A stretch of 64,000 nt of DNA from Pseudanabaena mucicola str. Chao 1806 (lineage in GTDB: Bacteria > Cyanobacteriota > Cyanobacteriia > Pseudanabaenales > Pseudanabaenaceae), in assembly GCF_030323025.1 (NCBI RefSeq), contig NZ_CP097329.1, forward strand, positions 3,210,001 to 3,274,000. The letters run 5' to 3'. Under the pieces are notes generated by a model, which ran no database searches, was not told the DNA's origin, and was given only the letters and a program-made list of their open reading frames with translations. The translations under genes and the position numbers were made by a program. This document shows positions 1 to 64,000 of this stretch, piece after piece (the stretch's first letter is position 1; each line of letters opens with the position of its first letter).

Positions 1-119
1 GTGAAAGTATTTCTAAATAAGTCAAAGCTAATACTAAAAGCAAAATCTCCTATCATGAGTTTCACGATGAGTAACAGCCATCACAATTAGCAACTTGAGC
101 TTTGAATTCCCTAACTTTT

Positions 120-202
120 TGGTAGTGCTGCAAAGTAATTTTTTTAGTAATTGAGTTGAGGGTGCTTCGCGCCCTCAACTCAATTACATTGCATGACTAC
201 CA
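120..202 (+). repeat. Palindromic repeat family A, copy 1
   Basis: An 83-bp element bounded by TGGTAGT and ACTACCA. It has an internal hairpin whose loop region reads GGTGCTTCGCGCC and flanking blocks containing GCAAAGTAA and ACATTGCATG. The same sequence recurs at 24706-24788 (same orientation), 21116-21200 (inverted) and in a collapsed form at 7405-7442. It lies just downstream of the stop codon of the permease gene (minus strand) and carries no coding frame. The terminal inverted repeats and dispersal suggest a MITE- or REP-like element; a transcript-end role is possible but unproven. Confidence 0.75.
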
Positions 203-207
203 CTTTT

Positions 208-1059
208 TTAGGCATTTGTTTCTTTCTTACTGCTAAACTTCTGAGCCAAACCTTCACCAACCAAAGAAAGCCCGATCGACATAAAGGTAATTGCCAAACC
301 TGGAAAAACCGTTGTCCACCAGAAATTTTCACCAGTGGAGAGCGCATCGAGAGCTTGTTTGAGATCATGTCCCCATTCAGGGACATCTTCAGGAATACCT
401 AGACCTAAAAATCCTAAACCCGCGATTGTCAGAATGGCATCGGCAGCGTTGAGGGTGAAAATTGCGGGTAAGCTTTGGATTACATTGGGCGCAAGATACT
501 TCATTAGGATTGTTTTTGTATCTGCACCGATCGCTTGGGCAGCTTCAATATACACCTCAGTTTTAGTGCTGACGGTTTGGTTACGGATTACCCGAAAATA
601 TTGAGGGATATAGGCAACACTGAGGGCGATCGCCGCATTCCAGACACCCGCACCGACCACAAAGGCAATCGTCAGCGAGAGCAATAGACTGGGTAAGGTA
701 TAGAGAGCATCCATAAGAAAGACTAAACCGCGATCAAGCCAACCGCCTTTATAGCCGCTTAGCATCCCCAGAGGAACACCGATCACTAAGCTAATGGTGG
801 TCGATGCAATCGTGACTTGCCATGCCACACCTGCACCTGCGATCGTTCTGGCAAATACATCATGTCCCTGTAAATCTGTCCCGAACCAATGCTGTGCCGA
901 TGGTGATTCATGGATCGGATAGCTGAGAAATTCTGTAGGATTTAAAAGTCCTAAGGCTTGGAGTAGGGGGGAAATAATCGCCATCAGCAAAAAAACAACG
1001 CTAATCACGATCCCAATAGATATTAACCGTTGCGATACTGACTGCTTAGACGATTTCAT
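208..1059 (-). CDS. DppC/OppC-type ABC transporter permease
   Basis: An integral membrane permease of a dipeptide/oligopeptide/nickel-type ABC importer in the cytoplasmic membrane. The order is DppC-like: one N-terminal membrane segment (about residues 8-35), a periplasmic stretch with HWFGTDLQGHDVFAR, then a five-helix permease core containing the EAA loop (EAAQAIGADTKTILMKYLAPN). I use the ATG at 1059; a TTG at 1083 would add eight residues, and neither has a clear Shine-Dalgarno. The partner DppB permease, ATPases and binding protein are not adjacent, so the gene stands alone, divergent from hisA. The substrate cannot be told from sequence. Confidence 0.9.
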   Translation of the reverse strand: MKSSKQSVSQRLISIGIVISVVFLLMAIISPLLQALGLLNPTEFLSYPIHESPSAQHWFGTDLQGHDVFARTIAGAGVAWQVTIASTTISLVIGVPLGMLSGYKGGWLDRGLVFLMDALYTLPSLLLSLTIAFVVGAGVWNAAIALSVAYIPQYFRVIRNQTVSTKTEVYIEAAQAIGADTKTILMKYLAPNVIQSLPAIFTLNAADAILTIAGLGFLGLGIPEDVPEWGHDLKQALDALSTGENFWWTTVFPGLAITFMSIGLSLVGEGLAQKFSSKKETNA

Positions 1060-1100
1060 AGGGGAAGTTTGTGAACTTAGCAAATATAAAAAATTTCATC

Positions 1101-1154
1101 AAAACAAATTTCTGAATTTCTTGCCTACAGGCAAGAAATTCAGAAATTTGTTTT
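1101..1154. repeat. Perfect 26-bp palindrome between divergent genes
   Basis: Two 26-base arms (1101-1126 and 1129-1154) are exact reverse complements separated by two bases. The structure lies in the divergent 5' region between the permease start and hisA, so it is not placed as a terminator for either gene. It could form a hairpin in the permease leader or be an inserted palindromic repeat. No other copy was recognised in the window. Confidence 0.8.
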
Positions 1155-1225
1155 TCCTTGATTTGTACTATACCGCGATCGCTAAATCTAGATAGAATAA
1201 GCTTCTGGGATCGTAGGTAAAAATT

Positions 1226-1990
1226 ATGGATGTAATTCCCGCAATTGATATTTTAGATGGACGCTGTGTAAGGCTCTATCAAGGGGATTATCAACAGTCA
1301 GAAGTATTTGGTGAAGACCCTGTAGAGGTTGCCCAACGCTGGTATAGTCAAGGCGCTAAGTATTTGCATGTAGTTGATTTAGATGGTGCAAAGCAAGGCA
1401 AACCTCAAAATTTGAAGGTAATTGAGGCGATCGCCCGTTCTATCCCCATGCGGGTGCAGATGGGTGGTGGCTTGCGCGATCGCGAAAGTATCCTGTCAGT
1501 TCTGCACACTGGAGTTAGTCGCGTTATCTTAGGCACAGCCGCAGTCGAAAACTCACAACTAATCGCCGATATTTGTGCAGAATTCCCTGAACAAATCATG
1601 GTTGGTATCGATGCCCGTGATGGCAAAGTTGCCACAAGAGGTTGGCTAGAAACTTCGGAAGTCATGGCTGTTGATTTGGCTAGACGCATGACCTCGATTG
1701 GAGTTGCAGGCATTATCTATACTGATATTCACCGAGATGGCACAATGCAAGGACCAAATATCGAAGCCTTGCGCCAACTAGCCGAAAATGTTGATGTGCC
1801 TGTCATTGCCTCTGGTGGTATTAGTTCAATTACCGATTTACTCAACTTGCTATCGTTAGAATCTGTCGGGGTCAAGGGGGCAATTGTGGGTAAATCGATT
1901 TACACAGGCGCAATTCAATTACCTGAAGCAATTAGAGCCGTGGGCAATGGACGCTGGCAAGATGTGATTGATAATTCAGCGATCGCCTAA
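1226..1990 (+). CDS. hisA: HisA, ProFAR isomerase
   Basis: 1-(5-phosphoribosyl)-5-[(5-phosphoribosylamino)methylideneamino]imidazole-4-carboxamide isomerase, the fourth step of histidine biosynthesis, cytoplasmic. The 254-residue length is usual. It is a (beta/alpha)8 barrel with the catalytic acids in [12 protein letters not shown] (N-terminus) and [13 protein letters not shown] (second half), and phosphate-binding loops MGGGLRD and ASGGISS. There are no his neighbours; histidine genes are usually scattered in cyanobacteria. Confidence 0.97.
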
Positions 1991-2126
1991 ATTACATCTC
2001 AAACCAAAAAGTAGTAATGAATGACACAAAGACAAAAAGCCCCCCCTACTTTTTGTTTCTTGTCTTAACGTTTGCATGAGAAAATAGCACAAACATCTCT
2101 AGAATTAACTAGATAAGAGTATTGCT

Positions 2127-2315
2127 ATGGGCTTTGCTGACTATTCGATCGCTGAGATCGCCGAAGACTACAACCTTACTATTGAGGCTGTATTTAAACT
2201 TTGCGATCACCTTGGGATCGCTTATCAAGATGCAAAAACCAAACTTGCTTTGGAAGATGCAAAAGCCGTCATCATGGCATCGGAAGCCCAAAATTCTAAA
2301 AAACCCAAAGCTTGA
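2127..2315 (+). CDS. Small conserved cyanobacterial protein, HTH-like
   Basis: A 62-residue protein. The first 45 residues (YSIAEIAEDYNLTIEAVFKLCDHLGI) look like a small helix-turn-helix of the kind found at the N-terminus of IF-2 and in DNA-binding proteins; the tail is Lys-rich. Similar short proteins are widespread in cyanobacteria and are sometimes labelled translation initiation factor, which is not a demonstrated function. It lies 86 bp upstream of psbV. A longer overlapping frame starting at 2122 is not credible. Confidence 0.75.
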   Translation: MGFADYSIAEIAEDYNLTIEAVFKLCDHLGIAYQDAKTKLALEDAKAVIMASEAQNSKKPKA

Positions 2316-2401
2316 TAGTGATTTGCGAATCGCAACAAATCTTTGAGATCAGGTTAAATTCTTTTAGATAAACTTAGATTAACTAAATTATCTCCGTAAT
2401 T

Positions 2402-2899
2402 ATGAACAAAAATGTTTTTAAATATTTAGCTGCGGCGATCGCTTTTGTAATGATTGCTTTTCAGCTTTTTACCCCCAGTGTCAATGCTGCCGATATTCCT
2501 ATCGAGTTGCGTACCGTTCCTCTTAACGAAAACACCAATATTGTCTTAACCCAAAAAGACATCTCTAAAGGCAAAAAATTATTTCAAAATGCCTGTGCTA
2601 ACTGCCATCTCGGTGGTGCAACCTTTACCAATCCTAACGTTAACCTTTCTCCTGAATCCCTTGCAGGTGCATACCCAACACGTAATAATGTACTTGGCTT
2701 GGTTGATTTCATGAAGAAACCCACCACTTATGATGGTGTCACCGAAATCTATGACGTTCATCCCAGCCTCAAGAGCACTGATATCTTCCCCACCATGCGT
2801 GGTCTTACTGACAACGACCTCAAGCTAATTGCAGGTTATATCCTCTACGAACCTAAAGTTAAAGGTATCGGCTGGGGCGGCGGAAAGATATACTATTAA
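2402..2899 (+). CDS. psbV: Cytochrome c-550 of photosystem II
   Basis: Extrinsic subunit on the lumenal side of photosystem II that stabilises the oxygen-evolving cluster. Residues 1-29 form a signal peptide (hydrophobic stretch, then SVNA). Haem is attached at CANCH (Cys65, Cys68, His69), and His120 in DVHPS is the likely second axial ligand. The C-terminus ends in the family signature GWGGGKIYY. The 165-residue precursor is normal size. plastocyanin follows 144 bp downstream. Confidence 0.97.
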   Translation: MNKNVFKYLAAAIAFVMIAFQLFTPSVNAADIPIELRTVPLNENTNIVLTQKDISKGKKLFQNACANCHLGGATFTNPNVNLSPESLAGAYPTRNNVLGLVDFMKKPTTYDGVTEIYDVHPSLKSTDIFPTMRGLTDNDLKLIAGYILYEPKVKGIGWGGGKIYY

Positions 2900-3043
2900 A
2901 CAAAGAATTATGTGCTTTTAGTCGAGCCATAGTACTTTCCCAAAAGCTAAACCTACTAGCTTTCTCTACGTGTTTTAGTCTCATTTAATTCGAGTCGAGT
3001 CGAATTTGTGCAATTTCAGTTGAATTTTAGTCGGTAACTAATC

Positions 3044-3418
3044 ATGAATATTTCTGCATTTGCAAAAAAAATTGGTCTTTTGATCGCCAGCCTCGTAATC
3101 GTTGTCGGTAGCTTCTTCATGTCTGCTAATTCGGCTTTCGCTGATACTGTCACCGTTAAAATGGGTTCTGATAGTGGTCAGTTAGTATTCGAGCCTAAGG
3201 TAGTAACAATCAAAGTTGGCGATACTGTCAAATGGGTTAATAACAAAGCTTTCCCTCACAATATCGTATTTGATGGTCATGAAGAGCTTTCTCACAAGAA
3301 ATTGGCTCAAAAGCCTAAAGCTGAGCTAGAATCTACCTTCAACGAAGCTGGTGAATTTTCTTACTACTGCTCTCCTCATCGTGGCGCTGGTATGCAAGGT
3401 AAAGTGGTTGTTCAATAA
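3044..3418 (+). CDS. petE: Plastocyanin
   Basis: Type-1 blue copper protein that carries electrons in the thylakoid lumen from cytochrome b6f to photosystem I. The signal peptide ends at about residue 33 (SAFA). All four copper ligands are visible: His72 (AFPHN), Cys109, His112 and Met117 (YYCSPHRGAGM). The 124-residue precursor is typical. It is followed by a strong hairpin terminator. In other cyanobacteria petE responds to copper; no such site was identified here. Confidence 0.97.
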   Translation: MNISAFAKKIGLLIASLVIVVGSFFMSANSAFADTVTVKMGSDSGQLVFEPKVVTIKVGDTVKWVNNKAFPHNIVFDGHEELSHKKLAQKPKAELESTFNEAGEFSYYCSPHRGAGMQGKVVVQ

Positions 3419-3445
3419 CAATTAAACTTTTTTAAATAATTAAAT

Positions 3446-3480
3446 AAAAAGAGGTGCAAACAATGTTTACACCTCTTTTT
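3446..3480 (+). terminator. Intrinsic terminator after petE
   Basis: A 16-bp stem with one G-U pair (arms 3446-3461 and 3465-3480) and a three-base loop, ending in a run of T. It lies 28 bp after the petE stop. Confidence 0.85.
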
Positions 3481-3588
3481 ATTTATTCGTAATGATTTTT
3501 ATAACTGATTTTAGGACTGCTATAGTTCAATCTTTCTCTGGCAATCATTGGGTAAAATAGGTCAAAAAGCTCAATCGATCGCCTCACC

Positions 3589-4800
3589 ATGACTAAAACT
3601 AAAAAGAAATCTAAAGTCAAGCGCATTTTGCAATGGTTAGAATGGCGATTGGCAACACCAGAATTCATTGGTGGGATATATACCTTCTTTACGCTGTTCT
3701 TCTTTATGGCAGCGACCAATACCCTCGCAGGATGGCTATATGTAATTAGTGGAGTTAGTTCAGCGCTGTTAATTGTGGGGGCGGTGATGCCTAAGCGATT
3801 GCTAGCCGAAATCGCAGTAGTGCGATTACCTATCGATCCTGTCAGCGTGAGTGACGATCTGTGGGTTGATTTGATCATTCAAAATAGGGGTCGTACAGAG
3901 AAGCGATTGCTGGAGGTGAGGGATATTTTGCCAAACAATCTTTCCCTAATTGTGCAGCAGGAAGTAGTTGTGGAATTGATTGCGCCGCTTCAGGAATATC
4001 GATGGCGCTATGAAGCGAAAACGACTAAGCGTGGGGTGTTTTTATTTAGATCCACAGAAATTGCGACCTCTAGTCCATTGGGGCTATTTCGGAGTCGTCG
4101 GGCTTGTCCATCGGTCCAGAAAGCGATCGTCTATCCCAATGTCATTCCCTTAGAACGTTGCCCATTGGTGGATCAGTTAGGTAATGATACTAGTCCGCGT
4201 CAATATAGTGATGAGCATAACTACACGAATGCAACGGAAGGCTTGACGAAAACCCTACGTCCCTATCGCTGGGGCGATCCAACCCGATTAATCCATTGGC
4301 GGACTAGTGCCAAGTTTGGGGAATTGCGTGTGCGGGAATTGGAAGTAACTATTGGCGGTCAGGAAGTGGCGATCGCCCTTGATACATCGACAGGTTGGCA
4401 ACCAGAAGCCTTTGAAGAAGCAGTAGTCGCGGCTGCTTCGCTCTATTTCTATGCCCAGAAATCTAAACTCAGCGTGAGGTTATGGACATCAGATACAGGT
4501 CTAGTCCAAAGCGATCGCGGAGTCCTAGAAACCCTAGCTGCTGCTAATATTTCAGATGTTGCCACACAGGTAGACATTCTCAAAGATATCCCTGACTTAC
4601 CTGTAGTCTGGCTGTCCCATCGTAATGATAGTGTTGCCTATTTGCCCCATGGTAGTCGGTGGGTGTTATGGCAAAATTCCGCAAAAGTCACTGTTCCCAA
4701 TCAGCGATCGCTAGGTTTAACCATTGAGGCGATTTCTGATCCTGAAGATGGCAGCTATAAATCTTTGAGATCCCAGCTTCAATCATATCTCACACCTTAA
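3589..4800 (+). CDS. DUF58 domain protein
   Basis: A 403-residue membrane-anchored protein with two N-terminal hydrophobic segments (about residues 28-62). A beta-rich middle is followed by the DUF58 core (about residues 195-270, with YSDEHNYTNATEGLTKTLRPYRWGDPTRLIHWRTSAK) and a von Willebrand A-like region beginning VAIALDTSTG. DUF58 proteins commonly partner MoxR ATPases and transglutaminase-like proteins, but neither is adjacent here. Cellular role unknown. Confidence 0.88.
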   Translation: MTKTKKKSKVKRILQWLEWRLATPEFIGGIYTFFTLFFFMAATNTLAGWLYVISGVSSALLIVGAVMPKRLLAEIAVVRLPIDPVSVSDDLWVDLIIQNRGRTEKRLLEVRDILPNNLSLIVQQEVVVELIAPLQEYRWRYEAKTTKRGVFLFRSTEIATSSPLGLFRSRRACPSVQKAIVYPNVIPLERCPLVDQLGNDTSPRQYSDEHNYTNATEGLTKTLRPYRWGDPTRLIHWRTSAKFGELRVRELEVTIGGQEVAIALDTSTGWQPEAFEEAVVAAASLYFYAQKSKLSVRLWTSDTGLVQSDRGVLETLAAANISDVATQVDILKDIPDLPVVWLSHRNDSVAYLPHGSRWVLWQNSAKVTVPNQRSLGLTIEAISDPEDGSYKSLRSQLQSYLTP

Positions 4801-4834
4801 TCAAAAGGAAAGCTTTGCGCCCCCTTTTTTACAG

Positions 4835-5445
4835 ACTGGTGTTACGTGGAAGCTTACAAGACCCTCACTCATTAAAGGAGAGCAGGGTGGATTCATTTTC
4901 GGAAAGGATTACAGAGAAGGGACAAATATGGCAAAAATGGTCTGGCAAGAATTAAACAAAAAGCAAAACCAGACCATGAACTTACAGCAGTTTTCGATCA
5001 AACGAACCACAAGATATTTCATAAAAGGCTTGTGAAGCAAGCCTTTTATGAAATATCTTGATTTGATTTTGAGCGCAAAGCACTGTATGTCGAACGTGAG
5101 GACTGGCGTGAAGATAAGCCTTTTTTTGAATCTCTTGGTTATACCTCGAATATGTCGTGGTGGCAATGCTCCAACAATTTGGGCGATTATTCATTGTTTT
5201 ATCATGACTACAGTTCGCCGCCTTGGCTTTCGCACGAATCCTCAGGGGCAAAGGGTTCTCGCTAATCAAGTTCACCAAGTTTTTGATATTCTCTCTTGTT
5301 CCTATTCTTACTGACTTTTCTTATCTCTAATTTTTCTGCTCATCTCTTCCTGCTTACCTTTCCGAAAATGAATCCACCCTGCTCTCCATTTATGGGGAGA
5401 GTGGGCTGGGCGGTGAGGGCGATATTTGTTCCACGTAACATCAGT
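4835..5445. mobile_element. Composite inverted-repeat element, likely non-autonomous
   Basis: About 610 bp bounded by 17-bp ends that match with one mismatch (4835-4851 and 5429-5445, ACTGGTGTTACGTGGAA form). Nested inside is a perfect 31-bp inverted repeat (4877-4907 and 5357-5387). The interior holds repeat B copy 1 (4983-5087), a 9-bp inverted repeat near 4940-4978, and a short open frame reading LYVEREDWREDKPFFESLGY (to about 5265) that matches nothing I recognise. No transposase is visible. It accounts for the gene-free stretch after the DUF58 gene. Confidence 0.65.
4983..5087 (+). repeat. 105-bp palindromic repeat family B, copy 1
   Basis: Ends TACAG and CTGTA, with conserved flanks containing CAGTTTTCGATCAAACGAAC on the left and TTTTGAGCGCAAAGC on the right. 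The centre is a perfect 23-bp stem (5010-5032 and 5038-5060) with a 5-base loop. A second 105-bp copy is inverted at 12754-12858, with the same flanks and a different stem sequence. Confidence 0.8.
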
Positions 5446-5501
5446 AAATTTCCCCATCCTCAGATTGTGTTCATTTTAATTAAGTAGCTCAACTTAATTA
5501 A

Positions 5502-5565
5502 AACCTAAAACCAGAGTTTGTACCGCCCGCTACGCGGGCGGAGCAAACTTCTCGGTTTTTAGGTT
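5502..5565. repeat. Hairpin repeat, family C
   Basis: Imperfect hairpin with outer arm AACCTAAAACCAGAG and GC-rich centre CCGCCCGCTACGCGGGCGG. It shares the AAAACCxAAAACCAGAG arm with the hairpin at 15279-15331. It lies in the spacer before the response regulator gene. Confidence 0.6.
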
Positions 5566-5634
5566 ACTTATGTCTAGCTACTTACAATTTTTTGCATTCT
5601 TAATTAGAAGATATATTTTCTCTTCACATCCATC

Positions 5635-6018
5635 ATGGAATTTAAAGATCAGAAAACGATTTTAGTAATCGATGATGACTACTATATTTGTGATGTCCTA
5701 CGGACTTGCTTAGAAATTTTTGGCGGATGTAAAGTCATTACTACACTCCATGCCGAAGAAGGATTAGACATAGTTACAAAAGATCAACCTGATGCAATTG
5801 TGCTAGATATGTTGATGCCAAATATGGATGGCTTTGCCTTTCTCAAAAAAATACAAGTCAATCCCCACATTGCTTATAATACCGTTGTGTTATTAACCCC
5901 TTGTGTAGATCTCACCGAACTACAGGCGATCGCCAAGTTAGGAGTTAGTGGCGCGATCGCCAAAACATTCAAGCCAACCAAGCTATTTTCAGAAATTGCT
6001 CAGATGTTAGGCTGGTAA
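5635..6018 (+). CDS. Single-domain response regulator
   Basis: A 127-residue receiver domain without an output domain, so probably a phosphotransfer partner or an allosteric effector. The acidic pair is in VIDDDYY (about residues 13-15), the phospho-acceptor Asp in VLDMLMPNMDG (about residue 59), the Thr/Ser switch in VLLTPC, and the conserved Lys in AKTFKP. No kinase is adjacent; four hybrid kinases lie between 13 and 28 kb. Confidence 0.9.
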   Translation: MEFKDQKTILVIDDDYYICDVLRTCLEIFGGCKVITTLHAEEGLDIVTKDQPDAIVLDMLMPNMDGFAFLKKIQVNPHIAYNTVVLLTPCVDLTELQAIAKLGVSGAIAKTFKPTKLFSEIAQMLGW

Positions 6019-6581
6019 TAACTACCTCACTTGTTTGTAACCCTAATTTTTCGTAGGGGCAATTCATTCTTTGTCCCAACGATAAAACTAGCGTTGCAAG
6101 TCCTTTTACGTAAATCCTTATATTTAGCTTAAGATGAGCATCTGTGAGGTGGTCAGAATTTTTGAAGCTTTACTATCTCAAAAAATTCTGGTCACCGAAA
6201 TATTAACATTTATTTAGTCACAGAATTTCCTTATTTTTGGATATTAATCTAAATATCTAACCTAATAATAAACGAATAGACAATTTGCTACACCATCAAT
6301 AAGGTTAGTCTGGTCGAAAAACTATGTTTTTTAAGATGTTACAGCCTATTGAGGCTTCGAGGAATCGTACCCCCTTCGCAGTGTGCCTCCTCAAACAATT
6401 ACAGCAAAACACTAATAGTGAATTAATTGACATTTCAACTTAAATTTACACTTTTTAGTTTAAAGATAGCCTTTAGGAAATTTTATTAGGGTTTTTATAG
6501 CTATTTACCCCCATTATCAAATTTACGAATCAAATTACTATCGTTAACCCTACTTACGAGTTAGGTTGGTAGCTAGAAATT
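6019..6581. other. AT-rich intergenic region with inverted repeat and GC-rich patch
   Basis: No credible coding frame. An imperfect inverted repeat spans 6148-6196 (arms ggtggtcagaattttt and its near complement). A GC-richer patch at about 6335-6405 can pair TTGAGG with CCTCAA around a run of C. Function not recognised. Confidence 0.5.
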
Positions 6582-6824
6582 TTGACCACGCAACCTCTTT
6601 GCTTATACTATTTTGGTGCATTTACAACTCGCCAAGAGGCAGAAATACAACAAGCTGGATTTATCGAAGATCTCTTACAGGAAAATGCACGGATTGTTTG
6701 GACTAATATTCAATTTTTGCAACCTAATCAGATAACTTTAATAGGTGATGATTTGCGATCGCATATTAATGGATTTAGAAAATCATCTAATACCAGAAGA
6801 GTCGTCGCAACCCAACTTGTTTGA
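6582..6824 (+). CDS. DUF1816 domain protein
   Basis: An 80-residue protein starting at TTG. The CLYYFGAFTTRQEAEIQQAGFIEDLLQENA pattern (aromatic strand, EA helix, EDL helix) fits the DUF1816 family, small cyanobacterial proteins that often sit next to signalling or light-acclimation genes and have no established function. The C-terminal 20 residues look unconserved. Confidence 0.65.
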   Translation: MTTQPLCLYYFGAFTTRQEAEIQQAGFIEDLLQENARIVWTNIQFLQPNQITLIGDDLRSHINGFRKSSNTRRVVATQLV

Positions 6825-6876
6825 GTTTGCAGTTTACCCAAATACATCGGTTTAAGTTCTTTATATTATTGCAATT

Positions 6877-7320
6877 ATGAAAAATATCGATTGCCTTTAT
6901 CAATGCCATGTATGCGGTCAAAACTCTGATATCTGGCAACTACAATGCCATTTACGCATTATTTATCAACAATTTGGGCAACAGATTGTGATCGTATCTC
7001 CACAAAACTGTGAGATTGGCTGGTTTATCGAGTCTAAAACAACAAAACTTGCCACCCAAATTGTGCACGAGTTTCAGCTTAATCCTAAAAGCTTAGTCTG
7101 GATTGAGCGTGATCCCCACTATGCCAGCCGTTCCATCAGCACAGAATATAGTGAGGTGAGATTTGAGTGGCATCAAGCGATCGCTTTTAATCCGCAATGG
7201 CATCCTATATCCCAAGAGGATCTAGAATTCATGATTGGTAATCAATGGCTTACAGGAAGTTTGGAAAATCAATTAGCTCAAACAAAAGAAAAATTTTTAA
7301 GAAAAATTGCTAATGTCTAA
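6877..7320 (+). CDS. Hypothetical protein with CxxC motif
   Basis: 147 residues, not recognised. The N-terminus has CHVCGQ (residues 10-15) with further Cys at positions 24 and 45, so metal binding is possible. The rest is a soluble alpha/beta sequence rich in Gln, Ile and Trp, with no signal peptide or membrane segment. It lies 52 bp after the DUF1816 gene and may be cotranscribed with it. Confidence 0.6.
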   Translation: MKNIDCLYQCHVCGQNSDIWQLQCHLRIIYQQFGQQIVIVSPQNCEIGWFIESKTTKLATQIVHEFQLNPKSLVWIERDPHYASRSISTEYSEVRFEWHQAIAFNPQWHPISQEDLEFMIGNQWLTGSLENQLAQTKEKFLRKIANV

Positions 7321-8261
7321 TAGCCATGCAGTAGCACCTATAGCACCACAAGAGTTGCTTAAGAATTAAAGATTCAATAATTTCAATAATATAGATAGCA
7401 TTTTTGGCAGTCATGCAATGTAATTGTGTTGCATAACTACCAACTTAAAATTTATGCTTGCCATGTATCCCCAAACCTGTTATAAATTTTAGCGTTCTTA
7501 GCTAAACAATCACTATCGATATTTAACCGTAAATATGTTCATTCATCAGGGGTAAATCAAATTTCTACATTAGTAAAGTTTGAAAGCCTTCTAGCAGAAC
7601 ATTAAATAACAATAGTTTTTGTAGCCTAGAATACTTATCAGACAGCCTAAACTTATAACAGTGTAAAGTTAGCAATTATGTTTAGTTCTAAGCCAAATGT
7701 TCTAAACTAAAGTTGCTAGGCAAGCCTATGTTATGTTTTCAATCTTTTGCGATGATTAATTCAAATGACTTTACAGAGTTTTCCTATTTGATTAAACCTA
7801 AATCGTGATATTAAATCCTTTTATTATCATTTAGACCCATTTAGATACTCTTATACGAACCATTTTAATTGCGTAGATCCATGATTAGTAAATAGGTTTA
7901 CTCAATTATTAAAAACTTGTTAAGTATTAAATGGATATCTGCATAGGTAAACACTTTACTGGAGTAGCTAAGTCCTTATTTACAACAAGGCTTAATGAAC
8001 AAAAAGTCGCAATTTGTCGTAATCGAAAAAAATTAACAAGTTTATCTATCTTTTTTCTCTGTTATCGGTTAAAGTTTGCGGATAAATATTTTGTCAATAC
8101 TGTTATAGACAGTAAAAACAATTTTACATACCTAGACAAAGCAACTCTTTGCTTGATGAGATTGCTTCAAATAGATAAACTGCACTCCTCATCTAGTCTA
8201 GAAGTATGATTTTTCGGTTTCCGAACCAAAACTGAGGAGCAAACACTAGGAGTTAATTACG
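7321..8261. other. Long AT-rich spacer upstream of sepF
   Basis: About 940 bp without a convincing gene. It contains a collapsed copy of repeat A (7405-7442). A 92-codon frame at 7931-8209 has no recognisable domain and a composition typical of noncoding AT-rich DNA. The last 60 bp presumably hold the sepF leader; GAGGAG occurs near 8235. Confidence 0.55.
7405..7442. repeat. Repeat A, internally deleted copy
   Basis: TGGCAGTCATGCAATGTAAT is followed almost directly by TTGCATAACTACCA, so the two ends of repeat A remain while the hairpin core is missing. Confidence 0.6.
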
Positions 8262-8849
8262 ATGGGAATTTTTACAAAGCTCAAGGATTTTGTTGGTTTG
8301 AATGAAGCTCAAGAGTACGAATATGAGTACGATGAAGCATCTAGCAATGAATACCAAGGTTTGTACCAAGAGGAAAATGGTGCAATCGCAGCCCCAGAGG
8401 CAGAAGAGCAACAAACTCGCCGCACACGTGAACGTCCTACAACATTAAGAGCAACTTCTGATGGTATGAGCAATGTAATTGGTATGCCTGGTGCAGCAAA
8501 TGGTCTTTCCCAAGTAATGGTGATGGAGCCTCGCAGCTTTGAAGAAATGCCTCAAGCAATCCAAGCATTGCGTGAGCGCAAGTCCGTTGTCCTAAATCTC
8601 ACCATGATGGATCCCGATCAAGCACAGCGTGCTGTGGATTTCGTTGCAGGAGGAACCTATGCCCTCGACGGTCATCAAGAGCGTATCGGCGATAGCATTT
8701 TCTTATTTGCCCCTTCCTGCGTTCAGGTTACTTCACAGTCTTCCGTATTAAACGAGGTTCCTATGCCTCAACCTCGTGTAGCGCGTCCAACTGCTGTACC
8801 CGCTCCCGCATGGTCTGCTGAAACCCCTGTGAGTCGTTTCGCACAATAA
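8262..8849 (+). CDS. sepF: SepF cell division protein
   Basis: SepF binds FtsZ and membranes and supports septum formation in Gram-positive bacteria and cyanobacteria. The N-terminal amphipathic helix is [13 protein letters not shown]. An acidic linker (residues 20-50) is followed by the SepF core (about residues 78-165, [29 protein letters not shown] and [11 protein letters not shown]) and a Pro/Ala-rich tail. The 195-residue length is typical. proC follows, an arrangement common in cyanobacteria. Confidence 0.95.
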
Positions 8850-8966
8850 TTAACTTAACTACAGCAATCGCCGTTATGATTAAAAACAATCAAGCACAAA
8901 TAAAGTAGAAGCGGCGCATAGCGCCGTAACTGCCTAATTGATTTGTAGTTAGTTATTGGTGGATTC

Positions 8967-9761
8967 TTGAAATTTCAACTTGGACTTGTTGGTGGCGGCA
9001 TAATGGGTGAGGCAATTTTGTCTCGTCTGGTCGCCAGTAATTCTTATTTGCCATTTGATATATGCGTTAGTGATCCGATGCCAGAGCGTCGGGATCTGCT
9101 TGCGAAAAAATATGGCGTGCAGGTTACGCCAAATAATTTAGTGGCTGCTGAAGCAGAGATTATGCTCTTAGCAGTTAAGCCTCAGTCGTTAAACGCGGCT
9201 GCTATTGGTCTAGCTGATTCTCCTGCACCCTGTGTTGTGTCAATTTTAGCTGGTGTAACTTTGGCTCAATTAGAGGCAGTATTTCCCTCTAAAGCAATTA
9301 TCCGAGCAATGCCTAATACACCCGCGCAGGTAGGTGCAGGAGTAACTGCGATCGCGGCAAATACTCTGGCGACAGGTGAGCATTTAAGATTAGCTCGCAA
9401 AATTTTTAGTGCGGTTGGCACGGTGGTAGAAGTTGCCGAATCGCTGATGAATGCTGTGACTGGACTATCAGGTTCGGGTCCTGCCTATGTGGCGATGATG
9501 ATTGAGGCGATGGCGGATGGTGGAGTTGCCGCAGGTTTGCCTAGAGCGATCGCGCTACAACTAGCGACCCAAACTGTTTTAGGAACAGCGCAATTAGTCA
9601 TCGCAACAAAGCTACATCCTGCCCAGTTAAAGGATCAAGTAACGAGTCCTGCGGGGACAACGATTGCAGCGATCGCTCAGTTAGAAAAAGCAGGCTTGCG
9701 TTCCGCTATGATAGAAGCCGTACTTGCAGCAACTCGTCGTGCTGATGAGTTGGGCAAATAG
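8967..9761 (+). CDS. proC: Pyrroline-5-carboxylate reductase
   Basis: Catalyses the last step of proline synthesis, reducing pyrroline-5-carboxylate with NAD(P)H. The Rossmann motif GLVGGGIMGEAIL is at the N-terminus, RAMPNTPAQVGAG in the middle and the family signature near GLSGSGPAYV in the C-terminal dimerisation domain. 264 residues from a TTG start; no ATG fits before the Rossmann strand. Confidence 0.96.
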   Translation: MKFQLGLVGGGIMGEAILSRLVASNSYLPFDICVSDPMPERRDLLAKKYGVQVTPNNLVAAEAEIMLLAVKPQSLNAAAIGLADSPAPCVVSILAGVTLAQLEAVFPSKAIIRAMPNTPAQVGAGVTAIAANTLATGEHLRLARKIFSAVGTVVEVAESLMNAVTGLSGSGPAYVAMMIEAMADGGVAAGLPRAIALQLATQTVLGTAQLVIATKLHPAQLKDQVTSPAGTTIAAIAQLEKAGLRSAMIEAVLAATRRADELGK

Positions 9762-9820
9762 TAGTTTTTTAAGCCATTGCGCTGCAATGACTTGGTTGTG
9801 AAATTTGGGAGTTAGAGGTT

Positions 9821-10858
9821 TTGGATTATCGTCAGGCGGGTGTAGATATTGAAGCAGGTCGCACCTTCGTGGAGAAAATACGGGATTCAGTGGCAAAAAC
9901 CCATCGTGCAGGTGTATTAGGTGATCTCGGTGGTTTTGGTGGCTGTTTTGAAATTCCTGCTGGTTATCGACAACCCGTTCTGGTTTCAGGTACGGACGGT
10001 GTTGGCACAAAGCTTAAAATTGCTCAAGCTGCTAACAAGCACGATACGATCGGCATCGACCTTGTTGCCATGTGCGTGAACGACGTGCTGACCTCTGGAG
10101 CCGAACCGTTATTTTTCTTAGATTATTTAGCCACAGGCAAACTCGATCCTGAACAACTTGCCGAAGTGGTGAAGGGGATCGCTGAAGGTTGCCAGATCGC
10201 AGGTTGTGCTTTGCTTGGGGGCGAAACTGCTGAAATGCCTGGATTTTATAGTGTTGGTGAATACGATGCGGCAGGATTTTGTGTGGCGATCGCCGAAAAA
10301 TCCGAAATGCTCAATGGCACACAGGTAAACATTGGTGATGTGGTCATCGGTCTCGCCAGTTCAGGCATCCATAGCAATGGCTATAGCCTTATTCGCAAAA
10401 TTATTGAGACTAAAAATTATAGCTGGGGCAAAAAATTAGAAATTCCCATTTCGCCCGAAACCCAAGATTTAACTTTGGCTGAAATTTTTCTAACGCCAAC
10501 TCAAATTTATGTGAAGCCAGTTTTAGCGGCGTTAAAGGCAAATCTAGGTATTCACGGACTCGCCCATATTACTGGTGGCGGCTTGCCTGAAAACTTGCCT
10601 CGTTGCCTCGGTAATGGTCAAGCAGTGCAAATCTTCCGCAATAGTTGGCAAATTCCTATGCTCTTTCAATGGTTGCAATCTGAAGGAGAAGTTCCTGAAT
10701 CTGATATGTTCAATACTTTCAATATGGGTATTGGATTGGCTGTAGTGGTTGATCCCCAGAAAGTTGATGAGGCGATCGCCTATTTTCAAGCCCAAGAATT
10801 TACCACCAATCGCATCGGTGAAGTCATCGCAGGCGAGCGATCGCTAATCTTTGTATAG
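9821..10858 (+). CDS. purM: Phosphoribosylformylglycinamidine cyclo-ligase (AIR synthetase)
   Basis: Fifth step of purine synthesis: ATP-dependent closure of FGAM to AIR. N-terminal half with [13 protein letters not shown] and the AIRS metal/ATP motif [14 protein letters not shown]-terminal half with [14 protein letters not shown] and [13 protein letters not shown]. 345 residues from a TTG start, normal size. It lies 59 bp after proC on the same strand. Confidence 0.96.
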
Positions 10859-10932
10859 AATGAATCTAAATTGCTGAATTTAGTACATCCCTAAAGACGC
10901 TGACAAGGCTTGTAGCGATCGAGGATTGATAT

Positions 10933-12640
10933 ATGTCTGCAATGAACTTTAATACATCCAATCAAAGCTTGCGTCAGTTATTAGGTAACGGCTTACTCTA
11001 TCGTGTGCCGCCATTTCAGCGCGATTACTCTTGGACAGACGAAGAATGGGATGACCTGTGGCAAGACATTCTCGGACTATTTGCCGAGGATGGCGAGACA
11101 GCGCATTACATGGGCTATCTAGTGTTGCAATCTTCCAATAATAAGCAATTTGACATCATCGATGGGCAACAGCGCTTAACCACAATTAGCATTCTTATTC
11201 TCGCGGCCCTTGATCATTTGCAAAAATTGGTTAGTCTAGCGATCGAGCCTGAAAAGAATCAAAGACGTAAAGAAAACCTCCAAAATAGTTATATCGGTTA
11301 TGTTGATCCCGTATCACTTGTACCGCGTTCCAAGCTGGAACTAAACCGTCATAACAATCGTTTTTATCAGACCTATCTGGTCCCACTTGTCGCCATACCT
11401 GTGCGTGGATTAAATGCTTCGGAGCATCAACTTCGGAAAGCATTCAATTGGTTTCGCGACAAAATTGCTGCCCATAGTCAACAAAGTGGTGAAAATGTAG
11501 CGATCTTTGTGGATACGATTGTTGACAAACTTTTTTTCACAACTATATCCGTTACCGATGAACTAAATGCTTTCAAAGTATTTGAGACTCTAAATGCTCG
11601 CGGAGTCAGACTGTCCTCAACCGATCTACTCAAAAATTACCTTTTCTCGATTATTGCTGCAAGTAACACCCATGAAGTTGAACTCAAAGCTCTAGAAGAA
11701 CGTTGGCAAAGAATTGTAGAGGAACTGGGCAGCGAAAGCTTTCCCGACTTTTTGCGTGTGTATTGGAACAGTTGTCATCGATTGGTGCGTAAAGCGGATC
11801 TATTCAAAACTATTCGTCGTCATGTTGTCACCAAGGAGCAAGCCTTTAGTTTACTGAGAGAACTCGATCGCTCAGCGTCAATCTATGCGGCGCTACGGAA
11901 TCCCCATGAGTCAATCTGGCAACCAGAGGAAAGAAAAGCCCTAGAGCAACTGTTGATGTTTAATGTACGTCAGCCGATGTCAATGCTAATGGCTGGTTAT
12001 CGCCGATTTGCCGATAGTCAACGGGCTGTATTTACGCAGCTACTTCAGGCGATCGCGTCGCTATAACGTGATTTGTAATCTCCAAACCCAAGAGCAGGAA
12101 AGGGTTTACAACATGGTTGCTTACAAGATCGATGACCATACACTTAAAAACTTGCCAGAAATTTTAGGGGAACTCCAAGAGATCTATCCTGACGATAAAG
12201 TTTTTAAAGCTGCTTTTGCAGATAAGGAACTCAAAACTACCAATTCACGTAATAAGAAAATAGTTCGCTATATCTTGTTCCAAATTGAAAAGCAAATTTC
12301 AGGTCAGGGATTTGACTTTGAAAGCGATATATATAATTTGGAGCATATACTTCCCGAACATCCTTCAGAAGCTTGGTCATATATCGAAGAACCTAATCAA
12401 GATAAATTTATTTATCGTCTTGGAAATATGACTCCAATCGAGAAGAAAGCTAATCGAAAGATCGGCAATGAGGGTTATTCAGAAAAGATTGAGGCATTGA
12501 AATCAAGTTGTTTTAAAATTACCTCTGGCATTCCTGAAAAGTATGATCAATGGAATGAAGCAAAAATCTCATCTCGACAAACATATTTTGCTGGAATCGC
12601 CGCATCTATTTGGAAGATTGATTTATTGAAGAAAACCTAA
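10933..12640 (+). pseudogene. DUF262/DUF1524 (GmrSD-like) protein, frameshifted
   Basis: The first frame (10933-12066) holds the DUF262 domain with PFQRDYSW (residues 27-34) and the IDGQQRLTT motif (76-84), the ParB/sulfiredoxin-like nucleotidase site of GmrS-type proteins. The second frame (productive part about 12057-12640) continues with RRYNVICNLQTQEQERVYN and the DUF1524 His-Me finger nuclease region NLEHILPEH, then RLGNMTPIEKKANRKIG. Together they make one protein of about 565 residues. The break lies at about 12054-12062 inside gcgatcgcgtcgc. GmrSD-type enzymes restrict modified phage DNA; here the gene is either broken, uses frameshifting, or carries a sequencing error. Confidence 0.8.
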
Positions 12641-12753
12641 CAAGCTCTAGTTTGCTGTGAGGAGGACTTCATATAAGCGAAACTTGCTAAGTAGCTGGGC
12701 ATAATTAAAAAATAGAGCCAAAAGGTGTAGCGCAGTTTGCGGCACTGGACAGT

Positions 12754-12858
12754 TACAGCGCTTTGTGCTCAAAACCAAACCAATATACTTCCTGAAAGGA
12801 TTGCTTAGCAATCCTTTCAGGAAGTATATTGTGGTTCGTTTGATCGAAAACTGCTGCA
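12754..12858 (-). repeat. 105-bp palindromic repeat family B, copy 2
   Basis: Same length and ends as the copy at 4983-5087, opposite orientation. The conserved flank GCAGTTTTCGATCAAACGAA and the GAGCACAAAGCGCTGTA end are retained. The centre is a perfect 24-bp stem (12781-12804 and 12808-12831) whose sequence differs from copy 1. It abuts a truncated transposase reading frame, suggesting insertion into it. Confidence 0.8.
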
Positions 12859-12859
12859 A

Positions 12860-13057
12860 AACGTTAGTCTATGCAAATCAACGACCAAGACAGTTGCCAT
12901 TCAAGCCAATCACTTCTTTGCTGCTTTGTGGGGATATGTGAAATTGGAGATTATCAAACTTAATTCTAAACTCAATCATTTAGCTCTCAAATCCAAATTA
13001 TATATAAAGGCTTTGCAGCAATCTCACTTGGAATGGCAGTCTCTGAAATCTTTTTAG
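12860..13057 (+). pseudogene. Transposase C-terminal remnant
   Basis: A 65-codon open frame ending at TAG 13055-13057 reads NVSLCKSTTKTV, then QANHFFAALWGYVKLE and KLNHLALKSKLYIKAL. This is the characteristic C-terminus of a cyanobacterial DDE transposase (YHKSLKQN...TNHFFA...YVKLE type). The catalytic N-terminal part is missing; repeat B copy 2 lies immediately upstream. Confidence 0.7.
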
Positions 13058-13075
13058 ACTTCTGCGTAACATGAG

Positions 13076-14707
13076 TCAGAGTAATAGTTTCTCGATGGCT
13101 AAAGATAACTCTTTTAATTTCACAGGTTTGGAAAGATATTCATTAGCTCCTGCTTCCAAGCAACGTTTACGATCACCACTCATAGCTAAGGCTGTGAGAG
13201 CAACAATGGGTATATGCACTAAATTCGGATCAAGGCGAATTTGTCTGATTGCTTCTAAGCCGTCAAGTCTAGGCATTTGGATATCCATCAGGATCAGGTT
13301 AGGTCTTTGTGATTTGGCTAGAGCGATCGCCTCTTCACCATTTTTTGCTACCACGAGACGATATTCCTTAGCGTGAAGGTAGGTAGAAATAGAAATGATA
13401 TTCGCCTCACTATCTTCTGCTAATAAAACTAGAGGTGATGACAATTGATCTGATTGTGTAGATGGTCTTAACTGCTCGCTGGGAGAGAGTTTTTTCACTT
13501 CAGCAGGAAGAAGTACTTCTACCTCTTCATAGGGTAAGTCAATCGTAAAGCAACTGCCAACACCAAGCTGACTCGTGATTGACACATCACCACCATGCAA
13601 TTCCACTAGTCGTTTTACCAAGGTCAGTCCTAAGCCTGTGCCTTCGTATTGACGATTAAGATCACTGTCAACTTGGATAAAGGGCTTAAAGAGTCGATCA
13701 ATATCTTCAGAAGCAATACCTATACCAGTATCAATGATACTAAACCGTATATAAGTTCTGGAAGATTTCATTTCTTGCTTGACAAATGGGAATGTCACTT
13801 CTAAGGTGATAGTCCCACCTTTAGGCGTGAATTTAACCGCATTAGTAAGCAAATTGATTAAAGCTTGGCAAATCCGTCGTTCATCAACTCTTAAGTTAGG
13901 TAAATTAATTGGTAAATTAATGAGTATTTGAATTCCTTTCTTATGAGCTTGTTGTTGGATAAGGGTTAGGCTAGTTTGGCAAAGTTGGTCAACGCTAACA
14001 ATACTATATTCAAGATTAATTTGCCCTGATTCAATTTTAGCAACATCAAGAATGTCATTAATTAGCGATAATAAATGGTAGGCACTGTTTTCCAATATTT
14101 GACAGGCTTTAATTTGTTCCTCGTTGATTTCCCCAAAAATTTGATCCTGTAATCCTTCAGTAATTCCTAAAATTGCATTGAGGGGTGTCCGCAGTTCATG
14201 GCTCATATTCGCAAGAAATTGACTTTTTGCCATATTGGCTTTCTCCGCCGATTCTTTGGCTTGCTTGAGGGAAACCACCTGACTGGCAACTTCCTGCTCT
14301 AAATTTTTAGTCAATTTACTTAATTGTAAGTGGGTTCTAATGCGAGCTAAAACTTCACGATCTTGAAATGGTTTAGTAATAAAGTCTAAAGCGCCGAGAT
14401 CAAAGCCCCTAATTTTGCTATCTAAATCTGTTAAAGATGTCATAAAGATGATAGGAATTTGAGCAGTTTCTGGAGATGACTTGAGCTTTTGACAGACACT
14501 AAAACCATCCATCTCAGGCATTTGAATATCTAGCAAAATAAGATCAGGCAATATCCGTGATACTTGGAGTAAGGCGCGTTTTCCACTCGTTGCGATCGAC
14601 ACATCATAACCTTCATTACTTAAAGTTTTTGATAGAACTTCTAGATTAGATGGAACATCATCAATAATGAGGATTAGGCTGGGAGATTTTGGTGGGTGGA
14701 CAGTCAT
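13076..14707 (-). CDS. Hybrid histidine kinase, REC-HisKA-HATPase-REC
   Basis: A soluble two-component protein of 543 residues (ATG at 14707; a TTG at 14752 adds 15). Order: receiver 1 with phospho-acceptor Asp60 ([11 protein letters not shown]), coiled coil (130-160), HisKA with His169 ([11 protein letters not shown]), HATPase_c with N box LLTNAVKF and G boxes DTGIGIA and GTGLGL, and receiver 2 with Asp474 ([11 protein letters not shown]). There are no membrane or PAS sensor domains, so input probably comes by phosphotransfer to receiver 1. Close architectural relative of the protein at 22879-24606. Confidence 0.93.
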
Positions 14708-14891
14708 AAGGTTACTTTTGATCTTTTTCAATTTCGCTCTAATACCGCTCAAGTTGTAGATATTAAAACATTAGAGACTCAATCTATTCTATTTGAAACT
14801 GTTTTACCATTTGAGTGATCTTCTTTATACAAGGAAGATGTCGATCGCTTTGCTGCCCAATCTGATCTACAATTTAGACCAATTCTATTAA

Positions 14892-15001
14892 TATAGCACT
14901 GCAAGGGATAGATAAAAACAAACCTAAGACTAAAGTGGCGGCGCGAAGCACTGTTACTTTAGTCTTAGGTTTTGATTTGTCTTATGTCTTGCAATGCTAT
15001 A
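14892..15001. repeat. TATAGC-bounded palindromic repeat (family C)
   Basis: About 110 bp with inverted ends (TATAGCACTGCAAG and CTTGCAATGCTATA). An inner stem, AACCTAAGACTAAAGT and its complement, surrounds the GC-rich loop GGCGGCGCGAAGCACTG. It resembles the loop style of repeat A but has different arms. Confidence 0.65.
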
Positions 15002-15278
15002 GACCATTTTGGAGTTAATTCTGAGAGTTGTCACAAACGGTCTGAGAGCGGAATAACAGTGTTATTATTCTGATCGTAAACCTGACGCTGCTCTATGAGT
15101 GAGGAGAATAGGAGGACTTGATTCAAAAGTATTTCTGGGTATTGCTGAGACCTTTTTGCTTCAAACCTAGTCTTAGTTTTTTTTCTTGTGTCTACTCCGT
15201 CAAACTCAGGTTAACTCAATGGGACTTTTTTAGTTTTAAATGATTAGATATAGCAATCAGTAGCTATGCATAAATAAC

Positions 15279-15331
15279 ATTAAAACCCAAAACCAGAGCA
15301 TGGGTCGTTCGCTCTAGTTTTGGGTTTTAAT
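15279..15331. repeat. Hairpin repeat, family C
   Basis: A 21-bp stem (15279-15299 and 15311-15331) with one mismatch and loop ATGGGTCGTTC. The arm AAAACCCAAAACCAGAG is shared, with one change, with the hairpin at 5502-5565. There is no T run on either side that would make a classical terminator. Confidence 0.65.
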
Positions 15332-15477
15332 TATGCCGAGCTAATTAGAGTATAACAAGTAAACCATTTTAAAATTTAAATGAATTAATTCTCAATTTGG
15401 CGAAATTCACCTAATCAATTTCCTGAATGTTTTGCTACACTTGCAGAAGATAAGCAAACTATATCGAGCATCCATCT

Positions 15478-16947
15478 ATGAGAAGCAAACTAATACTGAC
15501 CAAAGAAATACTAAGTTTACAATATTCACTTGTTGGTGATCGATTTGATGAAACATGGGAAGCCCCCCTCTCGATCCTCTTAGGACTTGGACGAGCAGCA
15601 GGTGCAGATTTTGTCGAATTTTTTCTAGAGCGCAACCATTACATTAGTTGTCTTGCGGAAGATGACACAATTACCAGTATTTCACCAAGGCTATCGACAG
15701 GGGCTGGAATTCGTGCATTTAAAGGCAAAGCCGATTGTTATGTCAGTACTAATGATCTCACTTTTCTAGGATTAAAATCAGCTCTAGAACGTGCTCTCTC
15801 AATTCTTGGTTTAAAGATTCCTTCTCAAAACTCCATTATTCCATCCATTCAACTAGAACTCTTTCGTGATTATGCCTCTAAAAAAGGTAAAGAAACATGG
15901 ATTAATCAATGTAGCCCCATGCGGGAAATGGGTGACATTCTTCTCAGCGCCAATCAACTCCTTGCCAAAAAAGGTAAACATATCCAATCAAGGCGATCGG
16001 GCTACTTCCGCGATTGGCAAGAAGTCCTAGTAGCAGCGAGCGATGGTACGTTTGCTAGAGATATTCGTCTTACCCAATCAGTTGGCTCTAACTTGCTTTG
16101 TGCTGATGGTACAAACCGTTCCTCAATCAACAAACGTGTTGGTGGCACAAGCGATCCCAGTTATCTTCGCAATTGGAACTATGAACCAGTCGTTGATGAA
16201 ATCGTTGAAGCGGCTGGCAAAATGCTCTATGCCGATTATGTTGAGTCTGGAGCTTACCCAATCATCATGGCAAATCAGTTTGGCGGCGTAATCTTCCATG
16301 AAGCATGTGGACATCTCCTCGAAACTACAGGGATCGAAGCCAAAACTACACCTTTTGCAGAAATGAAAGGTCAGAAAATTGCCCATGAGAATCTAACTGC
16401 ATGGGATGAAGGCAGATCCACAGAAGCATTTGGCACAATTGATATGGATGACGAGGGAATGCCTACCCAACGAACATTATTAATTGAAAATGGAATTCTC
16501 AAGAACTTTATTAGCGATCGTGCAGGGGAATTACGCACAGGACATCCTCGTACAGGTAGTGGTCGCCGCCAAAGCTATGCTTACGCTGCGGCAAGTCGGA
16601 TGAGAAATACCTACATTGATGCTGGAGAATTTTCGCTTGATGATCTATTTGCTTCAGTAGACAAGGGAATCTATTGCAAAAAGATGGGTGGTGGTAGCGT
16701 CTTACCCACAGGACAATTTAACTTTGCTGTAGATGAAGCCTATTTAATCGAACATGGCAAAATCACTAAACCTCTGAAAGGAGCAACCCTCATTGGTGAT
16801 GCTAAAGAAATCATGCAGGAAATCTCCATGAGTTCAAGCGACCTAGAACTTGCCGCAGGTTTTTGTGGCTCCGTTAGTGGCAGTGTCTATGTCACCGTTG
16901 GTCAACCCCATATTAAAGTTGATGCAATTACGGTTGGTGGTCGATAA
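15478..16947 (+). CDS. tldD: TldD-type metalloprotease
   Basis: Cytoplasmic zinc protease of the TldD/PmbA family, which acts as a TldD/TldE heterodimer that degrades unfolded peptides and trims RiPP precursors in other bacteria. The zinc motif HEACGH (in [14 protein letters not shown]) marks the catalytic TldD subunit. N-terminal residues 30-230 form the first domain; the C-terminal barrel follows. 489 residues, usual length. The TldE partner is not in the window. Confidence 0.93.
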
Positions 16948-17074
16948 GGCTAGATTGTTTTTGTCGCCTAAGCTTAGCGAAGATTTCAAAAACTTGTTTC
17001 ATAGTGATATTAAGTTGTTTTTTATTGTTGTCTAGGGTATGCTCATTGGCTAGTTATATACTGTGCTAAGAGCC

Positions 17075-17179
17075 TATAGCGGTTTTCATTTTGCCGTAGG
17101 CAAAATGAAAACTCAAAACTCTTAATGGGACTGATTTTTTGTTTTCAAATGAGTACACACTCATTTGAAAACCGCTATA
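17075..17179. repeat. TATAGC-bounded double-hairpin repeat
   Basis: Outer ends TATAGCGGTTTTCA and TGAAAACCGCTATA enclose two perfect 14-bp hairpins, 17082-17112 (loop gta) and 17141-17172 (loop acac). Total 105 bp, no coding frame. It lies between tldD and the following kinase. Confidence 0.65.
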
Positions 17180-17227
17180 TAGCAAAAGAAACGACTATAT
17201 ACTTTATAAATAAAGCTTTCTAGTAAG

Positions 17228-19726
17228 GTGATCGGGTCGTGCAATCAAATGCAATCAAATGTAATCGATGTTCTTCAATCAAAGGTACTTGTTGTTGACG
17301 ATGATCCAGACATTCGCAATGAGTTAGCGTCCGCATTGATGGATCGCGGTTTCATTGTGAAAACTGCTGGTGACGGCAGTGAAGCTTTACTGTGCGTAAA
17401 ATTGTATTCTCCCGATCTCATCTTATTAGATATATCTATGCCACAGATGAGCGGCTATGAAGTTTGCCGAGTCCTTAAAGCAAATACCGAGACAGAAGAT
17501 ATCCCAATCATCTTCATTAGTGGCAATGAAGGCATTCAAGACAAACTGGAAGCTTTTGCCTGTGGTGGAGCTGACTATATTACTAAGCCTCCGCAACTGG
17601 CAGAAGTATTTGCACGTATGCATTTACATTTATCCCTAAGACATGTACAGATACACCTTGCTCAAAAGAATCATGAACTATCCAATGCAATATTTGAGCG
17701 GGTAGCACTGTTGAAGAAGTTGCAACGCACGAACCTACTGCTTCATGCTCAAAAGGAAGCTTCCATTGATGGTATTTTTGCAGTTGATGAACAGGGAAGA
17801 ATTGCAAGTTTTAATCGTCGCTTTTGTGAAATGTGGGATATTCCTCATAGTATTTTAGTTGGGAATAACATGAGCGAAGATAAAAGTGATGACCCACCAT
17901 TAGGAACTTTTTTAATCAAATCCTACCTACCTGATGTCTTAGTCAACTTGTTAGAAACTACCTATGATGATCCCGATGTAATTAGGCGAGGAGAAATCAT
18001 TTATGGCGATCATATTTTTGATTACTACACAAGCCCGGTCAGTTCTGATCAGAATAAGTTTTTTGGGTTAGTTTGGTGCTTTCGGGATATAACTGCCAAA
18101 AAACAAGCAGAGTTATGTCAATTGCAGCTAATGGAGGATCTCCGTAAGGCAAAAGAAGAAGCCGAAGAAGCAGTTCGCACTAAGGCCGCATTCTTAGCAA
18201 TGATGAGCCATGAAATCCGTACACCTATCAATGGAGTAATCGGCATGACTCAGTTATTAGTGGGAACGGAATTGAATCCTGAACAAAACAAGTTTGTCCA
18301 CACCATTCAAGTTAGTGGCGAAATGCTGCTATCGGTAGTTAATGATATTTTAGATTTCTCCAAAATTGAGTCAGGCAAACTGGAATTAGAAAATGCACCT
18401 TTAGATGTCCGTGCTTTAGTTAGGGACATCTATGATGTGCAATTAGTCAAGGCAAAGGAAAAGAAGCTCAAATTTGAAGTAAGTATGCATTCTCACGTAC
18501 CACCATATATCGTTGGTGATGTAACAAGGATCAGGCAAATTTTAGCAAATCTAGTTTCTAATGCCCTTAAGTTTACCGATACAGGTGCAGTTAGAATTAA
18601 TGTCAGATTAGCATCTGATCAAGCTCCTATCGTTGACCGTCCATTTCAATTGCTATTTTCCGTGAGTGATACAGGCATTGGTATCAGTGAAGATCAAATG
18701 CAGAGGCTATTTCAGCCATTTTCTCAAGCCACTGCTGCGACCTCTCGTAAATATGGTGGTACTGGCTTAGGGTTAGTGATTTGTAAGAGCTTAGTAGAAG
18801 TAATGGGTGGCAACATCCAAGTTGAAAGTAAGATGGATCATGGTTCTACTTTTTCTTTTACAGTAACAACCAAAATTGCAAAGGAAGCACCAAACCATAC
18901 TTTGCAGGATGCTATGAGCAAGCCTGTGAGTCGTTCGGGGCGACTAGCCGATCGCTTCCCTTTGAAAATTTTGATTGCTGAAGATAACTTAATTAATCAA
19001 GAATTAGCAATGGCAATGCTCATTAAAATGGGCTACCATCCTGATGTAGTGGATAATGGGTTAGCTGCACTCGAAGCTTTACAGGTCAATAACTACGATC
19101 TTCTGTTACTAGATGTGCAGATGCCTGAAATGAATGGGCTAGAAACTGCAACCTATCTAGTCAACCATTGGGATGAGTTACAAGCTGGCTATGAGCGACC
19201 AACGATTATTGCCATGACCGCCAGTGCCATGCAGGGCGATCGCGAAATGTGTTTACGAGCTGGAATGGATGATTACATCAGTAAACCGATTATGGTGGAA
19301 TCTCTCCAGCGTACGATTGAGAAATGGGCAATCGGTGGTCAATTTAATAAAGATCAAAATTTAGACATTTTTGAAAGTAAGCATATTGACTCGGTGATTG
19401 ATCTTACTGCGATCAAGAATTTGGAGCAAATTAATCCTAATTTAATTGGTCGATTGATCCATTTATTTACAACAGAAGAAGCCCCTATACTTTTGCAAAA
19501 TCTCCGACAAGCGATCACCAATAATGATTTCAAGGAGGTCAGCTATACCGCACATGCTCTAAAGGGTAGTAGCAGTATTTTAGGTGCAAAAAATCTAAGT
19601 AGGCTATGTCTAGAAATAGAACTAAAAGGTAAGCATGGTAATAGTACAGGATTACCAGAACTATTATCCGAAATTGAACGGGAATATATAGCTGCTTCCC
19701 AAGAACTTTCTGAATTAGAAAGCTAG
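17228..19726 (+). CDS. Hybrid histidine kinase, REC-PAS-HisKA-HATPase-REC-HPt
   Basis: 832 residues from GTG (ATG at codon 8 is an alternative). Receiver 1 with Asp68 ([11 protein letters not shown]), a linker helix, a PAS-like domain (about 175-290), HisKA with His328 ([15 protein letters not shown]), HATPase_c (N box [10 protein letters not shown] boxes DTGIGIS and GTGLGL), receiver 2 with Asp629 ([11 protein letters not shown]) and a C-terminal HPt with His776 ([12 protein letters not shown]). It thus carries a complete phosphorelay in one chain, lacking only the final output regulator. No membrane segments; the PAS ligand is unknown. Confidence 0.94.
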
Positions 19727-19847
19727 AATGAGAAACCCAAGTTTCGTAGTTCTAGCTTTCATCGTTTTGATATGAAAATGTTTCTAGCCTTGGGCGGTAC
19801 ATCTTCACACCAAAATCATTACCTCTCTATCGTTACCACCAATTTTT

Positions 19848-20468
19848 ATGTTGTGCATCCAAAATCTTTATTACCATCCACCTGCCGCACCAGAAGCAAT
19901 CCTGAAAAATATATCGTTTGAATTGCAGGATCGCCAACTTGGTGTCATGGTTGGACCTAGTGGCTCTGGGAAAAGTACATTACTAGAGATTTTGGCAGGA
20001 TTTGTGGAATGGACTAGTGGCAATATTTATTGGAAATCTCAAGAACTCACTCCCGACCACCTCCAGCAGATATGTGGATTAGTGTTCCAGTTTCCAGAGC
20101 GACACTTTTGTGGCAGTACAATTTTAGAAGAATTACGTCTTGGGCATATTGAGCTTGATAGCGATCGCATTCAGAGTGCTTTGAATGCAGTTGGACTAAG
20201 CCATCTAAATCCAAGTACATCACCACAATCACTGAGTGGAGGACAGCAGAGACGATTAGCATTGGCAGTACAGTTAATTCGCCAACCAAGTTTGTTATTG
20301 CTGGATGAACCAACCGCAGGATTAGATTGGTCAATGCGAAGACAAATCTTAGGGATCCTAGAAGATCTGAAAAAAAATTGGACAATTCTGGTGGTCACTC
20401 ATGAACCAGAAGAACTGGTTTCTATGGCAGATCAGACTTGGGTGATCGCTCATGGAGAAATAGCTTAA
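19848..20468 (+). CDS. ABC transporter ATP-binding protein, ECF-like
   Basis: 206 residues with Walker A GPSGSGKS (about 37-44), Q-loop in VFQFPERHF, ABC signature LSGGQQRR and Walker B LLLLDEPTAGLD with the following H-loop THEPEE. The QFPERHF Q-loop is typical of EcfA/CbiO-type energy-coupling ATPases and of plastid ABCI11-like proteins. No membrane partner is adjacent, so the substrate is unknown. Confidence 0.9.
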   Translation: MLCIQNLYYHPPAAPEAILKNISFELQDRQLGVMVGPSGSGKSTLLEILAGFVEWTSGNIYWKSQELTPDHLQQICGLVFQFPERHFCGSTILEELRLGHIELDSDRIQSALNAVGLSHLNPSTSPQSLSGGQQRRLALAVQLIRQPSLLLLDEPTAGLDWSMRRQILGILEDLKKNWTILVVTHEPEELVSMADQTWVIAHGEIA

Positions 20469-20604
20469 TTTTTATTGAATGTTCTGGCAAACCCTTTGCT
20501 AGCAACATTTTTGAGCAAAAAATTAACGTTTTGCTGGATGGCAAAGCGCTAAAAGATTGACGTTTGCTATACACTATTGGCAGATAGTAACTAGATAATT
20601 CACT

Positions 20605-21069
20605 ATGACCTTCACAACAGAATCGCCAATATCTCCTGTAGAAGCAGAATCTAGTTTTGCACCAACAACTAGTCATATTGTGCAAACCATCCAAACTGTT
20701 ATTGCTACTATGGATGCTGATAACTCAGCTCTAGAAAACCAGACAGAGGATACGTGGAAATTCCAATATGGCACTATAGAAGTAGTAGTCAATATCACTG
20801 GAACTGAACCAAGTGATACATTTACCGTCTTTTCGACCGTATTAAATGCCCCTTTCAAAAATGAGGCAAAGCTAACTCGATGGCTGCTAGAAAAGAATGC
20901 TACAGATACCTTTGAAGCAAGATATGCAATTCAAAATGATAAGGTATTAGTTTTGGCTTCTCGCTCTGTCGAAGATCTCTCACCTGCGGAGATTTCGCGT
21001 ATCATCACCATTGTGGCAGCGATCGCTGATGATAATGACGAATTTCTAAAAGAAAACTTTAGTGCTTAA
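20605..21069 (+). CDS. YbjN-like conserved cyanobacterial protein
   Basis: 154 residues, soluble. The C-terminal half (FEARYAIQNDKVLVLASRSVEDLSPAEISRIITIVAAIADDND) fits the YbjN/T3SS-chaperone-like fold common in cyanobacteria; function unknown. The N-terminal 35 residues are Ser/Thr-rich and probably disordered. Confidence 0.75.
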   Translation: MTFTTESPISPVEAESSFAPTTSHIVQTIQTVIATMDADNSALENQTEDTWKFQYGTIEVVVNITGTEPSDTFTVFSTVLNAPFKNEAKLTRWLLEKNATDTFEARYAIQNDKVLVLASRSVEDLSPAEISRIITIVAAIADDNDEFLKENFSA

Positions 21070-21080
21070 GAAAGCATAGA

Positions 21081-21115
21081 TTTTGGGTGATGCAGCAAAG
21101 CTGCATCACCCAAAA
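21081..21115. terminator. Strong hairpin after YbjN-like gene
   Basis: Perfect 16-bp stem (21081-21096 and 21100-21115) with a three-base loop, 12 bp after the stop. It has no T run, so it could equally be a palindromic repeat; repeat A copy 2 follows directly. Confidence 0.5.
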
Positions 21116-21200
21116 TGGTAGTCATTCAATGTAATTGTGTTGCAGGCGCGAAGCGCCCGCAACACAATTACTAAAAAAATTACTTTGCAGCAATACCCCA
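21116..21200 (-). repeat. Palindromic repeat family A, copy 2
   Basis: Inverted relative to copy 1. TGGTAGTCATTCAATGTAAT leads to the core GGCGCGAAGCGCC and then CTAAAAAAATTACTTTGCAG. The right end (AATACCCC) has diverged from ACTACCA. Confidence 0.75.
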
Positions 21201-21322
21201 AAAATTTAATTCAAAGATATTGATAATTCTAATAAAAACTACAGTTTCGACTTCGCTCAGCTAGATTACCCCGAAGACTGATCAAAGTCGAAGCCTATCT
21301 GTAAGTTATTTAAAACAACTAT

Positions 21323-22021
21323 ATGAGCAAGTCATGGCATATCGTCCCCTATTCTGAGTCATCGGGAGATCTGCATATGGCTCTAGACAATGATTTACTT
21401 GATCGACATAGTAACAATCCGCAAACTCCATCAATTCTAAGATTTTATCAATGGACACCAGCTGCCATCTCCCTCGGTTTCCATCAACAGAAATATCCTG
21501 ATCGCTGGCATGAGATTGCCCAACAACATCAGCTTGATATTGTCCGTCGCCCTAGTGGTGGTAGAGCAGTCTTGCATAAAGGTGATCTAACCTATGCTGT
21601 CATTACTAATGTGGAATTAGACGGCAAAAAGAGATCGCACCGTGAAATTTATGAATATATTTGTGAATTTCTGATCACAGGTTTTGCCCAATTAGGAATT
21701 CCCATTACCTACGGACAGTCAGGACGCGGATATATCCATAATCCCAGTTGTTTTTCTACAGCCACTAACGCAGATTTAATAATTGCTGACGGGAGGAAAC
21801 TAGTTGGTAGTGCTCAAGTTTATCGTCGCAATTCCGTCTTACAACATGGCTCCATTGCGATCGCTCCTGACCATCACATATTAACAGAACTATTTCAAAC
21901 CAAAGTTCCCATCGTCGGATGTGAAGAACTATTGCAGAATCAGCATCAAAATTTAAGTGCAGAATTAATCAGGAGCTTAACGGCGGCGGCGCGGCAACAC
22001 TTTCAATCGGAGTTCTTGTAA
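21323..22021 (+). CDS. Lipoate-protein ligase A family protein
   Basis: 232 residues of the biotin/lipoyl ligase fold, which attaches lipoate or octanoate to lipoyl domains or transfers it between them. The signature [20 protein letters not shown] is at about residues 73-92 and the adenylate-binding Lys is probably in [12 protein letters not shown]. The family includes LplA, LipM and LipL; which of these it is cannot be decided by eye. The last 45 bp overlap the convergent rluE-like gene. LipB is encoded at 57541. Confidence 0.85.
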
Positions 22022-22600
22022 CTCACGCTCAGTTAAATTGCGCCATTCTCCCACATTCAGGTTATCTAAACGTAAATGAGCGATCGCTACACGTACCAGT
22101 CGCAGCGTCGGGAATCCTACAGCAGCGGTCATCTTCCGCACCTGACGATTTTTCCCTTCCGTGAGAGTTAACTCAATCCATGCCGTAGGAATAACTGATC
22201 GAAATCGAATCGGCGGATTACGTGGGGGTAAATCTGGGTCAGAGTCAAATAATTTTGCAATCGCAGGCTTAGTCCGATAACCTTGAATTAGCACACCATC
22301 CCGCAATTGTTGCAATGCATTTTCTGTGGGAATTCTTTCCACTTGTACCCAATAAGTTCTTGGATGTTCAAACTGCGGGTCTATTAAGCGATGCTTTAAT
22401 TTTCCATCATTGGTCATGAGCAGCAATCCTTCGCTATCAAAATCCAAGCGACCAACGGAATAAACTTCAGGGATATCAATATATTCTTTTAAAGTAGGGC
22501 GTGGTGATGTAGCATCACTCGTAAACTGGCAGAGCACACCATAGGGTTTATAGAAAAGAATATATTTAGGGATATATTGGCGATCGCGCATAAGTTTCAC
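21977..22600 (-). CDS. Pseudouridine synthase, RluE/RsuA family
   Basis: 207 residues. Modifies uridine to pseudouridine in rRNA; similar in size and motifs to RluE (23S rRNA). Motif I is [10 protein letters not shown], the catalytic Asp lies in [14 protein letters not shown] (motif II), and motif III is [10 protein letters not shown]. No S4 domain is present, as in RluE. It ends in an Arg-rich tail that overlaps the lipoate-ligase gene on the other strand by 45 bp. Confidence 0.9.
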
Positions 22601-22839
22601 GCATCAGATAGTACACAATGCCAACCCACTTATTGTAAGTTAACGTCAGTTCATCGAACACGAAAAATGGTAAGAATCACCATGCAATTTTTACCACTTC
22701 GGTCATTTGTGCCTTTATTTACCAAGCACAAGATTATTTTAGATATCTTAGAAATTTTATACCAAGATAAATACGCTTATAACATTTTTCAGTCTAGTGA
22801 AGTACAGAGGATTGTTTGAAAAGCGCTATATATCCAATC

Positions 22840-22875
22840 CCTCACCCTCTATCTGTAAACAGATAGAGGGTGAGG
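22840..22875 (-). terminator. Hairpin terminator after kinase 3
   Basis: Perfect 17-bp stem (22840-22856 and 22859-22875) with a two-base loop, 3 bp beyond the stop codon at 22879 on the minus strand. There is little T run, so efficiency is uncertain. Confidence 0.6.
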
Positions 22876-22878
22876 CTT

Positions 22879-24606
22879 TCACTTAACCTCTAAACGCTGC
22901 TGAATATAATTAAGAAGTTGCGCGATCTTAATTGGTTTAACTAAATAATCACTGACTCCTGCTGCCAAATAGCGATCGCGATCAACCAAATCTCCCGAAT
23001 CTGACATGGCAATTATGGGAATATTTTTAGTAATAGACTCTGACTGAATTTGGCTAATGCCATCCAAGGCAGGCATGCCCGAAAGTTGAACATCAATAAC
23101 TATCAAATCAGGTTGGGATAAACGAACATACTCGATCGCTTGTTGCCAAGATTTTGCCCAAAATAGACGATAACTCTTAGCCTCTAAATAGCTAAAATAG
23201 GTATTCATAATTGCATTATTTTCACCTACTAACAAGAAAAAAAACGATCTAGATGATAATGCCTGAGGTTGATTTTCTATTGTCTCACGACCTTTGGATT
23301 GTTGCAGAGAAAGCATATTTGAGTAACTAGAACATAGACTACAAGCATTTATAGGTAACTCAATAGCAAAACAACTTCCCTTATTGATATCACTTACTAC
23401 ACTTACATTACCTCCATGTAATTCTACTACCTGCTTCACAAATGCTAATCCTAATCCAGTACCTTGATATTTACGATTAAAATCACTATCTATTTGCACG
23501 AAAGGCTGAAATAACTTTTGGATATTTTCTGGAGCAATACCGATCCCCGTATCCACTATAGAAACTCTCATATATCCATCTAAAATTGCATTTGGATTTG
23601 GCACATCTGAAGTGAATTGATTGACTTCTATGGTAATACTACCTCCTGATGGAGTGAATTTAATTGCATTGTTCAGTAAATGTACTAAAACCTGCTTAAT
23701 CCGAACTTCATCCAAATATACATCGGGTAGATCAGAAGGAAATATAGATATAATCTGGAGACGCTTTTGTAATATCTTGAGATTAACTAAGTTAAGGCTT
23801 GATTCGCAAACTTCTCTAATTGAAGTACTTTTACAATTTAGTTTAAGTTCTCCTGATTCAATCTTGGAGATATCAAGAATATCATTGATTAGCTTCAGTA
23901 AATGATATCCACTGTTATCAATAGTATTTAAGGCTTGCATTTGATGCTCATTAATTGATCCTAAAGATCCATTTTTTAGTCCCTCTGCCATGCCTAAAAT
24001 AGCATTTAGAGGTGTACGAATTTCATGACTCATATTTGCTAAAAATGCATCCTTAAGTCTTGAAACTTGAGTTAATTGAAGGTTAACTAGAGTTAACTTT
24101 TCATTCTGTTGGCGTATTTTTTCATCAGCTTGCTGGAGAGCAATTAATTTTTGTTCAAGTTGCTCAGCAATATTTTGTTGTTTGATTACCTCACGCTCTA
24201 AATTCTTTGATAGGTCTCTAATTTGCAAATGTGTTTTAATTCGGACAACTAACTCTCTTTCATTAAATGGCTTCGTAATGTAGTCTACTGCGCCTGACTC
24301 AAACCCTCTAATTTTACTATCTACATCCATTGAGGCTGTCATAAAAATCACAGGTATTTGACTGGTTTGATCATTATTCTTGATTATGTTACATAATTGA
24401 AATCCATCAAGTTTAGGCATATGTACATCTAACAATATTAGATCGGGAATTTCTCGAGATAGCAATCTTAGAGCACGTTCTCCATTATTTGCGATCGCTA
24501 TGTCATATCCTTCATCACTGAGGATTTCCATAACAACATTGAGATTTGCTTGTTCATCATCAACTATCAAAATTAAAAATCTTTCACTAGGTGAATCCAC
24601 GAACAT
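22879..24606 (-). CDS. Hybrid histidine kinase, REC-coil-HisKA-HATPase-REC
   Basis: 575 residues with no membrane segment. Receiver 1 with Asp60 (LLDVHMPKLDG), a long coiled coil (about 130-185), HisKA with His194 ([11 protein letters not shown]), HATPase_c (N box LLNNAIKF, G boxes DTGIGIA and GTGLGL) and a C-terminal receiver. That receiver keeps the phospho-acceptor Asp (IVIDVQLSG) but reads LLVGENN where an acidic pair is expected, so its metal pocket is altered. Paralogue in architecture of 13076-14707. Confidence 0.92.
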   Translation of the reverse strand: MFVDSPSERFLILIVDDEQANLNVVMEILSDEGYDIAIANNGERALRLLSREIPDLILLDVHMPKLDGFQLCNIIKNNDQTSQIPVIFMTASMDVDSKIRGFESGAVDYITKPFNERELVVRIKTHLQIRDLSKNLEREVIKQQNIAEQLEQKLIALQQADEKIRQQNEKLTLVNLQLTQVSRLKDAFLANMSHEIRTPLNAILGMAEGLKNGSLGSINEHQMQALNTIDNSGYHLLKLINDILDISKIESGELKLNCKSTSIREVCESSLNLVNLKILQKRLQIISIFPSDLPDVYLDEVRIKQVLVHLLNNAIKFTPSGGSITIEVNQFTSDVPNPNAILDGYMRVSIVDTGIGIAPENIQKLFQPFVQIDSDFNRKYQGTGLGLAFVKQVVELHGGNVSVVSDINKGSCFAIELPINACSLCSSYSNMLSLQQSKGRETIENQPQALSSRSFFFLLVGENNAIMNTYFSYLEAKSYRLFWAKSWQQAIEYVRLSQPDLIVIDVQLSGMPALDGISQIQSESITKNIPIIAMSDSGDLVDRDRYLAAGVSDYLVKPIKIAQLLNYIQQRLEVK

Positions 24607-24705
24607 TTGTTTATCTCTTGTTTATATTAATTTTGTTCTTCTATTAGATTTATTCTACTTTTTTAAGATAAATTTCTAAAATTATTAATAAAAAATTATA
24701 GCAAT

Positions 24706-24788
24706 TGGTGGCGATGCAAAGTAATTTTTTTAGTAATTGTGTTGCAGTCGCGAATCGAACGCAACGCAGTTACATTGCATGAGTACCA
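24706..24788 (+). repeat. Palindromic repeat family A, copy 3
   Basis: Same orientation as copy 1: TGGTGGCGATGCAAAGTAAT, then TTTTTTTAGTAATTGTGTTG, core GTCGCGAATCGAAC and ACATTGCATGAGTACCA. The core hairpin has decayed relative to copies 1 and 2. It abuts the stop codon of the following kinase gene. Confidence 0.75.
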
Positions 24789-24796
24789 AAATAGGA

Positions 24797-27625
24797 TTAA
24801 ACATTAAACTTACCCAATTCAAGATATTTAAGAATAGTACTCTCAATTAATTCATCTTCAAATTCCATTGCCATTTGGGTTAATTGATGAATAAAAGGTT
24901 GGTAGCGATCACTCTTTTGGCTAATTAATTCTAGATATTGAGTAAACTTAATAAACATTCCCTTTTGGGATAATCCTAAGAGAATAAGTAGATCCTCAGA
25001 TGGCGGTGCAATTATCTCCAGATCAGTGGATTGATTTTTTATAAAGTCAGAAGAATTTTTTGTCTCCTCATATTGCCATATTAGTTGTAAATGCTTAGAA
25101 ATTAACTCTAATAAATAGTCAGCATCGATAGGTTTTGCTAAGAAATCATTACCGCCCAGTTCTTCAGTTTTTTGTTGCTCTTCATCTGATACTGATGCTG
25201 AAGATACGATCACAACTAAGTTCTTAAGTGCATCACTATTACGGATTTTCATCAAAAGCTCAAAGCCATCCATAACTGGCATAATAATATCTGTAATGAT
25301 TAGATCATAAGAGTACTGACTGATTTTAGTTAAAGCTTCTAGCCCATTCTCTGCTTCATCAACTTCAAAACCGATGGCTGTCAAAAAATTAACAAGTACC
25401 GAACGATTTTCCCAACGATCATCTACAACTAGTAAGTGCCGAGGTTCACCTTCATATCCTATTATTTGACTACCATTTTTAGCAAATATCTTCTGTTCAA
25501 AACTATTAGTAGTTTCACAAAATAAATCAAAGCTAAAAGTACTACCTTTCCCTAATTCGCTACTAACTTCAATTCGACTTCCCAATAAACCGATAAGTCT
25601 TTGACTGATTGACAAACCTAAACCTGTGCCTTCCACATGTCGTTTATTGTTGCCAACCTGTTCAAAAGCATCAAAGATTTTTTCTTGATAACAATTATCG
25701 ATACCAATTCCTGTATCTTTTACTTGAAAACGTAGTAATACTTGAGTAGATATAGCAGATTGCTCAGAGCTTGAAGATATTTGATTTGAAATATTTTGAG
25801 AACTTAAATCTTGGATACTAAGAGTGACATTCCCTTGATCAGTAAATTTAATGGCATTACCAATTAGGTTAATTAACACTTGGCGTAGCCGCTTATCGTC
25901 AATAACAATACCCTCAGGCAAATCTTCTTCTAAGTCAACAATAAATTGAATCCCTTTTTTCTCTGCTCGTAATCGACAAATCTCAACTACACCCATCAAA
26001 AAGGATTGCAAATGAATCTCATGCGAAGTGATTTCTATCTTACGCGCTTCTATTTTAGATAAATCTAAAATGTCATTAATAAGGGTTAACAGGTGAGAAC
26101 CGCATTGATGAATAATATCAATCCCTTGGCGTTCTTTTGTGTTGATTGTCTTCGAGCGACTAAGAATTTGTGTATAGCCTAAAATACCATTGAGGGGTGT
26201 ACGTAGCTCATGGCTCATACTTGCTAAGAATTCACTTTTGGCTTGATTGGCATTATCAGCAATTTCTTTAGCCTGACTTAAGGCAAGGGTTCTATCTGCA
26301 ACTCTTTGCTCTAATATCTCAAATGATTCTTTAAGTTGTAATGACATCTTATTAAAGGCTTTAGCCAAAACTTCTGCTTCTAAAATTCCATGGGTATTTA
26401 CTTCCTGTTCTAATTCGCCTTCAGTGATCGCCTTAGCAGCAGTCGTTAGTTTTTTCATTGGTTCAACAATTAAACGTGAACTAAAGACTCCAATGCCAGT
26501 AGCAGCCAACAAGGTGAGCAGACAAAGAAATATGGTAAAAGTAGTATTTTCGTTTATTTTCTCCATAAAATCATCTTCAGGTACGACTAGGACAATGATC
26601 CAGTCAATACCGCGTTGCTCTTTAATGGGAAAAACTTCCACAAACTGTTTTTTGCCATCAAGATCAAAATCTAGTTGTTGTCTCACCGAAATCTCTTGAA
26701 TTCCTTGCGAGCCGACAGTTAAACGCTTCATTGTAGATTGAAGTAGATAATCTTGACTTTGAGAAGCTTGGATTTTAACTGCTTTATTTCCATTAATAGT
26801 GAAGGGTTGCGAGATCCTAGAACTGGCAAGTAAATCTCCAGTTTTACGTTCAATTGCAAATATCTGACTGTTTTTGGTAATTTGAAGATCTGGTTGTTTG
26901 ATGACACGAGTAAGATTTTCTAGATCTAAAGTTACGCTTACGACCGCAAGCAAATCCTGTTGATTAGCATTTCGATACAATGGTTGGCTCATGCTTATTC
27001 CCAATGCAGGTTTTTGAGAACGTACTAGAGAAAAGATCTCAGTCCAACTAGCTTTTTGATCTTTGACAGCCTTTTTATACCAAGGGCGATCGCGAGGATC
27101 AAATTTTTCTTTGGCAATTAAATCCGTACGCTGCCCTTGAGGATTAATTTTATAGACAAACCGATTGGGCACTGTCGATTGATCGCGAATCTTGACTATG
27201 TTCTGACCATCTTCTAATTTTTGATATAGGATAAAATCTCCATTGGGTTTTCCAATCTGCCAGAGTCCACTGGGTGAAATATTTAGAACATTCAATAGGT
27301 ACTTATCTAAACTAGATATATCATCAAAATAAGATTGCTCATTAGCAAGATCAGCAGCTATAAGATCAAAAAGAGCATATAACTGTTCAAAATAGTTCTT
27401 AAATTGGTTTTCAAGATTATTACTTGCTTCAGTCCGTAGTTGAGAGGCAACATTATTTACCGCTTCTCTTCCATTTCGTAACGATAGCCAAGCAGTAAGC
27501 CCCACAGCCACAAATGTTTGCAGAACAAAGGGTATCACGATAAGCGATCGTAAAGGGATAGAAAGAAATCCTGTTCGACTAGATTGATTGAGTTTATTAT
27601 TAGGTTTCAGATTGTGATCATTCAT
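24797..27625 (-). CDS. Membrane hybrid histidine kinase, Cache-HAMP-HisKA-HATPase-REC
   Basis: 942 residues with a well-placed AGGAGG before the ATG. TM1 at about 25-47, a periplasmic dCache-type sensor (about 50-360, with PRDRPWYKKA typical of the domain), TM2 at about 365-388 and HAMP (SRLIVEPMKKLTTAAKAITEGELE). HisKA has [11 protein letters not shown], HATPase_c has LIGNAIKF, DTGIGID and GTGLGL, and the receiver has IITDIIMPVMDG. A helical tail of about 110 residues follows (DLLILLGLSQKGMFIKFTQYLE), as in other cyanobacterial kinases of this type. The likely signal is a small extracytoplasmic ligand. Confidence 0.94.
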   Translation of the reverse strand: MNDHNLKPNNKLNQSSRTGFLSIPLRSLIVIPFVLQTFVAVGLTAWLSLRNGREAVNNVASQLRTEASNNLENQFKNYFEQLYALFDLIAADLANEQSYFDDISSLDKYLLNVLNISPSGLWQIGKPNGDFILYQKLEDGQNIVKIRDQSTVPNRFVYKINPQGQRTDLIAKEKFDPRDRPWYKKAVKDQKASWTEIFSLVRSQKPALGISMSQPLYRNANQQDLLAVVSVTLDLENLTRVIKQPDLQITKNSQIFAIERKTGDLLASSRISQPFTINGNKAVKIQASQSQDYLLQSTMKRLTVGSQGIQEISVRQQLDFDLDGKKQFVEVFPIKEQRGIDWIIVLVVPEDDFMEKINENTTFTIFLCLLTLLAATGIGVFSSRLIVEPMKKLTTAAKAITEGELEQEVNTHGILEAEVLAKAFNKMSLQLKESFEILEQRVADRTLALSQAKEIADNANQAKSEFLASMSHELRTPLNGILGYTQILSRSKTINTKERQGIDIIHQCGSHLLTLINDILDLSKIEARKIEITSHEIHLQSFLMGVVEICRLRAEKKGIQFIVDLEEDLPEGIVIDDKRLRQVLINLIGNAIKFTDQGNVTLSIQDLSSQNISNQISSSSEQSAISTQVLLRFQVKDTGIGIDNCYQEKIFDAFEQVGNNKRHVEGTGLGLSISQRLIGLLGSRIEVSSELGKGSTFSFDLFCETTNSFEQKIFAKNGSQIIGYEGEPRHLLVVDDRWENRSVLVNFLTAIGFEVDEAENGLEALTKISQYSYDLIITDIIMPVMDGFELLMKIRNSDALKNLVVIVSSASVSDEEQQKTEELGGNDFLAKPIDADYLLELISKHLQLIWQYEETKNSSDFIKNQSTDLEIIAPPSEDLLILLGLSQKGMFIKFTQYLELISQKSDRYQPFIHQLTQMAMEFEDELIESTILKYLELGKFNV

Positions 27626-27836
27626 AAATTTCCTCCTACAAATATATTTGTAAATTAATGTGTTGAGGCATCCTTAACGTAGAAGCTTTTCTCTCCCCTT
27701 CTCCACTATCTACTTTGCATCTATATATCGATTTTCAAGCACTCGAGGTATAGAGGTTGTTGTCTCCTTTAAAAGCGGAGAAACCAAACCATATTTCACT
27801 AGATTGATAAATGATATAGAAGAATGTTTAAGAGTG

Positions 27837-27968
27837 CTACAAAGTAATAATTTCTAGCATTTCTCTGGGATTCGTAACAGCACAAAGCGCTGTAAGAAAG
27901 TCAATCTTAGTTTGCTTGTCAACAACTATAGATCCGAGACTTTGGGCATCATTTAACTCAACTAACAT
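27837..27968 (-). CDS. Possible 43-residue peptide
   Basis: A short open frame beginning MLVELNDAQSLGSIVVDK and ending NPREMLEIITL, preceded by GAGGTAAAGCAAG 5' of the ATG. Composition looks protein-like (hydrophobic/charged alternation, Pro and Met placement). It lies 211 bp upstream of the Cache kinase on the same strand. It overlaps a 17-bp match (TTACAGCGCTTTGTGCT) to an end of repeat B, so part of the frame may be repeat-derived. Not recognised. Confidence 0.35.
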   Translation of the reverse strand: MLVELNDAQSLGSIVVDKQTKIDFLTALCAVTNPREMLEIITL

Positions 27969-27989
27969 CTTGCTTTACCTCAGCCAGAT

Positions 27990-28931
27990 TAGGTTTAAAT
28001 TGTCTACATTATTTAGGTAATTATTATGATTTTATTCCCCCATTTACTAATTTATTGTAATGCTATTAGTGCTAATTTGTCCGCAAAATATAAGCATTTC
28101 TTTTTATAAAAATTTGGCGATCACATCTCCCTTGGAAAGAGTCATTTATGAAGAAGATTGTAAAGATATAGCAATCCTAAAGGGTTTGTGGAAGCGTAAA
28201 CATTCGGGTTATGCTGCCACAAATCCAAACATTTCCAAATAATTCGGGTCTGCCTATACATCTTAATAAAGAGAAAAGTGCTGTAACAATTTTTCAATCT
28301 ATTTGGATGCGGGCTAACTAGACAAGAAAGGTTGTTAATTCCCTTTTTTCCCTAATAGATTGGGCAACACCTTCGTGGTGCAGAAAAGTATGGAAACCCG
28401 CATTATGTCGTATTCTTAAACTAAGACGTATTTTAACAGCTTTTACTAAAAGCCTTGTAAATAGGCTATTTAAAGAGATCAATTTGCCTGAATAAAATCT
28501 CAAATAAGACCTCAAAAAGTTTTCAGCACCAATCAGGGGAAACACTATATTTTTGTTTTCACTTTTCCGATACATATATTCAGCTAAAAGATTTATTGGC
28601 GGCATTCTATCCATATATAAGCTTTGAGGTTAGAAAATAGTGATTTTGTGAGTGTTGCTTCTGACCATGATTCCGAGTTAGAGATTACTTACTATGCCCA
28701 GTAGTTCTCTTTTGCCTCTAGTCTTAAAATTCTTCATGACAAGCCACTCAAACTCAAAACGAATAGGATTCTCTACAAGTATTTGGCGTATTGACTTCGG
28801 TTCTTTCAATGTAAACCTGATAAAAAAAGATAGACTTCTGACGCATAGTATCGAGAAAGAATGTAATATCGTATGGCAAATTCTGGATTGTTAAAGCAAT
28901 AGCTAGACTAAGGTGATTTAGGTAGAACGAA
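27990..28931. other. Gene-poor AT-rich region before EAL gene
   Basis: Frames at 28060-28242, 28318-28614 and 28694-28894 show no domain, no convincing ribosome site and AT-driven composition. I see no RNA gene or intact mobile element; it may be decayed coding DNA. Confidence 0.45.
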
Positions 28932-29690
28932 ATGAAAGATGACCAAGAATATAAATCAATTGGCTGTTGGGAATGTACAAAAGGTGCAGGGTTGGGGTTT
29001 GACTTCACAATGGCATTTCAGCCAATCGTTGATACTACATCCAAAAAAATTTTTGCTCAAGAAGCACTAGTAAGAGGCATAAACGGAGAACCTTCTGGAG
29101 AAATTTTAGGACTTATTAATGATGCAAATCGCTACCGATTTGATCAGGCTTGCCGTGTCAAAGCAGTGCAATTTGGTGCGTATCTAAATATTGATTCCTT
29201 TATTAGTATTAATTTTTTACCCAATGCAGTTTATCGACCCGAATTATGTATTCGCACAACAATTGATGCAGCCGAAACCTTTGGATTTTCTGTAAAACAG
29301 ATCATCTTTGAATTTACTGAATGTGAAAAAATAACCGATTATGTCCATCTGCATGAAATTATTCAATATTATCGAGATACAGGATTTTTGACGGCGATCG
29401 ATGATTTTGGTGCAGGCTATTCTGGACTTAACTTATTAGCTGATTTTCAACCTGATTTCGTCAAGTTAGATATGGGTTTAATTAGAAATATTTCCCATAA
29501 CAAGAACCGTCAAGCAATTGTAAAGGGGATCATTCAAGTATGTAAAGAACTAGCCATTAAGGTTATTGCTGAAGGTGTAGAAACCTATGAAGAGTTAACG
29601 ATTTTACAATCTTTTGGGATAGAACTATTTCAAGGTTATTATTTTGCTAAACCCAAATTTAAGGGCTTGGCAGTTATCCATAATTTATAA
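28932..29690 (+). CDS. EAL-domain c-di-GMP phosphodiesterase
   Basis: 252 residues, a stand-alone EAL domain expected to hydrolyse cyclic di-GMP to pGpG. Motifs in order: QEALVRG (the EAL motif), INFLP, EFTE, IDDFGAGYSGLNLLADFQPDFVKLD, IAEGVET and FQGYYFAKP. Most catalytic acids appear to be present, so activity is plausible. There is no GGDEF or sensor domain; a short Cys-containing N-terminus (CWECTKG) precedes it. Its place beside the kinase cluster suggests a signalling link, without proof. Confidence 0.92.
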   Translation: MKDDQEYKSIGCWECTKGAGLGFDFTMAFQPIVDTTSKKIFAQEALVRGINGEPSGEILGLINDANRYRFDQACRVKAVQFGAYLNIDSFISINFLPNAVYRPELCIRTTIDAAETFGFSVKQIIFEFTECEKITDYVHLHEIIQYYRDTGFLTAIDDFGAGYSGLNLLADFQPDFVKLDMGLIRNISHNKNRQAIVKGIIQVCKELAIKVIAEGVETYEELTILQSFGIELFQGYYFAKPKFKGLAVIHNL

Positions 29691-29945
29691 ATGATTTGCA
29701 ATTTATTTTGGGGTTATGAATTTGGATTAAAAGCTCGTTACATTGCTTAGCTCAAGTTAATAATTATTTCAAACACACCTTAAACTCAGCATAAATACAC
29801 TTTAAATATACTTTTTAACAGAACTTGACATTCAGGCAAAGTTTCTATGCCCGTATATCACCCTATTTATAGATGACGATCTCCCCCAGTCAACCTAGTG
29901 TGGAATATCCATAGATTAAAAACCAGTAGAATTCAAGTATTAAGC

Positions 29946-30128
29946 ATGATTCATCAATTAGCAGTTCGCTTAGGTGTGTCGTGTGTGCTGCTCGCAACCT
30001 TGCCTCTCGCTACCGACGAAATCATCAAGTATGTGCAAGCCCCACATATCTTTTCAGGTATTGGCGCGATCGCCTCATGTATCGGAGCCTGTGTCCCAGT
30101 TTTAACCCTATTCCGCAATTCTGACTGA
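29946..30128 (+). CDS. Possible small membrane protein
   Basis: 60 residues from ATG 29946 (GTG 29898 would add 16). Two hydrophobic stretches (about 8-22 and 34-52) with small residues. No family recognised; an opposing frame overlaps. Listed because the composition and codon pattern look coding. Confidence 0.3.
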   Translation: MIHQLAVRLGVSCVLLATLPLATDEIIKYVQAPHIFSGIGAIASCIGACVPVLTLFRNSD

Positions 30129-30160
30129 ACTTCAGAAAACGCCATGAAAGTATTGCTTGA

Positions 30161-30535
30161 TTATGCCCAACGTCCAATCACAATTCTGATCGTGCCATCT
30201 GATAATACTTCTTGCTGTTCGATCTCAAAACCGTGTTGAGTTGCACCTTGTAAGACAACTTTAGCTGCATATTTCTGATTGAGGTCTCCTAAAAACTCCT
30301 TCATATTTATGCCTAATCCCCACATATCAGCAATTAATTCATAGAAAGCACCTGCTTTCCGAAAGCCCAGATCATAGCCATTGGGCATAGGGATCACATA
30401 TTCCGCAGTAGTAGTATTACCGTGATAGCCACGAACTAAAGTATTTGGTTTGACTGGATATCCAAGTTCTTCTAAGGCTTGTTTCAGCAAGTCCCCATTT
30501 TTGATTTCGATGGCGATCATTGTGAAGTGGGACAT
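30161..30535 (-). CDS. ycf35: Ycf35 (DUF1257) protein
   Basis: 124 residues of the DUF1257/Ycf35 family, conserved in cyanobacteria and red-algal plastid genomes; function unknown. Family features are the start MSHFTMIAIEIKNGDLL, a central GYDLGFRKAGAFYELIADMWG and the C-terminal strand IRIVIGRWA. It follows ycf46 by 36 bp on the same strand, so the two are probably one transcript. Confidence 0.93.
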   Translation of the reverse strand: MSHFTMIAIEIKNGDLLKQALEELGYPVKPNTLVRGYHGNTTTAEYVIPMPNGYDLGFRKAGAFYELIADMWGLGINMKEFLGDLNQKYAAKVVLQGATQHGFEIEQQEVLSDGTIRIVIGRWA

Positions 30536-30571
30536 AAAATTTCAAGAGAAAAAGAGCACTTGACATCTCCA

Positions 30572-32188
30572 TCATTCTAGATTAATCGCAAATTTTCTTA
30601 ATTCTTGGAGTAGTTCTTCATCATTAGATGCGGTACGTGCCCCCGACTCTGCCGCCCATTGTTTGAGAGACTCGATTTGTTGAGAGGCGATCGCAGCTAA
30701 TGGTACTGTTTCCTCAATAGCACTAATAATATCTTCAGTGGTGAAGTCTTCTCGGTTGCCATTACTACCACGACCAAAAGCCCGATGAATACCATCAATA
30801 ATTACTTGCTCGATCTCTGCTCCACTAAAATTTTTGGTGTGTCGCGCTAAAAGTACCAAATCAAATTCACGTAATCGACTGGGGCGCAATTTTTGTAAAT
30901 GCACTTTAAAAATTTCTTGGCGTTCCGACTCGGTTGGTAAATTCAAAAAGAAAATTTCATCAAACCGCCCCTTGCGTAAAAGTTCGGCAGGCAAAATTCG
31001 TACATTATTGGCAGTAGCGACAATAAATACAGGCGCAGTTTTTTCCTGCATCCATGTAATTAATGTGCCAAACACACGCCGACTTGCCCCAGAGTCTCCA
31101 TCAATTGTTACAGTGACATTACCAAAGGCTTTATCGATCTCATCAATCCACAGTACACAAGGAGCTGTTGCCTCAGCAAGTTGAATCATTTGCCGCATTC
31201 GACTTTCACTTTCACCAACATAACTCCCAAATAAACGCCCTATATCCAATCGCAGCAGAGGTAAGCGCCATTCATTCGCGATTGTTTTCGCCGATAAGGA
31301 CTTACCAGTACCTTGAATACCGACTAGCAATGCCCCCTTTGGAGTGGGAATACCATAACGCTTAGCCTCTTCAGTAAAGGCATCACGACGAATCCGCACC
31401 CATCGCTTGAGATTATCTAATCCCCCAACATTTTTGAGGGATTCGTTCACCGTAAAAAATTCTAAAATGCCCGTTTGTCTTATAGCTTGTTGCTTTTCTG
31501 CTAGTACTGCATCAATATCTGAGTCATTAACTTCTTCCTTCTCGGCGATTGCCTTAGCTAAAACCCTCTGAATCCGAGTTCGACTTAGCCCCTGACAAGC
31601 CTTGACCAATTGCTCCCAAGCCAAATTAGACAAATTCAGTTTATTAGCAGAAATTTTTTGTTTAATTAAATATTCGATTTCAGCGATCGCTGCTAAGGGA
31701 AAGTCAATCGCTGTAACTTCTTCAGTTAATTCGGCAGGAATTTCTAAAGTATGACTCGTCAGGGCAATGGCGCGGCGATCACGATTCAAATCCCTCGACA
31801 GATTCTTTAACTCACGAATTATGGCTATATGGCGCTCATTATGTGGATATTTAAGGATCGGATGCAAATCCCGCAATACATATAAAACGTTATCCCCATC
31901 TTTAGTTAATTTATCGCGCTGAGCAATCCGTGATAAAGCTGCCATCACTGATCCCTTGTCAGCATTATTGTCGCTCCATCCTCGCGCAATATCCCAAAAC
32001 AAAATGCGACGACTGGGGCTAGATTGCAAAGCCACCTCCGTTAAAATTTCCTCAACTGGCTCTTCTTCGGCTGTCACTATATATATAAGTGGATATTTTG
32101 CCCGAAGTAAAAGATCAAACCGCTCTATCAGAGCCTGATAAACTCTGCTTTTACTAGGAGATATGGGTTCTGGCAAATGTGTTGACAT
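30572..32188 (-). CDS. ycf46: Ycf46-like AAA ATPase
   Basis: 538 residues. The N-terminal 230 are an atypical RecA-like domain. The C-terminal AAA module has Walker A VGIQGTGKS, Walker B VLWIDEIDKAF, sensor 1 VATANN and Arg finger region RKGRFDE. Conserved in cyanobacteria and red-algal plastids; implicated in inorganic-carbon-related physiology in some work, but its substrate is not established. Operonic with ycf35. Confidence 0.93.
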   Translation of the reverse strand: MSTHLPEPISPSKSRVYQALIERFDLLLRAKYPLIYIVTAEEEPVEEILTEVALQSSPSRRILFWDIARGWSDNNADKGSVMAALSRIAQRDKLTKDGDNVLYVLRDLHPILKYPHNERHIAIIRELKNLSRDLNRDRRAIALTSHTLEIPAELTEEVTAIDFPLAAIAEIEYLIKQKISANKLNLSNLAWEQLVKACQGLSRTRIQRVLAKAIAEKEEVNDSDIDAVLAEKQQAIRQTGILEFFTVNESLKNVGGLDNLKRWVRIRRDAFTEEAKRYGIPTPKGALLVGIQGTGKSLSAKTIANEWRLPLLRLDIGRLFGSYVGESESRMRQMIQLAEATAPCVLWIDEIDKAFGNVTVTIDGDSGASRRVFGTLITWMQEKTAPVFIVATANNVRILPAELLRKGRFDEIFFLNLPTESERQEIFKVHLQKLRPSRLREFDLVLLARHTKNFSGAEIEQVIIDGIHRAFGRGSNGNREDFTTEDIISAIEETVPLAAIASQQIESLKQWAAESGARTASNDEELLQELRKFAINLE

Positions 32189-32233
32189 AACCGCAAGTAT
32201 ATAACAATCGCAACTTCACAATTCTCAGCACAT

Positions 32234-32268
32234 AAAAAAGTGGTAGCAAGAGGTACTACCACTTTTTT
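32234..32268 (-). terminator. Intrinsic terminator after tal
   Basis: A 13-bp stem (32234-32246 and 32256-32268) with flanking A and T runs. It lies between tal and ycf46 on the minus strand and separates the two transcription units. Confidence 0.8.
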
Positions 32269-32284
32269 CACACGAAGCCAATTT

Positions 32285-33301
32285 TTAGACTGCGGCAAGA
32301 ACTGGTTCTTCGAGCTTGGTTAATCTTTCGGTTAACAATTCTTCTAGGGTAACCAGTGCTTTGGAGAAGCCTTTAATCCCTTCATCAAGTTTCTCAGATG
32401 CCATGCGATCGCTAGCGTGCATCGCATCAAATGTCGCCTTATCCATGGGGATCTGAGAAATTTCTGCTTGAGCAGCGATTATTGGATCAAGCTTACGGAC
32501 TAGATCTCCCTCTGTATGCAGCAACTCATCTAGCAAAGCAGGAGAAATAGTAAGGAGATCGCAACCTGCTAACTCCACGATCTCACCCATATTGCGGAAA
32601 CTTGCACCCATAATTTCCGTGTTATAACCAAATTTTTTGTAGTAGTTATAAATACGCGACACTGATAATACCCCTGGATCTTCGTGAGCAGGGTAACTAT
32701 CGCGCCCCGAATCCTTCTTGTACCAATCGAGGATACGCCCCACAAAAGGAGAAATTAATTTCACCCCTGCTTCTGCACAGGCGATCGCTTGATGCAATCC
32801 AAACAGCAAGGTCAAATTGCAATGAATACCTTCTTTTTCTAACTCCTCAGCCGCCTTAATTCCTTCCCAAGTAGCTGCGATTTTAATTAAGACCCGTTCA
32901 CGGGAAATCCCATGAGACTCATATTGAGAAATTAAATAATGTGCCTTAGCAACAGTTGCCTCGGTGTTGTAGGAAAGACGCGCATCTACCTCCGTCGAAA
33001 CTCGCCCTGGAATAATTTGCAAAATTCTGATCCCAAAGGCGATCGCTAAGCGATCAAAAGCCAAAGAAACCACCTGAGTGGGCGAGGCATTTTTTCCTAA
33101 GTCTTTTCTTGCTTCTAAGAGAGTTTCATCCACAATTTCTTGATACTGAGGCATTTGAGCCGCAGCTGTAATCAAAGATGGATTAGTAGTTGCATCTTGG
33201 GGTTTCACAATTTCGATCGCATGGATATCACCCGTATCCGCAACAACAACAGTCATTTCACGCAACTGATCGAGAAAGTTTTTTGGCAAATCACTAGGCA
33301 T
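32285..33301 (-). CDS. tal: Transaldolase
   Basis: 338 residues, the TalB-type enzyme of the oxidative pentose phosphate pathway, transferring a dihydroxyacetone unit between sugar phosphates. TTNPSLI lies near the N-terminus, the Schiff-base Lys in [12 protein letters not shown], and GASFRN in the second half. An AGGAGG seven bases before ATG 33301 decides the start; the longer frame from 33328 would overlie that ribosome site. Confidence 0.96.
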
Positions 33302-33724
33302 AAAATCCTCCTTATCACCAGTTATCACTGGCTACCTCTGTACGCCTATCTTAGCTTCAACAATTTTGGGGCTTAGCCAACCTTTAGAGTAATTACAAGA
33401 TCATTCTCAATAGAGCTGCCAATCACTTAAATTACTCATATTAACAAATTTTTATTAAGAAGCTTATAGATCCAGTTTACTTAATACTCAACAGTTAATC
33501 ATCTCAATTTGTTGCAGGATAAAGGATTGAGCCGATTAGAGGCATTCTAAACAATTGTTACAAACTCTCTGGAGCGACACAAACCTAAACCTATAATTAC
33601 CTCATCGTGGCACAGCGACTCTTGTACAGCAGTACTTATCTCATTCATAGATTCAGCCCTATGAGAGAGCTTGCCTAATCGTTTAATCTACTTTGTCTTA
33701 ACAGTCTGAGAGAGGAAAATTTAC
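33302..33724. other. psaA upstream region
   Basis: About 420 bp without a gene, presumably holding the tal and psaA promoters. GAGAGGAAAA at about 33711-33720 is the psaA ribosome site. No specific promoter boxes could be assigned by eye with confidence. Confidence 0.5.
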
Positions 33725-35977
33725 ATGACAATAACTCCTCAAAAGCCAGACACAAAGGTAAAAGTTGCAGTTGATCGTGACGTAGTACCTACTTCTTTTG
33801 AGAAATGGGGACAACCTGGTCACTTTGATCGCACCTTAAAGAAGGGACCAAAAACCACTACATGGATTTGGGATCTTCATGCCAATGTGCATGACTTTGA
33901 CAGTTTCACAACCGAAGAAGATACCGCCCGTAAGATCTTCTCCGCTCACTTTGGGCATCTAGGCATTATCTTTATCTGGCTCAGTGGTATGTACTACCAT
34001 GGAGCAAAGTTCTCTAACTACACCGCTTGGTTGTCTGATCCTGTCAGCATCAAGCCCAGCGCCCAAGTGGTCTGGAATGTTTTCGGTCAAGATATCTTGA
34101 ACGGTGACGTTGGCGGTGGTTTCCAAGGTATTCAAATCACTTCTGGTTTGTTCCATCTGTGGAGAGCATCTGGTATCACCACGGAGTATCAACTCCTCTG
34201 CACCGCAATTGGCGGTTTGGTGATGGCAGGTTTGATGTTCTTTGCTGGTTGGTTCCACTACCACAAGGCAGCACCTAAACTTGAGTGGTTTAAGAATGCT
34301 GAATCGATGATGAACCATCACTTGGCTGGTTTGCTCGGTTTGGGTTCACTCGCTTGGGCTGGTCATCAGATTCACGTATCAATCCCTGTCAACTATTACC
34401 TTGACAAGGGTGTTCCTCTGAGCCAAATTCCTGCCCCTCACGAGTTCATCCTCGACCCTCAGTTGATGGCAAATATCTTCCCTAGCTTTGCTCAAGGTGT
34501 AACTCCTTTCTTTACCTTGAACTGGGGCGCATATGCTGACTTCTTGACCTTCAAGGGTGGTTTGAATCCTCAAACTGGTTCTTTGTGGCTAACTGACCAA
34601 GCTCACCATCACCTTGCGATCGCGACACTTTTCATCATTGCTGGACATATGTACCGCACCAACTGGGGTATCGGTCACAGCATGAAGGAAATCCTCGAGG
34701 CTCACAAGGGACCTCTAACTGGTGAAGGTCACAAGGGTCTGTATGAAATCTTGACCTCTTCTTGGCACGCTCAGCTAGCTGTTAACCTTGCTTTGATGGG
34801 TTCTTTAAGCATCATTGTTGCTCAGCATATGTATGCAATGCCTGCTTACCCCTATATCGCAACTGACTACGCAACTCAAGTATCCCTATTCACCCATCAC
34901 ATGTGGATTGGCGGCTTCTTGGTTTGTGGTGCAGCAGCTCATGCTGGTATCTACATGGTTCGTGACTACGATCCTGCTAAGAACGTAAATAACTTGCTTG
35001 ATCGCATGTTGCGTCACCGCGATGCAATTATTTCTCACCTCAACTGGGTATGTATCTTCCTTGGCTTCCACAGCTTTGGTCTTTACATCCACAACGACAC
35101 CATGCGTGCATTGGGTCGCCCTCAAGATATGTTCTCTGATACCGCAATTCAGTTGAAGCCCGTCTTCGCTAACTGGATTCAAGGAATCCATGCTGCTGCT
35201 GCTGGTGTAACTGCTCCTTACGCAACTTCTAGCGTTAGCCCCATTTTTGGTGGTGACACTGTAGTTGTTGGTGGCAAAGTTGCTGCTGCTCACATGGTTC
35301 TCGGTACTGCTGACTTCTTGGTACACCACATCCATGCTTTTACCATCCACGTCACCGTATTGATCCTGCTTAAGGGTGTTCTTTACGCACGTAACTCTCG
35401 TTTGATTCCAGACAAGGCAGAACTCGGTTTCCGCTTCCCTTGCGACGGTCCTGGTCGTGGCGGTACTTGTCAAGTTTCAGCTTGGGATCACGTATTCCTA
35501 GGCTTGTTCTGGATGTACAACTGTATTTCCGTTGTAATCTTCCATTTCTCTTGGAAAATGCAGTCCGATATCTTCGGTACTGTTGATGCAAGTGGTACTG
35601 TCACCAATATGGCAGGCGGTAACTTTGCACAAAGCGCATTGACCATCAATGGTTGGTTGCGTGACTTCTTATGGGCACAAGCTTCCAATGTAATTCAATC
35701 CTACGGTTCGGCATTGTCGGCTTATGGTTTGATTTTCTTGGGTGCTCACTTCATCTGGGCATTCAGCCTCATGTTCCTGTTCAGTGGTCGTGGCTACTGG
35801 CAAGAATTGATCGAGTCAATCGTATGGGCACATAACAAGCTCAACGTAGCTCCTGCTATCTCTCCTCGCGCTTTGAGCATTACTCAAGGTCGTGCAGTAG
35901 GCTTGGCTCACTACCTCTTAGGTGGAATTGCCACAACTTGGGCATTCTTCCTAGCCCGTTACGGTGCAATTGGGTAA
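33725..35977 (+). CDS. psaA: Photosystem I P700 apoprotein A1
   Basis: One of the two core subunits that bind P700, A0, A1 and, with PsaB, the FX 4Fe-4S cluster. 750 residues, 11 transmembrane helices expected. The FX loop [19 protein letters not shown] is at about residues 576-594, and many His residues are positioned for chlorophyll binding ([15 protein letters not shown]). psaB follows 36 bp downstream. Confidence 0.99.
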
Positions 35978-36013
35978 ACTGGCTTAAATTTAAACGGAGA
36001 AATTGAAGTAAAA

Positions 36014-38230
36014 ATGGCAACGAAATTTCCTAAGTTTAGCCAGGCTCTCGCACAAGATCCTTCAACCCGTCGGATCTGGTATGCGATCGCCACAGCGAAC
36101 GACTTTGAAAGCCATGATGGTGTTACTGAAGAAAGTCTTTACCAAAAGATCTTTGCTTCTCACTTCGGACATTTGGCAATCATCTTCCTGTGGACATCTG
36201 GCAACCTGTTTCACGTAGCGTGGCAGGGTAACTTCGAGCAATGGATTAAAAATCCGCTCACGACTCGTCCAATCGCCCATGCGATCTGGGATCCTCATTT
36301 TGGCAAGGCAGCAGTTGAAGCATTTACACAAACCGATGCTGCTGGTCCGGTAAATATTGCTCTTTCTGGCGTTTATCAATGGTGGTACACCATTGGTATA
36401 CGCACCAACCAAGAACTATTCGGCGGCGCAATTTGGCTTTTGATTCTTTCTTCCCTCCTGCTATTTGCAGGTTGGTTACACTTACAGCCTAACTTCCGTC
36501 CTAGCCTCTCTTGGTTCAAGAATGCTGAATCCCGCCTCAACCACCACTTGACAGGTTTGTTTGGTGTCAGCTCCTTGGCTTGGACTGGTCACTTGGTTCA
36601 CGTTGCGATTCCTGAAGCTCGCGGTGTCCATGTAGGTTGGGAAAACTTCTTGAGCGTACCTCCTCACCCAGCAGGGCTTGCTCCTTTCTTCACTGGTAAC
36701 TGGGGTGTATATGCTCAGAATCCTGATACTGCAGGTCATCTGTTTGGTACTGCTCAGGGTGCTGGTACTGCAATTCTTACCTTCCTCGGTGGCTTCCATC
36801 CTCAAACTGAAGCTCTTTGGTTGACTGACATTGCTCACCACCACCTCGCGATCGCAGTACTATTCATCATCGCTGGTCACATGTACCGCACCAACTTTGG
36901 GATCGGTCACAGCATCAAGGAAATCTTGGCTGCCCACAATCCTCCTAAGGGTACTCCTTTCGGTGGCTTGCTCGGCGAAGGTCACAAGGGTTTGTATGAC
37001 ACTGTTAACAACTCCTTGCACTTCCAACTCGGCTTGGCTCTTGCTTCCCTTGGTGTAGTCACCTCCTTGGTCGCTCAGCACATGTACTCGATGCCTTCCT
37101 ATGCGTTCATCGCTAAGGACTTCACCACTCAAGCTGCTCTATATACCCATCACCAATATATTGCTGGTTTCTTGATGGTTGGTGCGTTTGCTCACGGTGC
37201 GATCTTCTTCGTTCGTGACTACGATCCTGAAGCTAACAAGAACAACGTGCTTGCCCGTATGCTTGAGCATAAGGAAGCAATCATCTCTCACCTTAGCTGG
37301 GTATCTCTCTTCTTAGGTTTTCACACCCTTGGTATCTACGTTCACAACGACGTAATGCAAGCGTTTGGTACTCCTGAAAAGCAAATCTTGATCGAGCCTG
37401 TATTCGCACAATGGATTCAAGCTGCTCACGGTAAAGCTTTATACGGCTTTGATGTATTGCTATCTAATGCTGGCAGTATTCCTACTAACACTGGTGCTGC
37501 TTACCTTCCTGGTTGGTTGGCTGGTATTAACTCTGGTGACAACTCCTTGTTCCTCACCATTGGACCTGGCGACTTCTTAGTTCACCATGCGATCGCTTTA
37601 GGTCTACACACCACTACCTTAATCTTGGTTAAGGGCGCGTTGGATGCTCGTGGATCTAAGCTCATGCCAGACAAGAAAGACTTCGGCTACAGCTTCCCTT
37701 GCGACGGTCCTGGTCGTGGCGGTACTTGCGATATCTCTGCATGGGATTCCTTCTACCTCGCTATGTTCTGGATGTTGAACACCATTGGTTGGACAACCTT
37801 CTACTGGCATTGGAAACACCTCGGTGTATGGCAAGGTAACGTTGCTCAGTTCAACGAATCCTCTGTCACCATCATGGGTTGGCTCCGTGACTACCTATGG
37901 CTCAACTCTGCTCAGTTGATCAACGGCTACAACCCCTATGGCATGAACAATATCTCTGTTTGGGCTTGGATGTTCCTCTTCGGACACCTAGTTTGGGCAA
38001 CTGGATTCATGTTCTTGATCTCTTGGCGTGGTTACTGGCAAGAATTGATCGAAACCCTTGTATGGGCGCACCAACGCACTCCTCTTGCAAGTTTGGTTCA
38101 GTGGAAAGACAAGCCTGTGGCTCTCTCCATCGTTCAAGCTCGTTTGGTTGGCTTGGCTCACTTCACGATTGGCTACATCGTCACCTATGCAGCCTTCCTG
38201 ATTGCGTCTACATCAACGGCTTTCGGTTAA
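36014..38230 (+). CDS. psaB: Photosystem I P700 apoprotein A2
   Basis: Partner of PsaA in the reaction-centre heterodimer. 738 residues, with the FX loop [18 protein letters not shown] at about residues 562-579 and the same overall helix pattern as PsaA. Second gene of the psaAB operon, with a hairpin terminator right after it. Confidence 0.99.
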
Positions 38231-38256
38231 TCTAGCTTGCTAGTTAATTAAATAAC

Positions 38257-38288
38257 AAAAATCCCTCACATTGCTGTGAGGGATTTTT
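38257..38288 (+). terminator. Intrinsic terminator of psaAB
   Basis: A 13-bp stem (AAAAATCCCTCAC and its complement, 38257-38288) followed by a T-rich tail, 26 bp after psaB. Confidence 0.9.
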
Positions 38289-38462
38289 TATTTATTGAGC
38301 GCCATATTGCTTCACCTGTTGAGGCTGTAGTGGTTGGCTATACTGTAGATAATCGCAATCAAGTTTAGTTGAGCGTGAAGCCGAGTGTGTTGCAAAAGTC
38401 TTTGGTTAATTTGAGAGTGCCAGTTGTTAGTCAAGCATAGATAAATAGAGGATTTTGAAAAA

Positions 38463-39119
38463 ATGCAACTTTTTACTGTTGGTCATTCAAATCACAGCAT
38501 CAAGACTTTTATTGAGCTTTTACAAAGGCATGAGATTACGGCTTTAGCTGATGTCCGATCGCGTCCCTATAGTCGTTATTTAACGCATTTTTGCCAAGCA
38601 CAGTTAAAGGATTATTTAGAATCTGAAAAAATGCGTTATGTGTTTTTAGGACAAGAGTTAGGCGCAAGACCCGAAGATCAAAGTTGCTATGTTGATGGTA
38701 AAGCTCTATATGAGAGAATTGCAGCAACTGATTTGTTTACGGAGGGGATTAGGCGAATCTTAAAAGGCATAAAAAGTCGTCACAGAATTGCGTTGATGTG
38801 TGCTGAGAAAGATCCTCTTACTTGTCACCGAGCAATTTTAGTGTGTAAAAATCTCAAGGAATATGATCTGGATATTCAGCATATTAAAAGTAATGGCGAT
38901 CTAGAATCTCATGGAGAATTAGAAGATAGGATGTTGGCTAAGCATGGATTCAAACAATTTGCAAAACCAATAGAAATTAGTCAACTTTCACTGTTTGATG
39001 CTTTATCTCTTGTGCAAGAAGTTGAAGAGTTAGACCGTGAAAGTTGTCTTATAGAAGCTTATAAAAAACAGGGTGATGAAATAGCTTATGTAGAAACAAA
39101 GGGAGAAGTTTATGCTTAG
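38463..39119 (+). CDS. DUF488 family protein (first of pair)
   Basis: 218 residues. N-terminal TVGHSNHSIKTFIELLQRHEI and LADVRSRPYSR are DUF488 signatures, as is the C-terminal CAEKDPLTCHRAIL with its conserved Cys/His. A GAGGATTTT site precedes the ATG. The stop overlaps the start of the next DUF488 gene by 8 bp. DUF488 proteins lack a proven activity; their invariant Cys and charged residues suggest an enzyme. Tight coupling to a second DUF488 and a dual-OB gene suggests one functional unit. Confidence 0.9.
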   Translation: MQLFTVGHSNHSIKTFIELLQRHEITALADVRSRPYSRYLTHFCQAQLKDYLESEKMRYVFLGQELGARPEDQSCYVDGKALYERIAATDLFTEGIRRILKGIKSRHRIALMCAEKDPLTCHRAILVCKNLKEYDLDIQHIKSNGDLESHGELEDRMLAKHGFKQFAKPIEISQLSLFDALSLVQEVEELDRESCLIEAYKKQGDEIAYVETKGEVYA

Positions 39120-39561
39120 TCAGTCAGTTCAATTATTTACAATGGGCTTTACTCAGAAAAGTGCTGAGCAATTTTTTGATACTTTGATAAAGTCTGGTGT
39201 GAAAACAGTTATAGATACAAGACTAAACAATGTCTCTCAGTTAGCAGGCTTTACCAAGAAAAATGATTTAAAGTATTTTCTTAAACAAGTTGGGGGGATT
39301 GATTATGTGCATATTCTTGATTTAGCTCCAACTAAAGACATTTTGGACGAGTACAAAAAAAATAAAGGCGATTGGGGGGTATATGAGCATAAATTTTTAA
39401 AACTTATATCAGACCGTCAAATTGAGCAAAAGGTTACGCCTGAATTACTCAATCACGGATGTTTGCTCTGTAGTGAAGCGAAACCCCATAACTGCCATCG
39501 CCGCCTTGTCGCTGAGTATCTAAGTAAGAAATGGGAAAATATTAAGGTATGTCATCTTTAA
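39112..39561 (+). CDS. DUF488 family protein (second of pair)
   Basis: 149 residues, a shorter paralogue: LFTMGFTQKSAEQFFDTLI, VIDTRLNN and LLCSEAKPHNCHRRLVAEYL. It overlaps the previous gene by 8 bp and the start of the interrupted dual-OB gene by 13 bp, so translation is probably coupled along the operon. It differs from its neighbour mainly by lacking the C-terminal 60 residues. Confidence 0.9.
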   Translation: MLSQSVQLFTMGFTQKSAEQFFDTLIKSGVKTVIDTRLNNVSQLAGFTKKNDLKYFLKQVGGIDYVHILDLAPTKDILDEYKKNKGDWGVYEHKFLKLISDRQIEQKVTPELLNHGCLLCSEAKPHNCHRRLVAEYLSKKWENIKVCHL

Positions 39562-39646
39562 AAAGAATTATTTGTCTTGCTAATTCCAAGAAAGAGGGTG
39601 AAAGTTGTATAGCTGGGATTGATATTGATACAGGGAAATGGGTTAG

Positions 39647-40902
39647 CTGAGATCTTGCACCATTCTAAAAAGGGGTTGCAAAAAGACGAGAGATGTGAAA
39701 AAAAGGGCGTAGTAGTAATTTAAATAACGATATGGAAAGCATCGTTAAGCACGCCCAAAGGTTAGTTTATAGCCTTCTGAGCTTTATGCCTAGTGTGTAT
39801 CAAAAAGCCAGTCTGAATGCGATATTGGGACTATTTCTCGAAGCGCAGGGACATCCTTTACCTCAACATACGCAAGTAAAATCAGCCAGTTCGTTAAGTC
39901 GGTTTCTAAATCACTATAACTGGTCTACGCGGTCAGTGATTCGGATAACCCGTCAGATCATCTTAGAGCAAATCGCTCAGCATCGACCATACAAAGGGAG
40001 TCCATTGAAGATCTTGATTGACTTGACCACATTGACAAAATGCGGCAAGTTTTTGCATCTAAATACCTCGACGGCTGACGGCTCAGCCCCATGGGTAAGG
40101 ATGCTCAACGGTAAGCGAGGACTTCATCTAGTCTTACTTTATCTAGTCTACGGTGAGTGGCGAATACCATGGAGTTTTAGAGTGTGGCGCGGCAAGGGAT
40201 ATGCGAGTCCATCAGACTTAGCTTGTAAATTGTTGGGAACAGTGCCAAAGCGATTAACCCAAGGCAGGAAAGTAATTGTTCTTGCTGATACTGAGTTTTG
40301 CACAGTCAAGTTTTTAAATACAGTCCGAGCAAAGGCTTGGCGAGTTGTTGTGGGCATACGCTGCAATCGTAAGCTTCAAGATGGGCGTTCGGTCAAACAA
40401 CTTTATCGTCATGGCAAACGGGGGCAACAAGTTTTACTCGAAGGGCTAAGTACCACATTTACCATCTCTTGGTTCTGGCTCAAAAGAGCTGATAGCAAAC
40501 GAGAGTTACGCTTTGTGATTTCTTCTCATCCTTATTCGGGTGCTTATCTGGTGATGTTGGGTCGTAAGCGTTGGGCGATTGAGGGATTTTTCAAAACCAT
40601 TAAACATCGCTTTGGTTTACATTGTTTTGGGCAGTCTACAAAACTTGGAGTTTTTCGTTGGCTAATTCTATCTCTGATTGCTTATCTTTTGGCTCACTGG
40701 AGTACTCAATGGTCGCCACCTCCTGTCTTGGACTGGAAGGCTGCCTCTGATTTGACACTTTCTGTTTTATTCCCTTCTGTCCTTTGGTTAAAACTCCTCC
40801 GATACATCCGAATTAATGCTGATATTGCTGCTCGTTATGGTTTTAAAATTGTTCTCAAACCCATTCCTACTTAAAGCTTTTGGGAATGGTGCAAGATCTC
40901 AG
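39647..40902 (+). mobile_element. Insertion sequence, IS4-like, 1256 bp
   Basis: Perfect 19-bp terminal inverted repeats (CTGAGATCTTGCACCATTC at 39647-39665 and its complement at 40884-40902), flanked by a 4-bp direct repeat TTAG (39643-39646 and 40903-40906). One transposase gene inside. The intact ends, intact transposase and clean target duplication indicate a recent insertion. Confidence 0.92.
39732..40874 (+). CDS. IS4-like DDE transposase
   Basis: 380 residues. Likely catalytic triad Asp97 (LIDLTTLTK), Asp186 (VLADTEFC) and Glu284 (RWAIEGFFKTIKHRFGL, matching the IS4 C-terminal signature). The gene is intact and lies in the IS with the terminal repeats described, so the element may be active. 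Confidence 0.9.
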   Translation: MESIVKHAQRLVYSLLSFMPSVYQKASLNAILGLFLEAQGHPLPQHTQVKSASSLSRFLNHYNWSTRSVIRITRQIILEQIAQHRPYKGSPLKILIDLTTLTKCGKFLHLNTSTADGSAPWVRMLNGKRGLHLVLLYLVYGEWRIPWSFRVWRGKGYASPSDLACKLLGTVPKRLTQGRKVIVLADTEFCTVKFLNTVRAKAWRVVVGIRCNRKLQDGRSVKQLYRHGKRGQQVLLEGLSTTFTISWFWLKRADSKRELRFVISSHPYSGAYLVMLGRKRWAIEGFFKTIKHRFGLHCFGQSTKLGVFRWLILSLIAYLLAHWSTQWSPPPVLDWKAASDLTLSVLFPSVLWLKLLRYIRINADIAARYGFKIVLKPIPT

Positions 40903-42649
40903 TTAGACCCGTATGTGACTCTCTATATCCCAAAGATGGTAGAGTACCAAAATATATTTGCCGTGTTGATGGCAGAGAGCCAGAACTATTAGATATTTTA
41001 GAGATTCCTCTAGCTGATACAGGAAATAACTTCGATTTTGAAAGTGAGAATTTATCTATACTAAAAGGAGAATGGAAAGTTGTAGGTAAAGCTAAAGTTC
41101 AAGATATTATCCAGTACTGTGATGATGGGACTATTCTTCACAACTCTTCTAAGCTTGTGTATCTTAAATATCTACAATCTTTACCATTAGACAAAAGAAA
41201 AACTTTACAACTAATTAATGTTGTCAGTTTGTCAATCAAATCAAGACGAACTAGCAGGGGAGGAATTCAATGGCTAGGTACAATTGTTTCTTCATCTGGA
41301 AAGAAATTAGTGGATATCCCTATTACTGATCCCGTATTTGTTAAGAAAATTGAGTCTGGCTATCAATCTAATGGTAATTATTTGATTACGATGAGTCTAG
41401 GTATGCCGTATAAACCAGATAATTGGGATGGTGATGAGGAACCTTGTTGGAAATTGATAGCTGGAGTAATTGAAATTATTGATACTAGTGTCGCTTCTCA
41501 AAACTATTCAAGTAATGTTATTAAGGATAGTACTGAGATTCAATGGTCACGCTTCTATATTCCTAATACCTGCTATCCATTTACTTTGATGAAAGATAAT
41601 AAATCGATTGTAGGTTGTAGTAGCGATCATGATCTACAGACAATCAAAGTTTGGAACTTAATAGATTACCAAACTGGCATTTCCCGCGAAATTTTCAAAA
41701 CCCAACGCATCAATACTAAGTATTTTGAGCCAGTTAATATCAGTCAAGATGGTGAAGTCATTGCTATCTCAAGCTATTATCTCCAGAGCCAACAAATCGA
41801 ATTTTGGAATACGACAAATGGCGATTTCTTATACAGCTTATCAGATCATGATATAGGACTCCCAGTATATCAAGATGATGACTTTGAAGAAGATTATGAG
41901 TTTGAAGAAGATCCTACTTCTGACCCATGCTTTGTGGAATTCATTACAAAACACAAAATTTTTATATGGGGTCACTATGGAATTGGGATATGGGAATATG
42001 GACGAAAATTTCGTAGATTATTGCCAAATCTTCATCCCAGTCAATATAAGCATGTTTTCTGTTCTCAGGAATTAATCGCTGTAGCTGTAGGGACAACTTC
42101 TCAAGAAATACTGTTATTGCATATCAGTGATGGAGAAATAATCGATAAAGTTACAACAATTTCTAATGTATCCATTTCCTGCTTATCGATTAGTAAGGAT
42201 TCAAGTTTGTTAACATTTGGTGATTCAGAGGGGAGATTAGTTATCTATGATATTAGCAATAAAAGATCAATCAATTCTTTTATTGCACACTCTGATGGAA
42301 TTGATGACATCGTAATTAGCGATGATTGCGAAATGTTGGCAACTGTTTCAAATCAGAGTTCATCTACAGGTCACAAACTTACGAAAAGCAATATAAAGTT
42401 TTGGAATATTTCTAATGGGGACTTAATCTCAAGTATTGATGAATATGCAAAAAATATTTATTATTTAAGACTCAATCATGACGCTTCTATGCTGATTGCT
42501 GGTACAAGTAGCGATGTTATTATCTTTAGAAGACTTGATAATAATAATTATGATGACATTCCTTTTTAGACAATCTTTAACTATGAACATCTTGGTGTGA
42601 TCGCTTATTTGATAAGTATAGATATTTGAGGCGATCGCTCTATTCAATT

Positions 42650-42904
42650 TTAAGCTTGATGATCTGTCATATATTTTTGCAGAACATTATTGATTAGAGT
42701 TTGATAACCGCGTGGAACTTGTTGTTTATACCAAGCCAAAACATTTGGATCAAGTCTCAGTGTTACGGGAACTTTGACAGGTGGAATATTAACTGTTGCA
42801 TCTTGCCAAAAGTTAGCATTTGTCGCAGGAGCATCCGTATAGTCAATATCAGAATCCTTCATCTGACCAAGGATTTTCAGTTGTTCTTCTCTCGATATAG
42901 CCAT
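42650..42904 (-). CDS. brnA: BrnA-type antitoxin
   Basis: 84 residues from ATG 42904, which has GGAGG just upstream; the longer frame from 42934 overlies that site. The C-terminal half VPVTLRLDPNVLAWYKQQVPRGYQTLINNVLQKYM is a ribbon-helix-helix DNA-binding region of the BrnA type, expected to neutralise BrnT and repress the operon. It overlaps the brnT 3' end by 56 bp. Confidence 0.88.
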   Translation of the reverse strand: MAISREEQLKILGQMKDSDIDYTDAPATNANFWQDATVNIPPVKVPVTLRLDPNVLAWYKQQVPRGYQTLINNVLQKYMTDHQA

Positions 42905-43160
42905 AATAAATCCTCCTTTCCTCTTTATTCGCAAGTCTCACAGAGATAAGACGTATATTTTGACCTCGTAGGGTATAGACAGCAAGGAGAACAAACTCTT
43001 CCAAACATCCAAGGGCAATAAAACGAGATTCGCCATAATCTTTGCGATTATCAGGCTTTGCAATCCAACTACCTGAAAAAATTTCCTTAGCAAATTCAAA
43101 ATCAATTCCATGCTTGGCAATGTTGACTTTGTTCTTTTGGTTATCCCATTCAAAGTCCAT
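42849..43160 (-). CDS. brnT: BrnT-type toxin
   Basis: 103 residues from ATG 43160. MDFEWDNQKNKVNIAKHGIDFEFA and the C-terminal IRLISVRLANKEERRIYYG are BrnT signatures, a RelE-like ribonuclease fold. The order toxin then antitoxin is usual for this family. The longer frame to 43196 adds 12 unlikely residues. Confidence 0.9.
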   Translation of the reverse strand: MDFEWDNQKNKVNIAKHGIDFEFAKEIFSGSWIAKPDNRKDYGESRFIALGCLEEFVLLAVYTLRGQNIRLISVRLANKEERRIYYGYIERRTTENPWSDEGF

Positions 43161-43327
43161 GACTCTACTGTAATCAAATAAAATACATAATGTCAATACA
43201 TATAATATATTGCTGTTTGGTTGAGATTAGGGGCGATCGCTTGTATGGAATTTTTTATTTGACGATCGCCTATAGTTAATAGCGAGATTAGAATAAAGTG
43301 AAATGAGCGATCGCAGGAGTAAAGACT

Positions 43328-43498
43328 ATGACTCAAACTATTGCAACAAAAAAATCCCTTTATGAACAAGATCTTAATCTCTGGCTAGAAAACGCGATCA
43401 AGCAGCTAAAGACGGGTGATTTGCAAAATCTTAATGTCGAAAATTTGATAGAGGAATTAGAAGGTTTGGCGGGTAGAGATAGGCGTGAGCTAATTTAA
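43328..43498 (+). pseudogene. DUF29 family, truncated
   Basis: 56 residues: LYEQDLNLWLENAIKQLKTGDL and NVENLIEELEGLAGRDRREL match the first third of DUF29 proteins (normally about 150 residues), then a stop. No continuation was found in the other frames downstream. Confidence 0.6.
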
Positions 43499-43693
43499 TC
43501 AAGATATTGAGTCAATGCTTAGTGTGAATTTTTGGGAATGAGAAGCGATCGCATCTCAAATAACCGCATCATAAGGCGATCGCCTACTGTAAAAACATAT
43601 TAAACAAAAAATAGCAGAAGTAAGGAAAGTGTTTTGGTTAACTTGAAAGTGGCGAATCTCAGACCATAATCAATTGATGCGATCGCTGAGTAT

Positions 43694-43852
43694 ATGAATA
43701 CACCACTTTCACTTGAGATGTTACTAAAGGATATCAAGCCAGAGTATGCGTTATCTTTGTTTGCCCAATGTCAGAACTTTGCAATGTTAGACGGCATTAT
43801 GACTCCCGAAGAAGCCAAAGTAATTGAGATGATTCACCAGAAATTCAGTTAA
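43694..43852 (+). CDS. Small hypothetical protein
   Basis: 52 residues, MNTPLSLEMLLKDIKPEYAL and TPEEAKVIEMIHQKFS. The acidic helical pattern looks genuinely coding but no family is recognised. It sits in the degraded spacer between the DUF29 stump and the Phd/PIN pair and could itself be a remnant. Confidence 0.4.
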   Translation: MNTPLSLEMLLKDIKPEYALSLFAQCQNFAMLDGIMTPEEAKVIEMIHQKFS

Positions 43853-44018
43853 GAATAAAGCCTTTATCACTTGGATGTATAAGCACATAGGATTGACTCT
43901 TATGAGAATAATGATTCCAATTTAGAACCTATCGAACAATCAGTTGGTATGGAGATCGCAGTCGTAATTATGGATAAATTGTCTATTTTGTCTATAATGT
44001 AAGAAAAAGGGCAAATCT

Positions 44019-44270
44019 ATGCAAATTGTTTCAGCAACAGAAGCCAAACAATCTTTTGGTGCAGTCATCGACAAAGCCCAGCGCGAGCCTGTGATGATCC
44101 GTAAACAAAATCGTGATGTCGCTGTAATTATGTCCATTGAAGACTATCAACGCATTACACGCATTAACATTGCAGAATTTCAACAATTTAGAGATAAAAT
44201 TGGCAAAAAAGCTCAAAATCGCGGCTTAACAGAAGAAAAGTTAAATGAACTTTTGAATGATGATCAATAG
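44019..44270 (+). CDS. Phd/YefM-type antitoxin
   Basis: 83 residues: SATEAKQSFGAVIDKAQREPVMIRKQNRDVAVIMSIEDYQRI is the Phd/YefM DNA-binding region. The C-terminal 30 residues would wrap the toxin. The PIN toxin follows directly. Confidence 0.9.
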   Translation: MQIVSATEAKQSFGAVIDKAQREPVMIRKQNRDVAVIMSIEDYQRITRINIAEFQQFRDKIGKKAQNRGLTEEKLNELLNDDQ

Positions 44271-44274
44271 TTCT

Positions 44275-44685
44275 ATGCGTTTAGTGCTGGATACAAATGT
44301 CTTAGTCAGTGCAATTTTGTCTCCAAGCTCTATCTCAGCTAAAGTCTTGAATTGGGGAGAAGATAATGGCGTTATCTTATATTCTGATGCTACGCTCACT
44401 GAAGTTTTATTTGTTTTAGGACGCTCAAAATTTTCTAAATATATTAATCATGAAGATATTGATGGATTATCTATTCGCATCAAAACAGTATGGTTATTTG
44501 TCGAGATTTTAAATCAAGTTCAATTATGTCGCGATCCGAAAGATGATAAGTTTATCGACCTAGCACTAAATGGCGATGCTTCACATCTGATCACTGGAGA
44601 CAATGATTTGCTTGTATTGAACCCAATTGCAAATACTTCAGTAATTAATCCACGTACTTTTTGGGATGAGATTATAAATCTTTAA
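44275..44685 (+). CDS. PIN-domain ribonuclease toxin
   Basis: 136 residues from ATG 44275 (a start at 44257 overlapping the antitoxin is possible). Metal-binding acids lie in LVLDTNVLVSA, DPKDDKFIDLAL and ITGDNDLL. Toxin of a Phd/PIN toxin-antitoxin pair, expected to cleave RNA; the target is unknown. Confidence 0.9.
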   Translation: MRLVLDTNVLVSAILSPSSISAKVLNWGEDNGVILYSDATLTEVLFVLGRSKFSKYINHEDIDGLSIRIKTVWLFVEILNQVQLCRDPKDDKFIDLALNGDASHLITGDNDLLVLNPIANTSVINPRTFWDEIINL

Positions 44686-44904
44686 AACAGAAGCAACCAT
44701 GGCGGAATTAGATGATCTCGTTTTTCAGCAGAACGATCGCGATTTTCCAAAATGACATGAAAAATTAGACAAGTGAAATGAGCAGATCTTGCAGATCTTC
44801 ATATAGGGGCTTTGGGATGTAGGAGCTTTTTGATGCAATATGTTAGACTGCATAGCTACTTTGGATCATTAAGTCAACATTAAACGCTATAGCAATTGAA
44901 AATC

Positions 44905-45996
44905 ATGAGAATGCGATCGCAAAATCAGCAAAATCTTTTATGTTCTTTTGTGCGCGTTGCCGTTGCTGCTGGAGCATTTTCTTTAATCTCACTAAATCTA
45001 GATCATCCTCAAAGCATTGCATGGGCAAAAAATCTTGGAACTTCAGAAACATCAACGAGATTTCTCTTTATTGACTTACAAAGCCATTGGGCACGCAAGT
45101 TCATCGAAGGATTATTGTCTAATCAAGCTTTAAGTAATGTTTTAGTAGCACCTGACTCCATTAGTCAATTTCAGCCCGATCGCTCTATTACTCGTGCCGA
45201 ATTAGCTAACATCTTAGATATTGCCTTTGGTAATCGGAATTCTCCTAAAATTACGACCCGACTGAATGAGCCAGCTACTAAGGCAGAAGCTTTTGTGCTG
45301 GTTGCCCGTGAACTGAATCTAAATAATCAGTCTGTCAAAACACCACAGGCTTATTTACTATCAATGTACCGTGATGCTTCTCAAGTTCCTGATTATGCAA
45401 TTCCTGCGATCGCGGCGCTGACAAATGAAGCACTAGTTACTAATTACCCCGATCCACGTATTCTCAAGCCAAAGGATGCTATTTCTAAAAGTGAACTAGC
45501 AGTTTTGCTTTATCAAGCACTTGCCTATCAGAAAAAACTGCCATTCTTGAAATCACCCTACACAATTAATCCCAATCGCCAATTGTGGGATCGCGAGCTA
45601 ATGCAGGTAACACGTCTCGAAGTCAGCATTAGTCGCCGTACTGTTACCGCTTTTCATGGCGAAATCCCCTTAAAAACCTATCCCGTTGCAGTTGGTCGTC
45701 AGGGTTGGAGTACACCTATAGGCAATCATCGCGTTTTACAAACCATTGAATATCCTTCTTGGCAAAACCCTTTTACGGGAGAAGTGATCCCTAGCAAAGA
45801 TCCCGAAAATCCACTAGGCGATCGCTGGATTGGCTTTTGGACAGATGGCAAAAACTGGTCGGGATTTCACGGCACTCCTAACCGTGCATCAGTGGGACAA
45901 GCTGCCTCTCACGGCTGTATCCGTATGTATAACGAGGATGTGCGCGAATTATTTAGTCAGGTTAATGTCGGTACTATGGTGAGAGTATCACCATAA
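44905..45996 (+). CDS. L,D-transpeptidase with SLH domain
   Basis: 363 residues from ATG 44905 (TTG 44896 adds three). An N-terminal signal or anchor (about 12-38) is followed by an SLH-like region (FIDLQSHWARKFIEGLLSNQAL and FQPDRSITRAELANIL) and further SLH-type repeats to about residue 205. A YkuD L,D-transpeptidase domain ends in HGTPNRASVGQAASHGCIRM with the catalytic Cys. Probably crosslinks or modifies peptidoglycan in the periplasm. Confidence 0.9.
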   Translation: MRMRSQNQQNLLCSFVRVAVAAGAFSLISLNLDHPQSIAWAKNLGTSETSTRFLFIDLQSHWARKFIEGLLSNQALSNVLVAPDSISQFQPDRSITRAELANILDIAFGNRNSPKITTRLNEPATKAEAFVLVARELNLNNQSVKTPQAYLLSMYRDASQVPDYAIPAIAALTNEALVTNYPDPRILKPKDAISKSELAVLLYQALAYQKKLPFLKSPYTINPNRQLWDRELMQVTRLEVSISRRTVTAFHGEIPLKTYPVAVGRQGWSTPIGNHRVLQTIEYPSWQNPFTGEVIPSKDPENPLGDRWIGFWTDGKNWSGFHGTPNRASVGQAASHGCIRMYNEDVRELFSQVNVGTMVRVSP

Positions 45997-46024
45997 AAAC
46001 AGCGACTCCAAGAGCCGCCGTTTT

Positions 46025-46807
46025 CTATGACTTTAATACTCGAATTACTGTACTTTGAGGAAGATTACTAGCGTTAATTTCTAAAATTGATCCTTCTAAT
46101 TTCTTGATGCTATCACTAGGCATCAGTGCTAGGAATTCATCAATAGATGCTAGCTGACAAGACTTACTAGATTTATCGGTACGATAATACACAGGAATAA
46201 CAATACGCGGATTTAGTTCTTTGACGATCGCCTGTGCCTCGACTGGTGAATAGGCTTTTGCTTGTGATGGGTCATTACCTTGTTCATTACCACCTATGGG
46301 CACAATCAGAACATCAGGACGACCAATCAAAATTCTTTGAGACGCATTAATAGGTGCAGCCGCACTACCCAAATGCACTATAAAAACGCCCGACTGTTTC
46401 CATTTCCATGCCACATTTCGCCCAAATCGACGACCACCAATGCGATCGTGCTCCATCGAGATACCTTGCAGGTTAATTCCCTTCAGATTGTAAGAACCGG
46501 GTTCTGACAAAACACGTTGATTTTTAGGCAAATTCTCTAAATAACCTTCATCCAGTAGCCGTGAGCTAATCAAAACATAGTCAGATTCAGCTACAGGAGC
46601 AGGCAAATTTGCAGTACAGCCCGCAGGACGGAAGGGATGAGTTAAGAATCTGACCCCATCCCCTGTGATTAGAAATGATAGATGCCCTAACCATTGCAGT
46701 CTTAATGTTGAGTTAGTTTGTGAGCTAGCAGCATCAGCAATTATTCCTGCGGTAAACGCTGATATGAGACCACCTTGAGCGAGTCGAAGAATTTTTCTAC
46801 GGCGCAT
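46025..46807 (-). CDS. MBL-fold-like exported protein, metal site altered
   Basis: 260 residues. The N-terminus RRRKILRLAQGG resembles a twin-arginine-type signal. LQWLGHLSFLI fits the UlaG-like metallo-beta-lactamase fold, and VLIVPIGGNEQG and IVIPVYYRTD match its later strands. At the expected HxHxDH position (residues 82-87) the sequence is SRLLDE, so three ligand His are replaced and only Asp86 remains. Probably a non-hydrolytic or divergent member. Confidence 0.75.
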   Translation of the reverse strand: MRRRKILRLAQGGLISAFTAGIIADAASSQTNSTLRLQWLGHLSFLITGDGVRFLTHPFRPAGCTANLPAPVAESDYVLISSRLLDEGYLENLPKNQRVLSEPGSYNLKGINLQGISMEHDRIGGRRFGRNVAWKWKQSGVFIVHLGSAAAPINASQRILIGRPDVLIVPIGGNEQGNDPSQAKAYSPVEAQAIVKELNPRIVIPVYYRTDKSSKSCQLASIDEFLALMPSDSIKKLEGSILEINASNLPQSTVIRVLKS

Positions 46808-46846
46808 GTTGTTTAGAGTAATGTTTATTTTGAGCTAATTGATGGT

Positions 46847-47446
46847 TCAGACTGTGACGCTTAGTCCTTTTAAGAAGTTTCTCAGTAAGTCTTTGCCAGC
46901 CTCAGTCAAGATACTTTCAGGATGAAATTGTACGCCTTGAATGTGCGGATATTGCTTATGTCGGACTCCCATAATTATGTCATCTTCAGTCCATGCAGTC
47001 ACTTCCAGTACATCAGGACAGTTCTGACGATCAATTACTAAGCTATGATACCGAGTTGCGGTGAATGGGTTGGCTAGTCCTTCTAAAATGCCAACCCCCT
47101 TGTGATAAATTTGTGATGTCTTGCCATGCATCAAGTAAGGCGCTGAGACTACTTTGCCACCATACATCAATCCCATACTCTGGTGTCCAAGGCAAACACC
47201 AAGGATTGGAGTCCGATCACCAAGGACTTTAATAATATCTAGTGACACACCAGATTCTTCAGGACGACCAGGTCCTGGAGAAATTACGACTCCTACGGGA
47301 TTAAGTTGCTTGACTTCATCAATATTTATTTCATCATTTCGCTTGACTAATATTTCACCTAGGGCAGGAAATTCAGGGAGTAGTTCGCCCAGATATTGCA
47401 CAAGGTTATAAGTAAAGCTGTCGTAATTATCGATAACGAGAATCAT
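46847..47446 (-). CDS. trpG: Glutamine amidotransferase, anthranilate/PABA synthase component II
   Basis: 199 residues, class I glutamine amidotransferase supplying ammonia for anthranilate and/or aminodeoxychorismate. Oxyanion strand [12 protein letters not shown], nucleophile Cys in [10 protein letters not shown], and the His-Glu pair in VQFHPESI. Could serve tryptophan, folate or both, as in other bacteria. Unlinked to trpE. Confidence 0.93.
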
Positions 47447-47584
47447 GGTAACAGTTCTTGTATTTGTAAGGCTTTGGGCTAGAAGGTGATCGCCAATTTC
47501 TTACTCAAATTTAGCCTTCTCAATTTAACATTAAGTGCTGTAATATTTGGGGGTTCGACCGACGTTACCACGAAATTTGATTTT

Positions 47585-48499
47585 ATGAAACCAGTTTTTG
47601 GCATTTTTGCTTCGGTCTTAGTAGTCAGTATTTATGGGTCAGATATTGCGATCGCTCAACTTCGCCAAAAACCTCCACAAAAGTTACAGGTACAGCAACA
47701 GATTGTTGTACCGCCCAATGAGACTGCTAATCAACTTTTAGAGCGGGGCAATGCGTATGTGCGTTTAGGCAATGTGGAAGGGGCTATTGTCATTTTTAGA
47801 GCGGCAATAAAAAAAAATCCTGAACTCACAGCAGCTTACTATAATCTTGGGCTTGCCTATGCACAGGCAGGTAATTTGAAGGCAGCTATTCATTCTTTTC
47901 AAAGAGCTACTAGACTTGACCCTAAGTTTGCGATCGCCTATAGCAACTTGGGTGCAGCACAGTTACAGTCAGGCAATCCCGATCAAGCCATTCCCAATTT
48001 ACAAAAAGCGATTAGCCTTGACCCAAATCTTGCCGTTGCCTATTACAATCTGGGGCTAGCATTTAAGGAGAAAAAAGATATTAACAGGGCGATTGCGAAT
48101 CTCAATCAATCCCTGAAACTCAATCCTCAAGCTTCTGAAACAATTTATAACTTAGGCTTATTAATCCAAACTCAAGGGGATATTCCCAAAGCGATCGCCT
48201 ATTACTCAAAAGCTATACAGCTAAATCCTGAGTATGCAGAAGCCTATTACAATTTGGGTGCAGCTTTGTTTATTCAAGGACAAACAGAAGAGGCGATCAC
48301 TCAACTGAATAACGCTATCCAATTTCGCAAGGACTATGCTGAGGCTTTTTATACATTAGGAGTTACTCAAGCGAAATTAGGAAAGAAGCAAGAGGCAATT
48401 CAATCTTTTATCCAAGCACAAGCCTATTTTAACCAGCAAAAAAATGTGGCTTGGGCTCAACAAAGTGATCGGCAAATTCAGAAATTACGCAGTGGTTAA
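47585..48499 (+). CDS. Exported TPR-repeat protein
   Basis: 304 residues from ATG 47585, which gives a good signal peptide (MKPVFGIFASVLVVSIYG); a GTG at 47486 would add 33. Six or seven tetratricopeptide repeats (for example AYYNLGLAYAQAGNLKAAIHSFQRA and AYYNLGAALFIQGQTEEAITQLNNA), a scaffold for protein contacts. The 3' end overlaps the convergent WD40 gene by 15 bp. Confidence 0.85.
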   Translation: MKPVFGIFASVLVVSIYGSDIAIAQLRQKPPQKLQVQQQIVVPPNETANQLLERGNAYVRLGNVEGAIVIFRAAIKKNPELTAAYYNLGLAYAQAGNLKAAIHSFQRATRLDPKFAIAYSNLGAAQLQSGNPDQAIPNLQKAISLDPNLAVAYYNLGLAFKEKKDINRAIANLNQSLKLNPQASETIYNLGLLIQTQGDIPKAIAYYSKAIQLNPEYAEAYYNLGAALFIQGQTEEAITQLNNAIQFRKDYAEAFYTLGVTQAKLGKKQEAIQSFIQAQAYFNQQKNVAWAQQSDRQIQKLRSG

Positions 48500-49717
48500 T
48501 GATAAGGGAATTCCCCAGATATGAATATTTGCATCTTCGCCTCCACTAATTAAAGTCTGTCCATCATGACTAAGTGCGATCGCATTAATAAGATTGATAT
48601 GTCCATGCAGAACTTGAATTGGCGCACCCGTTTCTAAATTCCAAACGCGAATTTCTTTATAACTAGAACTAATTAGGGTTTTGCCGTCACGGCTAATAAT
48701 CAGCGATTTTACCCAGCCCCAATGCCCTTCAAGAGTACGAATAGCTTGCCCTGTTTGCAAATCCCAAACCTTAATCCTTGTATCAAGACTGCCACTAACT
48801 AAAGTCTTGCCATTGGGACTAATCGCAAAGGAGAGAACTCTTGCGGAATGTCCGATAAATTCCCAACGCAGTTTGCCAGAAATAATATCCCATACCCGAA
48901 TTGTCGTATCCCAACTACAACTAGCGATCGCCTTACCATCTGGGCTAAGAGAAACCGAATCAACGAGGCTAGTATGCCCTCTGAAGGTTTGGATTTCTCG
49001 ACCAGTTTTAATGTCCCAAAGTTTAATCGTAGTGTCTTGGCTACCTGTAACTAGAGTCTTACCATCGGGCGTAATTGCCACAGAATTAACATAACCAATA
49101 TGTCCCGTTAAGGTCAGTAATTCCTTCCCCGAACGCGCATCCCAAAGTTTAATCGTCTTATCACGACTGCCACTTACTAAAATCCTACCGTTAGCACTGA
49201 GGGCGATTGAAGTCACGATTTGAGTATGCCCACGAATTACACCGATTTGTTTACTCTGTCTTTGAGAAGAATTGTCTTTCCTGCCTAAATCCCATACCTT
49301 AATCGTGAAGTCAGCCCCAGCACTATATAAAATACGCCCATTTGCTGATAGTGCTAGAGTTGAGATCGATTCTTGATGTCCTTGGAGAGTATCGACAATA
49401 TCAAATAGATGAAATTGGCTATATTTCTCAACGATTTGGCGGATATATGGCTCAGGTCTACGCCAGAGTAATAAGAGGGCTGTGCGTTGAACTTGGAGAG
49501 ATTCATCTTGCAGACCTTGCAATATCAAATTTAAGCCAGTTTCACCATAATTTAGAGCTTCACGGAGAGCCGAAATTCTAGGTGCGATCGCAGGACTAGC
49601 TAATCTTCGTTTGACTCCTGCAATTCCACCTAAAACAACCCCACCCAATGGTGGTGGCGCTTGACCTCCAAGGACGGCATCCTGTGATTTTGGTTGCTGG
49701 TAAGACTTTGATTGCAA
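48485..49717 (-). CDS. WD40-repeat protein
   Basis: 410 residues from a TTG start; there is no internal Met. N-terminal residues about 35-105 look like HEAT-type helices (LNLILQGLQDESLQVQRTALLLLW). Seven WD40 repeats follow, each ending in IKVWD/IKLWD/IRVWD, forming one beta-propeller. Probably a scaffold; no catalytic domain. Confidence 0.88.
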   Translation of the reverse strand: MQSKSYQQPKSQDAVLGGQAPPPLGGVVLGGIAGVKRRLASPAIAPRISALREALNYGETGLNLILQGLQDESLQVQRTALLLLWRRPEPYIRQIVEKYSQFHLFDIVDTLQGHQESISTLALSANGRILYSAGADFTIKVWDLGRKDNSSQRQSKQIGVIRGHTQIVTSIALSANGRILVSGSRDKTIKLWDARSGKELLTLTGHIGYVNSVAITPDGKTLVTGSQDTTIKLWDIKTGREIQTFRGHTSLVDSVSLSPDGKAIASCSWDTTIRVWDIISGKLRWEFIGHSARVLSFAISPNGKTLVSGSLDTRIKVWDLQTGQAIRTLEGHWGWVKSLIISRDGKTLISSSYKEIRVWNLETGAPIQVLHGHINLINAIALSHDGQTLISGGEDANIHIWGIPLSLTTA

Positions 49718-49844
49718 AGTGCTATAAAAAATGAACTAAATCTCTGTAAATGTTACTGCACAGGTATTTGTGCCTTCTCCCATGCCTTTGTGATAGAAAG
49801 TCAGTACATGATGGTAGGCAGTGCCAAACACCACTTTTCGCAAA

Positions 49845-50717
49845 TTAAGCAGCCTTAGCAAGAGCCTCTTCTAAAGAATGTTCAATATCTGAAAGTTCAT
49901 ATTCTCCATAAACTTCACAGGAGTTATTGGGACTTTCAATTAGTTTGATACTATGTAACCTTGCACCAATCTCACGAATTGGCTGAGTGAGTACCTTTTG
50001 AATATAGACAGCAATATTTTCGGCAGTCGGTACAACTTCAGCAAAGTAGGGAATATCTTTATTGAGGAAAGTATGATCCATCGGATCTAGAACATATTGG
50101 TCGAGAGCCTTTTGGAAATCACTCAGGTCAGCAATCATACCAGTACGAGGATCGATTTCACCAGAAATGGAAACCTCTAAATGGTAATTATGTCCATGAC
50201 CATGAATACGAGCGCATTTGCCATAAATAGCCGTATTCTCTTCAAGAGACATTGTGTCAGACGCGAGCCGATGGGCGGCGGAAAAATGAGTACTAATAGT
50301 TAAATTTGCTTGCATGTCGTTACCTTGATAATCAGCCCAGAGTTCAGGATGTTCAAATAAGCGAATATTGACCAATGGCAGGTATGGAGCAAGACGCTGC
50401 CAAATTACGCGGGCAATATTTTCAGTAGTGGGAAGGGTTTGTTGGAATTCTTCCCATGCTTGGTTGAGATAGGAAAAATTTAGTTGCGCCGTGACTTCAC
50501 GTGCAATTGTATGCTTGACATCTGAGAGATTCAGCACCATGCCAGTATGGTCAATCTCTCCCTGCATCCCAACGTACAGAACGTAGTTATGACCGTGTGG
50601 CGGAAAGTTAGTACATGCACCGAATATGGCATGATTTTCCTCATCTGAGATTTCGGGTAGCCAGTAGCGATGACTCGCAGAAAATTCGGCTCGGCGATTA
50701 ATTACACATTTAGCCAT
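49845..50717 (-). CDS. Tandem 6-carboxytetrahydropterin synthase/PTPS (QueD-like fusion)
   Basis: 290 residues, two QueD/PTPS domains fused. Domain 1 (about 1-135) has ASHRYW and ACTNFPPHGHNY; domain 2 (about 136-290) has AAHRLA and KCARIHGHGHNY, so both keep zinc His residues and the catalytic Cys. Likely makes the queuosine precursor carboxytetrahydropterin or a related pterin; the exact product is not settled by sequence. Confidence 0.85.
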   Translation of the reverse strand: MAKCVINRRAEFSASHRYWLPEISDEENHAIFGACTNFPPHGHNYVLYVGMQGEIDHTGMVLNLSDVKHTIAREVTAQLNFSYLNQAWEEFQQTLPTTENIARVIWQRLAPYLPLVNIRLFEHPELWADYQGNDMQANLTISTHFSAAHRLASDTMSLEENTAIYGKCARIHGHGHNYHLEVSISGEIDPRTGMIADLSDFQKALDQYVLDPMDHTFLNKDIPYFAEVVPTAENIAVYIQKVLTQPIREIGARLHSIKLIESPNNSCEVYGEYELSDIEHSLEEALAKAA

Positions 50718-50899
50718 CAGAAATAAGCTACCAAAGACAAGACTTGATGAATTGTAAATTTATTTTAATAAGGTAACATTTTCAGCGATCAAATCAAAAT
50801 TTGTAGTCAAGCTTTGTCCTAACAGATATTTAGATATGGTATTTTCAGTTCCAGACACTTCTCGCAAAATTTGCAAAATTTGCAAAATCCCTAAGTACT

Positions 50900-51775
50900 A
50901 TGACAGTTAATGCACAGATTGGCATTATTGGTGGCAGTGGACTCTACAAAATGTCTGCCCTAACTGATATTCAAGAAATTAATATTGACACTCCCTTCGG
51001 TAAAACCTCCGATGCCTTTATCTATGGCAAGCTTTCAGGGACTTCCGTAGTATTTTTAGCGAGGCATGGGCGATCGCACCATTTACTACCAACGGAAGTT
51101 CCTTATCGCGCCAATATCTATGCTTTGAAAAGCCTAGGCGTGGAATATATCATTTCTGCATCCGCCGTTGGTTCATTACAGGAATATGCCAAGCCTCTGG
51201 ATATTGTGTTGCCTGATCAGTTTATTGATCGCACCACTAGTCGCACATCAACATTCTTCGGAGAAGGTATTGTTGCTCACGTTGCTTTTGGTGAACCTAT
51301 CTGTAAGTCGCTCTTATCAGTTGTTTCCTCTGCTGCAGAAAGTATTGATTTAGGTCGCAATAAAGTTCATAAAGGAGGTATTTATCTCTGTATGGAGGGA
51401 CCAGCTTTCTCCACCAAGGCAGAATCTTTTCTCTATCGCAGTTGGGGCGCTAAAGTCATTGGCATGACTAATCTTACGGAGGCAAAGCTCGCCCGTGAAG
51501 CGGAAATTGCCTATGCGACGCTCGCTTTAGTTACTGATTATGATTGCTGGCATGAGGATCACGAAAGCGTCACTGTAGAAATGGTTGTTCAAAATTTACA
51601 GAAAAATGCGATCAATGCTCAACAGGTAATTCAAAATGCTGTAGCAAAAATTGCGGCTAATCCACCGAAATCTGAAGCCCACCATGCTCTCAAGACAGCA
51701 ATCTTAACTGATTTAAGTAAAGTATCTGGATCTAGTCTTGATCGCTTAAAAGTGATTTTGCAAAAGTATCTCTAA
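50900..51775 (+). CDS. mtnP: S-methyl-5'-thioadenosine phosphorylase
   Basis: 291 residues, purine nucleoside phosphorylase family; phosphorolysis of methylthioadenosine in methionine salvage. [10 protein letters not shown] at the N-terminus, [21 protein letters not shown] as the phosphate/substrate region, and [15 protein letters not shown] as the family signature. Confidence 0.95.
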
Positions 51776-51807
51776 AAATGCGGCGCGGTGCACCGCGCCG
51801 CATTTTT
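51774..51807. terminator. Bidirectional terminator mtnP/hemE
   Basis: A perfect 17+17 palindrome, AAAAATGCGGCGCGGTG and its complement, lies between the converging mtnP and hemE genes with A and T runs on both sides. It overlaps the mtnP stop codon. Confidence 0.9.
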
Positions 51808-51809
51808 TA

Positions 51810-52847
51810 TCAGTAGCTAAGTCCTTTAACAGTTTCAAAGAAAAATCTTGCGTTGTCTTCGGGAGTGGTGGAGAGAATGCCATGACCGAGGTTCATGATG
51901 TGACCCTTGTTGCCAGCCTTCTGCACTACTTCGAGAATGCGATCGCGAATATAGCTCTGATCCGCATAAAGCACGCAAGGATCAAGGTTACCTTGGACAG
52001 GGATATGACGACCAATACGATCGCGGGCTTCTGCAAGATCCACAGTCCAGTCCACACTGACGATATCCACACCAGACTTAGACATCCTATCTAGCACGCC
52101 AGCACTGCCACTAATATAGAGAATCATGGGAGTGTCAGGGTATTTTACTTTTACTTGATCGACTACCATCTTTTGATAGGGCAAGGCAAAAGTTTCATAA
52201 TCGGTTGGGCAAAGATGTCCAGCCCAAGAGTCGAACATCTGAACTACCTGAGCACCACACTCAATTTGATGGATGACATATGTGCCGATCATTTTTGCGA
52301 GCTTTTTCAAAAAACTATGGATGATTGCTGGTTCTTTATAGGCGAGGGACTTAATGACAGAGTAGTCCTTAGAACCCTTACCTTCCACTGAATAGGCAGC
52401 TAATGTCCAAGGTGCGCCAACAAAGCCAAGAATCGTTGCTTGATCTTTAACTTCTTCTTTGATCGCCGTTAAGATCTGACGAATGAAGGGAACGGCTTTA
52501 TCTGGATCAAATTCAGTGAGTGCATCAACTTGGACTTGAGAACGAATTGGCGACTCAATAATTGGACCTCTACTTTCGATAATATCGAAATTAATCCCGA
52601 TGCCTGTAAGGGGAGTCAGAATATCGGAAAACATGATTACGCCATCGGGTTGGAAGGCGCGGAATGGTTGCAAAGATATTTCGGCAGCCAATTCAGGGAT
52701 TTCTGAACGCTCTCTAAATGTTGGATATTTTTCGCGCAGATCTCTATACACTTTCATGTATCTTCCTGCTTGGCGCATCATCCATACTGGTGGACGATCC
52801 AGTACTTCACCTCTTGCTGCCCGTAGCAAGCGATCATTTCCTCCCAT
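51810..52847 (-). CDS. hemE: Uroporphyrinogen decarboxylase
   Basis: 345 residues; converts uroporphyrinogen III to coproporphyrinogen III in haem and chlorophyll synthesis. [14 protein letters not shown] at the N-terminus holds the substrate-binding Arg pair, and [12 protein letters not shown] is the second signature. Typical length. Confidence 0.97.
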
Positions 52848-53200
52848 AATTAACTCTTTCCTATGCTTTAAATTTTTTTTATTATTGTGCTTTTGAATTA
52901 TAGAACGTGACGTACAGACATAAATAAACTAAATAGAAGCGCTTTGAACCGTTATAGCTTCTCCTCTGACCAAATCCAAGAAGCGTACATTAGTTCATAA
53001 CTAAATTTAGGCTTTATTTAATTTCTAATTGCGATTTGATTACTTATACTTTTCTTAAGATATGTTATTAATACTTAAGCTAGAAAAATTTCATAGTCGT
53101 AAGCCTTAGTGTTATTCGACACCATCTCAACCTCTAGTAAGGTACTGATAATGTCTAAGTTAAAGGTTTCAACTAGGCTGATCGCTAGGTTCAAAAAACT
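52848..53200. other. Intergenic region between hemE and cytM
   Basis: About 350 bp, AT-rich, divergent promoter region. No repeat, RNA gene or small ORF could be supported. Confidence 0.5.
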
Positions 53201-53641
53201 GTGATTAATAAAGGGGCTAATTTGATAAAGGATGCTGATGTGATTGTGGAGACCCAGCCATCTAATACGGTATTTCCATCCGATGAGGTAAGGTCACCTA
53301 AGTCTAGTAAATTCATGGCGATCTTGATCGCATTTGTTATGATGGCGTTCGCGATTGGCATTTGGCTATTACGTCCACCGCTAGACCCATATACACAGTC
53401 AGTACTTAACCTGTCAGGAGATCCAGTACAGGGACGCTCAATATTTGTGATGAATTGTGTGGCTTGTCATGGGCAATGGGCAAACGGTAAAGTAGGACCA
53501 AGCTTGCATGGAGTATCCGAGCGTAAGTCCGATGTCAAATTAGTCCAACAAGTTGTCAGTGGCGAAACACCACCCATGCCACAGTTTCAGCCTAGTCCAC
53601 AGGATATGGCAGACTTATTAAGTTATCTCAAACAGCTATAA
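53201..53641 (+). CDS. cytM: Cytochrome CytM
   Basis: 146 residues from GTG. One membrane anchor (about 38-56) is followed by a c-type haem domain with CVACH (Cys86, Cys89, His90) and a Met ligand probably in PPMPQF. Anchored low-potential cytochrome of cyanobacteria linked to respiratory/photosynthetic electron-flow control. Followed by a hairpin terminator. Confidence 0.9.
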   Translation: MINKGANLIKDADVIVETQPSNTVFPSDEVRSPKSSKFMAILIAFVMMAFAIGIWLLRPPLDPYTQSVLNLSGDPVQGRSIFVMNCVACHGQWANGKVGPSLHGVSERKSDVKLVQQVVSGETPPMPQFQPSPQDMADLLSYLKQL

Positions 53642-53683
53642 ACAAAGGATCACAACATTCTCCTTTATGATTTGTATGATTTG

Positions 53684-53715
53684 CGAAAGCACACTCTGAA
53701 AAAAGTGTGCTTTCG
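53684..53715. terminator. Hairpin terminator cytM/rph
   Basis: A perfect 12-bp stem, CGAAAGCACACT and its complement, with an 8-base loop, between the converging cytM and rph genes. Confidence 0.75.
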
Positions 53716-53727
53716 TGCTCCTGAGAG

Positions 53728-54444
53728 CTAACAGCTAAACGCTAACAACTCCTTAATCCCCTTATCAGCCACATCAAGCATCTGATCTAATTGCGATCGC
53801 GTGAAGGTATCAGACTCTCCAGTACCTTGCACCTCAATTAGCTTGCCCGTACTATCCATCACTACATTCATATCGACACTAACCGCTAAGTCCTCTTGAT
53901 AATTTAAGTCCAAAATGGGCTTGCCATCAATTAAGCCTACGGAGACAGCCGCAACGGCATTGCGAATTGGCGATCGCGTAATTTTGCCTTCTGCTAGTAA
54001 TCGATCGCAAGCTGCCTTAAGCGCAATAAATCCACCAGTAATTCCACCTGTGCGCGTACCGCCATCAGCTTGGAGGACATCAATATCCACAGTTAAGGTG
54101 TAATTGGTAATCGTTGTCATATCTAGAGCAGCTCTAAGACTACGCCCAATCAACCTTTGGATTTCTTGAGTCCTCCCTGATAATTTGGCAAATTCGCGTT
54201 GTTGACGAGGAATGGTGGATGCAGGTAACATTCTATATTCCGCCGTAAGCCAGCCTTGATTACTCCCCATAAGAAACTTGGGTACACCCTCATCAATTGA
54301 TACTGTACAAATTAATTGGGTATTACCAAATTTTGCTAATACTGATCCCGCAGGTGCTTTGGTAAATGGTTGTTGTAAGTGAACGGGGCGCAGTTGATCC
54401 CATGCTCTACCATCGGGACGTTGAAAATCGGATGCTTTACTCAT
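53728..54444 (-). CDS. rph: Ribonuclease PH
   Basis: 238 residues; phosphorolytic 3' exonuclease for tRNA ends. [13 protein letters not shown] at the start, [20 protein letters not shown] in the phosphate-binding region, and [16 protein letters not shown]. It lies 10 bp after the upstream kinase gene on the same strand and is probably cotranscribed with it. Confidence 0.96.
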
Positions 54445-54454
54445 AATTTCTCAA

Positions 54455-55381
54455 TTATTTCTTTTTGGGTTTCAGCCTTCTTTTCAGCAGGGTGTGACTT
54501 TGTCTGACAAAAGGAAAGTCAGGCTTAATTTCCAGAGCTTTATCATAAGCGGCGATTGCCTCATTATCTCGTTCCAGTTTCGCTAGAGAAAATCCTTTGG
54601 CAGCCCAAGCATCAGCATGATTGGGCTCAAACTTTAAGGCTTCTTCGATCCTAACTAGGGCTTCCTGTAAGGTTAGTAAATCATGCTCATTAATGCTAGA
54701 TAAAGAGGCGAACGCGGTTAAAAATCCTGGGGCGATTTGGTAGCGTTGGCGAAAATCGAAGCGTACCATTTTAATGTCACTACTAAAGCGCGGCTTACCA
54801 TTGACCTGTTCGATGGGGATATAGATAGGGGAACCGAGCATGATCGTTAGATTAGTATTTCCCTTTGAGTACCCTACTAAACAATTAATTTCTTTAACTG
54901 CGCCAAAATCTATGAGGACAATCTTGCGATCTGCGTTGCGGCGAATTAAATTAGCTGGCTTGATATCCCGATGCAATACTCCACGTTCATGCACAGATAC
55001 TAATATTTCTAAAATATCCTGTAATAGGTCAATAACAACAAATTCAGTCAATCGCTTGCAATTACCAATCTCTTTAGTCAGATCTTTAGCATCAGCAAAT
55101 TCTTGGACTAAATAAAATTCTTCGCCTTCCTGAAAGTGGGCAAGTAAACTTGGAATGCGATCATGTGAACTTAATGAGTAAAGAATTTCTGCCTCTTGAG
55201 TAAATAGGCGCTTCGCCGCCTCTAACACGAAAGGCTCACTTGAATCTGGTTTAAGCTGCTTGACCACACAGGTGGGATGGGTAGGTAGATCAATATCTTC
55301 AGCCAAATAGGTTTGTCCTAAGCCGCCACTCCCAAGATGACTATGAATTCTGTAATGCCCTCTAAGTAAGGTATTTAACAC
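54455..55381 (-). CDS. Ser/Thr protein kinase, C-lobe deleted, with TPRs
   Basis: 308 residues. N-lobe Gly loop LGSGGLGQTYLAED, Lys41 in VVKQLK, catalytic HRDIKPAN (Asp139) and IDFGAV (Asp158). Right after the activation segment (IPIEQVNGKPRFSSDI) the sequence jumps to KMVRFDFRQRYQ, which in related cyanobacterial kinases lies at the end of the C-lobe; about 50-60 residues (helices F-H) are missing in frame. Two TPRs follow (HADAWAAKGFSLAKLERDNEAIAAYDKALE). Catalytic residues remain, but stability and substrate binding are doubtful. Confidence 0.85.
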   Translation of the reverse strand: MLNTLLRGHYRIHSHLGSGGLGQTYLAEDIDLPTHPTCVVKQLKPDSSEPFVLEAAKRLFTQEAEILYSLSSHDRIPSLLAHFQEGEEFYLVQEFADAKDLTKEIGNCKRLTEFVVIDLLQDILEILVSVHERGVLHRDIKPANLIRRNADRKIVLIDFGAVKEINCLVGYSKGNTNLTIMLGSPIYIPIEQVNGKPRFSSDIKMVRFDFRQRYQIAPGFLTAFASLSSINEHDLLTLQEALVRIEEALKFEPNHADAWAAKGFSLAKLERDNEAIAAYDKALEIKPDFPFVRQSHTLLKRRLKPKKK

Positions 55382-55576
55382 ATTTACTCTATGGGTATTT
55401 GATGAAATTTATAAATATTATCGCAAAGACAAAAGCATTCGAGACCTGCAAGCTAGATTTTTTGTGGCTAGTCATGCTTCACTAAAAAAATCTAGTTCTT
55501 GATTGAAATTTTGTCATGTATTTATGCAAACGTTTGCTAAGATATAAATCGCTCTAAAATCGAGCTTGCAAAAATT

Positions 55577-55648
55577 GGGTGACTGGCGCAGTGGTAGCGC
55601 ATCGGACTCTTAATCCGCTGGCCCTGGGTTCGAATCCCAGGTCACCCA
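55577..55648 (+). tRNA. tRNA-Lys (CTT)
   Basis: A 72-nt cloverleaf: acceptor GGGTGAC/GTCACCC, D arm GCGC...GCGC, anticodon loop CTCTTAA with anticodon CTT, T arm CTGGGTTCGAATCCCAG and discriminator A. The CCA end is not encoded. The first pair of the anticodon stem is mismatched, which can occur. Confidence 0.93.
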
Positions 55649-56161
55649 TAATTTATAAATTTTTTTTCAGCTTTGAATGGGTGGGCAAGATTTAACTCTG
55701 GATTATATAAAAAGAGATTTTTCAAATTTTTGTTGCTTGGTATATTTCAGATACAGCGATTTGCACTTAACTCAAAACCCAGAAATATGATTGAAAGTGG
55801 AGCTTTGCGCCACTTTCAATTTGAATTTTAGAAGCAATAAAACAGTATTTTGATTAATGTGATCAGTGTTTGCGGGATATATAACCCTTTAGCACACTCC
55901 ATCAAGTGATATTCTCCATAATTTGCCAAAATTAGACTTTTTATGACACATATGACGGTCGGTTTTCGAGATTTGATACCTTGGAACTTTGAGAAAGCAT
56001 AGGCTGAATTCTGCAATCACCAAAATAATCTTGAATTTCTATCGTTAGAAATTACGTTACTAGTGCATGATCAGCAAAAAAGTATGGCTCTATCTACTTT
56101 TGGTCTGCAAGAATCTAACACTGTCAGTAATTCTTAAGGAAATCTGGTAGCATCAATACCT
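55649..56161. other. Spacer between tRNA-Lys and ccdA
   Basis: About 510 bp without a gene. It contains a hairpin repeat at 55790-55820 (ATTGAAAGTGG arms, GC loop) of the family C style. A 62-codon minus-strand frame near 55828-56016 is not credible. Confidence 0.5.
55790..55820. repeat. Hairpin repeat, family C style
   Basis: An 11-bp perfect stem around the loop AGCTTTGCG. The GCTTTGCG loop style recalls the cores of the other palindromic repeats. Confidence 0.5.
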
Positions 56162-56908
56162 ATGATTCAATTTATCGATAACCTAGCGCGATCGCTACCC
56201 AACTGGTTGTATCATCTCGAGCAATGGGCTGATGCCTTAGTCAATAGTCAACTGAATCATGTGTCATGGTCAAGCGTCGTTGTCGTATTTTTAGCAGGAC
56301 TAGTTACTAGTCTCACCCCTTGTACTCTATCGATGTTACCGCTAACCATCGGCTATATCGGTGGCTATGAAGCTAAAAGCAAATGGAAGGCAGCTTTACA
56401 ATCTGCTTGGTTCTGTCTAGGATTTGCAATCACTTTAACAGGTTTTGGATTAGCAGCAGCACTATTTGGCAAGATCTACGGACAAACGGCTTGGGGCTGG
56501 TCAGTCGTCATGGGAAGCATCGCGATCATTATGGGTTTGCAGCTACTGGAAGTAATTTCTTTACGATTACCAAGCTTGGGTAATTGGGAAGTATCGCAAA
56601 GTTTACCCCAAGGATGGCGATCTTTATTAATCGGTTTATCCTTTGGATTTGTGGCATCACCCTGTAGTACTCCTGTCTTAGTTACCCTGTTAGCATGGGT
56701 GTCAGGTTCAGGGAACTTGTTTGTAGGGACAGAGTTTTTACTAGCCTATGCGATCGGTTCCGTGTTACCTCTTGTGATCGCAGGAACTTTCACAGGCATC
56801 ATCAAACAGTTTTTAGAAATACGCCGTTGGTCAAGCTTGCTGAACTGGGGAAGTGGTCTAATTCTGATTGGATTTGGGACTTTTTCGATTTTGAGTAAGA
56901 TTACCTAA
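56162..56908 (+). CDS. ccdA: CcdA-type thiol-disulfide transporter
   Basis: 248 residues, six transmembrane segments. Transfers reducing equivalents across the membrane for cytochrome c assembly (system II). The redox Cys are in LTPCTLSM (TM1) and ASPCSTPV (TM4). ccsB/ccs1 are not adjacent. Confidence 0.92.
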   Translation: MIQFIDNLARSLPNWLYHLEQWADALVNSQLNHVSWSSVVVVFLAGLVTSLTPCTLSMLPLTIGYIGGYEAKSKWKAALQSAWFCLGFAITLTGFGLAAALFGKIYGQTAWGWSVVMGSIAIIMGLQLLEVISLRLPSLGNWEVSQSLPQGWRSLLIGLSFGFVASPCSTPVLVTLLAWVSGSGNLFVGTEFLLAYAIGSVLPLVIAGTFTGIIKQFLEIRRWSSLLNWGSGLILIGFGTFSILSKIT

Positions 56909-56920
56909 ACACAATTTTTT

Positions 56921-56955
56921 GCCATTTGAGCCGCGCAAAGCAAGGCTCAGATGGC
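56921..56955. terminator. Hairpin between ccdA and following gene
   Basis: A 12-bp stem (GCCATTTGAGCC and near complement, one G-U) between convergent genes. It lacks a following T run, so termination is tentative. Confidence 0.4.
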
Positions 56956-56957
56956 TG

Positions 56958-57389
56958 TTACCATTCACGATCAAATCGTTCCCATAATTGCTGTAACCTT
57001 GGTTCATTGGCTGTATCCGCAAGAACCGCCGACACAACATTACGGATTTTCAATAAGTCACCAAAATTAGTACGGATAAAGATTTTGCCAGAAGCAACGG
57101 ATTTATCGAGGGAAAAGCGTCCAAACATGACATTGCGTAAAGCTTCACCTGTACTCTCAAAGGAATTATCAACTTCAGGGTCGGCAGCCGTGACTTTTAG
57201 ATTTAGTTGCTGATCGCCTTCTGCTTGAACATATAGACGAGTATCATCGATCGCAATGGTGGCAGATTTACTAGAGGCAAGGCGAGTAATCCCTGCCCAT
57301 GTATCACCTTGGCGATCACGCAAAATTTCAAGTAGTTCTAAAATTAAGCTGGAAAGTAGTTCTTCACGCGATGATAAGGATATCGTCAT
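56958..57389 (-). CDS. Conserved cyanobacterial protein, function unknown
   Basis: 143 residues from ATG 57389 (a TTG upstream adds 13). Soluble alpha/beta protein; SATIAIDDTRLYVQAEGDQQLNLKVTAADPEVDN and VASGKIFIRTNFGDLLKIRN look like the ligand-binding sheet of SCP2-type folds, but I cannot assign a family. Confidence 0.7.
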   Translation of the reverse strand: MTISLSSREELLSSLILELLEILRDRQGDTWAGITRLASSKSATIAIDDTRLYVQAEGDQQLNLKVTAADPEVDNSFESTGEALRNVMFGRFSLDKSVASGKIFIRTNFGDLLKIRNVVSAVLADTANEPRLQQLWERFDREW

Positions 57390-57540
57390 AATTATCAATA
57401 ATTCATAAGAATCTAGAAAAATCTGCAAAGATTATAGAATTATTTAGAACCTATCGTTTCAGGACACTAGAATTGATTCTTGATTTCCCAATTGGAGCAT
57501 CCTCACTAGGGAACCACAGTAATTTTGCAAAAATCCCAAT

Positions 57541-58212
57541 ATGCGCCGAACTTGTTTACTTTACCAAAGCGATCGACCTATCCCCTATCTCAAAGCATGG
57601 CAATGGCAAAAAGAACTCGTGGAGGAGCGCAAGCAAGCAAGGCGTGAGTGCAAAGATTTGCCTGATGCGTTATTACTGTTAGAGCATCCTGCGGTCTATA
57701 CCCTTGGTCAAGGTTCAAGCTTAGAATTTCTCAAGTTTCATCCTGATGATCCTGATATCGAATGCCATCGTATTGAACGCGGCGGCGAAGTCACCCACCA
57801 TGCGATTGGACAGTTAGTCGCTTATCCGATCTTGAATTTAGAACATCATCAGCGTGATTTGCACTGGTATTTGCGACAACTTGAAGAAGTGATCATTCAA
57901 TTTCTCACTAGCTACGGTGTCAAGTCACAACGGATTCAAGGATTAACGGGTGTATGGATCAATCAAGCAGGTCAGTATCAGAAAATCGCACAGGTTGGGA
58001 TCAAGGTTAGCCAATGGATCACGATGCATGGATTTGCATTGAATGTCTGTATGGATTTATCTGGCTTCGATCGCATAGTTCCCTGTGGTATTAGCAATTG
58101 CCAAGTGTGTAATCTCAATCAATTTGTAGCTAATGTTGATTTTGGACATGTAAAAATTGCGATCGCTCAAACCTTTGCCGAAATATTTAACTTGGAAATG
58201 CAACTAAAATAA
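57541..58212 (+). CDS. lipB: Octanoyltransferase LipB
   Basis: 223 residues; transfers octanoate from acyl-carrier protein to lipoyl domains. LLEHPAVYTLGQGS, RGGEVTHHAIGQLVAYPILNL, the catalytic Lys in VGIKVSQW and Cys in IVPCGI are present. Convergent with psbA. An overlapping frame from 57473 is not coding. Confidence 0.95.
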   Translation: MRRTCLLYQSDRPIPYLKAWQWQKELVEERKQARRECKDLPDALLLLEHPAVYTLGQGSSLEFLKFHPDDPDIECHRIERGGEVTHHAIGQLVAYPILNLEHHQRDLHWYLRQLEEVIIQFLTSYGVKSQRIQGLTGVWINQAGQYQKIAQVGIKVSQWITMHGFALNVCMDLSGFDRIVPCGISNCQVCNLNQFVANVDFGHVKIAIAQTFAEIFNLEMQLK

Positions 58213-58241
58213 AAGCCCCTCCATGCGGAGAGGCTTTTTTG
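58211..58241. terminator. Intrinsic terminator lipB/psbA
   Basis: Stem AAAAGCC-CTCC with GGAG-GGCTTTT (one mismatch) and loop ATGC, with an A run before and a T run after. It serves converging lipB and psbA. Confidence 0.8.
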
Positions 58242-58264
58242 TTTATAAGGAATAATCTCGAAGA

Positions 58265-59347
58265 TTAACCGTTGATAGCAGGAGCGCTCATAGCGATAGG
58301 AGCAACATCAACAGCAGCCAAATCGAGAGGGAAGTTGTGAGCATTGCGCTCGTGCATTACTTCCATACCCAAGTTAGCGCGGTTGATTACGTCTGCCCAA
58401 GAAGGTACTACACGACCTTGGCTATCAGAGATTGATTGGTTGAAGTTGAATCCATTCAAGTTGAATGCCATGGTGCTTACGCCCAATGCGGTGAACCAAA
58501 TGCCAACTACTGGCCATAGGGCAAGGAAGAAGTGCAATTGACGGCTGTTGCTGAAGGATGCGTATTGGAAAATCAAACGACCGAAGTAGCCGTGTGCTGC
58601 AACGATGTTGTAGGTTTCTTCTTCTTGTCCAAACTTGTAGCCTGAGTTTTGGCTTTCGTTTTCGGTGGTTTCACGAATCAAGCTGCTGGTTACCAAAGAA
58701 CCGTGCATTGCACTGAACAATGAACCGCCGAACACACCTGCTACTCCTAACATGTGGAAAGGATGCATCAGGATGTTGTGCTCTGCTTGGAATACGATCA
58801 TGAAGTTGAATGTTCCAGAGATTCCCAAAGGCATGCCGTCAGAAAATGATCCTTGTCCGATTGGGTAGATCAAGAATACTGCGGTTGCTGCGGCTACGGG
58901 GGCTGAGTATGCTACTGCGATCCATGGACGCATGCCGAGTCTGTATGACAATTCCCATTCACGTCCCATGTAGCAGAATACTCCGAGCAAAAAGTGGAAA
59001 ATTACCAGTTGGTATGGTCCACCGTTGTATAGCCATTCGTCGAGGCTATCTGCTTCCCAAATGGGGTAAAAGTGCAGGCCAATTGCGTTGGAGGAGGGTA
59101 CAACTGCGCCAGATATCATGTTGTTGCCGAATAGCAGGCTGCCTGCTACTGGTTCACGGATGCCGTCGATGTCTACGGGTGGTGCTGCGATGAAGGCGAT
59201 TACGAAGCAGATGGTTGCTGCGAGTAAGCATGGAATCATGATTACTCCGAACCATCCGATGTATAGTCTGTTGTTTGTGCTGGTGATCCAATTGCAAAAT
59301 TGATCCCAGACCGATGCGCTCTCGCGTCTTTGTACTGCTGTGGTCAT
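58265..59347 (-). CDS. psbA: Photosystem II D1 protein, Glu130 form
   Basis: 360 residues; D1 subunit that binds P680, pheophytin, QB and the Mn4Ca cluster. Five transmembrane helices. C-terminal processing is expected after Ala344 ([10 protein letters not shown]). Residue 130 is Glu ([13 protein letters not shown]), the variant associated with high-light D1, not the Gln of the low-light form. Only this copy is in the window; others may exist elsewhere. Confidence 0.98.
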
Positions 59348-59416
59348 GATTGCAGATAAACCTGTTAAGAATGGATAATTTATGAAAATTTATGTGTAAG
59401 CTTTAGCTTATAACTT

Positions 59417-59445
59417 AGATTAAGGTAAGTGTTGAGTATTGTAAA
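59417..59445 (-). promoter_or_regulatory. psbA: Candidate psbA promoter
   Basis: Read on the minus strand, TTTACA (59445-59440) and TAATCT (59422-59417) are separated by 17 bp, about 70 bp upstream of the D1 start. The -35 match is good and the -10 match is weak. Confidence 0.35.
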
Positions 59446-59513
59446 TAGTTAGAATCTTAAATCTATCTATAGTTGAATACGCAATTTGGCAACTCCTAAA
59501 TATTCGGATGTGA

Positions 59514-60410
59514 TTAGAAATTACCGAGCATCTTTACTTCGGTTTCTAGTATCACCCCATAGCGATTACTAATCACAGCTTTAATGTGTTCTATAAGACT
59601 GAAAATATCTTGGGCTTTTGCATTCCCAAGATTGACAATAAAGTTAGCGTGCAACTCCGAAATTTGAGCATTACCAATTTGATAGCCTTTCAGTCCTGCG
59701 TCTTGAATCAACTTGGCAGCAAATTGGGGAAGAGGATTACGAAACACACTGCCACAATTTGGTAAATGGTATGGCTGAGTAGTGTGCCTTGCCTTCAATT
59801 TCGCGTCAGTATCCGCAGCGATCACTTCTGGTTCACCACCAGTTTGAAATTTGAGAGTTGCACCTGTCACTAGATATAGAGATTCTTGTAAAGCTGAAGT
59901 ACGGTAACTAAAATCCAAATCCTTTGGATAAATTAGCTTAGCTTTACCAGCTAATGTCACAGTCTGCACCTCCACAACACAATCAGCCGCACATCCACCC
60001 TGCGCCCCTGCATTCATTACGACCAATCCACCCACAGTTCCTGGAATACCAACCGCCCACTCAAAGCCATTCCAGCCATGATTCGCTATTTGCATGGCTA
60101 AACGGGCTACAGGCTCACCTGCGGCAGCTGTAACCTGTCCAGTTTGTTCATCAAATTTAATGCCCCGCAGATGTCTGGTACAAATTACTAGTCCTTTTAA
60201 ACCGTTGTCACTGATTAGAAGGTTACTACCTGCACCAATAACTGTGATCGGCAATTGGCGATCACTTGCCCATGCCAAACTAGCCGCTAGCTCATCAGCA
60301 GAACGTGGCGAAGTGAAATATTCCGCAGCACCTCCAACTTTCATCGAGGTTAGTCCCGAGAGGGAAACTTGCTCGCGGATTAGCGGTTGGTCTGGTAGCA
60401 CAATGGACAT
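59514..60410 (-). CDS. murB: UDP-N-acetylenolpyruvoylglucosamine reductase
   Basis: 298 residues from ATG 60410 (TTG 60452 adds 14). FAD-dependent reduction giving UDP-MurNAc. VIGAGSNLLISDNGLKGLVI is the FAD-binding signature; GIPGTVGGLVVMNAGA and GSVFRNP are also present. It follows murC by 74 bp and is probably cotranscribed. Confidence 0.95.
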   Translation of the reverse strand: MSIVLPDQPLIREQVSLSGLTSMKVGGAAEYFTSPRSADELAASLAWASDRQLPITVIGAGSNLLISDNGLKGLVICTRHLRGIKFDEQTGQVTAAAGEPVARLAMQIANHGWNGFEWAVGIPGTVGGLVVMNAGAQGGCAADCVVEVQTVTLAGKAKLIYPKDLDFSYRTSALQESLYLVTGATLKFQTGGEPEVIAADTDAKLKARHTTQPYHLPNCGSVFRNPLPQFAAKLIQDAGLKGYQIGNAQISELHANFIVNLGNAKAQDIFSLIEHIKAVISNRYGVILETEVKMLGNF

Positions 60411-60484
60411 AGAAGAATGTAGTTCTAATGTAGAAAAGCTGACAATCTGCAAAATAATCTCTGGATTTGCCTCTGAATTTGCTA

Positions 60485-61867
60485 TTAAGCTTTAATAGAT
60501 TTTGCTATTTCCTGCATAGTTGGCGCGATCACCTGATTGAGATTACCTGCACCAAGAAATACAGCTAAGTCGCCTGATTTCAGGTTCTTTGCTAAAAAGT
60601 CTTGAACATCCTTGAGTGTGGGCTGGTAGTACACCTGATCACGGATATTAGCGATCGCTTTTGACATCTGCTCACCAGTGATCTTGCCATCATTAGGTTC
60701 ACTTGCCGCGTAGATATCTGTGACCACTACTACATCAGCATCACCAAAGGACTGACTAAACTCATCCAGAAATCTAAGGGTGCGACTATAGCGATGAGGC
60801 TGAAAAATAGCAATCACGCGACTATTCGTATTTTGCTGTCTTGCTGAAGCAAGAGTTGCAATAATTTCACTGGGGTGATGGGCATAGTCATCAACAAAGG
60901 TAATCCCATCTTGGATACCCTTAATCTCAAACCGTCTGCTTGCGCCGATAAAATCGGGTAAAGCATCAGTGATTGCTTTCCATGCCACACCGACATATCG
61001 AGCCACAGCGATCGCTGCTAGAGCATTGCTCAAATTATGTTTACCGAGCAGTCCTAAAGAAATTTTGCCTAAGGGTTGCCCACGCTCAATTACCATTGCT
61101 TGCGTATCGGATGGGGTGTATTGCAAATCTGACACAGTATAGTCTGCACTAGGATCACTCAAGCTATAGGTAATATCAGACTTGATATGAGCTTTAACTG
61201 TTGGACAATCAATACACCCAATCATCACCTGACATCGCTTTGCAAAGGCTTGAAAAATCTCAATTACCTGTTCAAGACAATGGTAATGATCGGGGTGATC
61301 TAGCTCGATATTAGTAATTACGCCAATGTGTGACAAAAATTTCACCAAAGTGCCATCGGACTCATCGGCTTCAGCAACCAAATATTTGCCATTACCGAGT
61401 CGCGCATTGCCCTGCCATGCACTCACCTCGCCACCAATGATAATACTGGGATCAACTCCAGCTTTAAGTAATAAAAAACCAACTAAGCTACTTGTTGTCG
61501 TTTTACCATGTGTACCTGCGATCGAAATACCTTGAAACTGCTCGATCAAAGCCGCTAATAAATCAGAACGATGTAAAATTGGCAACCCATTCGCTAGGGC
61601 TACTTGAAATTCGGGATTCTGTTGATTTATTGCCGTAGAACAGACAACTTGGGGCGCATTTGCCAAATCGATGTTGTCAGAGTGATGTCCTTTAAAAACT
61701 GTGACACCAAGATCTTGTAATTTTTGAGTGATGCGATTGCTACTAAGATCTGAGCCAGAAACCGTAAAGCCTTGCTTTGCTAAGATATAGGCAATCGCTG
61801 ACATACCGATCCCACCAATACCAACAAAATGAAACGGTCTACCGCTGAAATCAACTGGATTCAGCAT
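60485..61867 (-). CDS. murC: UDP-N-acetylmuramate-L-alanine ligase
   Basis: 460 residues; adds L-Ala to UDP-MurNAc with ATP. GIGGIGMSAIAYILA (Rossmann-type), ATP loop GTHGKTTTS, and DDYAHHPSEI in the central domain are all in place. First gene of the murC-murB unit. Confidence 0.97.
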   Translation of the reverse strand: MLNPVDFSGRPFHFVGIGGIGMSAIAYILAKQGFTVSGSDLSSNRITQKLQDLGVTVFKGHHSDNIDLANAPQVVCSTAINQQNPEFQVALANGLPILHRSDLLAALIEQFQGISIAGTHGKTTTSSLVGFLLLKAGVDPSIIIGGEVSAWQGNARLGNGKYLVAEADESDGTLVKFLSHIGVITNIELDHPDHYHCLEQVIEIFQAFAKRCQVMIGCIDCPTVKAHIKSDITYSLSDPSADYTVSDLQYTPSDTQAMVIERGQPLGKISLGLLGKHNLSNALAAIAVARYVGVAWKAITDALPDFIGASRRFEIKGIQDGITFVDDYAHHPSEIIATLASARQQNTNSRVIAIFQPHRYSRTLRFLDEFSQSFGDADVVVVTDIYAASEPNDGKITGEQMSKAIANIRDQVYYQPTLKDVQDFLAKNLKSGDLAVFLGAGNLNQVIAPTMQEIAKSIKA

Positions 61868-61944
61868 TGATACTTTTTACCTACCAAATAACGAGACTAA
61901 ATAATAACAGATTCCAAGGTAGTACAGCAAAGCTAGGTTTAGGG

Positions 61945-62637
61945 TTAAACCATCAAGGCTTCCAAGCCATCAGGGTTAAGAATACATAAAACATCTCGAT
62001 CAGGGATACGTTGAATCAAACCTTTGCGTTCTAGCTTACCAAGTACACGAGTTACAGTTTCCCTAGCTAAACCACTTAAACTACTTAGCTCGCGATGAGG
62101 TAAGTTGGGTATTTCTAAACCACTAGTACCCTTAGTACCCTGACCTTCTGCTAAGAATAACAGCACATCAGCAACTCGTGAAGTACTATCTGCCTCTCGC
62201 AGCCGTAAACGACGATTGACTTGACGGAGACGCTTCGCCATTAACCTTGCCAAATGGATACCTGCGGCAGGTTCTGTCTCAATCAAGTGTACAAAGTCAG
62301 ATGCAGGAAGGCTGCCAATTGTTGTGGGTGTCAGCGTAATGACATCCGTTGAGCGTGGTACTTGATCGAGGGGAGCCATCTCACCAAACATTTCCCCAAA
62401 GCCAAGAATGTTAAGGGTAATTTCTTTACCATCAAGATTATAGGTACGAATCTTTACCCAGCCACTCAAAATAAAGTAAACTGAGTTACCCCAGTCATTT
62501 TCTAGCAAAATCACCTGATCGGCTGGATGGCTGCGCGTAACCATATGGGCAGTCGCCCTTATCACTGCTTCATCAGGCAACCCCATAAAAAATGGGGCAG
62601 ACATGATTTTTTGCTGAAGATCAGTTCCATCCCGCAT
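61945..62637 (-). CDS. Crp/Fnr family transcription regulator
   Basis: 230 residues. Cyclic-nucleotide-type sensor domain (about 10-130, GNSVYFILSGWVKI and GEMFGEMAPLDQ), dimer helix, and a winged helix with recognition helix in LSSLSGLARETVTRVLGKLERKGLI. Motif spacing differs from NtcA, so it is not called that. The ligand (cAMP or none) is not predictable. It lies upstream of murC on the same strand. Confidence 0.92.
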   Translation of the reverse strand: MRDGTDLQQKIMSAPFFMGLPDEAVIRATAHMVTRSHPADQVILLENDWGNSVYFILSGWVKIRTYNLDGKEITLNILGFGEMFGEMAPLDQVPRSTDVITLTPTTIGSLPASDFVHLIETEPAAGIHLARLMAKRLRQVNRRLRLREADSTSRVADVLLFLAEGQGTKGTSGLEIPNLPHRELSSLSGLARETVTRVLGKLERKGLIQRIPDRDVLCILNPDGLEALMV

Positions 62638-62822
62638 AGTAGATGCTCTTAGCTATTAAAAAACTTTACTGTAAATATTTTTCTCTGAAAAAATTCACTG
62701 ACAGTAACTACTTTATCTGAGTTTGAGACAAAGGCATTGTCAATCAGCACAATAACTTAGTCATTTTAGTAATTATTCAGTAATTAGTAGCCTGAAAATT
62801 ATTAAACTAATTTATGCGGCAT

Positions 62823-63308
62823 CTAGTTATTCAGGATCCTATTTAGCCTTGATGCGAGGGCTTTGATGATCCCCTGATGTTGAATTTCATCTGGGGGAAT
62901 TATTGATGCTTCAATATCAGCGACTACTTCTGATGGTAGGTCTAATATTCTAACCAGTCTTTGATATGCAGCGGCTTCATCAAGATTGACTCTTGGCTCA
63001 TTAGGATTACGACCGCTCACCTGAATTACTTGGTAGCCAAGTCTTAAAGTTAGTTTGCGATCTTCAAAACTCTTGATGTGTGGTACAACTTCCTCTAAAG
63101 GGATATTTTGCCCTAAATAATCTCTGAGGCGACTCTTAAGGGAATTACGCTCTGTGTCAGTCTTGGCAAATAATGCGGCAAATTCATCAAGCATAAGGCG
63201 AATTTCGTCAGGTTCAAGCTTGCCATCAGCCCAAGCCATAGCTGCAACTGCACGCAGAATATCCATTTGACGTGGACTAATCGGAGGTGGGAGTTCTTGA
63301 AGTGTCAT
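62823..63308 (-). CDS. TerB-like protein
   Basis: 161 residues. ILRAVAAMAWADGKLEPDEIRLMLDEFAALF is a TerB-type helical region with conserved acidic residues, and the rest is helical. Similar proteins are frequent in cyanobacteria; tellurite resistance is not implied. Function unknown. Confidence 0.8.
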   Translation of the reverse strand: MTLQELPPPISPRQMDILRAVAAMAWADGKLEPDEIRLMLDEFAALFAKTDTERNSLKSRLRDYLGQNIPLEEVVPHIKSFEDRKLTLRLGYQVIQVSGRNPNEPRVNLDEAAAYQRLVRILDLPSEVVADIEASIIPPDEIQHQGIIKALASRLNRILNN

Positions 63309-63521
63309 AGATTTAACCTCAAATCAAACCTGGTTGCCAAATATGCACAAATCATAGGGCAAAGCATAGGGAGAATTTTGTTAAAACATTCCGTACTTCA
63401 TCAATACTTCATAGATATTAACGAGCAGGCTCTGATACCGTAAAAATTTTAGAGAGTGCTGAATCGCATTTCTCTCAAAAATTTATCTGTGTTTTAATTC
63501 AGTAGGGATCTCTTTGACACT

Positions 63522-63542
63522 CCCCGCACTGAAGTGACGGGG
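63522..63542. repeat. Transposon right-end hairpin of the TnpB element
   Basis: The hairpin CCCCGCAC-TGAA-GTGACGGGG and neighbouring GGATTCCTGATTCAGC lie just beyond the tnpB stop. This is the usual right-end structure of IS200/IS605-family elements and the expected location of the guide RNA scaffold (omega RNA). Confidence 0.6.
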
Positions 63543-63551
63543 ATTCCTGAT

Positions 63552-64000
63552 TCAGCGAGACAACTTGCCAGATAGACTTGCATCTAATTGGTAGAGGTCG
63601 AACTCTCCACAGGCGTGAATTTGGGTATGCCCTACCCTATTTAGACCAATAGCTAAAATATTCAGAGCCGCATTGTGGTCACGGTCTAATACAGTGCCAC
63701 AATGTCCACAGTGATGTGTACGCTGACTCAATGTTTTGACAACTTGCTTACCGCAGTTTGAGCAATTCTGGCTTGTATATTGGGGCGGTACAGCCACAGT
63801 AACCTTGCCAAACACCTTGCCAAAATATTCAACCCAATCTCGAAACATAGACCAGCTTGCATCTGAAATAGACTTAGCCAATTTATGATTTTTGACCATA
63901 TTCCGCACTTGCAAATCTTCATAAGCAATCAGGTCGTTAGACCGAACCACGCACCTTGCGGTCTTAACTGCAAAGTCTTTACGCTGCCTTGATACTTGCA
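63552..64000 (-). CDS. tnpB: TnpB RNA-guided nuclease, 5' end beyond window
   Basis: Only the C-terminal part (about 149 codons) is in the window; the frame runs off the right edge. RQRKDFAVKTAR and LIAYEDLQVRNMVKN hold the RuvC-II Glu. Zinc ribbon CSNCGKQV...HHCGHCG follows, then RuvC-III DRDHNAALNI. The key acids visible here look intact. tnpA is not in the window. Confidence 0.9.
   Translation of the reverse strand, partial: QVSRQRKDFAVKTARCVVRSNDLIAYEDLQVRNMVKNHKLAKSISDASWSMFRDWVEYFGKVFGKVTVAVPPQYTSQNCSNCGKQVVKTLSQRTHHCGHCGTVLDRDHNAALNILAIGLNRVGHTQIHACGEFDLYQLDASLSGKLSR

What the first reader, a model, noticed from the sequence alone, without database searches (positions are those of the whole stretch)
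54455..55381. Kinase with an in-frame deletion of the C-lobe
Gly loop, Lys41, HRD and DFG are all there, but SSDI is joined directly to KMVRFDFRQRY, removing the YAVG...LD block found in related cyanobacterial kinases. TPRs remain in frame. The frame is open, so the short form may be expressed, perhaps as a pseudokinase-like scaffold.
Basis: partly seen in the sequence, partly recalled or inferred. Interest (0 to 1): 0.6.

Follow-up and report, generated by a model that had tools for sequence, protein, structure and literature searches.

The report
Decaying kinase with two deletions
A cyanobacterial signalling kinase gene has lost, in two clean in-frame deletions, half of its catalytic C-lobe and its membrane anchor; it is most likely a dying gene in one Pseudanabaena species rather than a new kind of protein.

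Summary
The 308-aa ORF (55381-54455, minus) keeps the Gly loop, K41, HRD and DFG. It lacks exactly 47 residues (141 bp; alpha-F to alpha-H) between SSDI and KMVR. It also lacks a second block of about 135 residues: linker, the single transmembrane helix, Pro-rich stretch and first TPR helix. Two assemblies of the species carry both deletions.

Of 26 genus genomes, 17 have an open frame with complete C-lobe and transmembrane helix, 2 (this species) the short form, 3 frame-broken relics, 4 none found. On this lineage 12 of 120 genus-invariant kinase residues changed. Kinase dN/dS is 0.17 against 0.07 elsewhere (p=0.007), still far below 1; neighbouring rph shows no rise. AlphaFold gives the remaining C-lobe low confidence, the full-length relative's high.

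Best reading: a recently inactivated, decaying membrane Ser/Thr kinase. A retained short protein, for binding or as leftover translation ahead of rph, is not excluded. Pseudokinase is the wrong label: active-site residues are kept while the fold is cut. Ordinary, low interest.

The parts
54455..55381 (-). ORF of 308 aa: truncated Ser/Thr kinase-TPR gene carrying two in-frame deletions
   Evidence: Pfam Pkinase matched only to profile position 172 of 263; orthologue alignment
54773..55378 (-). retained kinase part, residues 2-203 (N-lobe, catalytic loop, DFG, activation segment up to D202)
54772..54773 (-). deletion junction 1, between I203 and K204: 47 codons (141 bp) absent, alpha-F to alpha-H (helix names by recall of the kinase fold)
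54668..54772 (-). remaining end of the C-lobe and start of the linker, residues 204-238 (KMVRFDFRQRY...LLTL)
54667..54668 (-). deletion junction 2, between L238 and Q239: about 135 codons absent (linker, transmembrane helix, Pro-rich stretch, first TPR helix)
54458..54667 (-). remaining TPR part, residues 239-308
   Evidence: Pfam TPR_1/TPR_2 at 256-289; helices 232-251 to 290-303 in the model
53728..54444 (-). rph (RNase PH family, named from recall) directly downstream; its start codon lies 10 bases after the kinase stop codon. Used as the control gene for selection

Best explanation
The ORF is the remnant of a membrane-anchored Ser/Thr kinase of the cyanobacterial kinase-TM-Pro linker-TPR type that has lost its function in this species. 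Two separate in-frame deletions removed the alpha-F to alpha-H core of the C-lobe (47 aa) and the linker with the transmembrane helix (about 135 aa). Without alpha-F, on which the kinase fold is assembled (established knowledge of protein kinases, recalled), the C-lobe should not fold, so no phosphotransfer and no membrane signalling are expected. Shown: both deletions, their presence in two assemblies of the species, low predicted C-lobe confidence, excess change at invariant residues, elevated dN/dS, and breakage or absence of the orthologue in other species of the genus. Inferred: loss of activity, recent timing of the inactivation, and that no protein function is maintained.
For: Two deletions against the full-length orthologues. 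Of 26 genus genomes: 17 open frames with complete C-lobe and transmembrane helix (one, G006, without a recognisable TPR), 2 short (same species), 3 broken relics (G010 with a frame break near the transmembrane helix; G019 joining about residue 70 to 403 and then shifting frame; G039 with a frame break near residue 118), 4 with no orthologue found, in one of which (G004) tRNA-Lys and rph lie about 460 bases apart without it. 12 of 120 invariant kinase columns changed, among them G18S, F21L and G186I; the 18 genus orthologues change 0-6 each in leave-one-out counts, and the sister clade 1-2 of 123. Codon 186 differs again between the two assemblies (I/N) where all 18 genus orthologues and the outgroup have Gly. 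Kinase dN/dS on this branch 0.166 against 0.073 (p=0.0074); rph 0.043 against 0.057 (p=0.57). AF2 block pLDDT of residues 181-240 is 45-67, against 80-97 for residues 181-270 of the full-length relative.
Against: The frame is fully open. dN/dS on the branch is well below 1 for the kinase part and the whole ORF (p 3.5e-10 and 1.6e-11 against neutrality), so most of the branch was under constraint; if constraint ended, it ended recently. Both deletions kept the frame (1 in 9 by chance). If a tenth of the branch were neutral, about 1.8 stop codons would be expected and none is seen (P 0.16). The start region is well conserved with the sister species. The single difference to the second assembly is too little to measure present selection. 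The frame breaks in G010 and G039 could in part be sequence errors of draft genomes; I could not check reads.
Confidence: 0.7

Rival explanations
1. The short form is a retained, soluble, kinase-dead binding protein: the N-lobe and TPR part bind partners of the old pathway or of paralogous kinases (the scaffold idea).
For: Open frame and both deletions in frame; dN/dS below 1; both assemblies of the species keep it; the TPR part is 82-87% identical to the three sister genomes; 24 places in the genome score over the Pfam kinase cut-off (this one included), many of them paralogues that could be partners.
Against: Constraint is relaxed in the kinase part, and in the tail neutrality is not rejected (0.341, p=0.07 against 1; TPR alone 0.323, p=0.14). 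Residues changed include invariant Gly-loop and P+1 positions. The membrane anchor is gone. The short form was not found outside this species (capped list). The orthologue is broken or not found in 7 other genus genomes.
Confidence: 0.17
2. The frame stays open because the ORF lies 10 bases upstream of rph and its translation helps rph expression (a leader-like role), while the protein itself does nothing.
For: Stop-to-start distance of 10 bases in the window and in G002. The kinase lies upstream of rph on the same strand, by coordinates within roughly 550 bases, in 13 of the 17 genus genomes with an open complete frame.
Against: In G019 a frameshifted relic lies upstream of an open rph, and in G004 rph follows tRNA-Lys with no kinase between. 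In 4 of 17 genomes the two are apart.
Confidence: 0.08
3. The protein is still an active kinase with a minimal C-lobe.
For: K41, E63, HRD, DFG and D202 are kept; the model still superposes on kinases at Z up to 16.
Against: Alpha-F to alpha-H are absent and the model is of low confidence there; the Gly loop and P+1 loop are changed. The structural match shows descent and says nothing of activity.
Confidence: 0.03
4. Assembly or sequencing artefact.
For: None found.
Against: A one-contig genome and a separate MAG of the same species carry both junctions.
Confidence: 0.02

Closest known systems
Pseudanabaena orthologue, 453-533 aa (stop-to-stop frame) kinase-TM-linker-TPR (L029-L035, L037-L046)
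   Same: Upstream of rph in 13 of 17 genomes; 72-82% identical in the kinase part
   Different: Has the complete C-lobe and a transmembrane helix; all but L045 also have an aligned TPR end
Cyanobacterial STKs with TPR (cbSTKII-TPR of PMC2176072, passages seen)
   Same: Kinase domain and TPR in one protein
   Different: That survey set aside 17 of 303 proteins that lacked all or part of an important catalytic domain; this ORF would be of that sort (my judgement)
Bacterial Ser/Thr pseudokinases (PMC12599244, passages seen)
   Same: Predicted inactive kinase homologue
   Different: Pseudokinases there are called by loss of active-site residues; here those residues are kept and the fold is cut
SpkE (Slr1443) of Synechocystis, reported without kinase activity (PMC2176072, passages seen; PMC3102658, abstract start in the search listing)
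   Same: Cyanobacterial kinase homologue without expected activity
   Different: SpkE lacks conserved catalytic residues; this ORF lacks a structural block

Membership tests
Active Hanks-type Ser/Thr kinase | Gly loop, beta-3 Lys, HRD Asp, DFG Asp | tested here: met
   all present, Gly loop altered at G18S and F21L
Active Hanks-type Ser/Thr kinase | complete C-lobe (alpha-F to alpha-I) | tested here: not met
   47 aa absent; Pfam match ends at 172 of 263
Active Hanks-type Ser/Thr kinase | phosphotransfer activity | not testable with these tools
   needs an assay
Pseudokinase | loss of one or more of the ATP/phosphotransfer residues | tested here: not met
   K41, D139, D158 present
Pseudokinase | kinase fold retained | tested here: inconclusive
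   AF2 places a kinase-like N-lobe, C-lobe block pLDDT 45-67 over residues 181-240; superposes on kinases at Z up to 16
Pseudogene in decay | large deletions relative to orthologues, absent from sister species | tested here: met
Pseudogene in decay | relaxed selection | tested here: met
   kinase part dN/dS 0.166 against 0.073, p=0.0074; 12 of 120 invariant columns changed; neutrality of the whole branch is rejected
Pseudogene in decay | frame disrupted by stops or frameshifts | tested here: not met
   open frame in both assemblies
Membrane-anchored kinase-TPR protein | single transmembrane helix between kinase and TPR | tested here: not met
   best 19-residue hydropathy 1.54, inside the kinase (residue 112), against 1.97-2.71 in 17 of the 18 other genus orthologues examined (the exception, L036 at 1.42, has its frame broken there)

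The most novel reading that the evidence does not exclude
A kinase without alpha-F to alpha-H is kept as a soluble N-lobe plus TPR binding protein, made by two in-frame deletions that removed the catalytic core and the membrane anchor together: a pseudokinase-like scaffold born by fold truncation instead of active-site mutation.
Probability: 0.12. Interest if true: 0.5.

Novelty: new member of a known kind. Interest (0 to 1): 0.2.

Why it matters
It is a clear case of signalling-gene erosion in a cyanobacterial genus with many kinase genes: the same orthologue stands complete, cut in frame, frameshifted or missing in related species. It also warns that motif-based kinase annotation (Lys, HRD and DFG present) would list this ORF as active. 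If the short form proved to be expressed and used, it would be an unusual route to a kinase-derived scaffold.

Tried and rejected
Assembly artefact: rejected, two assemblies share both junctions. Full-length copy elsewhere in the genome: none found; the next best match is a different paralogue at 57% identity. Slippage between direct repeats as the cause of the deletions: by eye on the breakpoint flanks only about one base of homology was seen at each junction, so no repeat mechanism is claimed. The short form as a common type: not seen in the junction search. 179 of 388 class genomes had some match; the two of this species scored 130-133 bits over the whole 65-residue query and the next match 47 bits. 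The structural search of the short model gave bacterial and eukaryotic kinases at Z 14-16; this shows only descent and was not used for function. Two literature searches gave context; nothing on this gene was seen in the listed titles and abstracts, and no claim of absence from print is made.

Limits of the selection test: seven taxa, a fixed topology in which the window lineage is sister to the G002/G021/G022 clade (a quick tree, groups the four with support 96, but places the window among the three with support of 45-53), my own codon-model code, and no correction for several tests. The tail (residues 207-308) alone is not significantly raised (p=0.067), nor is neutrality rejected there (p=0.07). 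With the stem of the sister clade as foreground, dN/dS was 0.28 but not significant (p=0.34). The window branch is also long at neutral sites (1.44 against about 0.65 on the path to G002), so the raw contrast of 12 against 1-2 changed invariant columns overstates the relaxation; scaled, about 2-4 would be expected. 'Orthologue' was judged by identity (72% or more over the kinase part) and partly by position beside rph, not by a tree of all kinases.

Changed after checking: the identity range was widened to 72-82%, the capped list and the non-significant tail test were added, G006 is described as lacking a recognisable TPR, and one search was made to confirm that L134 (G040) is contained in L058 and that residue 186 is Gly in the 18 genus orthologues and the outgroup.

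Full report
What is there. The window lies in a one-contig 4.53-Mb Pseudanabaena-type genome (the genus is judged from the named relatives). The ORF at 55381-54455 (minus, GTG, 308 aa) matches Pfam Pkinase over profile positions 1-172 of 263 and ends in TPR. The Gly loop, K41, E63, HRD, DFG and D202 are present. I203 is joined to K204 where the nearest orthologues have 47 more residues.

A second deletion. Alignment with 18 genus orthologues and one outgroup shows a further in-frame gap between L238 and Q239: 135 aa against the G021 protein. It contains the only strong transmembrane helix, the Pro-rich linker and the first TPR helix. The short product is therefore predicted to be soluble and without much of its C-lobe. 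A second assembly of the species (L058, of which the G040 locus L134 is a part) shares both junctions; over 6,895 bases it is 99.6% identical to the window (27 mismatches) and in the gene differs by one codon, I186 to N.

Distribution. together cover 26 genus genomes. 17 have an open frame with complete C-lobe and transmembrane helix (in G006 the TPR end is not recognisable), 2 of one species have the short form, 3 have relics with broken frames (G010, G019, G039), and in 4 no orthologue was found (G004, G007, G016, G038; G016 is only 76% complete). In G004, tRNA-Lys and rph lie about 460 bases apart without the kinase; in G007 and G038 neither the kinase nor tRNA-Lys was found near rph. Frame breaks in draft genomes may partly be sequence errors. 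Thus the short form is not a common close type, and the gene seems dispensable in the genus.

Selection. In the kinase part, 12 of 120 columns that are invariant in the 18 genus orthologues are changed in the window; the orthologues, each left out in turn, change 0-6. Taking the G002/G021/G022 clade out of the reference set (15 orthologues left), the window changes 12 of 123 and these three 1-2; allowing for the window's longer branch, 2-4 would be expected. A two-ratio codon model gives 0.166 on the window branch against 0.073 elsewhere for the kinase part (p=0.0074), and 0.188 against 0.109 for the whole ORF (p=0.026). The tail alone is not significant (0.341 against 0.140, p=0.067). Neutrality of the whole branch is rejected for the kinase part and for the whole ORF, not for the tail (p=0.07). 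rph shows no rise (0.043 against 0.057, p=0.57). A mix in which about a tenth of the branch was neutral would give the kinase value (inference); about 1.8 stop codons would then be expected and none is seen, P 0.16.

Structure. With the same 26 sequences, AlphaFold2 gives the full-length relative (L066) a C-lobe with block pLDDT of 80-97 (residues 181-270), and the window protein 45-67 over residues 181-240, with lower values also around residues 101-140 (67, 76, 86, 72 against 83, 95, 96, 89). The rows are few and mostly from complete kinases, so this is supporting evidence only. VIA-align matches to bacterial and eukaryotic kinases (Z 14-16) show descent.

Interpretation. The simplest account is recent loss of function of a membrane kinase by two deletions, with the frame still open by chance or because of weak remaining constraint. 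A retained binding protein and a leader role for rph remain possible. The pseudokinase label fits poorly: bacterial pseudokinases are called by lost active-site residues (PMC12599244, passages seen), whereas here those residues are kept and a helix block of the C-lobe is lost. An earlier survey of cyanobacterial kinases excluded 17 of 303 proteins that lacked all or part of a catalytic domain (PMC2176072, passages seen), so incomplete kinase ORFs are not new.

Noticed in passing
outside the window: G000:C1:2592132-2592710 (L157, L180) and G040:C85 (L179): Another kinase-like stretch in the same species carries one TAA inside, in both assemblies: possibly a further decaying kinase.
   Followed up: partly
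outside the window: G000:C1:3003349-3005185 (L181) against G040:C2 (L178): A kinase followed by a domain ending in GFRVV is one 612-aa frame in G040 but split into 249- and 378-aa frames in the window's genome, with only 93% DNA identity; its variable end recalls targets of diversity-generating retroelements (recalled, not tested).
   Followed up: partly
G009:C596 and C557; G014:C13 and C6: Two genus genomes hold two copies of this kinase orthologue each.
   Followed up: no
L045 (G006:C335): This orthologue keeps the kinase and transmembrane helix in an open frame but has no recognisable TPR end.
   Followed up: no
window 54840-55115 (+): A 91-aa ORF on the opposite strand of the kinase; taken as chance.
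   Followed up: no
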